From contig MCGT01000002.1 in NCBI GenBank assembly GCA_002104935.1, forward strand, positions 1,178,001 through 1,242,000: a stretch of DNA of 64,000 nt. The letters are read 5' to 3'. The notes under the pieces are model-generated. The model worked only from the letters and a program-made list of their open reading frames with translations. It searched no databases and was not told the origin of the DNA. The DNA comes from Hesseltinella vesiculosa (lineage: Eukaryota > Mucoromycota > Mucoromycetes > Mucorales > Cunninghamellaceae). The translations under genes were made by a program, and so were the position numbers. This document shows positions 1 through 64,000 of the stretch, piece by piece. Position 1 is the stretch's first letter. The number at the start of each line of letters is the position of its first letter.

Positions 1-685
1 TCGACTCTGTTCTTGACCATTTTTTCTTTTTTAACTGGCTGGAAGAGATGCCCAGGTTGTAAAAACGGCTAGACGCTGTTCGTTTCATTTTGACAATGGT
101 TACCTCGTTCCAAAAATCGAAAAAAGTCAGTGAATGACAGTGCCTGACCAAATTCAAACTCAACCGGACGACAGCTCTGGTCATTTTCGGATCCTGAACG
201 CCTGGACAGGACCAGTCATGGGAAGAGTAGCGTCAGTCGACCTGCTAATAGAAGCGTGACAAGCATACGGAAGTGATCGCGTTTATGGGTAAGTTGTTCG
301 TTATAGGGAAGTCGTGGGTGCAGTGGGCGGGTGCCAATGTGTCCTTTGGGAGGTGACGATGATAGTTGTATCGGTGTCGGCCATGCAGGACATTGGAAGC
401 AGTGGCTAGAGAACAAGCGATCTTTTTGCTGCTGGACCAATTTGGCTGGAGATCTTGGAACCGTAGTGACGCTGGGCGTCGTCGAGCTTGCGCATTGAGA
501 TGGTTGCCATAGGGCTGACCTCTAGGCCGATGGTTGTCTATGGTCATGGGCACTCCAAAAGCTGGAAACCAGCAAAGAAAAGGCAGGCACGGCATGCTTT
601 TGGAGTCCGCTCATTGACAAAATAGGAACAGCGGCTGGAAAACTGGGCCATTTTCTCTTTTTCCGTCTTTTTTTTATCCCTCTCA
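1..685. other. Window edge, no supported gene
   Basis: Short open frames occur on both strands, but none shows a recognisable domain or a convincing chain of splice sites. The last 50 bases before position 686 are pyrimidine-rich, as expected for the 5' leader of the next gene. A gene running off the left edge on the minus strand cannot be excluded. Confidence 0.5.
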
Positions 686-2485
686 ATGAGATTACGTGTG
701 CGTCATGCTCAAGGGCTTTTGCCTGTCAATGACTTGGAACCATTCCAGACGGTTCAGGAGCTGTGCGAAGTAGTTGAATCTTTCCTCCAGGTGCCTTCCA
801 ATCAACAAGTACAATGTAACTTTGAAAAAAAAAGAATGCACTCTCCTTGCAAAAGAGGGACTCATGGGCATGTCCTATCTTAGTGTCTGGCGGATTTCCT
901 CCAAAACCTATCACCGATCGATCACTGACATTAAATGCAGCCAACATTCGCAATGGCGATACTCTGACTGTCCAGCTTGTCGCATCAGCTGCCAAAACCA
1001 CGCCATCAACAGCCCCTGCCCACCCTGACATTGAACCATCCTTGGCTGCGCCCACAACCACCCAACCATCAGCAACTGCCGTGCTAGATACCAACGACGG
1101 ACCTTACGTATCAGTGAACGATGCCTACTTGGTGCAAAGGGTAAGGGAGCGGCGGATCGTAGGAGAGGAAAATGCATGGCAGTGGATGGCATTGGTGACG
1201 AGCTGCCCCTGATTTTTCGATTTTGTAACCCTGGGCAGGTCATGGATGACGACAACTCTTGTCTTTTCCGATCCTTAGGGTAAGATGGTCGAAAGATTGA
1301 CCAAATTGGAAGCAAGACTGACGAAAGGCCTGTTTCCGTAGATACGTCATCAAGCGTGATACCAGTCTGACAATGGCCGCTGAGCTGCGCCAAGGTAACG
1401 GCAGACGCCTATCGCAAGGAAGAAAAGAAACCCGCATTAACATTTCTGCACATGGCTCTAGTCGTTGCTGATGTCATTACTACTCAACCGGATGAATACA
1501 CTGAAGTTGTGCTTGGGTAACTCAAAAATTCAAAAAAGTGAACATCGACCGGCTAGCTTGTACTCAGCCTGCCGTCTCTCTCTAGGAAACCAAGAGGTGC
1601 CTAGGTCAACTTTTGGAACAAGCAAAAGGTTCTGACTCCTGTTGAACTTTTTCCTATAGACGACTACATCACCTGGATCAAACGGCCCAATTCCTGGGGT
1701 GGCGCAATAGGTAAAAAGGACAACCATCTTGGACAAGGAAGGGCCACTCACAGCTTGGTTTTAGAATTGGCCATCTTCTCAAAGTACTTTGGTGTGGGTA
1801 AGTTCCTGAAGGCAAGCTGGTCGGAGATGGAAAATGGGCTCACGTGCTTCTACGTTTCTCTTGCTAGAAATCGTCAGCGTCGACGTTCAGACAGGACGGA
1901 TGGATCAGTTTGGTCAAGGCGACTATGCAGATCGAGTACTGATCCTCTACAGTGGCATTCGTAAGGACCTGGATCTCGATTCCTTTTTGAAAAGAAAAAG
2001 ACGTTGCACCCCGTTGCTCAGCGCTTTCTTTTTTAGATTATGACGCGCTAGCCATGGCGCCCATGATCGACAGTCCTCCCGATTTTGACCAGACGTTGTT
2101 CCCTGCTACCACTGAATCTCAAAGCATCCTCGATGCAGCCAAGCAACTAGCAAGCAAGTTAGCAAAGGTAGCCGCTCCTTGGCAGTCTCGATTTCAGCTC
2201 ATTTTTTTTTCCTTGCGTAGCAACACAAATATACCGACGTGGCCAATTTTACGCTGAAGTGTGACATATGCAAGAAGGGCATTGTGGGTGAAAAAGGTAA
2301 ACCGAAAAGCACGAGCAAAAATAGGACGAGAAAGGACCGCAAATGAACACTTTTGACTTTTTTCGATAGATGCCCAAGCGCATGCAATGGTAAGCAGCAA
2401 GAGTAACAGAAAACCTACCTCCACCCACTCACACGCCTCCTTTCTGTAGTCCACTGGCCATACCGCTTTCTCCGAATATGCATAG
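686..2485 (+). CDS. OTU1: OTU1/YOD1-type deubiquitinase (ubiquitin thioesterase)
   Basis: Cysteine protease that trims ubiquitin chains on Cdc48/p97 substrates in ER-associated degradation; the role is family knowledge. I reconstruct 13 exons: 686-815, 884-1140, 1239-1279, 1342-1394, 1462-1516, 1586-1596, 1660-1710, 1765-1797, 1868-1960, 2037-2167, 2221-2296, 2370-2389, 2450-2485, giving about 325 aa. Visible in order: N-terminal UBX-like domain (SGGFPPKP motif), the OTU catalytic loop DDNSCLF containing the nucleophile Cys, the core motif SWGGAIELAIFSK, the catalytic His in SGIHYDAL, and a C-terminal C2H2 zinc finger (CDICKKG...HAMSTGHTAF). All joins keep phase and rebuild the family alignment. 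Exon 6 is only 11 nt. An AATAAA lies at 2492, just after the stop. Identity is secure; the exact ends of small exons are the weakest part. Confidence 0.92.
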
Positions 2486-3167
2486 ACCTTTAATAAACGG
2501 AACGACCAGCTCTACTGAATCAAAACATGCTTCGACGAGTTGCTTTTTTTTTTTATCTGCTCTACTCTATATAATTTACTGGAAAAAGAATCCGCCCATT
2601 TTTCCCAGGGGTCCTTCGCTGCTCTTGGTTCGGAAACCTTGCTCGAACGATTCACCCCCAAATTTTTCATACTTGCAGTAAAGGAACAGACATGGCTAAA
2701 GGTGTTCTTCAAGTTGCGATGCAAAAACGAGGGATCACACGAGAGTGGCCAGTGGGAACCGACGGATACCCGAAAAAGAAAAAAAAATTGGCTGGACCAC
2801 ACAAAAAAAACCCCGAATTGTCCCAATTCACTTGCCAACATTGGACACCGTCAAAGGGCGATGGCTCATTGGATGGGGTTGCACAAAAAACAAGCTTATT
2901 TTGCCCTGGAACTTTGTTTGCGTGCGCTATCAACGACGGCTTTGGTATTGCCACTTTGTCACCAGAAGCACGACGAGCTTGCACATGAAAATCAGTCGTC
3001 TCTTCTATGGCTCAGAACTTTGGATCAGGCTCATTTTGCTGGGTTTTGGGGCAAGGCACAGAAGAAGAAAAAACAATCCCGAGGAAAAAAAAAAAATTGA
3101 CGGCAGAAAAATCTTCCCTCTTTTTTTTTCTTTTCTTTTTTTGCTTAATTCATTCTTGTTGCTTCCA
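2486..3167. other. Intergenic spacer with A/T runs
   Basis: Contains the OTU1 polyadenylation region and the upstream region of the Zn2Cys6 gene, ending in a T-rich leader (3119-3150). Open frames here are low-complexity Lys/Phe translations of homopolymers. No gene seen. Confidence 0.6.
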
Positions 3168-5903
3168 ATGGAACAACCTCACAAGCGCCAACGTGTTAGC
3201 CGAGCATGGTAAGGATACGTTAACAACATAAACATTGACATTTATCAATGATGGATTGATATTTTGTTGGGTTAAATATGTGATTACTGACGCTGCGATA
3301 TTATTATGTTTATGATTATTATTATTTTTGGTGTGCAGTGAACAATGCCGTTCTAAAAAAATCAAATGCGATGGCCTCCTTCCAACCTGTGGCATCTGTG
3401 CTAGTCAAATGTTCGATTGTGTCTATAAACCAATCACCAAAAAGGTAAAGGGTGATGGCATCACAAGAGGATGGACCAAAACAAGCCAAGGCGTGTTGTT
3501 GTGAGGTTAGAGACGGGTGTTGTGGAGAGGGAACCTGTATGACAGTTTTTTTATTTTTAATTTTTCATTCTTTTTTTTTTTTTTTTGGCAACTCCGTTTG
3601 ACAGAGAGGACCACCCAAAGGTTATATCGAAGCCATTGAAAGTCGATTGCATCGATTAGAGGCGCTGATAGGAAGTGCAGTGCAAGAAGACGACCCCCGA
3701 TTCCGAGCGATCATGACCGAATTGAATGCCCCTTTGCTGACAGCCAATGGCGAAATGATTCGACCTCGGAAGCCCGTCGTGTATGATTCTGAAAACACCA
3801 ATGCCGCCTCGGTCTCCACTTCATCGGCCGCCGCCACCTCGTCCATGCCTTTGGAGGAGGACCTTACCTTACCACCCATCAACCGCGCCTCGTCTCTCGA
3901 CCGCGCCTCTTCTGGCGAACCCCAGGAAAACGAAAATGCAGGCAATCTGTCGATGGATGCGGGTGGTCAGCTACGTTACTATGGCAAGTCCTCGGGCTAC
4001 TATATGCTGCGTGACAGCCAGAATTACCGCAATGGCGCTTTCCGTTTTGTCTCCGACCGCGACGATAATAAGACCATGGAGCAGATGATGATCGACCCCT
4101 TCCAGCTGCCTCCAAAAGACCTGGCCGACGATCTGTTGGACCTGTACTTTGAAAACTTTTACACGTTCCTGCCCGTCCTTCACAAGGATTCCTTTTTGCG
4201 TGCGTATCACAGCCGTGTGGAGCAAGAGCAGCCACCCCGCATCCTCCTGAACGCCATCTTTGCCGTGGCTTCACGCATCTCGCCCGATATGCGTGTGCGC
4301 ACGGACCCCAGCAAGCCTGACACGGCTGGGGACGCCTATTTTGAACGAGCCCGTATGCTGCTCGACTTTGAATTCGACAACTTCAAGATCCACACTGTCC
4401 AAGCCATCCTGTTGATGAGCAGCCATCAAAATGGCGCCTTGAAGAGCATCCGTGGCTGGATCTACAGTGGCATGGTAAAAAAAAAAACGAGCGTCTCTTG
4501 CCCTGTCTCACATGAACGATGGTGAATTCATCACCATAGGCTTTTCGTATGTCGCAAAACCTGGGTTTGCACATCAACTGCGATTCCTGGGATATCTCGG
4601 GTGAAGAAAAAGAAGAACGCAAACGAGTGTTTTGGGCTTGTTTTGTGATTGACCGGCTGTCCAGTGCCATGCATGGCCGTTCACCGATCATTGATGAACG
4701 TGATTGTGATGCGCCTTACCCAAAACTGAATGATGTCTGTGATGAAGGGAAAGGGGTGCAAATCATGGACACCTTCTTGCCCATGATCCGGTTGGCCGAA
4801 ATCCTTAGCAGCGTGCTGCGCGAAATCTACACTGTCCGCGGCCGCAATTTAATGAAACGCATGCCATCCCCTGATCCTTTGATTGCTCGCTTGGACAAGT
4901 GAGTCATCGTTTTTTTTTTTTTTTTTTTTTCTATTTCTCTTTTTTCTTACGCTAACCCCGCCTTTTTGCTTTTCTTACTAGGTCGTTGAATAACTGGATG
5001 GCCAAATTGGCACCTGTGGCCCGATACCGACCTCCCAACACGCGTAACAGTGAATTTGCACCAACGCCCACCATTGCGCTTTGCCAGATCCACCTCATGT
5101 TTTATACCACGCTGATTCTCCTGCACCGACCATTTATCCCTGGCTCCAAGCATACGAGCAAGAAGGCCAGCATGTCAGCCTTTCCATCCAAGGACATCTG
5201 CACTTATGCTGCCCACAAGATCCTGGACATTGTGGTATGCCTCTTACAGGACAGTGACAACAAGATCAAACGCATCAACAACTATACCCTCTATTTTATG
5301 TTCACGGCTGGGATCATTTTCATCAATGACGCTGCGTCCTCGGACCCCAACGTGTCTCTCGACAGCCTGGATTCGCGGGTGGCCACCAACAAAATCATCA
5401 ATGCCATGGGCGCCATCGAGTCCACCTGGGTCACGTCCACGCGCCACAGCAATATCCTAGGCGAGCTGGCCGGCTTGCGTGATGTCAACCTGAACGACAC
5501 CACCCGGGACTATCACCATCATCAAGCAAAGCAGCAGCAACAACAACAACAACAACAGCCCCGGGCCGCCATTGCTGTGCCCAACTCACCGCCCATCAAG
5601 GACGAGCGCTATTTTACGTCCTCCTCGTCTCCCTCGTCCCTCTACGGCCGGCTGTCTTCGTCCATGCCCAGCAGCAATTACTTTGATCATCCCTCCATCG
5701 ATGACCATTTCTCCACAAGCTCGGTCTCTCCCCATGCCGCCATGACGGACATGCCTGTGGTGGGGGCCAATTCGCCTTCGCCTTCGGCCACGCCGTTTGA
5801 CCCCTACAACATGGCTTTCTTTGGCGTCCCTGCGTCGTTTGATATCTCTGAATGGAATTTCTACTTGAACCGCATGACTCAAGAACAGCAGCAGCAGCAG
5901 TAA
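3168..5903 (+). CDS. Zn2Cys6 fungal transcription factor
   Basis: Nuclear DNA-binding regulator of the binuclear zinc cluster class; target genes unknown. Five exons: 3168-3208, 3339-3444, 3605-4474, 4540-4898, 4982-5903, giving 765 aa. The cluster CEQCRSKKIKCDG...CGIC...C spans the first intron near residues 14-42, with the typical C-x2-C-x6-C pattern. It is followed by the linker/coiled-coil start RGPPKGYIEAIE. The middle part carries a fungal_trans (PF04082-type) region, seen in YFENFYTFLPVLHKDSFL and later WACFVIDRLSSAMHGR. The C-terminal third is low complexity, with Gln runs near 5530 and at the very end, and Ser/Pro-rich stretches typical of activation regions. It resembles XlnR-like regulators in the linker, but I cannot assign an orthologue. 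Confidence 0.9.
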
Positions 5904-6616
5904 CCAATCAAATAAACAAACAATAACAAAATAAAACGTTTGCGTGATCATTCCAGCAACAGCGGAGCTTTACCTGGAAAAAAGTGTGCTTGTCCACCCT
6001 TTTATCTTTTTTTTTTTTTTTTGATTGTTCACGACTCATCTTTCCCTCGTTCCTCACGCCCTTGTCATTGAGTATAATTGCCGAAGCGTCATTTTTAGGC
6101 TGATCACATCACCCATTTTGTAGTCGTCCATTCATCCATTTTATTTTTTCTCACTTTCCGATTTTTTCACCCATTGCTTTCAGCAAAAGCCTGGTGACTC
6201 GTCCCATTACATCGTTTATTTTTTTTTAATCCACTCTCACGCTTTCCCTGCTCTTCTTTTTTTTTTTTTTCTTTTCTCTTCTCCCTTCTCTCATCAACCT
6301 ATTCATCTCTAAAGGTAAAGCATCATCATCTTGACTTTTGCTCCTTTATCATTCTTTATCGGCCGACAGCTAGTAATCTGTCTGCTTACTCTCGTTTTTA
6401 TTCCTGCTGACTCACCCTATCTATGTTTCTTCATCTAGGTAAGGTAGCATTTGCCAGATGAAAACACCCGAATGCACCACATATAAGCGCGTGTGCATTA
6501 GGGGGGCGGGGGCAAACAAGAAGAAAAAAAAAAAAGAGAGACCCACGACTGATATCACCTCTTACGCCCATTCCTTGTAGTTGCTGTCGCACTTGGATAT
6601 TGTGATTATCTAAATT
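5904..6616. other. Intergenic, pyrimidine-rich promoter region
   Basis: Spacer between the Zn2Cys6 gene and the Miro gene. Dominated by C/T tracts (around 6010, 6220-6300) that look like promoter or leader sequence for the downstream gene. No coding frame with family resemblance. Confidence 0.6.
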
Positions 6617-9319
6617 ATGCGTCGAGACGTCCGAATTTTGCTTGTTGGTGATGGTATGTTTGCTTAAAACACCAGTGGAACGCGCTTTTATTTTTATTTT
6701 TTTTTTTGCTGACGCCTTTTTTTTTTTTTTCTCAACTTGAACAGAGGGTGTTGGCAAAAGCACCATCATCACCTCGTTAATCAAAGAAACGTTTATCCCC
6801 AATGTAATTGTTTAGTAAACAACCATCTTTTATTCACGCTCTTCTGTCTAGGTCCAACACATGGTTCCTGAAGTGACGATTCCACCCGAGGTGACGCCTG
6901 AAAATGTGACAATGCACATCATGGATTCCTCTGGTGTGTTTGAATAATAATATTAACCCGATGGATGGACTAATGCTGATTCAATATAGCACGACCTGAA
7001 CAACGAGAACATTTGGAAGCCGAGATTCGAAAAGCGCACGTCATTTGCATTGTGTATGCGGTGGATGATCCCAATACGTTCAATCGGCTATCACTGTTTT
7101 GGCTGCCGTACATTCGCTCCCTGGGTGTAAATGTACCTTCGATCCTCGTTGGCAACAAAATTGATATCCGAGGCGATGACATGACCAACAACAATCTCGA
7201 AGACGAAGTCATGCCCATCATGAACGAATTCAAGGTAACTGACCCTACAAGTTTTTTCGCAGCTGACGCCCCCCTCTTTCTCTTACAGGAAGTGGAAACG
7301 TGCGTGGAATGTTCGGCCAAACAATTGCTCAACGTGTCAGAGGTGTTTTATTTTGCTCAAAAGGCTGTGCTTCATCCTACCGCACCTCTTTATGATTCTC
7401 GGGAACATGTGCTGAAACCGCAATGTGTGGAAGCACTGCAGCGCATCTTTAAGCTCTGTGACACCGACAAAGACAATGTCCTCAATGACAAGGAACTCAA
7501 TGCTTTCCAGGTAAAAAAGAACAACTAGCTTGTGGATGGGCGGGCCTGACCTTGTTTTTACCAAAGCGTAAATGCTTTAACACCCCTTTACAACAAAGTG
7601 AATTGGATGGCGTCAAGGATGTGGTGCGACAACACGAACCAACAGGCGTAAACGACTATGGCTTGACTGAAGTTGGCTTTGCCTTTTTACACTCGCTGTT
7701 TATCCAACGCGGTCGATTGGAAACCACTTGGACGGTCCTACGGAAATTCGGCTATGGCGACGACCTGTCTCTCCGTGAAGATTTCTTGCTACCGCCCTTT
7801 GAAGTACCTCCTGAATGCTCGGTTGAGCTGAGCCCTCATGGTTATCAATTTTTGGCCGAACTGTTCCAAGCCTATGACAAGGTAGCAAAAAATAGCTCAG
7901 ATGAAAAGAGAAAGCACTGACCATCCATTCTTTTAGGACAAGGATGGGGCTTTGAATGTGGACGAGCTGACGGCCTTGTTCAGCACCTCCCCAGGCAATC
8001 CTTGGGAAAACACCGCATTTCCTCACACAACCATCACCACCGAAACAGGATCGGTGACATTGCAAGGATGGCTAGCTCAATGGAGGTAAATCACCACGCT
8101 TGCCTAATGGATGTCTTCGGACTCTTTCCCCCCCCCCCAAAAAAAAAAAAACGGTCGATCTTCTAAGCGCCTCCTTTTTTCAGTATGACAACATTGGCCA
8201 ATCATCAAACCACGTTGAAATATCTGGCTTATCTTGGTTTTGAAGGCGATACGAGGACAGCTCTAAAAGTGACAAGACCAAGACGTTTGGACCGAAAAAA
8301 AGGAAAGATCCAACGCAGTGTGTTTTTAACCTATGTGGTGGGTGCTCCCGGAGCTGGCAAGGTAATAAAAAAAAATCGAGCGAAAACACATTTTGAGATT
8401 CACCTCCCCCCAATTTTTCCCCCTTCTTGATTAGACGTCGTTGATGAAAGCCTTTGTACAAAAACCATTCTCTGACAAATATCAGCCTTCCAAGGAACCC
8501 TTCCATGTGGTCAATTCCGTGGAAATGAAAGGTGTTGAGAAATACCTGGTGGTAAGTCCAAAGTCCGACTCGGCATTTTGCGGGGACGGAGGTAAAGACA
8601 CCGTGAGCAAAAATATTCATATGTCAATGTCAATAGATGGAAGAAATTGGTGCAGATCAAGAAGCCGAAGTCCTGTCAAGTAAAAAGCGCTTGGAAGCAT
8701 GTGATTTGCTTTGTTTTGTGTATGACACCAGTAATGCTCAATCATTTGATTATTTGGCATCTTTGAGGGTAAAGAAGTCATGGGGCAAAAAAAAGGCAGA
8801 AAAAAAAAATCATTCAACAGGAGCACTGACCTTTTTTTTTTTTACCACGGGCCGTAGGAAAAGTACAAATTGGATCATGTCCCTGTGGTCTTTGTAGCAA
8901 CAAAATGTGAATTAGATTTGGTTACCCAACGTTATGAAATGCAACCGGATGTGTACTGTCGACAATTGAAACTGGCAGTGCCGTTGAGTGTGTCGGTCAG
9001 AGAACACCAAATGGCTGATCTTTATCACATCTTGACGGGCGTGGCCATGAATCCGTAAGTCACGTGAAAATAGGGGTCCACCTTGTTTTTGGTTTAGTGA
9101 TACTGACCTTTTTTCAACAGGGCCATTGCCACTCCAGCATCATTAAAGCAAAAGACAGAAGAACTATGGCTGCCTCGACAATATATCACTTTGTCATTGG
9201 TGGCCGGCGCCGTCATCCTCACCACCTTGGCCAGCTACAAGCTGTTGAAACAGCACACCAGTCTGTTTTCATCTCAAAACCTCGCGTCACAGTCCCCAAA
9301 AAATCGTGATTATCTTTGA
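6617..9319 (+). CDS. GEM1: Miro-type mitochondrial Rho GTPase
   Basis: Outer-mitochondrial-membrane GTPase acting in mitochondrial distribution and, in yeast, ER-mitochondria contacts (family knowledge). Twelve exons (6617-6653, 6745-6803, 6852-6933, 6990-7234, 7289-7510, 7567-7881, 7937-8085, 8184-8361, 8435-8551, 8637-8768, 8858-9054, 9121-9319) give 643 aa, close to yeast Gem1. Order seen: first GTPase with P-loop GDEGVGKST; EF-hand 1 (CDTDKDNVLNDKEL); EF-hand 2 (YDKDKDGALNVDEL); second GTPase with GAPGAGKTS; and a C-terminal tail anchor (hydrophobic YITLSLVAGAVILTTLASY) followed by a short Ser/Gln-rich tail. Both EF-hands keep Asp at the calcium positions. All twelve exon phases agree. 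Confidence 0.95.
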
Positions 9320-10308
9320 TCTCTTGGATGTCAAATTTTTGTAATTTTACCACGTCCCTCCCTTGGTTTCTCACCCTCCACTTTTTTTTTTCCCCCGTCG
9401 TTATTACCCCTCCCCTCTCCTTTCTCGTCCATGCCACTATAATAAAACTATAAAAAAAATTGTATACTTTTTGATCGACTCAAAAGGCATCTTTATCACG
9501 CCTTTGGCATGTCATGTTGGTCATCCGATTTGTTTATGGGGGGGGTCAAGACTGGGAAAAAATGGGTCTTTCAGGGAGCCAGCGAGGCTTTTTTTTTTAT
9601 CTGACCAGGAAAAAAAAGAAAGATAAAACGTGTGGGGGATTGAGGATTACGTGATTGCAGCACAGGTAGAGCTGGTGAAATGGCGTGACACACCCCCAAC
9701 CAAAAAAAATAATTGGGCACGTTTCCATTGCAGATGCAAGCATCTGTCATAAAAATGGCGACAAAAAAAGGAGCCCATGGTTGAACCCGGCTGCCACATG
9801 CTTAAATTTTTTTTTCTTTTTTTTTCTTCAGCGCTTCTAATCAGACAATTAAAGTTTTTTTCTTAAAAGTAGGGGGAGCTGGGATGGTATGAATGTGGGG
9901 AAACGACGGCTTCTTTTTGGTGAGAAAAAGTTTAAAAAAAAAAAATAAAACATTGGGGGGAGCCCGGGTGACCAAAAAGGGCAGAAAAGGGAGGTTGAAG
10001 GAGAGAACCGTCCCTTTTTGTCTCCGCATTCTCTGAAAAAGGCATTTGGGGCCAAAAAAAGGTGGAATGGGGTGACTTTCAGGAGGACCAAAAAGCTGGC
10101 TCATGCCACCCATTTTTTTTATATTTGATAGCTCATCTTTATTATAGAAGATATGGCATTACTCAAGTCAAGATAAACAAGAAAGATCCCTCTAAAAACT
10201 TGCGCACGTGTACTCATTTTGGGGAGAGGTTCATACTGACAACAGCAAAATAAAAGTAATAAAAAACATTCACCATGCCTCGTGTCAGTGTGTAAAAAAA
10301 CGTCTCTC
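9320..10308. other. Convergent intergenic region, no gene seen
   Basis: Lies between the 3' ends of the Miro gene (plus) and ATG7 (minus). It holds C-, G- and A-runs and polyadenylation-like A/T stretches (9440-9460). Open frames are homopolymer-driven. Confidence 0.6.
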
Positions 10309-12879
10309 TCAAAGGGAGATGTCATCGTCTTCCCCAAGAGCCCAGTCTTCCTCCAGCAACGCCTCGCTTTGCTTTTTCATTTCATCCAGGCCAGTGATTT
10401 GCTCCAACACCATGGAATCCTCGGTGACTTTTTTCAAAAATGGCCAAGGGTCATCGATAAAAGCGTCCATCACCTAACAACAGGACAAGTTTAAGGGAAA
10501 AAAAATAGAAGTTGCCACCGCAGTTACCTTTTTTGAACATGCCGTGCATTTTTCATAAGACTGGCCCACAATCATCATATTATTGAATTGGCCCAAGAAA
10601 CCGCGGATTTGATGGGGGACAATACCCAAGAGGCATGTAGCAGGTTGCCCGGGGGACCCAGCATCGGCATCCATCCTATTCAGTAAATAAATAAAATCAA
10701 AACAAAAATCAGTAAAAAAAAAAAATCCCCCCCTAATCGATGAGCACCTAATCCTTAAATGATAATATAAACGCTTCCCCCCACCTGCCTATCTTTGTGT
10801 TGCAATGTGGACACCATCAGCTCCACTGCCAGTGCCGCTGCGATAGCTGATAAACCAGGTCGTGTCACTGTGCATTGCTGATCTAAAGTTCGATCCTTGA
10901 GTGACTGAAAAAAAAATTGAGTGATTTTTGGGAAATCGCATGGGAAATCGCGCGATTTTTTTTTTTTTTTTTACATCAGTGGGAGCCACAATATCATGAC
11001 AATAGTAACAGCCAAGACCATTGGTAGGGGTGCCGTGACGCATGACCACATACGAGTCAAAGCCCAGAGCGGCATTCATGACAAGCTTATCGTGGATTCG
11101 GGCCAGCAACGTTGGCAACCATCGACTTTCGCGGCTGTCCGTCAGCAGGTACACCACGTCATGTTCTTTGATCAGGTTCTGTAATTGCTCGGTATCGGCT
11201 GTCAAGGAAGCTTCCGATTGAGGGTGACCAGGCATGGGGATGGTCATGCTGATGCCTTTGGTGATCATGGTCGGTTGGATGTCCAGCAGACGCTGGGCTG
11301 CCGTGGCTGCTTTGTCTTGGCCGCCCTGCAGGGCATCTTCGAATCGATACAATGGCTGCCGTACTGGATTTGACATGGACACCTTTCCATTGTCCACAAA
11401 TGTAATGTGTCGAACGCCCCAGCCCTACTTGCAAAAAAAAATAAAAGGTCAAGCAGCCTGTCGATTTGGACCCAGCCGCCGTTTACCATCAACGACCGCG
11501 CTACATAACAACCAAGCGTTCCAGCCCCAAGCAACAGACATTTCGTGGCCTTGATTGTTTCCAAGTCTAAATCCGGCATCAATCGCCATCGCATCAACTT
11601 GAGATTCAGATCCACTGCATTGCTTGCAAGTCTATCATAGCCAAAGGTGAGCTCCCTTTACACTCCATCCAACCCAATCCTTTTTTTTTACAGGGCAGGG
11701 TCCAGCATGTGGGCTAAATCCACCATGCGAGGAGCCAGCGCTCGATGTTCGTTTCGTTCCCACCCAACACATTTCACTGATCAAAAAAAAAAAAAAAATG
11801 GGATGAGGTTTTTTTTTTCTCTGGCAACCAATGCCATCTCATTTTTACCTGGCTGATATGATCCCGACGGGAGTGAGACTGAAAAGAGCCGGGAAAGGCC
11901 GAGGGGTTGACCAGGGCGTTCACGGTAAGCCAGGACTTGGACAGGGCGGTTTGGGTACGTAAAATGAACCCAGGCCAAGAGATTTCGAGCAGGCCAGCCA
12001 GGGTGGTCGGCTGACGAGGAGGGGTCAGCAAAGCCAAACACCAAAGGTGTTGTCTCCTCCTTCTCCGTCAGAGGCGCAGACAAAGGAACAGCCTTGGCAA
12101 CATCATCAGATGAATCAATGCGGAAATACACGGGTTGGCCTAAATTATCAAACGATGCCACCAATGACTCGATCTGGAAAAAAATAAGGTAAGCTGTTAT
12201 GCAGCTGGCCTTGCGCCGCTGTTTTCTTGCATGATTTTTTTTTCGGGCTTACCTTTGTCGAAGACCAGACGTTGTCAAGGGACGCATTTGTATCAAACAG
12301 CCAAGGTTTGGAAGGCACTAAAGCCGGAAAGGCAAACCAATAATAAAACCGAGACTTTTTCAAATCGGCAAAGGTCAACAGACAGAACGGAGTCAACAGG
12401 GTAGGATCGTGCGTGGCACGTTTGTCTATGATCGCTTGCCATATCTTTTGTCCAGTGATATAAAAAAAAATTGGGATGTGAGTGGCGCATGGCATGGCTC
12501 GAAAAAGAATGTACCTGGTCGGCTATGGTTTGGGTGAGATGGGCTTTGTTCATTTGGGTAAATTCTTCCATTGTATTTGTGTTGTGTAGCTGGCCATGAC
12601 AAACAAACGTAAAAGGAGGTCTACAAAATCAAACAGTCAGCTATAGAATAAATAATGAATAGCCTAATGGCAACGCTACTTTGTCACGGAGGCTGCATCC
12701 AAAGCTTGATCAGGCAGCGTGAACAACGATGGCAATGCAGCGCGGGCAAGAGCATAATAAGCGGTCAGTGGCTGGGCATCTTGAGACAGTCGTAGCACAT
12801 TGAGTTTCTTGTCAACAAGCTGTAGCCAAAAGGATGCATCGACAGCCGATTGAAATGGGGTAAACTGCAATGTAGCCAT
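10309..12879 (-). CDS. ATG7: Autophagy E1-like enzyme Atg7
   Basis: E1-like enzyme that activates Atg8 and Atg12 for lipid and protein conjugation (family knowledge). Ten exons in transcript order: 12879-12680, 12620-12515, 12444-12253, 12173-11849, 11776-11692, 11631-11487, 11424-10975, 10904-10789, 10675-10528, 10473-10309; total 643 aa. Visible landmarks: N-terminus [51 protein letters not shown]; the ATP-binding [31 protein letters not shown]; catalytic Cys in [12 protein letters not shown]; and [12 protein letters not shown] near the end. The start at MATLQF is chosen over an in-frame upstream Met because family members begin there. The intron between exons 8 and 9 only fits if its donor is GC (ag|gcaggt). 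The gene is divergent from the CreA-like gene. Confidence 0.94.
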
Positions 12880-13681
12880 TTGGATTTTCTTACGCAAGCA
12901 AGTGGGAAGAAAATAAAAACAGGCACACCCTCTGACTTTTTCTCCGCCTCTCATTCTTTTTGGCCGGTGCTGATTGGCTAAGGTACACGGTGGAAGGCAT
13001 GACTGGGGGAGCGAGAAAAAAAACCATGTCGACCTTCCCTACATGTCCATTGCAGGAAAATGATAAAAAAAATAAAATATTACCCATTGTGGATGGGGGG
13101 GGGGGAAGTATTTTCACATGTTGTGGCCAACGGCAAGGGAGAAATAAAGAACAGGCCTGGTATCTGTCAAAGGTTGACAAGAAACGCCATGTGATAATGA
13201 ATTAGAAACTGCAAAACGCACGCGGAAAATGTTGGAATGGTGTGATTGCCCATTGCCAATCCCGCAGGGGTTGGGGGGAGAAGGAAAAAAAGATTTTTTT
13301 TACCCCGCATCGATGCTTTTCTGCCACTCGCCAATACAGAGATAGAACGTGCGAAAACCAGTTGCCAATGTGGGTTGCCCCGGGCCCTGGTTTTTATCAA
13401 TTCAAGCGGTGATTTCCATTTGATTTTTTTTTTGCTTGGTCACCATTTTTGGGGGGTCCCTCGTTTCCTCTTTTGTTGCTTTGTATTATCAACGACATCT
13501 CCCTCTTTCCTTTTCGAGATATAATCCGTATTCTGATCTTACCGGTCCTCTCCCCCCTTTTTTTTCTCCTCTCCCCCCACATTATCCGATATATAAAAGT
13601 TTCCCTTTTTTTTTGTTTTTTGCTCTTCTTTCACTTTCACCTTTTTTTATTCTTTTCCCATATTCCCTTGGTTTTTTTACC
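12880..13681. promoter_or_regulatory. Divergent ATG7 / CreA-like promoter region
   Basis: An 802-bp shared upstream region between ATG7 (minus) and the zinc-finger repressor gene (plus). It contains matches to the CreA/Mig1 core SYGGRG: CTGGGG at 13003-13008, CCCCGC at 13303-13308 and CCCCAC at 13575-13580 (the last two in reverse orientation). A pyrimidine-rich stretch occupies 13490-13680. Self-regulation of the repressor is plausible, but such short motifs also occur by chance. Confidence 0.45.
13590..13598 (+). promoter_or_regulatory. TATA box of the CreA-like gene
   Basis: TATATAAAA stands 84 nt upstream of the ATG at 13682, inside an otherwise C/T-rich leader. Placement and match are good; no transcript start is known. 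Confidence 0.55.
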
Positions 13682-14374
13682 ATGGACTTCCAAGCTGCCT
13701 CAAGTTTATTATCCCTTAGTGCTCCTATGCCTGTGGCCAAACGGCCTATTCAGGCTATTGACAAAGCCAACGTGCCCCGTCCTTACAAATGCCCAATGTG
13801 CCCCAAATCTTTTTATCGACTGGAACATCAAACCCGACACATCCGCACCCACACCGGCGAAAAGCCCCACCAATGCACCTTCTCTGGCTGTGAAAAACGC
13901 TTTTCTCGCTCGGATGAATTGACTCGCCATGTCCGTATCCACACCTCTCCCAGCAAAAAACGGGAACGCAAACAGAAACAACAACAAAACACCAAACGCT
14001 ACCGTCTCAACCATGCCAAGACCACCCCCACTCCTTCCAGCCCCGTCGTCTTGCTGTCTTCCCTCAACGGTCAAAAATCCTCTCCTCCTTCCCCCGCCCT
14101 CTCCATGGCCAGCATGGACTCGGATGCCGAGTTCCTCTTCACTCCTGAAACCTCCCCCACCTTGGCTCACCGCCGTCTGACCACCCCTCCCAAGCTCATG
14201 CCCATGGAATGCAAATTTGTCGAACCTGTCAAGAAATTCCCTACCACCCCTGCCAATGAACCAAGCTTGCTGGATTTAATGGATCGCCCTCCTGAAGCCC
14301 GTGTCTTGCCTCCCATCCATCCTGTCCTTGCATCTTCTTCTTTACCCTCCATTCATTCTATCGTTCCTTTTTAA
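13682..14374 (+). CDS. CreA/Mig1-like C2H2 carbon-catabolite repressor
   Basis: Nuclear repressor with two C2H2 fingers, single exon, 230 aa. The fingers are at about residues 35-85: [19 protein letters not shown], linker TGEKPH, then [19 protein letters not shown]. The finger helices RLEHQTRH and RSDELTRH are the hallmark of CreA/Mig1/CRE1 proteins that bind SYGGRG and repress alternative-carbon genes under glucose (family knowledge). A Lys/Arg-rich stretch ([11 protein letters not shown]) follows, probably nuclear localisation, then a Ser/Pro-rich tail. It is shorter than ascomycete CreA (about 400 aa). The start at MDFQAASS was chosen; the same frame is open further upstream but only as hydrophobic translation of the C/T leader. 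An AATAAA lies at 14511. Confidence 0.9.
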
Positions 14375-15513
14375 TCCAAGCCTTCATGCTTTTTCATGCC
14401 CCCCTATCTTTGTACAGTGTTCATAGCTTCATATCATGGTATCCCCACTCTTTTTTATGTCATATAATCTCCCCTCTCTTGTAGAAAGCCCACCCATCGT
14501 TTGCATACTTAATAAATCCTAACCTTTTTTTTTTTTTATAAAAAAGGCATTGCTTCGTAAAAAGAATTGTCATCCGTGCGAAACCGGATCTTCAAAAATC
14601 ATTTTCAATCCTCCACATGCCAAAAAAAAAAAATTGTTGACTAACAAGCTAAAAGGATAAAACTTGATGCAGGCGTGGGGAAATTTTTGGGGGGACTCCC
14701 ACAAAGGAAACTCCAACTTCATCTCCGGCCACTTTCCCAAAAAGGATCACCCTCCACTCTCCAAAAAAAAAAAAAAATCGTTTTTCCCTTGAAAAGAAAA
14801 GAAAAAAAAGAGGCAAAAGGTATCCATCTTCATCATTCTTTGCTTCTCTTTGAGTCCAAAGTTGACTATTCTTGTAGGAAAATTTCATCTTGTCTTCATC
14901 TCGGAAGTAAAAAAAAAAAAATAGAGATAGGGTGCTTTGATAACGCTTGATCCAAAACTTTCCACTTTTTGCCAGAAACCAAAACTGTGAGTTTCAATGC
15001 TGCCTTCTTTCGGCTGCCTCCGTCGTTCCTCCCCCCCCCCATTTCTCAAAATCAAAAAAGACTCTCCCTGGCTTTCCTAAGGCGAATCAGCCTTGGCTTG
15101 GGTTTGTGCCATCCCGTTGCCATGGCAACGCCGAGGAGGACCCTCAGTATAAGGAGATGAGGCCAAAAAATTTTTTTTCGTTTGGCCAATGGCTCTCGCG
15201 GTATTTGCTCCTTTTGCAAAGGTTTTATTGGTGAAATAGGAGAGACCCAAAAAAAAAAAAAAACACTTGGCACGCCGGACAAAAACTGTCCGAGCAAGTC
15301 CTGCCGTAGACCAAGGGCGGGGAGTTCTCACACCCAAAAAAATTGATGACGACGCACCAATAAAAAAATTCTTTTTTTTTTCCACTTGTCTTCCCTCCTT
15401 TTTTCTTCTCTATTAGCTCACCCATCTCTTTTTAATCACTCTCTTTCTTACATTTTTCTAATCATATCCCCCTCTCTCTCTCTTGTATATCATTCCACGT
15501 CTCAATTAGCATC
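14375..15513. other. Intergenic with poly-A/T runs and an X-box
   Basis: Holds the 3' end of the CreA-like gene and the promoter of the Cut8 gene. Besides many A- and T-runs I see a perfect RFX-type X-box (15116-15129) and a small inverted repeat, CGGAC...GTCCG, near 15277-15293. No coding gene supported. Confidence 0.6.
15116..15129. promoter_or_regulatory. Perfect palindromic RFX X-box
   Basis: GTTGCCATGGCAAC is a perfect 14-bp palindrome and matches the RFX/Crt1 X-box consensus (GTNRCC, spacer, RGYAAC). It lies about 385 bp upstream of the Cut8/Sts1 start codon. Fungal RFX proteins (Crt1, Sak1) bind such sites in DNA-damage and cell-cycle genes; regulation of this particular gene is inferred. 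Confidence 0.5.
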
Positions 15514-16601
15514 ATGGCTGCTTACAAAGGTAAAAAAAAATGACATCTTTCAAAAAACGTAAACACCCCATCTCACTCACAGAACTCTCATTAGGGAGAA
15601 AACGTCGATTCTCTGAAGACGAGGAAATGAGCGAAGCATCATCACCACCACCTGTTCAATGTGCTCGGTCATTTGTAGAAAAACATCAGCAACGAATGAA
15701 CGAATGGAAGCGCAGCAAAACAGACAGCCCCAAACCATCACCTTTACAAGACAAGCTCAGTATGTGTCTTGTTTTTATCTCACAAAATCCCTCCTGGTTC
15801 TTGTTTGACAAACCCGTTTTTACTTTTTTTTTTTTAGCCATGTTGGACAAGGATAAATTGGTCCAGTTGGTGGTGACGTTATTGGACACCCATCCGCACC
15901 TGAAACAAGACCTGATGAAATATATTCCAGCCCCCACCATCTCCTCCGCCATCCATGCCTTATCCGAATTGGAAAAGAAGATCCACACAAGCTTCCCCTA
16001 TCATAAAAACGGCCCACGACGAGATCGATATACTTACTCTCGAGTCCGCCATACGCTGCAAGATCTGATGGTAAAAACAAAAAGAACCATCATTTATATG
16101 CATCCCCTCCCTTAACTTTTTTTTTGAACCCTCCTTTAGGACACAATGCTCTTGTATTGTCAGCATTTTGTTTCCATGACCATGTTCCCAACTACCTACT
16201 TTGACTTTTTGGATCAAGTGACCTACTTTGCCCATCGCCTACCTGCATGGGAAGTCGAGGAACACAACTTACCCAAGCAACAGTTGTTCGAAGACCTGGT
16301 GGATTATTGGCAACAAGCCATTCAACTCACCGTCCAGCTGATCCAACAAGCGGGCACTCTTTCATCATTCCCTATCGATACCATCTCGCACTGGGCCAAA
16401 AGCCTTGCCCACCACAACGCCTTGGCCAACGGCGCCTTGCAAGACGCTGTCTCTGATTTCAATCAATTGCTGCTCTTACCCTCTACCTTGCATCATCCTT
16501 CGTTACCCTCCTTGCATCCTCCTGTCATCTGCCATCATCCCACTCCTTCCAACGACATCCTACCTTCTCCTGGTGTTGTTGGCTATGCTGATCTTCGCTG
16601 A
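15514..16601 (+). CDS. Cut8/Sts1 nuclear proteasome tether
   Basis: Anchors 26S proteasomes in the nucleus (Cut8 in S. pombe, Sts1 in S. cerevisiae; family knowledge). Exons 15514-15529, 15583-15759, 15838-16070, 16140-16601 give 295 aa. A Lys/Arg and Ser-rich N-terminus (RKRRFSEDEE) precedes the conserved part: LDKDKLVQLVVTLLDTHP, the hinge APTISSAIHALSELEKKI, then SFPY...YTYSRVRHTLQDLM and a helical bundle with FLDQVTYFAHRLP. The first exon (MAAYK, 16 nt) joins cleanly through a 53-nt intron. An alternative start at 15540 (MTSFKKRKH) would read through that intron and cannot be ruled out. The C-terminal 40 residues are Pro/His-rich and probably disordered. Confidence 0.85.
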
Positions 16602-16892
16602 TTTTTATTTACTTCTCCTGGCTTCCCCCTTTCATAACCCATCCTATTCTCTCTTTGACCCACCATGCCTTACACACCGGTTTGATTATTCCCCCATTTC
16701 CTCCTTTGTCTCTCTTTTTTTTTTTTTTTTCCTACGCATCAAATAAGTAAATCATACATGACCACGTTCTACTCTTGGCGCTGCGGGGAATTGGACCAAA
16801 ATGGAAAAATGAATCAAAAAAAGAGAAAAAAAAAAAACTCTGAAACCCTCCCACCTTCGTCCCTTTTTTTCTTTCTTTGGCTCTTGTTGCAA

Positions 16893-18592
<1,700 letters not shown>

Positions 18593-18808
18593 TGAAATAA
18601 ATAAGCCCTGAGCTAGCGTAGATGATGTTGGCGTCGTCGTCGAGTTCGTATCTGTCGTTCTGATGAGCATGAGGGGGACCTGTCATTCAATTATGGCTGT
18701 GCAGGACACCGGGCCATTCTCCGCGGCAAAAAAAAAAAAAAAAAAAAAAATTCCTTGGACACGCTTTCTTCCCCCCCCCCCTCACTTTTCTTTTTGGTAT
18801 TGCATGCC

Positions 18809-20525
18809 ATGGAGCCATACACTGAAGAAGATCTTGTCATTATTCCTTGGCAAACCCAAGTGTATACGCGATTTCGAGCTGCGAAAAAGGAGCAGGTCGA
18901 ACAATTGCTGAAAAGATGGTATGCATCGCCTGCCCTTCGACCCTCCAACGCTGAATCCAGCCTTGACTTTTACGCCAATGCTGAAAAGCAAGCCATGATC
19001 AATCGCATTACCCGTGTGGATTGGGTAATGACAAAGCATGCTAACCTTTGTTCTTTGATACGTTGTTGCTGATGTTTTTTTTTTTAGCCCAATGGCCTCA
19101 CCGCGATTCAGTACAGCCATGTCGAAGAGATTTGTAAGCTGGATCTTGATATCAAATGGATCCTTGACGACTCACTTTGCTCTAGTCCTGTCGAAAACCA
19201 AGCAACAGCGAAAATGGAAAACGTGGAAGATGATGGCTCGATGTAAGTCCCCTCCTCATCACCCTTCTTGGTAACTGACGACCTTTTACCCTTTGCCCTA
19301 CCAGCCGGCCAGCCATTGGCTATCCAACAAGACCGAGCCACGATCAAAAAACGAATGCAGACCTTCACAAGCCAATACAACAAATCCGTAAGTTGCACAC
19401 ACTAAATAAGATACAGGGAGCTGACCTTGCTTCAACTATTGCGCTACTAGCATGTCCATGCATTCCATCATGAAAACACAGGGACCGACTGGTACCGCAT
19501 TATTACGTATATATCGCGAAACGACACCGAGCTGCCGCACTCTGTCTTTGTCATGATCCATTTCCCGTTTACGGAGTTTATCATTTATAGCTCCCTGACC
19601 AAACTTGCCCGAACCACCCTTCAACAAGCTGTGCTCCACGCCTTCCATGCCAAATCCCTCCAGTCTGAGCCTCTGACCCATACCCAATTCCAAGGCATCA
19701 TCAACCTGATTGCCCACCGCCAGAGCCTCGGTCGGTTTTCAGTGTTCCGCTACTTGCAAAACGACCCAACCCAGAACCCACTGACCCCACTTGCACAGCA
19801 ACCAGTGCACCTGCACGAAGACAGTCGCCCCACCTATGCAACGAGCCAATATACTTCCACCGCCGAAGGCCATCGTCGTATCGTCCCTCTGCAGCCCCAA
19901 ATGATCAGCCATCGATACGACTCGGTCGAAGCTGTCTTTGGTCACCATCCCCTCGACAGTGTGTCTACAGTGGAATGCACTGTAAAAAAAAAAAAAAAAA
20001 AAGAAGGACTTCTCACTTTTTTTTTTCTACCAGCTTCGATTTAGTACCAAAAAAGACCTGTATGACAATGGTTTGCCAATACCAGAGATGTTTCATGACG
20101 AAATGGATGTGTATGCTGAAAACGACGACGACGAGGCCGACGACGAGGCCGACGACGACGGTGACAGAGTCTCTGAACAAGACATCGATGACGACCAGAA
20201 CGCACTGCAAGTGACTGCCCAGCCAGCAGATGACGACCTGCTCTTCAGCGACGTGATGGTAGACAGTGAACACACACCCAGTAGCTTCCTTGACGACACC
20301 GAGCTATCTGTGGATCCTCTGGCCGTCGGCGAGCCTATACCCATGTGCAAGGTCGATGTGAAACTCAAAGGTACCAACGTCATGGAAGGTTTTCGGCAGC
20401 TAGCCTTGCAAGGTTATATGGAGCCGCCTTTCCCTGACTGGATGCCTGACCTGGTGGCCTCAGGCACTTCCAAGTGCAGCCTGACCCGCCACGCCAAGAC
20501 AGCTTTTACAAATGATGATCTGTAA
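18809..20525 (+). CDS. Kinetochore protein CENP-N / Chl4 / Mis15
   Basis: Inner-kinetochore (CCAN) subunit; in animals CENP-N contacts CENP-A nucleosomes and pairs with CENP-L (family knowledge). Exons 18809-19024, 19088-19133, 19186-19242, 19305-19387, 19451-19981, 20034-20525; 474 aa, close to Chl4. Collinear similarity to CENP-N: an N-terminal helical domain (LVIIPWQTQVYTRF, EQVEQLLKRWY); a central block with TDWYRIITYISR and FVMIHFPFTEFIIYSS; SVEAVFGHHPLDSV; and the C-terminal block VDVKLKGTNVMEGFRQLAL ending in PDWMPDLV. An acidic Asp/Glu/Ala repeat (20125-20165) is inserted before the C-terminal block. The call rests on conserved order rather than a single motif. Confidence 0.82.
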
Positions 20526-21073
20526 CTTTTTTTTTTAACTAAACGGAACCCTGCCAGAGCTTAGTTGAGTAAGAAAAGAGAGCAATGAATGTGGATCTTC
20601 ATGCAAATTCGTAGAAAAGGTCCTTTGGAGCCATGGCCATCGTCCTACAGCAATCTTGTTTTTAGCAGCTATCTGATTTTGGTGCCCGCTGTGTCTCGTA
20701 ATACGAAGGCAAACAAGGGATCGACATGTCCATTGTTCCCGTTTTTTTTTTTTGGTTCGCAGTGACACAGAGACCTTGCTTTTTTCATTTGTGCAACTCT
20801 CCAGAAAAACACATCAGGGCCGTGCATAGACATAAAGTACAAGTAGCATATTGAGGGGGGGGTTTTTTTTAGTAGCAATAGAGGGCAAATGGGTTAGAGG
20901 GAAAAACAAAAAAAAAAAAAAAAACAAGGGAGAAAAAGTATCGAATCTAAGATAGTTGGAGAGAAAAAAAAAAAAAAAAGTTATAAAGAATACTACAACA
21001 TATGGGTAGGAATTTGAGTAAATGGGTGTTTAGAGTGGGGGGGAAAAAAGAAGCTTCAGAGTCTGTTTTTTTT
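20526..21073. other. Convergent 3' intergenic region
   Basis: Between the 3' ends of the CENP-N and NDT80-like genes. Long A-runs (20908-20926, 20963-20979) and a C/T stretch; consistent with 3' UTR and polyadenylation signals of both genes. No gene seen. Confidence 0.65.
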
Positions 21074-23293
21074 TTAATCATTGCGAGGCTTGTCACTGTC
21101 AGCTTGCTTGGCTTGGTATTCATTCACATGGTTGGCTGCATCCGTGGGTGGCTGCTGAGGTGATTGAGGAGGTTGCCAATGGTTTCTTTAAATAAAAAAA
21201 AGGTCAGCAACGACTTCCTTGCCTGGGCTCTTCTTCGTAAAAACTTACTGATCCTGGTGATGAGAGGGTCCGTACATTGGCGAAGAGGGTGGATAATAAG
21301 GGACGGGAGGCAGCTGTGAATAATAGGGAGCATGGCCGGGGGTGGAGGACATGCGAGCACGGGCCCATTGTTGGTCATCCTTGATGTGGTCATAAGCGGA
21401 TGGAGCAGATTCCGATCGATGCATGGGAGGGGGTAACGACGTGTAGGGAGTCGACGTGGGAGGGTCATACATGCCATCGGGTCGACTGGATGGGTAAGGG
21501 TGTGGCATGAAGGTGTGCTGGCCAGATGGTGGTGGGGCAGGCCAGAGGGTGTGGAAGCATAGTCATAGGCATTGCTGGGTTGATGTGAAGGATGCGTCGA
21601 TGCAGAGGGATGAGTGGCATGCTGTGGAGAGGGCGAAGGCACCATGGGCACGCCGGCGTGAGAAGGTGCATATGGAGGATAAGCACCAGGGGGATGAGCA
21701 TGGGGAGGCCCGCCATGGTAGTAGGATGGATAGTCGGAACTGTACATGGGATGAGGATACGAAGGTCCACCGGGAGGCAGCATGGATGGAGGGCCAGAGT
21801 TGAAGTTGGAAGGATGCATGGCTGGGTTGGGGCTCATTCGATGTTGGGGCGGGTGGTGATGGCGCAGAGGGCCGCCAGCAGTCATGCCGGTAGGTGAGCT
21901 GTTGGCGGCGGCAGCAGCAGCGGCCGCGACGGCAGGATCATAAAAGCCGGGGTGTGGGGGAGGGGGAGGGGGAGGTGCATGCATCAATGCAGGCGTGCCA
22001 GGATTTTCAGCATAGTGACCAGGGCTGCGGCCGCGCACGACCAAGTGCTGCGACTGTGTGCTGGCAACGTGAATCAGCTTGCCGGTGCCTCGGGCTTTGG
22101 CAAACAAGTCCATCACCAACAGATAGTACTGCTGAGCGGCGCGTCGTTTGCCGTTGTTGGCCGTAGCAGATTTGAACTGGATACGCTCAAATGTCACAAT
22201 GGAGTGATTGGCGCCCACCGAGCTGAAAGTCAGGTTGCCGCCGGGACGGATAGGTTTGGCAGTGGGGGTGGATTGGGGCCCCTTGTCGCGCTTGGCAGTG
22301 TGTTGGACCAGAGAGATTTGCTTGTCGCAGTCCGAGAGTCTTGCTGACATGCCGACGTAAAACTGCTCAATGTCGTAAAAGCCATCGTCATCAGGATCAC
22401 GCACCACACAGGGCAACTCTTGACCGTCATACAACACCATCACCCCTTGCAATGAAAAAGCACAGCTCACTTGGAAATAGTTTCGTCGATAGCACGTCCA
22501 ATCATTATCAGCCAAGAAAAACCCACGATCCACTTTGCTATGAATGCGCACATCCAAGCTAGAAAGAAGAAGAAAAATCGAGGTGAGTTTGTTTTTTCCC
22601 TAGTGTTGACCAACGACTTTTTGACTTACATGTTGGCACGATCAGGATGGTAAATATTGCTATTGTAGGTGGTATCACTGAAGATAGGACCATCCGCCGT
22701 ATAGTCCGAGTCTCGTCGCTTGCGGCGAGGATGGTTCAACATGTAAGGTCCAGAGCCATGTGGTAACCCTGGGGCGACTTGTGATGATGGCGACGTGATG
22801 GATGGCACGATATGCGAAGGTGAAGCTTCAACGTTGTCTTCCTTGACAGGCGAGGAAGGTTGCGACGAGGGCTTGGGTGTCGTGGGCTGCGACATGGAAG
22901 CACTATTAAAAAAATAATAATACAAGGTTCAGTCACGGATTTTTTGCCGAGGTTCAGGTTACACCTTTCTAATTTTTTTCATCCCATTGTTTTCCTTCTT
23001 TACCTCGGAAAGTTGGTATCCTTGACAGCATCTGTGGTATGGGCAGACTCTTGAGTGGCCTGTTGTTGTTCTTGAGAATACATATCACTATAGAAGCCAG
23101 AAAAATAAGGAGGTCAACTCACCCGAATCAATATACAAGATAAACCATCCCAACAAGGAAGGGTTCCCGAGTTGCACGCCTCCAAAAAAAAAAAAAAAAA
23201 AAGGACGACGGCTCCCCTGCAAAACGAAGAAAAAAGGCTGGGCGAAGGTCATGTTTCTTACCTTGAAGAATAATCCAGTGCTGACGATGACAT
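21074..23293 (-). CDS. NDT80/PhoG-type DNA-binding transcription factor, frameshifted
   Basis: Regulator with an Ig-fold NDT80/PhoG domain (family includes Ndt80, Vib-1, XprG). Exons in transcript order: 23293-23262, 23087-23004, 22902-22630, 22558-21249, 21185-21074. The domain begins at the exon 3/4 junction with LDVRIHSKVDRGFFLADND and TCYRRNYFQVSCAFS and continues through KRRAAQQYYLLVMDLFA to RGRSPGHYAEN. A Pro/His/Tyr-rich tail with an Ala run follows. Near 21530 the frame that fits upstream (…STPSGLPHH) stops fitting and a frame shifted by one nucleotide (…SGQHTFMPHPYP) continues the same Pro/Tyr/Ser composition through the last intron to an end at RND. Adding one C in a C-run at about 21533-21536 would reconcile them. 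As written, the protein would get a different tail. This is an assembly error or a real indel. Confidence 0.82.
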
Positions 23294-24076
23294 GTATAAA
23301 GGATCCGTGCTTGTTGGTGTTACGTTTGTTGAAGACGATGGAGGGACTGAATGTAACATGTTCTTTCCCCGTACAACAATTCAACTAACAAAAAAAAAAG
23401 GGGGGAAAGGGGAGAATTGCCAGAAAGTCGATAGAAAAATAAGAAGTACTAGTCGGTTTTTCTTTTTCCTTTCTATAGGTCTATCACTAACAAAAGGGAC
23501 AAAACTACAATTGAACTCGAGAGAAAAGGAGACAATAAAAGGGAAAGAGAAAAAGGGAAAAAAAAAAAAAAAAAACAAACAAGAGAGATCAAACGTGATG
23601 CCCTATTTTTTTTTAAAAATATTCAAACGCCGCCGAGCTTAATAAAAGAGCAGTGGCAGTGCTCATTGGATTGACGTTGAATCCCAGTGAATATCCATTT
23701 TGCTCAGGAACGAGCCTTTTTTCCCAGATCTTGAATTCTTCTTGAAATGCAGTTCAAGATGTAATACTTGAATCAAAACACGTGGCATTGAAAAAAATGG
23801 AGACTTTTGAAGAAATCACCTCCTTGGAATAAAAAACTGGTTATTTTTGCTTGTTCAAAACTAGGATATTTTGCCTATTTTTAGCCCTCAAGTGCCAATC
23901 TAATTTCTGGGTTTGGAAACAAAACACCACTTTACACTCGCCGTTAGAAAAAAAAAAAAATCGATGATCGGGATAGAGTGACACGCATGCCAAAGCCAAT
24001 GGCATGTGCTACAAAACTCAAACCATGAGATCATGGGTTATCGCTTTTATACAGATGGAAGAAGGGGGAGGGGGTA
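23294..24076. other. Intergenic: NDT80-like promoter and GAS2-gene 3' end
   Basis: Both neighbours are on the minus strand, so this holds the promoter of the NDT80-like gene and the 3' UTR of the giant GAS2 gene. A- and purine-rich at 23390-23590. No coding frame supported. Confidence 0.6.
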
Positions 24077-27000
24077 TCATTGTCGAGATCGGCGGGGAAC
24101 GGTATCATGTGGCATCATTTTCATTTCGTGCTGATAGCCTTGTTGATCCACAGCGATGTACTTGTTGCCGTCCTTGTAACCTGCTTGATTTGACAGCCCA
24201 GATGAGGATGACACAGACAAACGTCCAAGCGCTCTAGTCGAGTTTGTCACACGGACCGTCCCCAGGAGCATTTCTTGACATACCCCAGGATGGCCATTGT
24301 TGGATGTCGATGCCGACAAGCCTCCACTCACAAGCATGGCATGTTCCCTATTTATAGAGATTCAAAAATAAAATAAAAAATTAGCTCCTTTTTTTTTTTG
24401 AGACATTGCTTTATTTTTGGTTTCTTACCTTAGGAACTTGGACAGTTCAGTCCAGCCACCACCAACACGGACCATGACCATACGACTTTTGAGAATACGG
24501 CAATAGACCAGCTTGTTGCCAAACCAATAACGACCCACTTCACCCGGTACCATATGGAAATCAATCTTGAAAGGCGCCTTGTTGACAATGCGACCAATGG
24601 CCATGTCCAGGTCATTGTGAGGATCGGCCACGTAATCATTGGGACGGTTTGTGGTAAGGCCCAGGGTAGAGGTGCGGCGGGAAAGCACGGATGGGCTGGT
24701 GGACGACGTCGATGACGATGTAGACGACGAGAAGCGGCGACGAGGGTTCAATAGCGACGTCGTTGAGGTGGAAGACGAGGAGGAGATCTTGGTAGGGAGG
24801 GAGATCTTTCGGCTGCGCTGGTGCTGCAGAATCCATTTCTTCATCTGACGAGCAAACCGCTGCTCCAATTGGCCTTTTTTGACTTCCAGCAGATGGTAAT
24901 CGGTGGGCGTTTGCACTTGAGCCACAGCTTCTTTGGCGCGGTCCAAGCTAGACACAAGCAGACCATGATACACCTTGTACTGGGTTTCAAAGGACGTCAT
25001 TGTGGCTTGATCGTCGAGGGCTTGCTTCTGCTGCTGTTGCTGGTTGGGTAGGGGTGGTGGAGACAGTGGCGACAATTTGGTTTGAACAGGAGGCTCGTGC
25101 TTGGTCAGCAAGTCGTCCAACAGATCCACATAGCCACACACTTCGGCAGCCGCCTCCAAGTATTGACACAAGTGCAGCTGATGATCAAGATGGTCACGCT
25201 GCAGCGCCAGCACATGGTCCCATCTGGCTACTGCTCGGTCCACGTCGGAGCGATCCACCCACAAACATGCCCGTCGGTCGTCCTTGCTATCGTTGTCGAC
25301 AGTGGCTGGGAAAAGTCGGACGAGATCGTGTTGTTGAATCAGCAGCTTGCCACGCACTTGTCGATCCAAGTCATCCAAGGCTCGCTGCGCTTGCACCAGA
25401 TCTTGTTCTTGCAGCATCACCGTCGTCATGGCATCTTCTTCGTCAGAGTCGGCGGGTTCGAGAGAGGCTGGATTGCTTAGCGAAGATGACGGAGGCGCCA
25501 TTGTTTTTTCCTCGCCCAAAGCGCCATGGGCTTGATCGCAGGCTTGATCAATGGTATCGTTGATGAGCTGCCAGTGGCCCATGACCTGCCGGTCCAGCTC
25601 GGCGGCCTTGACCATGGCCAATGTGTCCAGCAGACCAGTCCAGGTCAGGGTGAAGAGTTGCTTCCAAGCAGCCACCTGCTCACGTGTGTGATTGACCAAG
25701 CCTTGATCAAACACCGTGCAAGTCGCCGGGGAGAGCTCGTCCAGGGCTGATATGCGTTGATCCATGAGAGCCATGACAGACGAGAGGCCACCTTGTTCCA
25801 GCGCCGCCAGCTTGCCTTGCCACACCATGACATCCTTGTTCCCATCGGCGTCGCCGGTAGTCACCCAGCCCTCGAGGGCCTGGCGATAGCCCTCCATGAT
25901 TGTCACCACCTGCCAGCCACGCTGGCCAAGATCTACAGCGTCGTCAAGCAGGGAGCTGTGCACCCATTGTTCCTGCGCTACAAGTTGCTGCAGCTGCACC
26001 CAAAGGTCCTGCTGATCGTCAAGGAAGGAGTCTTGCATCACGCAAAGTGACTTGGTAGCAGCCAAAGTGAGCTGCAAGTGCTTGGCCAAGTCATCATAGG
26101 TATGCACCAGCTCACAGCACGAGGTTGGATGGGATTCAAAGAACGCCATGGACTTGACCAGGTCCAGACGGGTCACTACATCGTCACGCATGTCACCCAT
26201 CGCACCTGTCAATGCGACCTGGATGTTCTGTGACAATGCCAAGACTCTTTTCTCGATGGAAGTCACATGCTGTTCCATGCACTCGCGATTGTAATCATCC
26301 TCTGTTGCAGCTAATGCAAAAAAAAAAAAAAATGAAGTTGTGTATTTTTTTTTTTTTTCGTGGGTAAACTTACCATGCTGGCTGCTAGCGTGAGCCATTT
26401 TTGTGGAGATGGAGGCGAGGGCAGCGTGAGAGTCATGCAGGCCGGACCAGAGAGCGAGACAGGAGGCGACAAGGGTGGATGGCTCTTGATCGTCAGGCAG
26501 CTGGACAGCGTCGAGTTGGTGAGTGGCTCGATCAGCTTCATCGCAGATACTGTGCCATTGTTGTAGCTGCAGGGCCAAAGGACCCAGGATCAACACCGAG
26601 TCATGTCGCACGTCTTTCCAAAGATCGTCCAAAAGCCGCTGTCGTTGCGCAATCAAAAGCACCGGGCGGCGTTGCTGGATCACGCCGCAAAGGGTGGCCA
26701 AGGCATGGTATGTTTCGACATGCTGATCCATAGATGCATGAATCTGCTGGCCCAGGTCAATCAGGCAATTCTGCTGCGATTGTCGGTCTTGAGATGATTG
26801 CAGAGGATCGACCCGGCCAAACCGTTGTCGAGCCAGGGTCATGTCGGTGCGCAGGCTGGCCAGAACAAGCTCGAGAGACACGACGTCTTGGCAATACGAC
26901 AGGCACTGCTGATTGTGTAGCAGCATCTCTTGCTGATGGTCTTGCACCTGTTGAACGAGTGCCACGACCTGCTGTTGGAGTTGCACAAGCTGATCGTGTT

Positions 27001-30000
27001 TGGTTGTCAATGCCCCCGGCATGGCAAGTGTCAGCGTATCGTAATAACCTTGCATTGTGTCATAATGCTCTTGCACCTGTGACAAGTCGGCTTCTTGGAT
27101 CGTAACAACAAGGGCATTCATCTGGTCGTCCTGATACTCATGGTCCTGAAAAAAAAAAAAAAAAAAAAAGTAAGCCTGCTGGGTATTCTTTTTTATGGGC
27201 TGGGGCGTCATTACCTGATCATCGCATTGGCTGTGCTGCAATAACCATTGATTCAGATTCAACTGCCATTGCTGCCAACAATCCAGATGACGCTGCCAGG
27301 AGGCTTCCCAGGAAGACCGAAGGCACCAGCCGTGCCACAGCTTCAGCCACTGCAAGACCAAAGACAAAAAGGGAGAATAGCCATCCAGCACCATGTGCAC
27401 GCGCTGCTTGTCACACAGCTGAGGCGATTGCAGCAGAGAGGTTTCTTCGTGTTGTTGGCCAAAGGGCAGGGGGAGGGCGGCGAGACGGGACGATGTGCAG
27501 GCTTCCACTGGAGCAAGGACGGAGGCTGCGGTCAGGCCGTCGGAACATTGCTGGATAGCTGGCGACAGCACGGTCTGCTGGAGCTGGCCAAGGCTGTTCA
27601 TGTAGCTGTCAACGGTCCATTGCTGCATGCGGGCCACGTGGGATTGCTGCCAGAGTCGATCCAAGAGGGAAACTGCTTTGGCTAGCTGGTCATGGCGGTG
27701 TTGCAAGGCACGCCAGTGGCTGTCGTCAAGGCGATCTGCACACAGAGACACCCAGGCTTCCTGTGCACGATTGTTCATGGCCAGGGCGTCTTGTTGAAGC
27801 TGGACCCAGTCGCGGCCGTCGTCTTCGCCATCGGCAAGAGCGTCGAAAGATTGCTTGACCCACAGCACCATGGTCATCCAGGCCGCTTCCCACGCTTGTC
27901 GCTTCGTCATGGTCTGCACCAGGTCGCCGTGCTGTTGAATGGACTGCTGCAAGCGACGCGATTGCGTTTCCAGGTCGTCGTCAAGGATCGAGGCTTGCAA
28001 AGCACTGAGGTCGAGCTCATACTGATGGTGGTGGTGGCGGGCCAGGGTGAGTTGGCTCGACAGCCACGATGGGTCTTGATCCACCACATGCGTCATGCGC
28101 CATAAGCGGCCAAGGCGTCGCAAGCTTTCCTGCACCTGGTCCAACTGCTGGGCCAGTTGATCGGCCAGGTCGGTTTTGCGTTGCTGGTGGTGGTTGTGCC
28201 TCCGTTGTTGCTGAGCGTCGGTGATTTTGCTCTGGCACGCTGCTTGGCAGGCTCGCGCTCGTGCCAGGACTTGCTGCACCAGGGGCGCCAAGGAAGAAGC
28301 GGCAGACGGGATTTTCTCTTGTTTCTTGTCGAGCACGCTGACCAGGTCGACGGCTCGCTCGACCTTGAGATCCAGCCCGTGCAGGGCATCGACAGCCCAG
28401 TCGTCGTCGCCATGGTCAAGATCGGCTTGCACCAAGGACTGCAGGAGGGTGGCATCGTCTGCAATTTGATCACCCAGCTGCACAAGATCGAGCACATGAC
28501 GGCGGTAGTCCAGAGCGGTTCGCGTCTGGGCCATGGCGGAGTCCAGCTGCTTGGCGGCGTCCATGGCCTGACCAAGACCGCCCATCAGCCAAGACAGGCA
28601 GGTGGCCGACGCGGCAGGGCATTCACATAAAGACACCAGCGGTTGCAATTGGCGATACTGGCGCATCAAGCTGGCATAGCCAAGGGTGTCGGAGGACGGG
28701 TGACGAGAGCGGTGGACGTCCAGGCAGAGCTGTTTCCATTGCAGGACAAGGTCGTCGTCGGCAGAGGAGGGAAGAGGTGCCTGGAGCGCTTGGAGTTCAA
28801 GCTGAGCAGCGGTGGCGATCAGATGCTGAAGAGAAGCAGTGGTGGCGACAAGCGAGCGTTGCCAGTCGCCTTTCCTGGCGTAGACCGTGTACTGCTGCAT
28901 GGCGGCATGCCAGGTCCAGTCAAGCTGGCCGGCCTTGCTGAGCGCATACTGGATCAGGTCAAGCAGCGGATGTGACACTGGAAGCTGAGCAGCAGACGCC
29001 TTGAGCTCCTGCACGATGTTGGCGACCAAGTCCATGTCGGTCTTGAGGTCCAGTAAAGAGGCGTGGAGGTCGGTGGCAGGGGCAGGGGCAGACGAAGAAA
29101 AGGTGTGACAGGCATCGCTGATCAGGGTCGACAGTCGGTGCAGGGTGAGCTGGTGTTGGTGGACGGCGGTGAGGATAGCTTGGGCTTGTTGGTGAAGCTG
29201 TAGGGCACGCCGGACAGCGGATTGGAGCTGGTTGGTTTGCTGGGTGAGGAGATCGAGCAAATAAAAATCGTGGTGGCCCGGCTCGATTTTGTTTTGTTTG
29301 TTGACGGATTGCAAGGACAGCTGCATGGCGTCGAGTTGGTGTGACAGGCGGTCGAAGGGTGCAGCCTGGTGCGGAAGCGGGTGGATGGGCGTGTGAAGAA
29401 ACTGGCGGTCGAGGGCGAGCAGCCGGTCGACCAGGCCGTAGAGCAAAGGCTCCGGGTGGTGGCGATCGAGGTGGGTATGGATGCGTTGCTGCAAGGTGTG
29501 GACAGTATCGAGCCAAAACAAATGATCGCAGCTGTTGTCGTGAGGTTGTGACGGAGGATGCCTTGGCGCTGCAGGTGATGCATTGTCGTTCCCCTGAGAT
29601 TCGTCAGCACTCAGAGGAGCTCGGCTGTAGGGAGATGTCGAGGAGACGTGGGCGGACTGAATAGGAGTGGGTGACGGCGGCGATGAAAGAGCCGTGGCAC
29701 CGGAATAGGATCGGTCCACGAGGTTGGCCAAAGACGAAGGCGAGGCGAATTGGTGGTATAAGAACGACGGCAGAGCATCGACGGATGACAAGTCCCAGTG
29801 TCTTTGGAGCAGCAGCTCGACCGACGCCATGCACTGAGATGGCGAGTGGTGGAGTTGCTGGACGAGGTCGGGCACCTCGGTGGGCAAAAAGCGGTGGACT
29901 AGACATAAAAGTAAATGGGCATTGTTGGCGAGATCGTCCATCGATGACGGTTGGCCGACCAAGGCCAGTCGGTGGTACAAGCCCAAATGATCCTGCACCC

Positions 30001-30196
30001 AAATAAGTAACCGCTGGTCTTCTTGCTGTGCGATCGTTGGGGTGTCATCATTACTGCTGCTGGTGGATGTTGTTGTCATGGACGACACCGAGGACCGAGG
30101 ATGCACGTAGATTGGGCGGTATGCATCCGGGCGGAACGGCTGGATAGGCGTCTCGGGCTTCTTCTCTAGCGAAGCCAGCAGCGTATCTTGATACAT
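24077..30196 (-). CDS. Giant CH-like / helical-rod / GAS2-domain protein (spectraplakin-like)
   Basis: Probable actin-microtubule cytoskeletal linker, inferred from domain order. Coding segments 30196-27215, 27145-26374, 26310-24429 and 24347-24077 give about 1,968 aa. The two internal introns (27146-27214, 26311-26373) are in frame, so the unspliced DNA reads as one ORF of over 5.8 kb. Residues about 50-130 look like a calponin-homology domain (RLLIWVQDHLGLYHRL, NNAHLLLCLVHRFLP). The middle 1,500 residues are Gln/Leu/Asp-rich amphipathic helices reminiscent of spectrin repeats. Near the C-terminus is a GAS2-related (GAR) domain: DMAIGRIVNKAP, GRYWFGNKLVYCRIL, MVMVRVGGGWTELSKFL. The tail after it is Ser/Gly-rich. 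An acceptor-like TTTTTCCCAG precedes position 30218, so a further 5' exon may exist; a Met at 30235 in the same frame is an alternative start. Confidence 0.85.
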
Positions 30197-30826
30197 TTTG
30201 ACAAGTCGGTGCGAGCTGGGAAAAAGGGAGGGCAAGAAAAAAGAATGGGTTCAGGCCGTTTTGAAAACAATGGAAGGAGTGGGGAGGGGTGTTGAGCAAA
30301 AAAAAAATGAGAGAAACAAGGAAGAGAAGGGGCAAAAGGAGACACCCACAGCTAAAAAGTCCAGTGAAAAGAAGAAATGAAAAATAAGGAGGTGATCTTT
30401 CCATATGGTCCCTGTCCGTAGATGGTAATCTGCCATTGTTCCTTGTGTTCCCCTTTTTTTGTTCCTGCCATCTTTTTACCTTTCCGCCACTGAGTTGAGC
30501 AAACCTTTGTTTCTAAAAACAAACGCTTTCTGAACTAGTTGATGCAAAAAAAAAAGAAAGTCAATAAAATGAGGCCATGGCATTGTTATTCCATTCCCAT
30601 GCTTTACAATGAACGGCATGCTGGTTGTCATGCTGTTCGATGCATGGCAACATCTTGCCCATGACGAGTAGTTTACTGCAGGATGTAACAATAGCAACAC
30701 GTTCTCGTTTTACAGAAATACTAAGAAAAAGCCAAAAAAAACGGCGCGGACCCATTTTATTTTTTCCCGCCTCTTCACCTCTTTACCACCCCCTTCTGCT
30801 CCATCCTTTGGCTTGCTTTCACTTGG
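30197..30826. other. Divergent intergenic region
   Basis: Shared upstream region of the giant GAS2 gene (minus) and the small gene at 30827 (plus). Purine-rich at 30230-30390, which is a pyrimidine-rich leader on the minus strand. A possible 5' exon of the GAS2 gene may lie here (donor-like AAAG|GTAAAAAG at about 30470-30481 on the minus strand). Confidence 0.5.
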
Positions 30827-31148
30827 ATGCATCGCGATACCAAGCGTGAACGACAAGACAGCCAATCCCATCAACAGAATGGCATCAGCGTCAAGCGTAC
30901 AAAACTAGACCACAGCTCGTAAGTTTCGCAGAAACAAGACATCACCCACTTCTTTTCTCATCACCCTCCGCAGCCCATCCGATCTATCACTCGCAGCATT
31001 GTCCTTGCAAGATCCCACACCAGCTGCTCAAAATGCCTATGCCAACATTAACAGCCTCCTCAAAGAGATTCATGTCGCCCGATTTGGCGATCCGGAACTC
31101 CGTGAACGCTGGTGGGAACGTGGCAGTCATGACGACATGACCGACTAG
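30827..31148 (+). CDS. Small conserved-looking protein of unknown function
   Basis: Two exons, 30827-30918 and 30974-31148, joined through a 55-nt GT-AG intron with matching phase; 88 aa. The N-terminus is basic and Gln-rich (MHRDTKRERQDSQSHQQ). The C-terminal half has an ordered, helix-like segment (NINSLLKEIHVARFGD followed by PELRERWWERG) that looks like a short conserved domain, ending in an acidic tail. No signal peptide or membrane segment. I do not recognise the family; nuclear or cytosolic location is likely. Confidence 0.65.
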
Positions 31149-31414
31149 CTTCATCTTGGCCCAGAAAAAAACAAAAAACAAAAAAAATCTGGGGTATCGA
31201 GAGACACATGAAAATCCAGCACCCAAGATTTTTTTAGGTTCACCACTCTCCACTTCATGTGAGCAGCCTTGCTCTCGTTTAGGCAGGCCTCGTGTGACAT
31301 GCTAGCCAAAAACCCCATTCAAATGTGTGGCTCTTCCAATCCATCTATTTCAACTCTCCCCCCTGGATCGTTTGCTTCTTATTTTCCTTTTCCTCCTTCC
31401 CCCATCCTTTTACC

Positions 31415-33123
31415 ATGACCCTCCAAGCTACGTCTTTTGAATCCATCGACGACTCTGTCTCTTTTCTACGCGGCCAATTCATTGCTGGTAAGAAGAAAAA
31501 AATCCCCCCCAACTGCGCAGCAAGCAAACAAAGCAAATAACACGTTTTTTTTTTTTTTCAGGGTTCTCCCGCGAAATGTGCTGGCGTCGCCTCAACATTG
31601 AACGCATCCATGACATGGTCAAGGAAAACGAAGAGCGCTTCTATGAAGCCTTGGCCAAGGACATGAACAAGCCCCGCTTGGAAGCTTTCACTGGCGACAT
31701 CAATCCCGTCTTGGAAGAATGCGTTTATTACCTGGATGCAAGTCTTTCCCACACGACTTTTTTTCATGCTCACTTACCACTCCTTTTAGAACATCGACCG
31801 CCTTGTCAAAGAAAGAAAAGTCAAAGCAAGAAACGGCTTTTCCAGCGGCACCACCACCGTTCGCCGTGAAGCCCTTGGTCTTGTTCTCATCTTAGGCAAG
31901 TCATGCCCCTCCCCCCCCCCTTTTTTTTTTTGTTTTTTCTCGCTCACACCCTTTTTTCTCCCTTCAGGCGCTTGGAACTTTCCTCTTCAACTCACCCTCA
32001 TCCCACTCAGTAAGCCCCACCGTGACCAACCATGGACACCAACCATCTCCCTTTTTCTTCTCGTCTAGTCGGTGCCATTGCTGCCGGTAACACAGCCATT
32101 GTCAAGGTAATACCAATGAACAACAACATTCGCAACCGCGACCTCATTCGTTCCTAGCCCTCGGAAATCGCTCCTCATACTGCCAATTTGCTCGCTGAAC
32201 TGTTCCCCATTTATTTGGACGACGCCAAGTACCGCGTGGTGAACGGCGGCGTGGATGTAGCCACCGCCCTGCTCGCCCATCGCTTCGATCACATCTTCTA
32301 CACCGGCAGCACCAACGTCGGCAAAATCATCATGGAAGCCGCCGCCAAACACGTCACCCCGGTCACGCTGGAACTCGGTGGCAAAAGGCAAGTCCACTTC
32401 AACCCTCAGCCCACACTCACTCTTTCCCCTTAGCCCTGTCGTTATCACCGAAAATGTCAACATCACCACCGTGGCCCAACGCATTGCTTTTGGCAAATTC
32501 TTCAACAGTGGCCAGGTAACCTCCCCCGTCCACCTTGCCTTGACTGACATGCGCCCCTAGGCCTGTGTTGCTCCCGACTATGTTCTGATCCACGAATCGC
32601 TGCTGCAACCATTCACCCTGGCGTTCCAGGCCACCGTCAAGAAATGGTTCGGCGACAACCCCAAGAATTCCCCCCATCTGGCCCGCCTGATCTCCGATCG
32701 CCACTTTGATCACGTCGCCCACATGCTCAACCACCGTGACAGTGGTGATGTCGTCGTAGGCGGTGACACCGACCGAGCCCAGCGATTCATTGCCCCCACC
32801 TTGGTTGTCAACGTTTCGCCCCTGGAGTCCACCCTGATGGACGACGAGATCTTTGGCCCTGTCCTGCCCGTCCTGACCTACAGAAAGCTCGAAGATGCCG
32901 TCGCCTACATCAACAAAAAAACCTCGCCCCTGGCCCTGTACATCTTTTCCAACAAGAAGCAAGACATCGACACAAGTAACCGCCTCCCTCCTTTTTTTGG
33001 CATGCGCTCACCCCCCTTTTTTTTCAGTTTTGTCCTCCACGCAATCGGGTGGGGTATTGATCAATGACACAATGCTCCATCAATCCGGTAAGCCATTCAT
33101 CCCAGCCATACGAACTTCCCCAA

Positions 33124-33158
<35 letters not shown>

Positions 33159-33448
33159 ATGCCTTGCCTTTTGGTGGTGTGGGGCACTCTGGCATGGGCG
33201 GTTACCATGGTGACAAGACCTTTGAAACCTTTACCTATGAACGGGCCGTCATGGCCAAGAATCTACGCTTGGAAGCCCTCAACCGTTTCCGCTATCCTCC
33301 TTACACATCCGGCAAACAGTCTGTCTTGCGCATGGTCCTGTCCACCCACCCCATCGTGTATTACTACAAACTGCGCCGTGTAGGCATCAAGGTCAACGCC
33401 TTTTTACTCTTTTTGCTTATTCTTTTCATTCGCTTGCGCCGTCGCTAG
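31415..33448 (+). CDS. Class-3 fatty aldehyde dehydrogenase, C-terminally membrane anchored
   Basis: NAD(P)-dependent oxidation of medium/long-chain aldehydes, ALDH3/FALDH class (family knowledge). Exons 31415-31487, 31562-31737, 31790-31895, 31968-32009, 32069-32106, 32158-32387, 32434-32515, 32561-32975, 33028-33087, 33156-33448; 504 aa. Landmarks: [37 protein letters not shown], the general base Glu in LELGGKSP, catalytic Cys in [21 protein letters not shown], and [16 protein letters not shown]. The C-terminus has a hydrophobic segment ([17 protein letters not shown]) as in ER-anchored FALDH. Introns 2, 3 and 6 begin with GCAAGT rather than GT; no GT donor preserves the active-site alignment. 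The last intron carries a run of 28 T (33126-33153). Confidence 0.93.
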
Positions 33449-33608
33449 GCTAGGCTGCCAGGTCTGTAAAATAAAGATTATCATCCCGAGCATCTCTTGA
33501 CCACCTGGCTTGGGCTGGACCCTAAAAAAAATATCTGCCCTTTTTTTGACAGCCACCACCCCCCCTTTTTTTTCCTCTTTCGCTCCTTGTCCTACCACCC
33601 TACCCAAG

Positions 33609-34697
33609 ATGACTTTAGCTTTGTCGACCCGGCAAAATACGCGGTTATGCAAGGAAGCGGCTGTCGTTGGTGACCCTTTTAACGGTGGCCAGCCCAGAGA
33701 AGGTGTCGAAGTCGGTCCCATCCAGTTCATTGAATGCAGCCTTTTGGAGCAAATCAACACACTTGGCTGGTCGCCCACCTACATACCCAACGACGAACAA
33801 ATCGATCAACTCTGTCCCAAGGACGATCCCGTTGTGTTCAACCTGATCAATCCCAAGTTTGTCTCCGCCGTCACTCACCATGTGGCCAAGCAGATCTACG
33901 ACCAAGCTGCCCAGCGTAAATTTGTTCTCACCCTCGGTGACGATCATGCCATCGCCCTCGGCACAGTGTCTGGCATCTTTGAAGCCTACCCAGATGCCTG
34001 TGTCGTTTCGGTGGATACACATGCCGTACGCTTTTCACATTAAAAAGTCCTCGGGAACCTGCTCTCGGCTCATCCCATTTCTTTTCATAGGACATCAATA
34101 CCCCCGAAACAACCTCGTCAGGCAACATTCATGGCTGTCCTCTTAGCCGCCCATCCCGATTCCAATGGGTCCAACCCGTGCTCAACAGACCGTCTTGTCT
34201 ACATTGGCTTGCGCGACGTGAATGCCCACCTTGCAGTCCACCTTTTTTTTTTTTTTTGGCTAGGTCGACGATGGTGAAAAGAAGATCCTCAAGGACCTTG
34301 GCATCAAGGCATTTTCTATGCACCACATCGATCGCTTCGGCATCGGCCGTGTGATCGACATCGCCCTGGACCACGTCAATCCCAACCGCGACCGTCCTAT
34401 CCATCTCTCTTTTGATGTCGACGCCTTGGACCCCACTGTCGCTCCCAGCACGGTAGCACCACACCCGCCCACCCAGTCTTGTCCACTGACGCTTCTCTAC
34501 AGGGCACCCCCGTCCGAGGTGGCTTGACCTTCCGCGAAGGCCATTCCATCTGCGAAGCCCTCGCCCAAACAGGCTCCCTCGTCGCCATGGACGTCGTCGA
34601 GGTCAACCCAGCCTTGGAAGACGACAAATCTGCGCTGCGCACCATCCAAATCGGCTGCCCCCTAGCCTGCTGTGCTCTTGGAGAAAATCTTTTGTAA
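33609..34697 (+). CDS. Arginase with frame-breaking lesion (possible pseudogene)
   Basis: Manganese enzyme hydrolysing arginine to ornithine and urea (family knowledge). Segments 33609-34025, 34091-34217, 34264-34452, 34503-34697. Family motifs present: [13 protein letters not shown] (usual GGDHS, here GDDHA), VSVDTHADINTP (usual DAHAD), [42 protein letters not shown] and [14 protein letters not shown]. The His and Asp manganese ligands are retained. Exon 2 is 127 nt, whereas its flanking joins (DTHA|DINT and LRD|VDDGE) both need phase 0. The first half fits GNIHGCPLS…[10 protein letters not shown] and the second half fits [12 protein letters not shown] in another frame. The stretch between GCPLS and RFQW also looks about ten residues short. 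Either a sequencing/assembly error or a decayed gene. Confidence 0.8.
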
Positions 34698-34874
34698 ATT
34701 GCATTCCCTCTTGTTCCTGAGGGTTCTCTTTGTCAATAAAACTTCCTCCTCTCTTTTTCATGGCGAAAAAAAAAAAGGGGATTTTCAACACCCGGCCCTC
34801 GCCTTTGAAAAACAGCGGAACTTTTTTTTTTTTTTTTTCCTCTTCTTCTTTCCCTCTCTACACGTCGATCAACG

Positions 34875-35657
34875 ATGAAGTAAGCATCCATCCATCCGTC
34901 ATGACCATCCATCCATCAAACGCGCTCACCCATCATCCCGTTTCTTTACAGGCTCGAAATTTGTTCGTTCTCCGGCTACAAGATCTACCCTGCCAAGGGT
35001 AAGACCTACGTCCGCATTGACAGCAGGTAACAATGGCAAACCATTCTATCTTGCCACAATGATCCTCATCTCTTTTTCTCTCCTCTCTTTATAGAGTACG
35101 TACATTCCCCTCCCTTTCCCCCCACTCGATCCCTCCATGCACTGGAGAGAAGATGCAACCCACACCCAGCCAGCGATCACACCTTTTGACCCACCAACTC
35201 ATCCACTCCATTCCTCGAGTCAACTCCACTCCTTTTTTTTTTTTTGAATGGGCTACTCTCAACTATTCAGCCACCCCACCATCATCACCGCTTCTCTCTT
35301 CTCTCCAGTGCATTGGCCGTATCTCTTCTCTGTCCAGCGTCACTCATCCATTCTTTTTTTATATAGACCTTCCGTTTCATCAACGGTAAGGCTGAATCTT
35401 ACTTCCTCCAACGTCTGAACCCCCGCAAGGTGCGCTGGACCACCATCTACCGTCGCCTCAACAAGAAGGGTATCACTGAAGAAGTTGCCAAGAAGCGCTC
35501 TCGCAAGACTGTCAAGCACGAACGTGCCGTTGCCGGCACCACCTGGGAAGCCATCCGTGCCAAGCGTAACCAAAAGCCCGATGCCCGTGCCGCTGCCCGT
35601 CAAGCTGCCATTGCCAAGTCCAAGGAAGCTAAGAAGGCTACCGCCAAGAAGGCCTAA
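34875..35657 (+). CDS. RPL24: 60S ribosomal protein eL24
   Basis: Large-subunit ribosomal protein. Coding exons: 34875-34879 (ATGAA, 5 nt), 34952-35026, 35095 (one nucleotide) and 35367-35657, giving 123 aa, shorter than yeast eL24 (about 155) because of a brief C-terminal extension. Sequence landmarks: MKLEICSFSGYKIYPAKGK, TYVRIDSRTFRFINGKAES, NPRKVRWTTIYRRLNKKG, ITEEVAKKRSRKTVK, then an Ala/Lys-rich tail. Exon 2 ends in phase 2 (…GACAGCAG|GTAACA) and the last exon must begin in phase 0 at ACCTTCCGT, so exactly one extra nucleotide is required. The A at 35095 supplies it and makes AGA, Arg, exactly where yeast has Lys (RGDSKIFRF). The ATG-proximal first intron is typical of ribosomal protein genes. 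Identity is certain; the splicing model is inference. Confidence 0.93.
35095..35095 (+). other. RPL24: Putative single-nucleotide exon of RPL24
   Basis: The A is preceded by a long pyrimidine tract ending TTTATAG (3' splice site) and followed directly by GTACGT (5' splice site). It is the only nucleotide needed to keep the eL24 frame and align it without insertion. It splits what would otherwise be a 340-nt intron into 68 and 271 nt. Confidence 0.65.
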
Positions 35658-36313
35658 ATTTTGTATTCCACGTCCAACATTAAACACGCAATCCGTGCAC
35701 TTGTCCCTCTCCCTTTCATCTGCTTCGCATCCGGCCAGGATATCCTCTTTTATTTTCAGAGCTCTTCTGGAGTTGCCTGCGATCGAATGAGCTGGCTGTC
35801 GTCCCCTTCTGCTCAGGGTGCGCGAGAGTTTTATTTTCTTGACCTGCCCCATAGCTACACCCGCATCGCCCCCCTTTCTGTGCAAAGCACGAGCAGCATT
35901 GCGCATCCATAAACCATGATTTCTACCTCCATCCCGCCTTTTCAATGTCAACATGCGATTTCCACTTCACGCATCCCCCCATCCTTCTGCCATCCCTTTC
36001 GCAGCTCTGATCTTCCTAAGCCCAATGCTGGACACAGAACCCCACATGTTTCGCTTGATTCCGCTTGATTCTTGTCTATCCCTACGATCCTCTCCCGCCT
36101 GCGCAAGATTTCAGACCACTCATGCCGCTTGCGCTCTCTGGACAAACAACGTCACAGGCGCCAAAAAAAAAAAAAAAAAAAAGGCCTGAATTCTCGGTTT
36201 TGCTGCACTTTTCTGGTTGAAGCAAACATATCTGGATCCTGATCAGGTCTGAGTGAGCGATTTGAGAAAGAAAAAGAAGACAAGAAAAAAAAGAGCGCCT
36301 TGTTTTCTACCTT
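35658..36313. other. 3' region of RPL24 and spacer
   Basis: Follows the eL24 stop. C/T-rich, with an A-run at 36162-36181. A long minus-strand open frame runs into this region from the antisense of RPL24 but has no independent support. No gene seen. Confidence 0.55.
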
Positions 36314-36949
36314 GTGCGGAGACTGAACATGGCATTCATTTCCTTTTTCATTTGAAAAAAAAAAATACAAACGCTGCACAGGACAATTGAGTGATCGGAT
36401 CGATGTGAAATTTTGTATGGGTGCGGATATGCGTGAATGATGATGGTGCTGAAGAAACCAGGTCGATAGGCGAATGCTGCCCAGCCAACTTTTGATCACT
36501 TTCGTTTTGGCATCTCCGATTCCCCAGCTAAAAAAAAATGAAAATCAGCCATTTTCGCCAGGGGGACCACCCAAGCCCTAGACGGCCAAAATTTGCGTAC
36601 CAGTGCAAAAATGATAAGAATGACAACCCTTCCAGGCAGCGTGGGTGGGGACGCGCGAATGAGCATTGATGTAATGCACTTGGAGATTAACCACTAGCCA
36701 ATGGGGCATGATTTGTCATTGTGAGCTCATCAAAATGGGAATGAAAGGTTAAAAAAAAAAGGCTCACTCATTCTTTGATTGGGCCGCACGAAGTGACACG
36801 CACGCACATCACTCATCCACTGTGCCCCCCTCCCGCCTAAAACTACAAAAGCAACTCCCTGTTACATCAAAAAACTTAGCACCTCCTCTCCTCCATCATC
36901 ACGCACTGATGTTACCAAACCCTAAACCAAAAAAACCTCAAACCCATGT

Positions 36950-36957
36950 AAAAAAAA
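36950..36957 (-). terminator. RNA polymerase III terminator of tRNA-Ala
   Basis: Eight A on the plus strand, so T8 in the tRNA transcript, beginning 2 nt after the tRNA 3' end. Confidence 0.8.
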
Positions 36958-36959
36958 TC

Positions 36960-37030
36960 TGGAGATGGCGAGAATCGAACTCGCGTTTCAACTATGCGAA
37001 AGTAGTATTCTACCACTAAATTACATCCCC
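36960..37030 (-). tRNA. tRNA-Ala (anticodon CGC)
   Basis: A 71-nt cloverleaf on the minus strand, no intron. The acceptor GGGGATG pairs with CATCTCC and contains the G3:U70 wobble that identifies tRNA-Ala. D-stem ATTT/GAAT with loop AGTGGTA. Anticodon stem CTACT/AGTTG has one mismatch (position 28-42), loop TTCGCAT with anticodon CGC. T-arm GCGAG TTCGATT CTCGC is perfect. The A/T-rich D-stem differs from the usual GCTC/GAGC of Ala tRNAs. It lies in the centre of a large inverted repeat and is followed by a T8 terminator. Confidence 0.88.
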
Positions 37031-37216
37031 AAAACTGGGGGCTAAACCCCGAAAATGCTCTTGTTTTGTGCTCGGCATTTCGGCCGCCGTATTTCCGGGC
37101 GTCTCGGATTGGCTGATGACTGCTCTTTCCTTTTTTGTATGTTTTTTTTTTCTTTGGGATCAGGTGAGTTTGCGTTGCTTTTTTATTTGGAATTTCATGA
37201 CAACAACTCCATTAAT

Positions 37217-37360
37217 ACAATCTTCAATGCGATTTTCAGAGTGACATAAGCTCCTGAGCAATGAAATCTCACGGACCGAATATGTGGTGCTTGTCACAAA
37301 GTTTCTTGCCGCGACCTCTATGGATTTATCAAGCACTCTGAAAATCGCATTGAAGATTGT
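37217..37360. repeat. Perfect 27-bp inverted repeat
   Basis: The 27 bp at 37217-37243 (starting ACAATCTTCAATGCG) recur as an exact reverse complement at 37334-37360, separated by 90 bp. It is nested inside the larger inverted repeat. The strand can form a long hairpin. Confidence 0.85.
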
Positions 37361-37634
37361 GGTGTGCAAAGTTGGGGGTCCCCTGGCGAAAATGGCTGTC
37401 ATTCATTTTTTTTTAGCTGGGGAATCGGAGATGTCAAAACGCAAACGATCAAAAGTTGGCTGGGCGACCTTCACCAATCGACCTGATTTTTTCAGCATCA
37501 GCATCATTGAAGCGTTTGCGCATTCTCTCAAAATCTTATGTTGGTTCAATCACTCAAAATTGCTCTGCAGTGTTTACTTTTTTTTTTCAAAATGAAGAAA
37601 AAAAAAATAGGATGGTCATATTCAGCTTCCGCAC

Positions 37635-39179
37635 GGTCGCTTTCTTTTTCAGTCCCCTCTCAGCATAATGTTTTTTATTCTCTCTTTTCAGCTTACATTG
37701 TCATGTCTCCTCTTTTCATCTTAAATCGCACAAACACCTTTCATTTACCTGTAATATATTTTTCTGTCTTTGAAACCTGTTTGCTTGTTTGTTCAGGAAT
37801 GTCTTTCAATAACAAAACTCTGCAATGATTCAGAGGTAGGCTGTGCTTTTTTTTTTTTACTTTACATTCAACACTCCAAAGACTTTTTAATTATACTACA
37901 CTTTTCTATGTAGAAAACATGCAGCTGTCTGCTACGGAATGGTAATAGTGTTAACATAATCTAGCTATGTAACTTTGCTATATGTACCACACGTGAAGCT
38001 TCCAGTGCTAAATCAAAGCCTGCACTTTTTTGGCTGGTGTTTGCTAGATGACTGGGAACTGGAACACATTTACCCACGGGATGGGGGCCATCAATGCAAG
38101 ATTGACCGCGTTAAGCACCAACAGCAATGGCTCCAGGTAAACCCTGAATAGAAAAAAAATCCAGGCGATGCAACTTTTTTTTTTTTTTGGCATACCATTA
38201 TCGCTATGACATGAAGACCCTGTATTTGCTGAAACATATGAGCAACACTGGTGACTAAGCACAACGGCATGGGCGTTTTTACCAACTCTTGGGGTGATGA
38301 TGTTGCTGTTTGATCAAGATTTCTATTTCAACCTGTGGTCATGGCGCGTGGCGGTTACCTGTAGAGTAAAAAAAACCACAAGAAAAAGAGGAATGAGTGG
38401 TTTTTTGGAAAATAATCAAAAGGGAGGGGAGCATGCTTGTGATCATTAATATCTGTCGCGGTTGACTGCTCTACGTGACCACGGAGGAAGCAATCGTGAC
38501 CATAAAAGTGTCAGCCCTGGGCTTGAACCTACGGGACAAAGAGCCCCATCCCCAGGCCATTCCCTTGTTGTCTCTGATGTGTCGCAACTCCTGGTTTTTC
38601 TCGTACTGTTCTGGCACTGCGGTGTGCGAGCTTCCTGTTGTTTTTTGCAGCTGGGGATTGTGACGAGTCCAAATCAGAAGTGACGAAACGCTGGGCTGGG
38701 CAGCCAAATTTGGAAGGTGGCACGATTGTGTCTCCGCCAAAGTCAAAGCAATGCTGGTTTTTTTTTTTTTTTGCAGATGCAAATAAAACACGCATTGACT
38801 GGATTTCTGACGATTGTGTTTTTAAAGTCAAGATATAAATTACTATACCATCCAGAACTGAAAAAAAAAGAGTTAGCGTAAACCAGTGGGTGAGTAACCC
38901 TCAAAAGCTCGGGAAATATCCCGCTGTATGCAATGTTTGAAGTCATTTTTTATATTTCTAATTGACTTGCTACTGCGTTTATTTTCCCAGATTTCGTATG
39001 AAAATTGGCATCAATGACCTTGGGAAGCGGACGCGCACCGTGACATCATGGTCGTTGATATGAAAATTTTCGTCTATTATGATAGTTGGTAATTTTATTT
39101 TTTTTAGAGTCACTATGTTCTGCTTTTTCATGACTCCAGCAGCTTTTGGTTATGTCATTGGTTTTGTATCTTTCTTTTC
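37635..39179. other. Long gene-poor stretch, possible gene remnant
   Basis: A/T-rich, with many stops. On the minus strand, 38285-38046 contains two short frames that could be exon fragments (…HMFQQIQGLHVIAIM and a hydrophobic PLLLVLNAVNLALMAPIPW segment) with splice-like borders, but no start, domain or continuation was found. Nothing else supported. Confidence 0.4.
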
Positions 39180-39887
39180 TTAGATCCAATAGAAATTGAT
39201 GCCATAGGTTGCTGACACCACGACTTCACGGCCTTCCATCTGTTCCATGTTTGTGTAGATGGTTGCGATAAAGGGCACACCGCGTTCATTGGCCCACCGC
39301 TGGCCAACTCGGAGATGCTGGTTTGCCGGTGAAAAGTGATCAGATGGGAGGAACGTGCGCATATAGGATGACCAACGACCAAGAGCTTCGAGAACCAAGG
39401 TTTCGTTCGCCATCCAGGAGTCGTCCGTGGCATTGTCGGGAGGGTACTGGACTAGGACGCTGTGCAAGCGGTGGACAACAGGGTGCAAAAGCCCAGCCTG
39501 GCGCATGGCACTTGCGAAGTAGAATGCGTCTTGCTGGAGACTGTTCGCCCACTGGAACCATTGTTGTTGGTGCTGAGCGTCACGAGGGATGTGACAGTGG
39601 AGCTGCGGGTAATGGATGTTCCAGAGACGCTGGACCTGAACGGCTCTGAATGAAAAAAAAAAAAAAAGTGAGCAGAGCGGAGCCTTTTTTTTTTTTACCG
39701 GTGATGGGAGTGGGGAGGGCCAACGGCTCGACCTAAATCGTCCATGCGGCGGTACGCCGCCAGGCTCATTACTTCGTTGTACCTTGTTTGCACTTGGTCG
39801 AGGAAGCGGACGCGGGCGAGACGGAGGGTGGCAAAGGCTTGGTACTGTTGCTTGGCAGTGGCGAGATCGTCATAGGCATACGCAAGT
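39180..39887 (-). CDS. Unrecognised protein, C-terminal exons
   Basis: Two exons in transcript order, 39887-39699 and 39645-39180, joined through a 53-nt intron; both lengths fit the phases exactly. They encode about 218 residues: a helical part (LAYAYDDLATAKQQYQAF, RLARVRFLDQVQTRYNEV), a Gln/Trp-rich part (QQQWFQWANSLQQDAFYF) and an unusual C-terminus (RGVPFIATIYTNMEQ, REVVVSATYGINFYWI). I do not recognise the family. An upstream exon ending at 40036 (…FDTLSTPAG) would continue in phase, and further open stretches with glycosylation-like NVT/NLT sites lie at 40265-40346, so the full gene may start near 40.5-40.7 kb. The 5' half could not be resolved. Confidence 0.5.
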
Positions 39888-40886
39888 CTTGATATCAGGC
39901 GAGGCAAGCCAGTATGATCAGGAAAAAAAAAACAAGAAAAGAAAGTCGAGAAATTAGCATGGGTTCCGCGTTTTTTTTCTTATTTGAGTTCATAATAATA
40001 TATTCGCTCAATTACCTCTATGCAAGTCTTTCTACCCTGCAGGGGTTGAAAGCGTGTCAAAGTGCTTCCCAACAGGGGATTCGAAGCAGTACTCGCTGGT
40101 GTCTGGATTTGCAGAGGGTCTGCTCATTGGGTTCATTCGTTGGGAAGGAATGAACCGAATACGTAAGTTGGAGATTGCAAAATGCCAGAGACGACCGAGG
40201 TGTGAGGTGTGCTGAAGAGCGAGTGTTGCTTTTTTTTTTTTTTTTTTTTCGTATTTAACAGATCTGTGCCAAGGTCAGATTTGAACAGGACTGAGAGAGC
40301 TGAAATTCAGCAAGCAGCATGTCCATGTTGGTGACATTGATGGGCTAGAGAAGAAGTTGAAGAAAGGTGGAAAATAAAAAAGAGAGCACCCTTTTATAAT
40401 TTTTTTTTTCTCTTTGTTTTGTTGCTGTGGGTCCTGAAAAGGGTAACGACATCTTGACTGTTGTCGGCGCCTTCTTGCCGAGAAAGAAAAAAAAAAAAAA
40501 CGTGCCAGCAACCAGACCTCCTCGGTCGATCCAATGCCAACAACAATGAGAATGTCGGCTACTCCAAGTCAGGAGTGTCGTCTGGACTGCGTGGGAAAGC
40601 TGGGTGGGCTGAGCAATGGATTTCAGGGGCTGCCGTGGACTTTCGGTCCCCTTGTCCCCATGTCGTCAGCACTAGTGCCATTTTGATAAACTGCCAACGA
40701 GAGTGGATTCTTAGTCTGGATATGATTTTGATAAATGTCGATGAGAATAGGTTTATTCTGGTGCAGAGGGCAAAGGTGGCAATCAAAAATGTTTTTTATT
40801 TTCTATAAAAAAAAGGAGGGGGTAAAAATCAAACTAATGGACATGTACAAGATGAATTAAAGAGAGGGAGAGAGTGAACGGGCTTT
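39888..40886. other. Ambiguous region, possible 5' exons of the unknown gene
   Basis: Several short frames open on both strands over 40040-40160 and 40300-40790. On the minus strand they could be 5' exons of the gene at 39180-39887; on the plus strand 40043-40161 also reads as a plausible exon (SGFAEGLLIGFIRWE) with a good GTAAGT donor. No consistent model for either strand could be built. Confidence 0.35.
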
Positions 40887-43076
40887 CTAATCGTGCTGAT
40901 CAAGGGGGGCTTCGGCAGGGGGGTGGGAGAGGGAGGTGGGGGTGGTGAAGAGAGAAGAGAAGATGTGCTGGAGGCGGGCTTTGTTGTGGCGCCAGAAGGT
41001 TTGGACGCGTTCAAAGGACGAGCGGTGACTGACGTCGACCATGGCCAACATGTCGGACCAGGCGGTTTGGAGCTCGTGGTCCATGTCCATGAAGATCATT
41101 TCCCACTGGTTGATGAGCTGGAGGTTGTTTTTTTCCATCTTGCGGCGGGCGCTGGTCCAGATGAGAGCAAGGGTGTGTTCGTGGTCATCAGGGCGAGGCT
41201 GGGAGTCGTTGAAGAGAGCTTGCTGTTGAGCAACCCAGTTGAGGTCGTCGGCGACGGTGTTGACCATGTCGAGGGTGTTGGCCATCATGTTGGTCCAGGA
41301 GAGGATGAGCTGGGTGAGGTAGTTGTCGTAGGTAGCCTTGTTGAGGGCGGCGACGTTTTCCCAGAGACGTTCGTACAAAAAGTGCATGGGCTGCTGGCGG
41401 CGGGGAGGCACGGCGTTGAAGAGTTGGCGGTGGAGGAGCTTTTCGAGCCGGTGGAACCGTTTGAGCATGTTGTTTTTGAGGTGTAGGAGCTGGTCGACGC
41501 TTGGGCGGCTGGGGTGGTAGGGCAGATCGGCGGGGCGGCGGATCAGAGAGGTGGTTTTGTGGTTGTGGAGCAGGCGTTTGAAGTGGCCGTGATGGTTGGG
41601 CTTGGGATGATCGCCCCGGGCATCCAGGTCGTCACCGGCTTGATCGGAGCTGGCAGGGCTGGCGAGGTCCAGCAAGAAGTCGTCATCGAGGTCCATGGTG
41701 GTGGGTGTGGAGGGCGAGTGGGCAGAGGCAGTAGGAAGGATCCTTTTTCTCGAGGCGGAGCGGGGGCAGATGCAGTCGATCGAGTTCTCGACCTCGGTGT
41801 AGAGCTGGTCGAGTTCATACATCCATTCGTAGCGGGAGCGGGGCGGCTGGTTGGTGTGGGTGGCGAGAAGCAGCATGGCCTGGTGGCGCTGGGTGGGCGA
41901 ACAGCGGAAGGAAGCCAGGGAGGAGGGCAGGTCGTTGTTGGAAGAAGTGGAGGACAGGCAGTCGAGCATGGATTCGAGAGTGTCATAGAGGCCGTGGACG
42001 AGCTCGATCCAGTCGTGCTGGGTCTGGACAACAAACTGGTGCGTGCGGGCAGCGCCATGGGTCGCCCAGTCGATGAAGTCGCGCTTGGAGTAGCTGACGA
42101 GGTGTTGCTCGTGGGACGACAGGGACTGGTAGTAGCGGGTCATTTGCTGTTTGTAAAAGACGCCGTGGAAGTCGGTGGTGACCATGTCTTGGAAGATGCC
42201 GTCCAGAGCGGAAAAGGCGTCGGTGGTGGACGTGGCCAAGGCGCTGCTGGAGGGTTTCTTACTGTGGCCAAGGTTGCCGAGGGAGCCGATGCCATCGGCG
42301 TCGAACAGGGCGGTGACTTGGCGATAGACGTGGCGAAGGTAGGCATCAATGCCGATGTGGTGGCACAGGATCATCCAGCGGCGGGTGAGGGACGAGGAGA
42401 TCAGGTGAAGCTCGAGGGCGGGTGAAGCCCGGACGTCGTCGAGATATTGCAGGAGGTCGTCCTTTTTTTCCAGCCAGGAGCCCAAGCCAGCGTGGAGCGA
42501 GCGGTGCAGGTTGTAGGTCAGAGGGCGCAGGTAGGTCTGGGACAAGGCGCTGCAGGCATCAGCAGTGTTTTCCCAGGTGGATTGCACGAGACCAGGTACA
42601 TCCCAATCGACGATGAGGGTGTGGTGGATGGCGTGGGCGCAATGGGTAGACGTACGCATGCAGGCGTCCAGGGCTGTCTGAGCAGACGATTTGGCCAGAT
42701 TAATCATGCGAGGTAGGGTGGATTCCATAAACGAGGCGATGGACGAGTGGGTGGACGGCTGGCGGTTTGGCGACACGTCCTTGCTCTTTTTGCTGTCTCG
42801 TTCAGACAGAGGGCAGAACATGGAAGAGGCGGCATTTTGCATGATGGTGGAGTTAGCATCTTCAGTCATAGGATCAGGATCGGTGTGGGCTAATGTTTTG
42901 TATTCGAATTCTTTTGCTGGGGTGTTCAAGATCGGGGTGGCTGTCAGGGTGGCTGTCGTTGATGCCACAGTGGTAACGCTTGCGGTAGGCACGGCCGAAT
43001 CAATTCCGGCATCATCCTGTGCAGAGCATGTCACATGGAGCACTATACATAACAGTAGCAGATAGCGTAGGATCAT
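40887..43076 (-). CDS. Large predicted secreted protein of unknown function
   Basis: Single exon, 729 aa, starting at MILRYLLLLCIVLHVTCSAQ, a clear signal peptide with a likely cleavage after CSA. The same frame extends upstream to an artefactual Met at 43190 through a Phe-rich leader translation. After a Thr/Ala/Val-rich linker the mature part is long, helical and His/Asp/Trp-rich, with scattered Cys and motifs such as WDVPGLVQSTWENTADAC and LLQYLDDVRASPALELHL. No transmembrane segment or GPI-like tail is apparent; it ends HPPAEAPLDQHD. No known domain recognised. It lies next to another secreted-protein gene on the same strand, so extracellular or cell-wall function is the reasonable guess. 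Confidence 0.8.
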   Translation of the reverse strand: MILRYLLLLCIVLHVTCSAQDDAGIDSAVPTASVTTVASTTATLTATPILNTPAKEFEYKTLAHTDPDPMTEDANSTIMQNAASSMFCPLSERDSKKSKDVSPNRQPSTHSSIASFMESTLPRMINLAKSSAQTALDACMRTSTHCAHAIHHTLIVDWDVPGLVQSTWENTADACSALSQTYLRPLTYNLHRSLHAGLGSWLEKKDDLLQYLDDVRASPALELHLISSSLTRRWMILCHHIGIDAYLRHVYRQVTALFDADGIGSLGNLGHSKKPSSSALATSTTDAFSALDGIFQDMVTTDFHGVFYKQQMTRYYQSLSSHEQHLVSYSKRDFIDWATHGAARTHQFVVQTQHDWIELVHGLYDTLESMLDCLSSTSSNNDLPSSLASFRCSPTQRHQAMLLLATHTNQPPRSRYEWMYELDQLYTEVENSIDCICPRSASRKRILPTASAHSPSTPTTMDLDDDFLLDLASPASSDQAGDDLDARGDHPKPNHHGHFKRLLHNHKTTSLIRRPADLPYHPSRPSVDQLLHLKNNMLKRFHRLEKLLHRQLFNAVPPRRQQPMHFLYERLWENVAALNKATYDNYLTQLILSWTNMMANTLDMVNTVADDLNWVAQQQALFNDSQPRPDDHEHTLALIWTSARRKMEKNNLQLINQWEMIFMDMDHELQTAWSDMLAMVDVSHRSSFERVQTFWRHNKARLQHIFSSLFTTPTSLSHPPAEAPLDQHD

Positions 43077-43765
43077 AACACCTCTTGAGAAGACGAAAAA
43101 AAAAAAAAAAGGGAGAAACAAAAAAAATAAAATAGAGCAGCTAGGAAAAAACAAATGGAAATTGCCATTGCCAGCTTGGCATTCTTGCATCTTTACGCCC
43201 CGCCCAACATTGTTTCAGCCATGTGTGGTTATGGCTGCTTTTGTAGAAATAATAATAATAGTAATAAAATGGGGGCATGTCTCGAGAATTATCGCTAGAA
43301 GAAAAGAGCTTGAACGATGCTGATAGCCTTTTTTGCGGAGAGATGGGCTTGTCTGTTTTTCCAAAATTGGACAACATCTTCTACGGCCAAGAACAAGGAA
43401 ACAGTTCATCCATAGTAAAGCCCTGTAAAAAAGTGACAAACGCACACTCCAAATTATATGGCCTTCGTTTAGCCTGGAGTGCCTGGTGACAATAGCAGAG
43501 CAAACGCACACAGCCATGCCGTTTGCTGGCTTGGTGCCAGGTTATTATGATGTCATCCTGGCTGCCCATGGTTCTGCAGTATGGGAGAGAGCTGGGATTT
43601 GAAGGTCTTTTTTTTTTTTTTTTGGATGAAAAAGAATATTGATGCAGTTCACTTTTGAGTCAATGGCAATGAATGCTGGAAAACTTTAAGCTTAGCCAAC
43701 CTGCCAAATTGGGTAATGTCCTGTTCGTCGCAGTAATATGAAGCAAAAAAATTTTTCTACTTTAT
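43077..43765. other. Intergenic region upstream of the large secreted protein
   Basis: Promoter side of the minus-strand gene ending at 43076 and 3' side of the Cys-rich gene. Contains a T-run at 43606-43623. No coding frame with support. Confidence 0.55.
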
Positions 43766-44296
43766 TCACATGCATTCGAGCCCCCAGTAGCCTTGTTTGC
43801 ATGAGGTGCCCGACTTGCAAGACAGATTCTCACAGGCTTCACCAGGAAGGGCTGAACATAGGCCGTTGATGCACTCTCGCCTATCAGAGCAAGGGGCCTT
43901 GGTGCAGTCTTCACCAGCATTGGCATATCTGCGGCATTCAGTTGTTGAACCATATTTCGGCTTGAGACAGAAGAATCCAGCGCCGTCACCACAACATTTT
44001 TTCTGCTCGCTACAGGGTTCAAATTCAAAAGAACAGCTGGGTCTTTTCTCGCAAATTCGCAAATTGGGGTTGCAGTACTCGCCGGCAGAGCAGTTGTCCA
44101 AGTTCGGAGTGCATTTTTTTGGGGGATTGAGGGCCGAGCATTGACAGAGACCTTTGAATCTGCCAGTCAGGTTACATTTCTTCACATAACCAGGAGCGCA
44201 ATTGGGACATGTGGCGTCATCAGTACATGGAGGTTTAGCAAAGACATCAACCGTACACAGCAATACCACCACCAGCCAAAAAAGGTAGAGCTTCAT
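43766..44296 (-). CDS. Small secreted cysteine-rich protein
   Basis: Single exon, 176 aa. Signal peptide MKLYLFWLVVVLLCTVDVFA, then a mature chain with 24 cysteines in a spacing that repeats the theme C-x4-6-C…G-x2-C: CSAGEYCNPNLRIC, CCGDGAGFFCLKP, CSDRRECINGLC and CKSGTSCKQG. One CC pair (KKCCGDG) and one N-glycosylation sequon (CNLT). The pattern resembles disulfide-rich extracellular modules of the Dickkopf/colipase or knottin sort but matches no family I can name with confidence. It may be a surface or effector-like protein; no function is claimed. Confidence 0.8.
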   Translation of the reverse strand: MKLYLFWLVVVLLCTVDVFAKPPCTDDATCPNCAPGYVKKCNLTGRFKGLCQCSALNPPKKCTPNLDNCSAGEYCNPNLRICEKRPSCSFEFEPCSEQKKCCGDGAGFFCLKPKYGSTTECRRYANAGEDCTKAPCSDRRECINGLCSALPGEACENLSCKSGTSCKQGYWGLECM

Positions 44297-45074
44297 TTTT
44301 TTTTAATTTACTGGGGGGCTGTTGCTCAGAGACGTCTTCTTTTATAGAGAACGTAGTACACCTCCCATTTGTCTCACCGATCTACAATGATCTACAATTC
44401 AATGAAAAGGAGGGATGCCAAGTACTTGGAGAAGGCCTCTGACTCGACTGTGGAGTTTAGCCATACCACATATACACATGCAAGTAAGCACAGCATGCAT
44501 CAAGGTCAATCATATTCTTTTACTCACTGTCGCCCATTTTTTCTTGACAGAATTTGTCTTCTTTTTCCAAATTGTTTCGTTTTCGTGGATGCAGTCACTC
44601 CAGCAAGGTCTGACAGGTTAAAAAAAAAAGGCAATGAAAAGGGACCCGTCCCCCCCCCCCCTGGCCTCCTAGACTCACTGTTATGAGTTCTGCTTGGAAA
44701 ATTGCAGACCTTGCATGAAAAGCTTCTTTTTTTCACCCTTTGATTGGAGCAAATCTGAGGAGATCAGTGTAGTTGTTTTTCGGGACAATGCCATGTGACA
44801 ATCTCGTTTTTAACGTCGTCCATTTGGGTAATTCCTGCACCGCAAGAAAGTCACAGGTCAGGAGCATAGGAAGCGCAATGCAATGAGGACTATGTTGAGG
44901 AGAGAGGTGCAGTAGTCTGGGCCTATCTGGTTGATTGACCCCGCCAAACGCGCGTCGTTTGAAAATGCAATGGTGTCCACGCAATTATTGTGATCAACTT
45001 AATTTATACAAAGGATTCCAAGCGTGAGAATGAACTGGGTAAACAAAAAAAAAAAAAAAAGAGACAGAAAAAAA
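44297..45074. other. Intergenic region
   Basis: Upstream of the Cys-rich gene and downstream of SPT6, both minus. Contains C- and A-runs (44650, 45044-45060). A minus-strand frame of 83 codons (44984-44733) lacks any recognisable feature and is not called. Confidence 0.5.
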
Positions 45075-48000
45075 CTAATGATGGCGTTGTTGTTGAGCAT
45101 AGTGGGGAGGAGGAGGATATGCAGCATGGGGTGGGGGTGGGTAGGCACCAGGAGGGGGAGGGCCTCGATAGTGATGTGGAGGAGGTGGGTGAGGCATGCC
45201 GTGAGGCATAGGGGGTGGAGGATGGCCATAGTGAGATGGATGGGGTTGTTGTTGCTGAGGATGCTGAGCAGGAGGGTGTGATGGACGTGGTCGCTGTTGC
45301 TGCTGTTGCTGAAGCTTTCGCTTGGCTTCGGTTTGTTGTAATCGTTTGAAGCCATTGATCAGGTCATCAACATTAGGATATGCGGTTTTCTGCAAGCGGT
45401 AGCCATCCGGCAATACTTTGACAGCCTATGAAGGGAAAAAAAAAAAAAAGATGAACATGCGCACTGTTGGTTTTTTTTTTTTTCATTTCTTACCCATCGA
45501 GAGACGACGGAGCGCTGATTCAATTTGAAACCAAGGTCAAAGTAGCCAGGATATTTGTCAGAGAGGCAGAATCCATATTCGGATTTCTTGGGATTGGCTT
45601 TGGTTAAACGATCGAGGTAATCATCTAATTATGAGGGGGAAAAAAGGTGAGATGCTAGTAATCAAACCTTCAAAATGGTCTCAGTTACCAAGGGCTTGGG
45701 AGCCACCGACTTGGAATTTTTGATGGGCCATGAGTTCTTCGACTTTCTGGCTGATGGCTTCGACATAGGTGACAATGAGTTCATCGAGATCTTCAAAGAC
45801 TTGATCGCCGACAAGGTATTTGGAGGCGGCGCTGTAGATGTTGGGCTTTTCTTCCACAACGTCGATGTGCTGAAAGACGCCGTCGGCAACCTTCCAGGTG
45901 ATGACCATATGGGACTGGCCGCGGGACGAGGGTCGAATGACAAGGTCGCCGATAAGTCGCGAGTCCAGGTAGTCCTCGGCTTCCTTGGCACGCAATTGCT
46001 GGAAGAGCGGGTGGTTGACGGTGCGGTTGTTGCGTTCGCGCTTCTTTTGCTGTTTGTGGCGCTCGGATATATAGCGGTCCTCGCCCTCCTTGTCGTAGTA
46101 CTCGTCCTTGGGCAGGGCACGCAGCTCGGTGTCCGAGCCGGGCTTGGTGTCGGATTCCTTGCAGCTGAGTTCGACGAGGTAGCGTTCCTTGTCGACGCGT
46201 TCGATCTTGCAGTTGAGTGTTTGGTCGACGGAGAGCACCTCTTCGACGCTGCCGACGCGACTGTCTGATACAAAGTCGAGATAGATGAGGCCATCGAGGC
46301 CCGAGTCCAGCACGCAGTTGGCGACACGGCCACGTAGAGCCATGACTTTGGCAGGCACAAGGAAGCCTTCGCGCAAGGTGTCGGGGGTTTCGCCAGTGAC
46401 CATGGCAAAGATTTCATCCAAGGAGGGGCGCACGAAACGGGTGCGACGGTCGTAGTAGGGGCCTTGCAGTTCCAGCTTGATATGCTCCAGGATCTGGCGT
46501 TTGGGCGCATTGTATTGCTCGCGCAACACGGCTGCATAGTCGTCCAGGATCAGGTCGTTGAGTCGTTTGGGGTATTCTTTTACAACACGGGCCACCACAG
46601 CCACTTTGGAAGCATAGTCCTCCATGTCGTCTTCATCGATTTCCAGTGCATCGCCGGCCATTTTCCGAGCCAGTTCATAGTCTTCTGGGTGGATACGTGT
46701 GTCGTCCAAGATATCGGCTCCGTCCACATCACGAATACGGATAAAGCTTGCACAATTCACAAACGTATTGGCTGCGGTCATCCCATCCATCACCAGCGAG
46801 TTTCTCGAATCCAGTTCGCCCTAGAAGGAAAAAAGGAAAAGGTAAATAAAATAAAAAAAAAAACGGACACGGCTTTTTTTTTTTTTTTTTTTTCCCAGAT
46901 GATTTTTACCATCGCTTCAACTTTTTTGAGGATGCTTTGGGCTTTGCGGGGACCGAGGCCACAAATAAAGGGAAGGGCAGAGGCGATGTAGGGAGATTTG
47001 GCAGCGGCGTTGATGTCGATCCCCATGTCGTTAACGACAGAGATGAGCGAGCGTTCGAGAGAAGCGAGTAAGAGGTCTTCAGGGACCAGGTGTTGGTGTT
47101 GGTGGAAGCGGATGGTGAGCAGATCGCGGCCGAGGCTGGTGTATTCCAAGAGAGGGTTTTGGAGGCGACGGGCGAGAGCAACACAGTAGCGCATGACTTC
47201 AGGCATACCGGGAAACTCGTCCTGGGCCCGTTTGGAGTTCTTGTACAAGCGCGCAGCCTCGTCGTCGACGACAAGGAGGTCGATGGGAGACGAGCCGCTT
47301 TCGGAGGAGCTGTTGATGTTGGCGACGCTGTTGTGGAGGCTTTTGAAGAGGTGGCGGACTTGTGCGTTGTAGCCAGCGACGACGACGACACTAGGTTTGC
47401 GGTTTCGGATGAGCGACTCGAGTTTCATCAGTTCGCGCTCGTCTTTGATGCGGCCGACTTGCAGTTGGTCGACAACCTTGCCGCGGTGGTTGAGCACAAC
47501 AGCCGAGGTCATGGATTTGGGATCGCCAGCACCGCAGGACACAGCCAGGACCTTGGGCAGGCCGCGTTGGCGGTCGGCATCGGAAGGGCGGTAAGGGCCG
47601 ACATTGACCTTGGCATACAGGCTCTTTGCGGCTTGTTTGCAGATACAGTCTTGGGCAGCGGCACGCATGCGTTCACGGATATGCTTGTCCATCAGAGGCT
47701 CAAGGTAGTCGGCCAGGGCAAGGTCAAAGACAAGGCGGCGCTGTTCATTCCATTCTTTGACAATGTCGCTGAAGCCATCGGACAGGTAGAACTGGAGCAC
47801 GTCGTCGACCCATTTTTCGCGGTCGGGCAGGCCGATTTGGATGGTCAGGAGGCCGTCGGATTCGCCCTTGAGGATGTGGAGGAATTCGCCGTTTTGGAAG
47901 CTGTCCATTGGTTTGCTGAGCAGAAACTTGTAGGGGCGGAGGGGGTGGAGGGCGTCGATGACGGTGAAGCCTTTTTCGGTGGGGTTGACGCAGATCACGG

Positions 48001-50093
48001 CTTGTTCTTCCCAGTCGTGGCGCATGGCCCTGCGCACTTGCATGTCATAAGCGATTTCTTGGGCGAGGACAGATCGCGCAGCTTTCAGGACCTTGTCGGC
48101 TGTGTTGAAGACGTCGTCTGTGTTGGCTTCGGCATGGGTCAAAGGAGGGACCGTGCTGTCTTCTGGGTAGTAGCGACGGTTCCTTTCCGAATAGTTAGCA
48201 CCGAATTCCTTGGCCAAAATGCCAAATTCCTAAAGAAAAAGAGGTCAGCCCTGTTTTTTTTTTTTGTCCGCCGGTGTACCGAGAGCACATTGGTGATGGG
48301 GGTGTTTTCCATGAGTTCGGCGAGAGATTTGTTTTGGGGGCGTTTGGGGCCCTTTTTTTGGGACTGGACAAGGTTGATTTTGGAGGTATGCTTGAGGTTG
48401 ACATAGTCAAAGATGTCGGTGACTTGTTCGAGGCGATCGACTTTGGCTTCGGCGTCGCGGACCAGGGGGCTGTCGATGTCGTATTTGGCTAAAAAGTCAT
48501 TGAGGGTGCGTTTGCGGTCGAGGAGGCCGTGGTACTTGAAGTCCAGATCATAGATGTCCCAGAGGTCTTGCTCGGACAGGATCTCGACGGTTTCGTTGGT
48601 GACGGGGTCGATGGAGGTGAAGAAGTCGCGACGGTGGTCCTTGATGTGGGGCACTTCGAGGAATTCCTTGGTGAAGAAGCGGACGATGTAGGTGACGGCG
48701 GTCAGGTATTCTTCGGACACAGCAGGCAGGCCGTTTTGCTGGGCGAGGTGTTTGGCGACCCATGCGCCTTGTTGTTGAATTTCTTCCATGGTGGGTTCGC
48801 TGAAAGTTTTGTGCAGGCCCTCGTAGCGCATCTGTAATCGTTCAGGCACATCGACATTGCGGATCTTTTCGTCTTCTTCGGTCAACATGCGTTCTGCCAG
48901 CTCACTGGGTTCAAAGATATCGGCCAGCTGAGGCTCCGGTCGTTCTTCCTCCATTTCGGTTTGCTAATGAATCATGGCGGGGGGAATGTGAGTGTTTTTT
49001 TTTGTTAAAAAAATGATAGACATACATCTTCAGGATACAGGGCATATTCATAATCACCACCATCACCAAAGATATCATACATGTCCATCAACACACTACA
49101 AAGCAAGACAGCAAAAAAGGGGGAGTGAGCTGGGGTTGATTGGATTCAGCACGTGCCCATTTACTCTTCGCTGATGCCATCGGGTAGCATATCCAAGATA
49201 TCCTTGCCAGCCTTGCGACTGACATCGTCGAATCCAGCAGCTTCATCGTGTCGTCGTTCGCCCAATATTTGATCCAGATCGTCTTCGTCTTCGTCGGCAA
49301 TAAAGTCGCCCATTTCATCGTACATTTCACGGCGGCGGTAGCTAGGAATGTTTTGGTCGGGCTGGGCAGCATGCTGATTGTCGTCCGCTTCATCATCGGA
49401 AAACATATCGATCGATGTTTTGGTTCTGGGTTGATCGTCCAGCTGGCGGCCCCGTTTCAGCCGCTTGAGTTCGGGCTAGAAAGATGAACGAGGTGAGTCG
49501 ACTGTTTTTTGTCCGAGGGAGTGCACCAGAGCCAGCACGTTACTTCATTGCGCAGCTTTAGGCCTGTGTTTTCTTCCAACAGCTCCAGATCTTCTTCGTC
49601 CAGCTCTTGGTCGACTAGAAATAAAAGTCTCAGTCATCTTGCAAAGCGTTCGTTCTTTTTTTTTAAAAAAAATCAAGCAATCAATCTCGGGTAGCATCTT
49701 ACAGTCGTCCATGCGTCGCTTCTTCTTTCGTCGTGAAGTGGTTCTGGCTTCATCTTCGTCGTCTTCTTGGTCATCATCATCGACAATGAAGCCTTCAGCA
49801 ACCTACAAAAAAAAAAAAAGGTGTGCATGTGAGTAATGATATGAAATGACGTGCTGCTCTTTTGAGATGTCGTCGCGTTGTTGAGTTCTCATGGGGGTGG
49901 GATGGTATACCTTTCGAGCTTCTTCTTCATCGTCTTCATCTTCATCTTCATCGTCGTCTTCGTCCGAGTCGTGACCAAAACCGACTTCATCACCGTCATC
50001 CGATTCATCTTCAGAGTTGATCATTGGGTTGGTGCGGCGCTGCCGTTGGTGTTGTGAGAGAGCGATCTCGTCATCGCTATCTTGCATGGACAT
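45075..50093 (-). CDS. SPT6: Transcription elongation factor / histone chaperone Spt6
   Basis: Nuclear chaperone travelling with RNA polymerase II (family knowledge). Ten exons in transcript order: 50093-49911, 49802-49703, 49614-49544, 49475-49165, 49095-49026, 48963-48280, 48230-46920, 46820-45689, 45624-45494, 45425-45075; 1,447 aa, almost exactly the yeast length. Order: acidic N-terminus (MSMQDSDDEIA, long Asp/Glu runs), RRREMYDEMGDFI segment, helical core, YqgF-like domain (VLAVSCGAGDPKSM), HhH region (FICGLGPRKAQSILKK), death-like/S1 region (GELDSRNSLVMDG…), then tandem SH2 (ANPKKSEYGFCLSDKYPGYF, FKLNQRSVVSRW). The end is Gln/Pro/His/Tyr-rich. The apparent first codon for longer frames is a TTG; the true ATG is at 50093. 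All phases fit. Confidence 0.96.
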
Positions 50094-50337
50094 GGTCAAT
50101 GACAATCAGTAAAGGCAAGAAAAAATGAGAGAGAGAGAAACAATAAAAAAAATAAAAAATTAAGCGGTGACAAAAGGAGGAGGGGAGAGTGATCTTTTTT
50201 TTTTTTTTTAAAAAAAAACAAAGGCTGGTATATTAAAATGAGAGGAAGGCTTGGAGCAAATGAGTAGCAATAGACTGTCCAAGCCAATCAATGAGACAGA
50301 GAAAATGGCTGAAAGAGACTTGTTGAAGAATGTCACT

Positions 50338-50372
<35 letters not shown>

Positions 50373-50788
50373 CATCAACGAATCAGGTTTCACCGTCACA
50401 AGTCTTTTTTTGGGTGGAGATGGTTACACCATTTTCGCCATGGACAGAGGCATTCCTGCATGAAATCAACCACTTGCGCCATGAAAGCAAATAATCCAGA
50501 GAGTGAAGAGGGAAGAATAAAAAGTGAAACAAGGGGATTCCTCGGCAATGAGTAAAAAGAAAGGGGTGTGGCTCTGCAACGAAAGAGGAGAAATGAGAGG
50601 AGCCAAGGAGAGATGCAGGGATTAAAATAGTAGTTCAAGGGAAAAAGCCCAGCAGCAAACATGTAAGATAATTAAAACAACGTTTATAGAGAGAGTATTT
50701 ATTCGGGTATGTACAGTTAGAAAAGCAGTGATGAACTCCTTTTTTGGAGGCAAGTGAAAAAAGGGGTGGGTAACAGGGAGTTTCTTTG
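50094..50788. other. Intergenic: SPT6 promoter and 3' end of small gene
   Basis: Minus-strand promoter of SPT6. Includes adjacent T- and A-runs at 50195-50218, and a (TG)14 microsatellite. No coding gene. Confidence 0.6.
50342..50369. repeat. (TG)14 microsatellite
   Basis: An uninterrupted run of 14 TG dinucleotides, about 250 bp upstream of the SPT6 start codon. Confidence 0.95.
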
Positions 50789-51157
50789 TTAAACAGCAAA
50801 GTCAGGAGTGACACTCACTCGGACCGTACGTTCTGGATAATCCGAAATCAATTGCTCGATTTCCAATTGCTTTGGTGACAACGGCTCGTCATAAAGGGTC
50901 ATGGACGCGGTAGAGGATGAGGCGCTGGACAATGTAAAGGCTGGCAAGGAAAATCGGAGTGATGCCGACTGGCGTTTTGTCGTAAAAAAGAGGCTTGATA
51001 ACATTAACGACTGACGGAAAGATGACCGACGGCCTTTCTTTGTGCTAGATGATGTTGACGACGACGACATCATGGATGTCCTTGGGCTAGCAAGTTCTTG
51101 ATGGTAGTCGTCGCTGCGAAAGTAATAGTCCAGTATTTCTTCTTCATGAACACGCAT
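50789..51157 (-). CDS. Small serine-rich hypothetical protein
   Basis: Single exon, 122 aa. N-terminus MRVHEEEILDYYFRSDDYHQ, a Ser/Thr-rich basic middle (SSSSTSSSTKKGRRSSFRQS) with potential phosphorylation sites, and an ordered-looking C-terminus containing ALYDE-like SMTLYDEPLSPKQLEIEQL and PERTVRVSVTPDFAV. No signal peptide or membrane segment. I do not recognise it. The balanced composition at both ends and the isolated position argue for a real gene. Confidence 0.6.
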   Translation of the reverse strand: MRVHEEEILDYYFRSDDYHQELASPRTSMMSSSSTSSSTKKGRRSSFRQSLMLSSLFFTTKRQSASLRFSLPAFTLSSASSSTASMTLYDEPLSPKQLEIEQLISDYPERTVRVSVTPDFAV

Positions 51158-51939
51158 TTGTATTGTAATTATAATTTAAAGAGGCAAGGGGTAAAAAAAA
51201 AGAAGTGAAAGAGAATGAAAAAAAAGCCCTTTGCCTTATATTCTTTTTTTATTTTTTTTTTGTTCCCACTCATCTCCATATCAGGTCCACAGCACCCACC
51301 CTTTTCAAACTCCTACGCCGTCACCATGCGTCTGTGCGTTTGGGACAAACTCTCCTTTTCTTTATCTCAAAATGACCTTGGGCTGGAATCAACCACTCAC
51401 TGCCCCTTTTTACTATGCGTCCTATTTTGTAGATGAACGATGGTGGATGCTGCAGCTTCACGTTAACCCTCCTCATTTCATGGCCTAAAAACTTCCCGCT
51501 CCTTGTCAAATAGCAACGAAAAAAAAATGGGGGGGAGGGGGGAGGACAGCCATGTAGATTTGAAACCTGAGCAACCAAAGACATTGGAGACACCTGTTTA
51601 ATTCGTACATTGTCGAAAAATCAACCAATCAAACTACAGTTCTCAACGAGAGCACACACCATTGTAACAATAAACGCCGCTGCCTATTGAACCCAAAAAA
51701 AAAAAGAACAAATCATGAGTTTTGACAGGTTCAATGCATGAATGAATCATCCAGAAAAAAATTCCTTGGTTTCGGCGTCCGGACGTCTGTAGCGCGAACT
51801 ACTTACCAAATCGAGAAGTACATTCACTGTTGGTTTTACTAGAGAGAAAGAGGTGAGCAATCATAATAAAAAATATGGCGAGGGAAATGCGGTGATTGCG
51901 TTCTTTTTGTTGTTTGGAGTGAGTGGGGGGTTGGATGGT
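51158..51939. other. Intergenic region
   Basis: Promoter side of the Ser-rich gene and 3' side of the proline-rich gene. Short open frames only. No gene seen. Confidence 0.55.
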
Positions 51940-52334
51940 TTACCAATAATAATAATTGCCTCTATTTTGAGTACGTCTTGTCATGCCGGTGGCCAAGCCA
52001 ATGATAAGGGCGAGAAGAATCAGACAACAACAGCAAGAGGAGACCTTGCGCATCAACCCAAGCCGAGGATTTTGTGGTGGGTTGTAAAATTGAGCGATGC
52101 GCGCTACAGCTTGTGGTTGCTGAGGTGGGGCGGCTTGGTTGCCAGCAGGCTGGGACGGTGGTTGATAGTATGTCTGACCTTGAGGATATTGTGCGTCTTG
52201 CTGATAGGAAGGTGGAGGTGGGCCGGGGGGTGGGGCTTAAAAAACTGCAAGTCAATAGGTTGACATCTCAATGTTTCTGTTTCTCTCTTACGATATTGCT
52301 GTTGATCTTGTGATAAACCGTTCTGCTTGCTCAT
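51940..52334 (-). CDS. Small proline/glutamine-rich single-pass membrane protein
   Basis: Exons 52334-52292 and 52235-51940, joined through a 56-nt intron whose acceptor is TTTTTTAAG; 112 aa. The cytosolic-type N-terminus is Pro/Gln/Tyr-rich (QQQYPPPPGPPPPSYQQD, PQGQTYYQPPSQP). A short linker (RIAQFYNPPQNPRLGLMRK) precedes a Cys-rich hydrophobic segment (SSCCCCLILLALIIGLA), then a short basic tail ending YYYW. The tetra-Cys at the membrane border suggests palmitoylation. The layout resembles fungal CYSTM-like or PXY-rich tail-anchored proteins; family not established. Confidence 0.65.
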
Positions 52335-52561
52335 TTTTTTGACCTTGTTAATTAGCTTTAATGGAAAGAATTAAAAAAAATAGACCAAAAAAAAAAGCGA
52401 GAAAAAAAAAAGACCTTGCTCCAAACAAACAGCCAAGGATTCTCCACGCTGAAACCGATGCAGTGCCAAAATAGGAAATGCCCGAACCGCCAAGGAAAAA
52501 AGCGCTGCCTTCGAGAACGATGGCTCATCTTTTTCTTTTTTTTATTGATTCCTTGTTCCAA

Positions 52562-53035
52562 ATGATGCCTATGAAACCGCCAAGTAACTTATTACCGACT
52601 GCCAGGCAAGACTTGACGGTGGATGATCCTGAGCGGCAATCGATTTTTCCTGAAGAGTCGGACCAAAGTATGGATGTGGGGGACCCGACGTGGTTGAAAT
52701 GTAAAAGCACATTATGGGGTCAAGCCGGCCGATGGCAAAGTCAGCTAGGGTCATGGACTGGTCTGACAAGTCTGGAAGAACGTGGCCATGCATGGGAAGA
52801 GTGGGCCTCGATCACTTCCAAGCAAGCTCGCCGCCTGTCCCAAGAAGGCGTGCCCAGTCGCCTCCATGATGACTATGACCGAGTTGTCAGCTTCATGAGT
52901 CGTGCCCTCGGTCACGTCAGTGGTCAACGAGAATTCAATCCGAATGAACTCGGCCACTCCGAGCAAGCGAGTCTTTATCACTATCACCAACACTCCCAGC
53001 TTTCGCAGCCACCTCCGCCTCCCACCAAATCTTGA
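52562..53035 (+). CDS. Small CsbD-like protein
   Basis: About 157 aa from the ATG at 52562, which follows a T-rich leader; an in-frame ATG at 52478 would add 28 residues of leader-like sequence. Acidic N-terminal part (DDPERQSIFPEESDQSMD), then two stretches with the CsbD-type pattern: KSTLWGQAGRWQSQLGSW plus TGLTSLEERGHAWEEWA, and DRVVSFMSRALGHVSGQRE. Fungal CsbD-like proteins are small stress-associated or cruciform-DNA-binding proteins. The resemblance is by spacing and a few residues only. The C-terminus is His/Gln/Pro-rich. Confidence 0.5.
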   Translation: MMPMKPPSNLLPTARQDLTVDDPERQSIFPEESDQSMDVGDPTWLKCKSTLWGQAGRWQSQLGSWTGLTSLEERGHAWEEWASITSKQARRLSQEGVPSRLHDDYDRVVSFMSRALGHVSGQREFNPNELGHSEQASLYHYHQHSQLSQPPPPPTKS

Positions 53036-53642
53036 TTCATGCCAGTCCAAGAAAAAAAATCTTTTGGGTCGGCTTGCAACCAAACTGGGAACCCAGCACA
53101 TGACTGCCTTCTTACGCTGCGAGAAAAAAAAATTTTTTTTTTCTTGTCAGGGGATAAAAAGGGCGACGGCGTGTCATTTTTTGGCTCTTCTTCTTTCTTG
53201 CAACTTTTTGCTCACATTTGCTGAGTGAAGTATGTGAACAAGGTAAGCTTCCCTCTTTTTTTTTTTTTTTTTTGGTTTGTTTGGTAAAAGGATGATACTG
53301 GCATTTGGCTTTAACCGTTATGGTGATGATGAAAACAACCTAGCTACCTTACAATTTTTTGTCTGAAACCAAACCCAAAAAAAAAACTTTTCCCTTCCTC
53401 ATAATGCCTGTGGATATAGGAACTGACTTTTTTTTCATTGTTATAGACAACTTGTTCTCAAGCCTGCATTTTCATCTATAATAATAAAAGACATCATTTT
53501 TTTAAAAAAAAAACTTTTTTGTGTGGGTATCTGAAAGAGAAGAACAAGTGTGGCTTGGAGCGGAGTGTGAAATTAAAAATGTCCGTTTGCTGGAGCTTGC
53601 TCGTTTTTTCTTTTCTTTCTGGTGTCGTTTATCGAAACGACG
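53036..53642. other. Intergenic region
   Basis: Between the CsbD-like gene and the NEDP1 gene, both plus. T-runs at 53257-53273. A short GT-rich stretch (53747-53765) lies further on, inside the first NEDP1 intron. No gene seen. Confidence 0.55.
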
Positions 53643-54592
53643 ATGCTAGTTCTTCATTATCATGACGTTGTGATCCGATCGGACGTAAGCACCAACTTTA
53701 TGTTGATTTATGCTTGAGTAGAGACAAGCAGTGACGAGAGCTTTTGTTGTGTGTGTGTGGGTGTGCGAGTTTCTTCGTGTTCTCGTTCTGTCTTGCTGGT
53801 CTTACAGAAGCGCTGGTAGGATTTAGACACGATAAAAGAAAACCACTGGCTGAATGATACTATCATTGAATTTTATATGGAATACAAGGAACGCACCGAG
53901 GCCGGTTTTACTGACGCAATCTTGTTGCTACGGCCGGCCATGGTCCAGCTGCTGACCCATTCTTCAGGTAAAGCCTCCCTTGCCAATGACCAGCGCGTGC
54001 TCAAGCGCTTGTTGATTGCAGAAGACCCAAACTTACTCAAGACGGTGCTGCCACCTAATTTGGATACAAGAGAGGTCGTGTTTGCCCCCATCAATGACGG
54101 ATCTCCCGGAAAGGCTTATGATGGCTCACACTGGTACGACATGTCAGAAAAAAAAAGAGCCTCCCCCTCACACCTTTTTTACGGGGTCACACAGGTCGTT
54201 GGTTGTATTTTTTAGGCCGACCAAGCGATATTATTATTACGACAGCATGGGCACCGGGAACTTCAGGGCAGCAAGAAAAACCGCAAGGAAGTTAGCTCCA
54301 TTGCTAGGTGAGCAGGCTTCTGATTTGTTGATTGCGGAGACGCCACAGCAAGGCAATGGTGCAGACTGCGGGGGTAAGCCTCATCTCTCCTAGCCAGGGC
54401 TTCATTCTTACCTCTTTTGTAGTCATGGTGATCGGCGTGATAGAATACCTCTTGAAGAACATCATCGTCGGTCATGCAAACCCGGAAATGTTTGAAACGA
54501 TCCGCGACGCCGATATCACCCCACCAAGCCAAATCCGCTCCACTCTCGTCAGTACCATCCTCGCCTTGAGAGTCAAAAAGGACAAACAATAA
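53643..54592 (+). CDS. NEDD8-specific protease NEDP1/SENP8 (C48 family)
   Basis: Ulp1-type cysteine protease of the deneddylase subgroup, which processes NEDD8 and removes it from substrates (family knowledge). Exons 53643-53684, 53820-54133, 54195-54373, 54423-54592; 234 aa, a catalytic domain only, as in NEDP1. Motifs: VLHYHDVVIRSDDLDTI and ENHWLNDTIIEFYMEY at the N-terminus; catalytic His in YDGSHWSLVVF; Asp in YYYYDSMGTGN; oxyanion Gln and catalytic Cys in QGNGADCGVMVIG. The first exon is short (14 codons) and its choice is supported by the alignment around DVVIRSDD. Its 3' end is 54 bp from the 3' end of STE24, which converges on it. Confidence 0.9.
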
Positions 54593-54646
54593 AAAACCCA
54601 CTGCTGTGCACATCGTACACGCAATTTTTTACTGTATCGATGAGAA

Positions 54647-56230
54647 CTACAAATCCTTCTTGGATTCCTTTTCGTCGACGGAAATGGGCTTGTCGGTGGA
54701 GGGCTGGACGCCGAGTTTGTTCAAGCGTTCGGTCAGGGTAGGGTGGGAGTTGTTCCAGGCTGAGTACCAAGGGTCCATATTGAAGCCGCCCAAGTTCTTG
54801 ACACTCAATTTGATCAGGGCGCTGCGCAACTTTGAAGCAAAGCCGAGTTGCAGGGCAAAAGCATCTAGTAAAAAAAGATGGGCGTAAACAGCCTGATCAT
54901 GACACCCACCTTTATCCCTTACCAGCTTCGTATTCATTCTTGCGTTGATAGACGTGCATCAAGAAGCTAATGGTGCTGTCGACGGGGGCATAGATACATT
55001 GGAAGAGGACAAAGCCGATGAGGACAGGGGTGGTGTGGAAACCAAAGTCGCGGTAGAATTTGGCATTGTGGATGAAGAAGGAGAAGAACCAGAACATAGT
55101 GACGGTGTAGAGCTGGGTGACGACAAGCAACTTGAGGGTGTGGCTCATCTTCCAGTGGCCGAGTTCGTGAGCAAGGACAGCACAGATCTCGTCATTGTCA
55201 GATTGCTCGATCAACGTGTCAAACAAAACAATCTGCTTGTTCTTGCCAAAGCCATAAAAGTAGGCGTTGGAGTGGCTGGAGCGTTTGCTGCCGTCGATCA
55301 CGTACAGCTTCTTGAGAGGGAAGTGGATACGGGCGGCCAGGCTTTCGATTTGGGTGCGCAGTTCACCTTCGTCCATGGGCGTCAATTTGTTGAACAAGGG
55401 TTGGATCACAGAGGGATAGATCGTGATGATAAACAGCTGGAACACCATCCTAGAAGCAACCAATGAAAAGCAAGGAGGTCAGAAAGTTCGCCCACTTGGT
55501 TCTTTCCACGGCTTACAAGACAACCCACACATAAAAGAAAAAGTTGTCACCCGTTGACTGCATGATCCACAGACAAACAGAAAGGATAGGGCACATCAAG
55601 ACGACCATAATCAATTGTTGCTTGAGCAAATCCGAAAAATAAAGTCCGAGGGTTTGTTTGTTGAACCCGTGCTTTTCTTCAATGACAAAGTTGGAGTACA
55701 ATGAAAAGGGCAGTGACGTCAGAGTACTGTACCAACTAAACAGAATCGAGAACACCAGCGATTGCAAGATCTACGGCGTGTTCAAGCGTCAGAGTCTTGG
55801 AGAAAAGGAGGAGCCGGTGCTTACCTGGTACTCTGGACCATAACCGGTATAGGTTTCTAACAAATGGCCAGAGGCATACCACAGCCAGGCCATGCCATTG
55901 TAATACAAGAGAGCCACCGATTCTGCTTGCTTGATCACATCATGCACAAATCCAAAGCGTGACTTGTCCGAATTGTAGCTTTGAGCCTTTTTGAAGTCTT
56001 CTTCCGTCACAATATCAGCCAATTCCTTGGGACGATTTGGCATCAGATAGCGACGATGTTGGCGATGGCTAAAACAGAGGGATGAGAACCATCCAGCATT
56101 CGAAAAAAAGGGGGGAATGGACTTACTTGAGATATTGTTCAAAGCCAAAGATGGCACAGGAGAAGACAATGACATATTTTTTGTAATCAATGCCATCAAG
56201 GGCATCTAATAACTGGATCAGCGTATCCAT
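54647..56230 (-). CDS. STE24: CAAX prenyl protease Ste24/Zmpste24
   Basis: Integral ER/inner-nuclear-membrane zinc metalloprotease that cleaves farnesylated CAAX proteins such as a-factor (family knowledge). Exons in transcript order: 56230-56127, 56068-55825, 55770-55517, 55449-54923, 54864-54647; 448 aa, matching yeast Ste24 (453). Several transmembrane segments, including FIITIYPSVIQPLF and VVTQLYTVTMFWFFSFF. The zinc site is HELGHWKMSHTLK with the third ligand in NEYEADAFALQLG. FVIEEKHGFNKQTLGLYFSD and SNAYFYGFGKNKQIVLFDT are family signatures. The C-terminus is acidic/Lys-rich and lacks a clear dilysine retrieval signal (ends ESKKDL). Confidence 0.95.
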
Positions 56231-56543
56231 CTTTGATAGCGCTTGAAAAAAAAAAAAAAATAGACAAGAAAAAAAAGAAAGCGGGAATGGAAAAAAGGGA
56301 AAATGAGAGGACGTGTCAGTTCTTGCTCGTTCATTTGACCGGCCAATTTTGGACCAAGAACCTGCCCTGGATGCAAGGGTGATTGTTTGTTACCATTTTC
56401 TCTTGCAGGTCAAGATCACCTGCTCGCTTATCAAAGGGCACCCCTGAGAAACCTGAAGCGGTAATGTAAAAAAAAGACGGTGTGGTCAAGCGGTGAGCTT
56501 TTTTTTTTTTTTTTTTTTTTTCCTTCCCTAGGTTGGAACACAA
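56231..56543. other. Divergent promoter STE24 / EIPR1
   Basis: 313 bp shared by two divergent genes. A T-run (56500-56520) followed by CCCTAG just before the EIPR1 start may be a 5'-UTR intron acceptor. Confidence 0.5.
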
Positions 56544-57869
56544 ATGGTCGAAGCCCAAGATACATCATGCGTGTATGGTTTACGGCAACAGGTAACGTTG
56601 GATGACATGGCCTTCAAGTCGCAATGACTCATTCATTTGCATGTAGGCACGAAGTCTGACTCCAGTGGCGGCAAGCACGGAAAAAAGCAAGTTTTTGCTG
56701 GGATCGCTTGGCACCAAGAATAATGTAGTGTGCTTACTGGAGTACGATGATGACCAGCACACAACGTCATCTATCTTGTTTGCGCATCCAGATGAAGTAT
56801 GGGACATTGCCAGCTGCCCTGCCAATGAAGATCTGTTCATGACCTGCCATTCGCCTGTCTCTGTCCGTCCGTCTGTCAAACAAGCGACGCTCTGGAAAAA
56901 AACGCAACAGGATCGAGCTGGTTCACTGGAGTCGCTATTGACCCTGGATTATGCTGCTGAAAAAGCATGGTGGAACAGTGACGGCCAAAGCCTGATCGCC
57001 ATTGACAAAGCCACCTTGTATCATACCCACATCGACCATACTTCTGCCTCGGTAAGTACATGAAAAAAAAAAAAAAAAAAACTCGTCTGGCTCAGTCTCA
57101 CCCTCTCTCTTTTTTTTTTTTTTTTTTTTTTTGCTTGTCAGACACCCTTGATGATTACGACAGATTGCATGTTTGATACCACCACCTCGCTATCAACGTC
57201 ACTGCCGACACTACAGAATGCTACGTGGAATCCACACAAACCCGAGGTCGTGACCGTGGGTGGTCAGAGCATAGCTGGATGGGATCTGCGGGCAGGCACC
57301 AACACTTTCCTACGACGACAAGCACATGCAAGCACCATCCGTGCCTTGGACTGCAATGCCAACAAGCCCTATCACTTGGCCACAGGTGGTGACGATGCCA
57401 AGGTGCGGCTGTGGGATACTCGCCAATTGACCGAGCCTTTGACCACCTTGGAAAATCATACGCACTGGTAAGGAAAACGTCAGCCGTCCATCCCTCACCC
57501 TCTCTCTCTCTCTCTCCTTTTTTTTTTATTGTGCCCTGACTTAGGGTATGGTCGGTGGCATTCAACAAGTTCTACGATCAAGTGTTGTTGACGTCAAGCT
57601 CGGATACACTTGTGCAATTGCAAAATGTGGTCAGTGCTTCGTCAGCGTCCTACTTGGAGCACGAATCTAGCGACAGTGAAGGCGAACACGAAGCAGACCA
57701 CAAACAAGTGGACGGCTTGATGGCTACCTTTGAACAGCATGAAGACAGCGTCTATTCAGTCGCATGGAGCCCAGCAGATACCTGGACTTTTGCCTCCCTC
57801 TCTTATGCCGGCCGTGTTGTCATCAGTCAAGTCCCTACCCAAGAAAAATTCAAGATCCTCGGTGTCTAG
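56544..57869 (+). CDS. EARP/GARP-interacting WD40 protein EIPR1 (TSSC1)
   Basis: WD-repeat partner of the EARP and GARP tethering complexes in endosome-Golgi trafficking (family knowledge from animals). Exons 56544-56591, 56647-57051, 57142-57467, 57545-57869; 367 aa (human 387). The chain is collinear with human EIPR1: VYGLRQQARSLTPVAA at the start; HPDEVWDIASCPANEDLF; NATWNPHKPEVVTVGG; GGDDAKVRLWDTRQLTEP; HTHWVWSVAFNKFYDQVLL; an acidic insert (ESSDSEGEHEADHK); and HEDSVYSVAWSPAD ending FASLSYAGRVVISQVP. All joins are in phase. Confidence 0.92.
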
Positions 57870-58478
57870 AAATAAACAAGCATCTCTATTTTTTTTTCTC
57901 TCTACGACAAATATCGCATCAAATGCTAAAAAGGGTCAATGCCCTATTTAAAATGGCCAAAAAAAAAAAAAGTGATTTTGCATGGGTGTGATCACCCCCC
58001 TCCAGCTTAAGGACAGTCAATCTCCGCCAACAGCTGTCAGATACCATCCCAACGCTTGCAGACGACTTCGTGGCGAAACCCAATGGCCGAGGTGAAAGCA
58101 GCAATGCCGAGGAATGGCCATATGGAAACAGAGAAAGAGGCGGGTTACCCGTTTGGCTCCAAAGAGGCACCATCACTCCCTTTTCTTTTTCATTTTAAAT
58201 CAAAGGGGGGGGGGTGGGATAGATTCCGGCAAGGAAAAGCGAAGCCAAAGAGTGAATCTACCCCGGGTTTCACAAAAATTATGCACTTGATATGTCTTGA
58301 TTGCCATACCACAACAAAGAGAAGAAAGGCGGATCTTTTTTCTGCAGTGCTGTTGCAAGCCAGACTTTCGCCTGGTGTACAAAATGCCCTTTTTATACGG
58401 AAAAAAAAAGCCTCCACTCGACTTTTTTTCTTTTTAACAGCTTTTCAGTTTTGAACAACTTATGGGTACACAGCATTC
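57870..58478. other. Intergenic region
   Basis: Between the EIPR1 and IPK1 genes, both plus. Contains an A-run (57959-57971), a G-run near 58206-58216 and a T-rich leader before IPK1. No gene seen. Confidence 0.55.
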
Positions 58479-59893
58479 ATGAACATAGATCAGTATGATG
58501 ATTGGGAATATTTAGCCGAAGGCAATGCTCATCTTGTGCTGAGTTATGTGGGGCAAGACAGGCTGCTGGTTCGTTCATGATCTATCGGCTTGACATCAGC
58601 TTACCTTTCATTGTAGACTGGCAAGGTTTTGCGTTTGACCAAACGAAACAATGCTCTCTCTGTGGATTTTGATCTGCAATTCATGGACGACATTATTGCG
58701 CCTCTGGTGGGTGGCACTCATGTCGATCGTGCAGTAAATCCCATGACACAAGCGATAACCTGTTCAGCTCACTTTTTTTTTCTATAGGAAAAAGTAGCCG
58801 TTTCCGACACATTTTTGCAGGCGATGCAACATAAGATTCAGCCACAGCAACCGACTCATCGCCGAGGGTTGGCACTCACAACCTCAGCTACGCTCTTGAG
58901 CGATTATACGCGCACGTTTGCACCTCGGCCCACGTGGACATTTGAAGTCAAGGTAAAAAAAAAAAAAAAAGGCTCATAAAGATGGCTCACTTATTTTTGA
59001 AACGAACTAAGCCTAAATGGGGATTCCTTCCAAGATCACCCTGGATAGATGAGAAGCATAGCGACCTGAAACAAACCATGTGCCGATTTTGTATGCATCA
59101 GCGACTCCGCGGCAAGGAGCAATCAGCAACGTGGCCATACTGTCCCTTAGATTTGTTCTCGGGTGATCACGACAAGATGGAACGTGCTTTGATGGCCTCC
59201 TTGATGGTGTCACATGGTTATCTCAACATGTTTTACAATGGCTTGCGGATAACGGCGGCCGAGGACCAGAAACAGCGCTTCCAGGAGCTGTTCAGCTCGC
59301 CCGATCTCTCCCGTCAGGACGTGTGCAAACGTGTGGCAAGGCTGCTTTGTACCTTGCTGGTACGAGATCCCTTGCTGGCTACCTTGAAACACTTACAACA
59401 GACACTGGATGGCTTGGATGTTGAAGGTATCTATCCTATGCTCCAAGCACATCAGCCATTGTCAACGGAGATGGCGGTGTGGAAGGAGGTGCTAAAAACC
59501 TATCAAGCACGTGCTCCAGATGATTGGCAAGGTATATATTTTTATATTAAAGGGGAGGAATCTGGAGAAAGGGTCAAGCTCACGTTTTTTTAATTAGGAA
59601 AAAAGGTCTTGCCTTGGGATGAACAGCGGCAACGATTGTATGAATATGTACTTTCGATGACATTTAAGGATTGTTCATTGATGATCAGTGTGACCAAGGC
59701 TGACAATGACCGCGCTTTACCAAATTCGGTGCACGTGTTTGGTCAATGGTTCAAGTTTGAAATCAAAATGGTGGACGTGGGGTTGAAGGAATGGGCCAAG
59801 ATTCCTTATTGGTTTGATTTGGACCAGCAGATTGTGCAATACAATTTGCAATGTAGGACGCCCAGGGATTGTGGATCTTCATCACTTCAATAA
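58479..59893 (+). CDS. IPK1: Inositol-pentakisphosphate 2-kinase
   Basis: Makes InsP6 (phytate) from InsP5, needed in mRNA export and signalling (family knowledge). Exons 58479-58568, 58617-58706, 58788-58952, 59012-59531, 59598-59893; 386 aa. Landmarks: WEYLAEGNAHLVLSYVG (N-lobe start), GKVLRLTKRN with the ATP-binding Lys, the signature EVKPKWGFLP spanning the exon 3/4 join, zinc-site-like MCRFCMHQRLRG, YCPLDLFSGD, and the C-terminal IDP-type segment TFKDCSLMISV and VHVFGQWFKFEIKMVDVGLK. The exon 3/4 acceptor (ACTAAG) lacks a long pyrimidine tract but is fixed by the motif. Confidence 0.92.
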
Positions 59894-61559
59894 AATCACT
59901 GAGCTTGTATACTTACCTTGTCGGGGATGAGGTTGCCTATTCTAGAAATTTTTTCTGGAAAACCTTTTTGCATGACCCAAAGCAGATCGATGCCCTAGCA
60001 CTCTTTGGAAAGGGGGGGGGGTTGATCAATTTTGCACGATAAAAAAAAATGGCACCATCGTTGAACCTCATCGTCATATGGCACATTTTAAGACTGCATA
60101 CAACGTGGATTTTCTTTTTTTTTTTTTTGTTTTCCCAAGTGTTCCTTGAGGAAAAAAGATCGTCTTGGACCATCTGACCGAGGTACATGCATTTGAAAAA
60201 AAAAAAAAAAATAGTGCTTACGTTGACAACAAAGCACCCGAACAAAAAACCTTAAAAAATTGAAACTCATCATTGCTTGCCTTGCTAAATGCGGCGTGAA
60301 AGTGTGTGTGGCACCATTCGATTTTTTTTTAAAAAGCCTCCGACTTTTTCATTGGATAAAGAAGTGGAAGAGAATCGAGACAAAGTTCTCTCTGTGCATA
60401 TTTCCACAGACACTTTGTTCAGAGAGTTTTTTTTCCCTCCAAAATTGGTGCCAAAAAAAGGTCGCGGAGTTGAGGACCTTCCTTTTTTAGTTTCCCAGCG
60501 TGATTTTCTCTTGCTCTAAAAAAAAAAGAAAGTGTAGAAAAATAGAGATCGGCTTTTTGTACCCCTCTTTTATTTTCAGAGGCACATTGGTTATGTTTTA
60601 CATTCATTTAATGAAGATCCACAGTGGCTTGTGTGAAGAAGCAAGTTTTTGTTTTATTTCAAAAAACAGGTGGCATGCCTGAAAAAAACCCCCAAAAAAA
60701 TGGCAAGGTTGGCTTTTTTTATTGTTAAACTTTAAACAACATGCTCTCTTCGCCCTTTATTTTGCGAGGAACTGAGTGAAAAAACGTGAAAGCATACTAA
60801 ACCCGTCGGTGTAACGTCAAGAGGGCTTCAAAATAGGTTGCGTGCGAAACTGGAAAACAAAACCAGTTCATGGCACGAAAAAAAAAAAAAAACGCCTTGG
60901 GCAGCAACATGCCTATTTCTGGACAGTGAGCTAATTAGTTACAAAAGGTTTATTATCTCTATCAAAACTAGCGATAGGGAAGATCTTGAACAAGTCACAT
61001 GATCACAGCAAGCTCTTGAGAAAACAGTGCAAAAGTGAGCATGTTCTTGTTATCAAAAAAGCGTTGGTTCTCGAAAAAAGGGACCATCTTTAAAATCGGG
61101 AAAGAAATCCCCTTTTTTGGGTTTGGGTACCTTTTTCCAGTCTAACTTGTTTGACTCTCTTTCATTTGAGAACCGCCACCTATTTTACCTTGTGATTGTA
61201 ATCAAAACGATGGCAGGGTCTCCTTTTTTTCCCATAAGATATCGAGTCACCTTGGTGGAAGTCTAAAAAAAGAAACCCGAGTTTTGGTTGAGGATCCGCG
61301 CCTAAAAAAAAAATTCCTCGTTCCTTTTTTTTTTTTTCTTCTCTTCAACTTTCTGTCATTGTTGTTCTTCTTCACGATCAACTTTTTCCTTTCACTTTTT
61401 TTTCCCTACTTCCTTTCCTTGTTGTTGCACAACAAACCCCTGGGCCTTGCCTTTTACTTTCCTTTATCTTTCGCTGCAGTTCCTCCCCCCATTCCTTTTT
61501 TTATTTTGCTCCTTTTTTACAGATCTTTTAACTCACCTCGATAACCCTTGATAATCAAC
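59894..61559. other. Long upstream region of the homeobox gene
   Basis: 1.67 kb with no supported coding frame. Includes the IPK1 3' end, many homopolymer runs, and a C/T-rich leader (61320-61540) directly before the homeodomain gene. The length suggests an extended promoter. A non-coding transcript cannot be excluded. Confidence 0.5.
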
Positions 61560-63391
61560 ATGGCAACCACCACCGAACCATTACCAAACGACAAGGATCA
61601 GAACAATGATACCAACGCAACAAACAATGGGGCTCGCAAACGTACTCGCGCTACGCCTGAACAACTGGCCGTACTGGAAGATACCTTTGCTGCCAACGTC
61701 AGCCCTAACAGCAAGCTACGCAAACAGCTCTCCGAACGACTGCAAATGAGTGAACGCTCCATCCAAATCTGGTTCCAAAACCGTCGAGCCAAAGTCAAAC
61801 ATATGCAAAAGCGTGCCCAGATGCAAATGCAACAAGCCTCCATTCGTGCCCAACTGTATCACTATCATCAACAACAATATGGCATGCAACCTCCTCCCCC
61901 TCCTCCTTATGGTACTCCTCCCATCATGCCTTTGCCCCCACAATCCGCCTCTCCATCCACTCCTCCTCCTCCCTCTGCCACCGCCATGTATCCTCAACCC
62001 CCACGCGTCCCTCTTCCCCGTCACAGTATCGACTCACCCATGGCCACGCCTCCAGCCCTGACCACCTCCTCCAGCACCTCCTCCATCTCTTCCGCTTCAT
62101 CCTTGGACTCCTTAGCTAACAACATACCCAACTCATCTTCCCTCGCATACCCTCTCCAAGACATGGTCAACTTTCCCGATTATTTGCAAGGTCCCTTGTC
62201 TCCTTCACCAAGTCCCCACCCTGAATGCCCCGCCTCCATGTCTTCCATTCCCGCCCTGGTGCCTGTCCCCGATGCTGGCCCTACTGCCATGTTGGCCACC
62301 CCTTCCCAAGCTTCCATGCCTGGCCTCTTGCCTACCGATGATATCCTCTCCTCCGACTCTTTGATTGCCACCCCTGTCTCCATCATGGATCATCCCATGA
62401 CCGTTCGCCCTCAAGACATTTGGCCTCATCGTAAGTTGCCTAAAAAAAAAGTGCAATCATGTGAGAGATTGTAAAAAAAAAAAAAGTTTTAAGGATTGCT
62501 TTTGCCTGAAATGGAAAATCTTGGCTGACGGCCTTTTTTTGCGCCTCCTTCTTAGATGGCATGCGATCCCAATCCGTTTCCATGGCTACCATCCATTCCA
62601 CCCCGGGCTCTTCTGAACCTTCCCATCATCATTTTGACCGTGCCCTGAGCGATCCTCCTGTCGCCACCATCGACCCATCTAATCTCCTGATGAACCCTTC
62701 CTCCCAACCTCTCCCCACCCCATCTCAAGATAATACCACTTCGCATGACACCCACCCACCCACCCCCACCCCCTCATCCCATCCCGAATACGATGTCTAT
62801 CTGAATTGCACCACCCTCACCATTGGCACTTGGCATCGTTTGAAGCTGCGTGCCTCCGACCTGGTCTGCGTGCTGAACGGCAAGAATTTTGAATGGCACA
62901 TCGAAGACGCTGGCTGCCATTTCAAGATGGAAATCCCCCTCTCCTCCGTGGCCAGCATCGAATACATGGAAGACGCCAACGGCCTCGCCGACGTCCACTT
63001 TGATATAAGCGAATCCCCCTCATTTTACATGGAAACGACAAATGAAAAGACAAAGACCCATGCCTGGATTCAATGCAGCGACTTCACCGAAGGCAAGCAA
63101 GCCTCCCGCTTCTTCCGCCACACCCTCAAAGGCGTCGCTCACCAAATCAAACAAGACCTGATGATCCTGATGGACAAATACCCCGACACGCATCGCTTGA
63201 TTCGCTTCTTGGATCAAGCCTATTACCCCTCCCCATCCGCATCTGCCTACTACCCCGCTGACTCCTCCAACCTCATGTTGCCTTCCTCCTACATGTCCAT
63301 GGCCAACGCAAATCCCTATTGGAATTCTGTTTGCCAAGTCCCCCCTCAACCCACCATGCTTATGACTGGCGCGCCTAGCTATCCTGTCTAA
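61560..63391 (+). CDS. Homeodomain transcription factor
   Basis: Exons 61560-62430 and 62556-63391; 568 aa. The homeodomain lies at about residues 23-82: ARKRTRATPEQLAVLED, KLRKQLSERLQMSERS and recognition helix IQIWFQNRRAKVKHMQK. A Gln/His then Pro-rich region follows, with Ser/Pro-rich stretches (SSSTSSISSASSLDSLAN). The C-terminal half has a folded-looking domain: YLNCTTLTIGTWHRLKLR, GKNFEWHIEDAGCHFKM, EIPLSSVASIEYMED, and QCSDFTEGKQASRFFRHT. This domain accompanies homeodomains in other fungal regulators (Pho2/Pah-like); its function is unknown to me. The ATG at 61560 is preferred over 61548 because it follows the leader with an AACATGG context. Confidence 0.9.
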
Positions 63392-64000
63392 AAAAAACCA
63401 ACCCTCTTCCAAAACCTCCCCCTTTTTTTATTTATGTTTGCTCTCATCCTGTACCCCCCCATGTATTACCAACTTTTCCCCACCTCGCTTCTCCTCTTCT
63501 CGCTCATGCACTGTATTTCATTTTTTGTACTGGTTACCTTGACCCCCTGGTTATTTCCCTTTTTTTTCCATTCTATTTATTTGTATGATTTTGACAAAAA
63601 GAAATAATTAAAAAAGACGTTGCACTGTCTTCCAGAATTGATAAGCGACCTGAAGGGCCTACTACCATATTGGATCATGGTGCTTTTTTTTTTTTTACGC
63701 CTTTCTTCTTTGCTGAAGCCTCCTCTCTTTATTGACTTCGGTCATCCCCGAGCAAACCGTCGTCCGTCCTCACTTTGTTTCTGCAACGTGGCTGGGACCG
63801 AGCAGGAGAAAAAAAAAAAAAGCCTGGCTGGGAAGTGGCGGGAATTGAAAGGGAGGGGGTTCTTTTTTTCCAGTCGCTCATGTCACACATTTGCCGTTCG
63901 GACACCTTGCCTAAAACCCAAGGAGGCTCCTCCTTTTTTTCAGCCAACAAAGAACGAACACGCTGGTTATTGTTTGATTTGGCTTGGATCGAGGATGAAT
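63392..64000. other. 3' flank of the homeobox gene, right window edge
   Basis: C/T-rich 3' UTR, an A/T-rich polyadenylation region near 63600 and spacer. Short frames at the right edge have no family resemblance. Confidence 0.55.

Follow-up and report, generated by a model that had tools for sequence, protein, structure and literature searches.

The eL24 ribosomal protein gene in the analysed window (the whole stretch of 64,000 nucleotides) is almost certainly expressed through an exon of a single nucleotide: judging from its sequence, its pre-mRNA would be spliced through the A at position 35095, at which two GT-AG introns meet. We infer that inclusion of this base would be constitutive. The layout of the gene is as follows, with a slash marking an exon border here and throughout.

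34875..35657, plus strand: eL24 gene, ending with a TAA stop
34875..34879, plus strand: coding exon 1 (ATGAA, 5 coding nt)
34880..34951, plus strand: intron 1 (GTAAGC...TTACAG, 72 nt)
34952..35026, plus strand: exon 2, ending in phase 2 (GAC AGC AG)
35027..35094, plus strand: intron 2 (GTAACA...TTATAG, 68 nt)
35095..35095, plus strand: predicted single-nucleotide exon A, third base of the Arg27 codon AG/A (top of 23 open bridges; spliced alignment with Absidia repens eL24; T at C13:203074 in the paralogue)
35096..35366, plus strand: intron 3 (GTACGT...ATATAG, 271 nt)
35367..35657, plus strand: last exon, starting in phase 0, stop codon TAA included

Reading frame and bridging exons of the eL24 gene

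Exon 2 ends in GACAGCAG/GTAACA and leaves its codon after two bases (GAC AGC AG), and the last exon begins at ATATAG/ACC TTC with an in-frame TAG directly upstream. Between phase 2 at 35026 and phase 0 at 35367, exactly one nucleotide is missing for the conserved eL24 frame, and joining the two exons without a bridge results in a frameshift and a stop. This deficit was the starting point of the original prediction, whose coordinates hold, as does its claim that A35095 supplies an arginine without insertion or gap. When A35095 (context TTTATAG/A/GTACGT) is included, an open eL24 of 123 residues is obtained, in which Arg27 is restored (AGA) and nothing is inserted. This protein matches Pfam PF01246 (Ribosomal_L24e) over profile positions 1-66 of 66 (E 3.7e-30), and residues 1-119 align gap-free with two solved eL24 chains (those with printed alignments). 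Position 27 is nearly invariant among 26 aligned eL24 sequences. Intron 2 carries a branch-like CTCAT with its A 26 nt upstream of the 3' end.

Several observations concern the surroundings of the gene. Some relatives' eL24 models begin differently at the exon 34875-34879 (e.g. P0004, P0013, P0015). A search of 34800-35800 against Rfam at gathering thresholds gave no match. At 34264-34696 lies the end of an upstream gene (reading SFDVDALDP...GGLTFREG), which by eye looks arginase-like, and ARAGORN predicts a tRNA-Ala (CGC) on the minus strand at 36959-37031.

In order to compare A35095 with other ways of closing the frame, we listed all bridging exons with an AG acceptor and a GT or GC donor, a length of 1 mod 3, no stop and borders lying 20 nt or more inside the gap. 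Their splice sites were scored with matrices built on 65 introns of this genome with homology support, eL24 being left out. To obtain these introns, small GTPase, E2 and actin loci were aligned to yeast proteins with a spliced aligner; 66 passed the flank filter, and one longer than 300 nt was removed. Since at least two of these introns are artefactual calls at the predicted one-base exons of Rho1 described below, the matrices were also rebuilt without the Rho1 locus (59 introns). A TAG acceptor is found in 53/65 matrix introns, and their donors are GTAAGT-like. Two attempts at learning the splice sites without homology had given blurred motifs and false introns and were replaced by the spliced alignment; one homology-free matrix, which ranked other bridges above the one-base exon in both eL24 copies, was discarded (more than one third of its donors read GTC).

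Of the 23 open bridges in the gap of the window copy, the single nucleotide scores best by a wide margin. A35095 reaches 17.1 bits, compared to 12.6 and 12.5 bits for two longer exons with the same acceptor and 8.0 bits for the best bridge beginning elsewhere. Two further single nucleotides are among the 23: T35309 has a GC donor, and use of C35338 would leave an intron of no more than 28 nt. The original prediction had chosen A35095 and had named one longer alternative, 35271-35307. Given the Absidia repens protein alone, the spliced aligner picked the one-base exon unprompted in both eL24 copies.

The splice sites directly around the single base are canonical and typical for the genome in both copies: relative to the 65 matrix introns, the acceptor ranks 42 in the window and 35 in the paralogue on contig C13, and the donor ranks 20 and 65, respectively. 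Two features count against the exon: the upstream donor, GTAACA, reaches a modest rank of 13 among the 65, and the base before the downstream donor is A in the window and T in the paralogue, while 66% of the matrix donors have G. Sites of the form AG/N/GT that score at least as high as the window site occur 4 times per 528,000 strand-positions, A35095 itself counted in, and none reaches the score of the paralogue. In a control of 400,000 strand-positions (20 stretches of contig C12 picked regardless of gene content), one site reached the window score and none the paralogue score; with the matrices built without the Rho1 locus, these counts were two and one.

The second eL24 copy, relatives and rival explanations

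Searching the genome (27.05 Mb, 85 contigs) revealed an eL24 paralogue on contig C13. Its exon 2 ends in GAC AGC CG/GTAAGT and its last exon begins at CTATAG/ACT TTC, so that this copy is one base short at the same codon as the window copy. Here, the predicted bridge is a single T at C13:203074, in GTCAATAG/T/GTAAGT (CAATAG acceptor), which gives CGT, again arginine; it tops 11 open bridges with 18.4 bits, compared to 7.7 bits for the best bridge beginning elsewhere. The coding sequences of the two copies are identical at 342/372 bases, and the proteins differ at 2/123 residues. The introns around the single base measure 68 and 271 nt in the window and 108 and 91 nt on C13. The best match between the upstream introns spans 9 bases (E 0.033), and that between the downstream introns is a poly-T stretch (E 0.009). 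The predicted exon is kept while the introns diverge, at the DNA level for the paralogue and, for other species, as seen through protein models only. A base that differs between the copies (A or T) yet still gives arginine, within otherwise diverged introns, is the trace expected from selection on a real exon. Elsewhere in the genome, a distant eL24-like exon (41% identity) lies at G000:C19:130656-130787, perhaps from the ribosome-biogenesis relative RLP24.

A protein search found 546 eL24 relatives, of which 120 were listed and all 120 classified by script. Among the matches listed, the nearest named proteins come from Cunninghamella, Gongronella and Absidia, which makes a mucoralean fungus the most likely source of the window. 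Clades were assigned by the listed species names (Umbelopsis alone was looked up), which placed 56 of the 120 in Mucorales/Umbelopsidales; the other 64 include unnamed metagenome proteins that may possibly be Mucoromycotina themselves. Among these 120, the exon junction is broken in 37/56 Mucorales/Umbelopsidales models versus 2/64 of the others (Fisher p 2e-14, with rows that are related, come from shared pipelines and are not independent). The junction is normal in the remaining 19/56 models, whose genes may or may not hold the exon. Of the 37 broken models, ten lack VRIDSR or the corresponding residues, as if a spurious donor further upstream had been called. Another 15 carry inserted or altered residues following DS, seven were classed as having exon 2 in another frame, and five as other; on inspection, P0022 and P0035 among these five are also losses. 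Among those not assigned to the clade, 62/64 listed proteins fit the normal pattern without insertion, and neither of the two misses has an insertion (P0077 is one residue off the pattern, and P0083 has one residue fewer).

Seven of the 15 insertions start with Arg-Val-Arg/Ser/Cys (P0017, P0023, P0024, P0029, P0036, P0052, P0072), in six species of Absidia, Mucor, Rhizopus, Rhizomucor and Lichtheimia. Such residues would correspond to AG/A GTA CGT, A GTA AGT or A GTA TGT read through into the next donor by the gene caller. Pattern matches to eL24 numbered 214 in the prokaryote and 120 in the virus collection, none of which was confirmed as a relative. Judged indirectly, from the fungal protein models, the one-base exon is probably old in Mucoromycotina, and we infer its conservation across this group.

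Three other explanations of the missing base were weighed. A base deleted by sequencing or assembly at the exon border would have produced a false phase deficit, since one extra border base turns the gap into an ordinary phase-0 intron. Against this, the paralogue also lacks one base at this codon, where its exon 2 ends in another dinucleotide (CG), and it has its own strong T exon; in addition, the junction is broken in annotated models of relatives from many genera. Because the base differs yet arginine is kept, in otherwise diverged introns, a local error is very unlikely; an error near 35020-35100, which the original prediction had named as a possible refutation, is hard to believe with a second locus and many relatives' models affected at the same place. 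A longer intermediate exon (e.g. 35271-35307 or 35309-35318) inserting a few unconserved residues is just as improbable. Open bridges do exist in both gaps, 23 and 11, but the best of those that start elsewhere fall some way below the single base (8.0 vs 17.1 bits in the window, 7.7 vs 18.4 in the paralogue), and no insertion is present in the 64 listed eL24 proteins not assigned to Mucoromycotina or in the two gap-free solved chains.

Least probable of all, to the point of being barely credible, is a non-canonical arrangement, either one intron with a shifted border (AGG/TA... or ...ATA/GACC) or an intron nested in the donor of another. AGG likewise codes for arginine, and stwintrons are described from Ascomycota; against this, both window introns are complete (GTAACA..TATAG and GTACGT..TATAG), which leaves nothing to be rebuilt by a first splicing step, and those of the paralogue are complete too (GTAAGT..AATAG and GTAAGT..TATAG). 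As to related categories, the gene does not qualify as a stwintron: an inner intron interrupting an outer splice element is absent, and both introns have their own donor and acceptor. Nor is it a recursive splice site with a zero-length exon, as one base lies between AG and GT and is needed for the frame.

Proposed splicing route and known one-base exons

The footprints of U2AF on an acceptor and of U1 on a donor cannot both fit around one nucleotide. The intron 2 acceptor and the intron 3 donor, one base apart, could hardly be bound at once, and since U2AF and U1 cannot both sit there, the introns are most likely removed in turn by intron definition, which would be the simplest mechanism. As for the order, the 68-nt upstream intron would probably leave first, producing ...CAGA/GTACGT as the donor of the second step. 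Keeping the base would restore Arg27; skipping it would lead to a frameshift and an early stop. Intron 3 also contains a predicted RNA stem:

35138..35153, plus strand: 5' arm of a perfect 16-bp inverted repeat in intron 3
35297..35312, plus strand: 3' arm of the same stem, over the competing acceptor CTCTCCAG ending at 35308

The predicted pairing probability of 35138-35153 with 35297-35312 is near 1, and the fold of the 340-nt gap has a z-score of -4.34, with 0/100 shuffles as good. Outside the stem remain 96 of the 271 nt of intron 3, so that the effective length of the intron would come close to that of the downstream intron of the paralogue (91 nt). Judged from one sequence, the stem probably loops out 175 nt of intron 3 and hides the rival acceptor ending at 35308.

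The original prediction had called one-nucleotide exons extremely rare and pointed to the plant APC11 case. That case stands, and the rarity has to be qualified by others that have been reported (VPS55, Fusarium CYP621A, a Candida snoRNA host gene). Arabidopsis APC11 is described as having a constitutive single-nucleotide exon between spliceosomal introns, studied with GFP fusion constructs, and its authors propose sequential removal (PMC4674806). It resembles eL24 in the one base between two spliceosomal introns and differs in being a plant gene with another codon affected, whereas eL24 is a fungal ribosomal protein gene in which both paralogues carry the predicted exon with different bases. 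The conserved one-base microexon of plant VPS55, missed by annotation and supported by RNA, is likewise followed directly by a strong GTRAGT donor; in some plant lineages it is alternatively spliced or present in one of two copies, whereas both eL24 copies need the exon for their frame (PMC8831610).

Among fungi, the one-base exon of Fusarium CYP621A is supported by RNA reads and called the first fungal case by its paper (PMC12940212). Like the eL24 exon, it was found by phase incompatibility, and it is conserved among orthologues. CYP621A is a rarely expressed P450 with AGGGT in all its genes (PMC12940212), while the two eL24 copies have different bases, A and T. The Candida parapsilosis group has a further fungal one-base exon in a snoRNA host gene, for which the splicing order is discussed; there, neighbouring introns share splice-site bases and sites are rebuilt by donated bases, in contrast to the complete sites of the coding gene eL24 (PMC5033589). 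Organellar examples, placozoan mitochondrial cox1 (PMC5436844) and Ophiostoma mitochondrial rnl (PMC12308204), also keep one base between two introns, which are of group I or II there and spliceosomal in eL24. In fungal stwintrons, a splice element of the outer intron is interrupted by an inner one; they share with eL24 the complex intervening sequence and the successive removal steps, whereas eL24 has every splice element intact and retains one exonic base. Neighbouring microexons are described for human RPS24 (three, of 3, 18 and 22 bp; PMC11162997) and for a rice gene (5 and 12 nt; PMC8831610). Among titles and abstract starts of open-licence papers, we found no report of a one-base exon in a Mucoromycotina gene or in eL24, nor of tandem one-base exons.

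Predicted tandem one-base exons in Rho1 genes

The scan for high-scoring AG/N/GT sites detected two sites in a Rho GTPase gene on contig C45, both inside a single 282-nt 'intron', and a second such gene was reached through genome-wide motif matches.

C45:111154 and C45:111016, minus strand: predicted single-base exons A and G of Rho1 (L047, G000:C45), from the high-score AG/N/GT scan
C21:231454 and C21:231638, plus strand: predicted single-base exons A and G of Rho1 (L054, G000:C21), from the genome-wide motif matches

The C45 gene reads ...GGT GCC TGC GGC A/GTAAGT ... CATCATAG/A/GTAAGT ... TTTATTAG/G/GTAAGT ... TTTCATAG/ACT TGT. Joined, A, A and G give AAG, the lysine of the Rho1 P-loop GDGACGKTCLL, which is invariant in the family; three introns would thus lie inside one codon. 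Among 31 two-exon bridges whose exons measure up to 60 nt, the A/G pair scores highest (46.1 vs 26.4 bits), and the best single-exon bridge reaches 9.2 bits. The C21 gene reads GGC A/GTAAGT, TTTTATAG/A/GTAAGT, GAATATAG/G/GTAAGC and GAATAG/ACT TGT, and its pair is the best of 43 two-exon bridges under the same length limit (34.1 vs 22.8 bits). The weakest element is the C21 G exon with 13.0 bits, a score reached by 6 sites per 400,000 strand-positions. In the compared coding stretches, the two Rho1 copies are identical at 156/184 bases and encode the same residues. The best matches between their first and second intron pairs have E 0.63 and E 0.12; the third pair shares an exact A-rich 14-mer (E 4e-5) and may retain ancestral sequence.

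Under its penalties, the spliced aligner did not pick the Rho1 pair. It found no further one-base exon in the other GTPase, E2 and actin loci, and because the Rho1 pair was not picked, its silence there is weak evidence either way. The Rho1 P-loop is intact in 24 Mucorales proteins (picked from 120 listed of 7998), a result that is uninformative on the pair in these species.

The motif YYNYAGNGTAAGT has 58 matches in the genome versus 142 for its reversed control and is thus not enriched genome-wide; by itself it proves nothing and is not specific. One of the 58 matches is the known C45 Rho1 exon, and one led to the C21 gene. Two others, read in context, were an ordinary exon end and apparently non-coding DNA, and were rejected as one-base exons. 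Two identical CCATAGAGTAAGT matches lie on opposite strands about 2 kb apart, at G000:C19:139455 (+) and C19:141397 (-). Altogether, six one-base exons are predicted in four genes of two families in this genome.

One-base exons as such are already known; the surprise is the tandem pairs, the recurrence and the likely age. On balance, and with considerable reserve, we favour a wider reading of these comparisons, in which one-base exons would be recurrent and selectively maintained in Mucoromycotina. The eL24 exon would then predate the split of Mucorales and Umbelopsidales, with its base changing in duplicates, and the tandem Rho1 exons would build the P-loop codon AAG one nucleotide at a time across three introns. 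If RNA confirms the eL24 exon, a ribosomal protein gene of presumably high expression relies on an exon below the size limit of exon definition, which would show that sequential splicing by intron definition can reach the accuracy needed there. Many public eL24 models of Mucoromycotina would then be wrong, and gene callers would be missing one-base exons. The two eL24 and two Rho1 copies, with their different exon bases or intron lengths, would represent natural replicates for the order, context and fidelity of this splicing.
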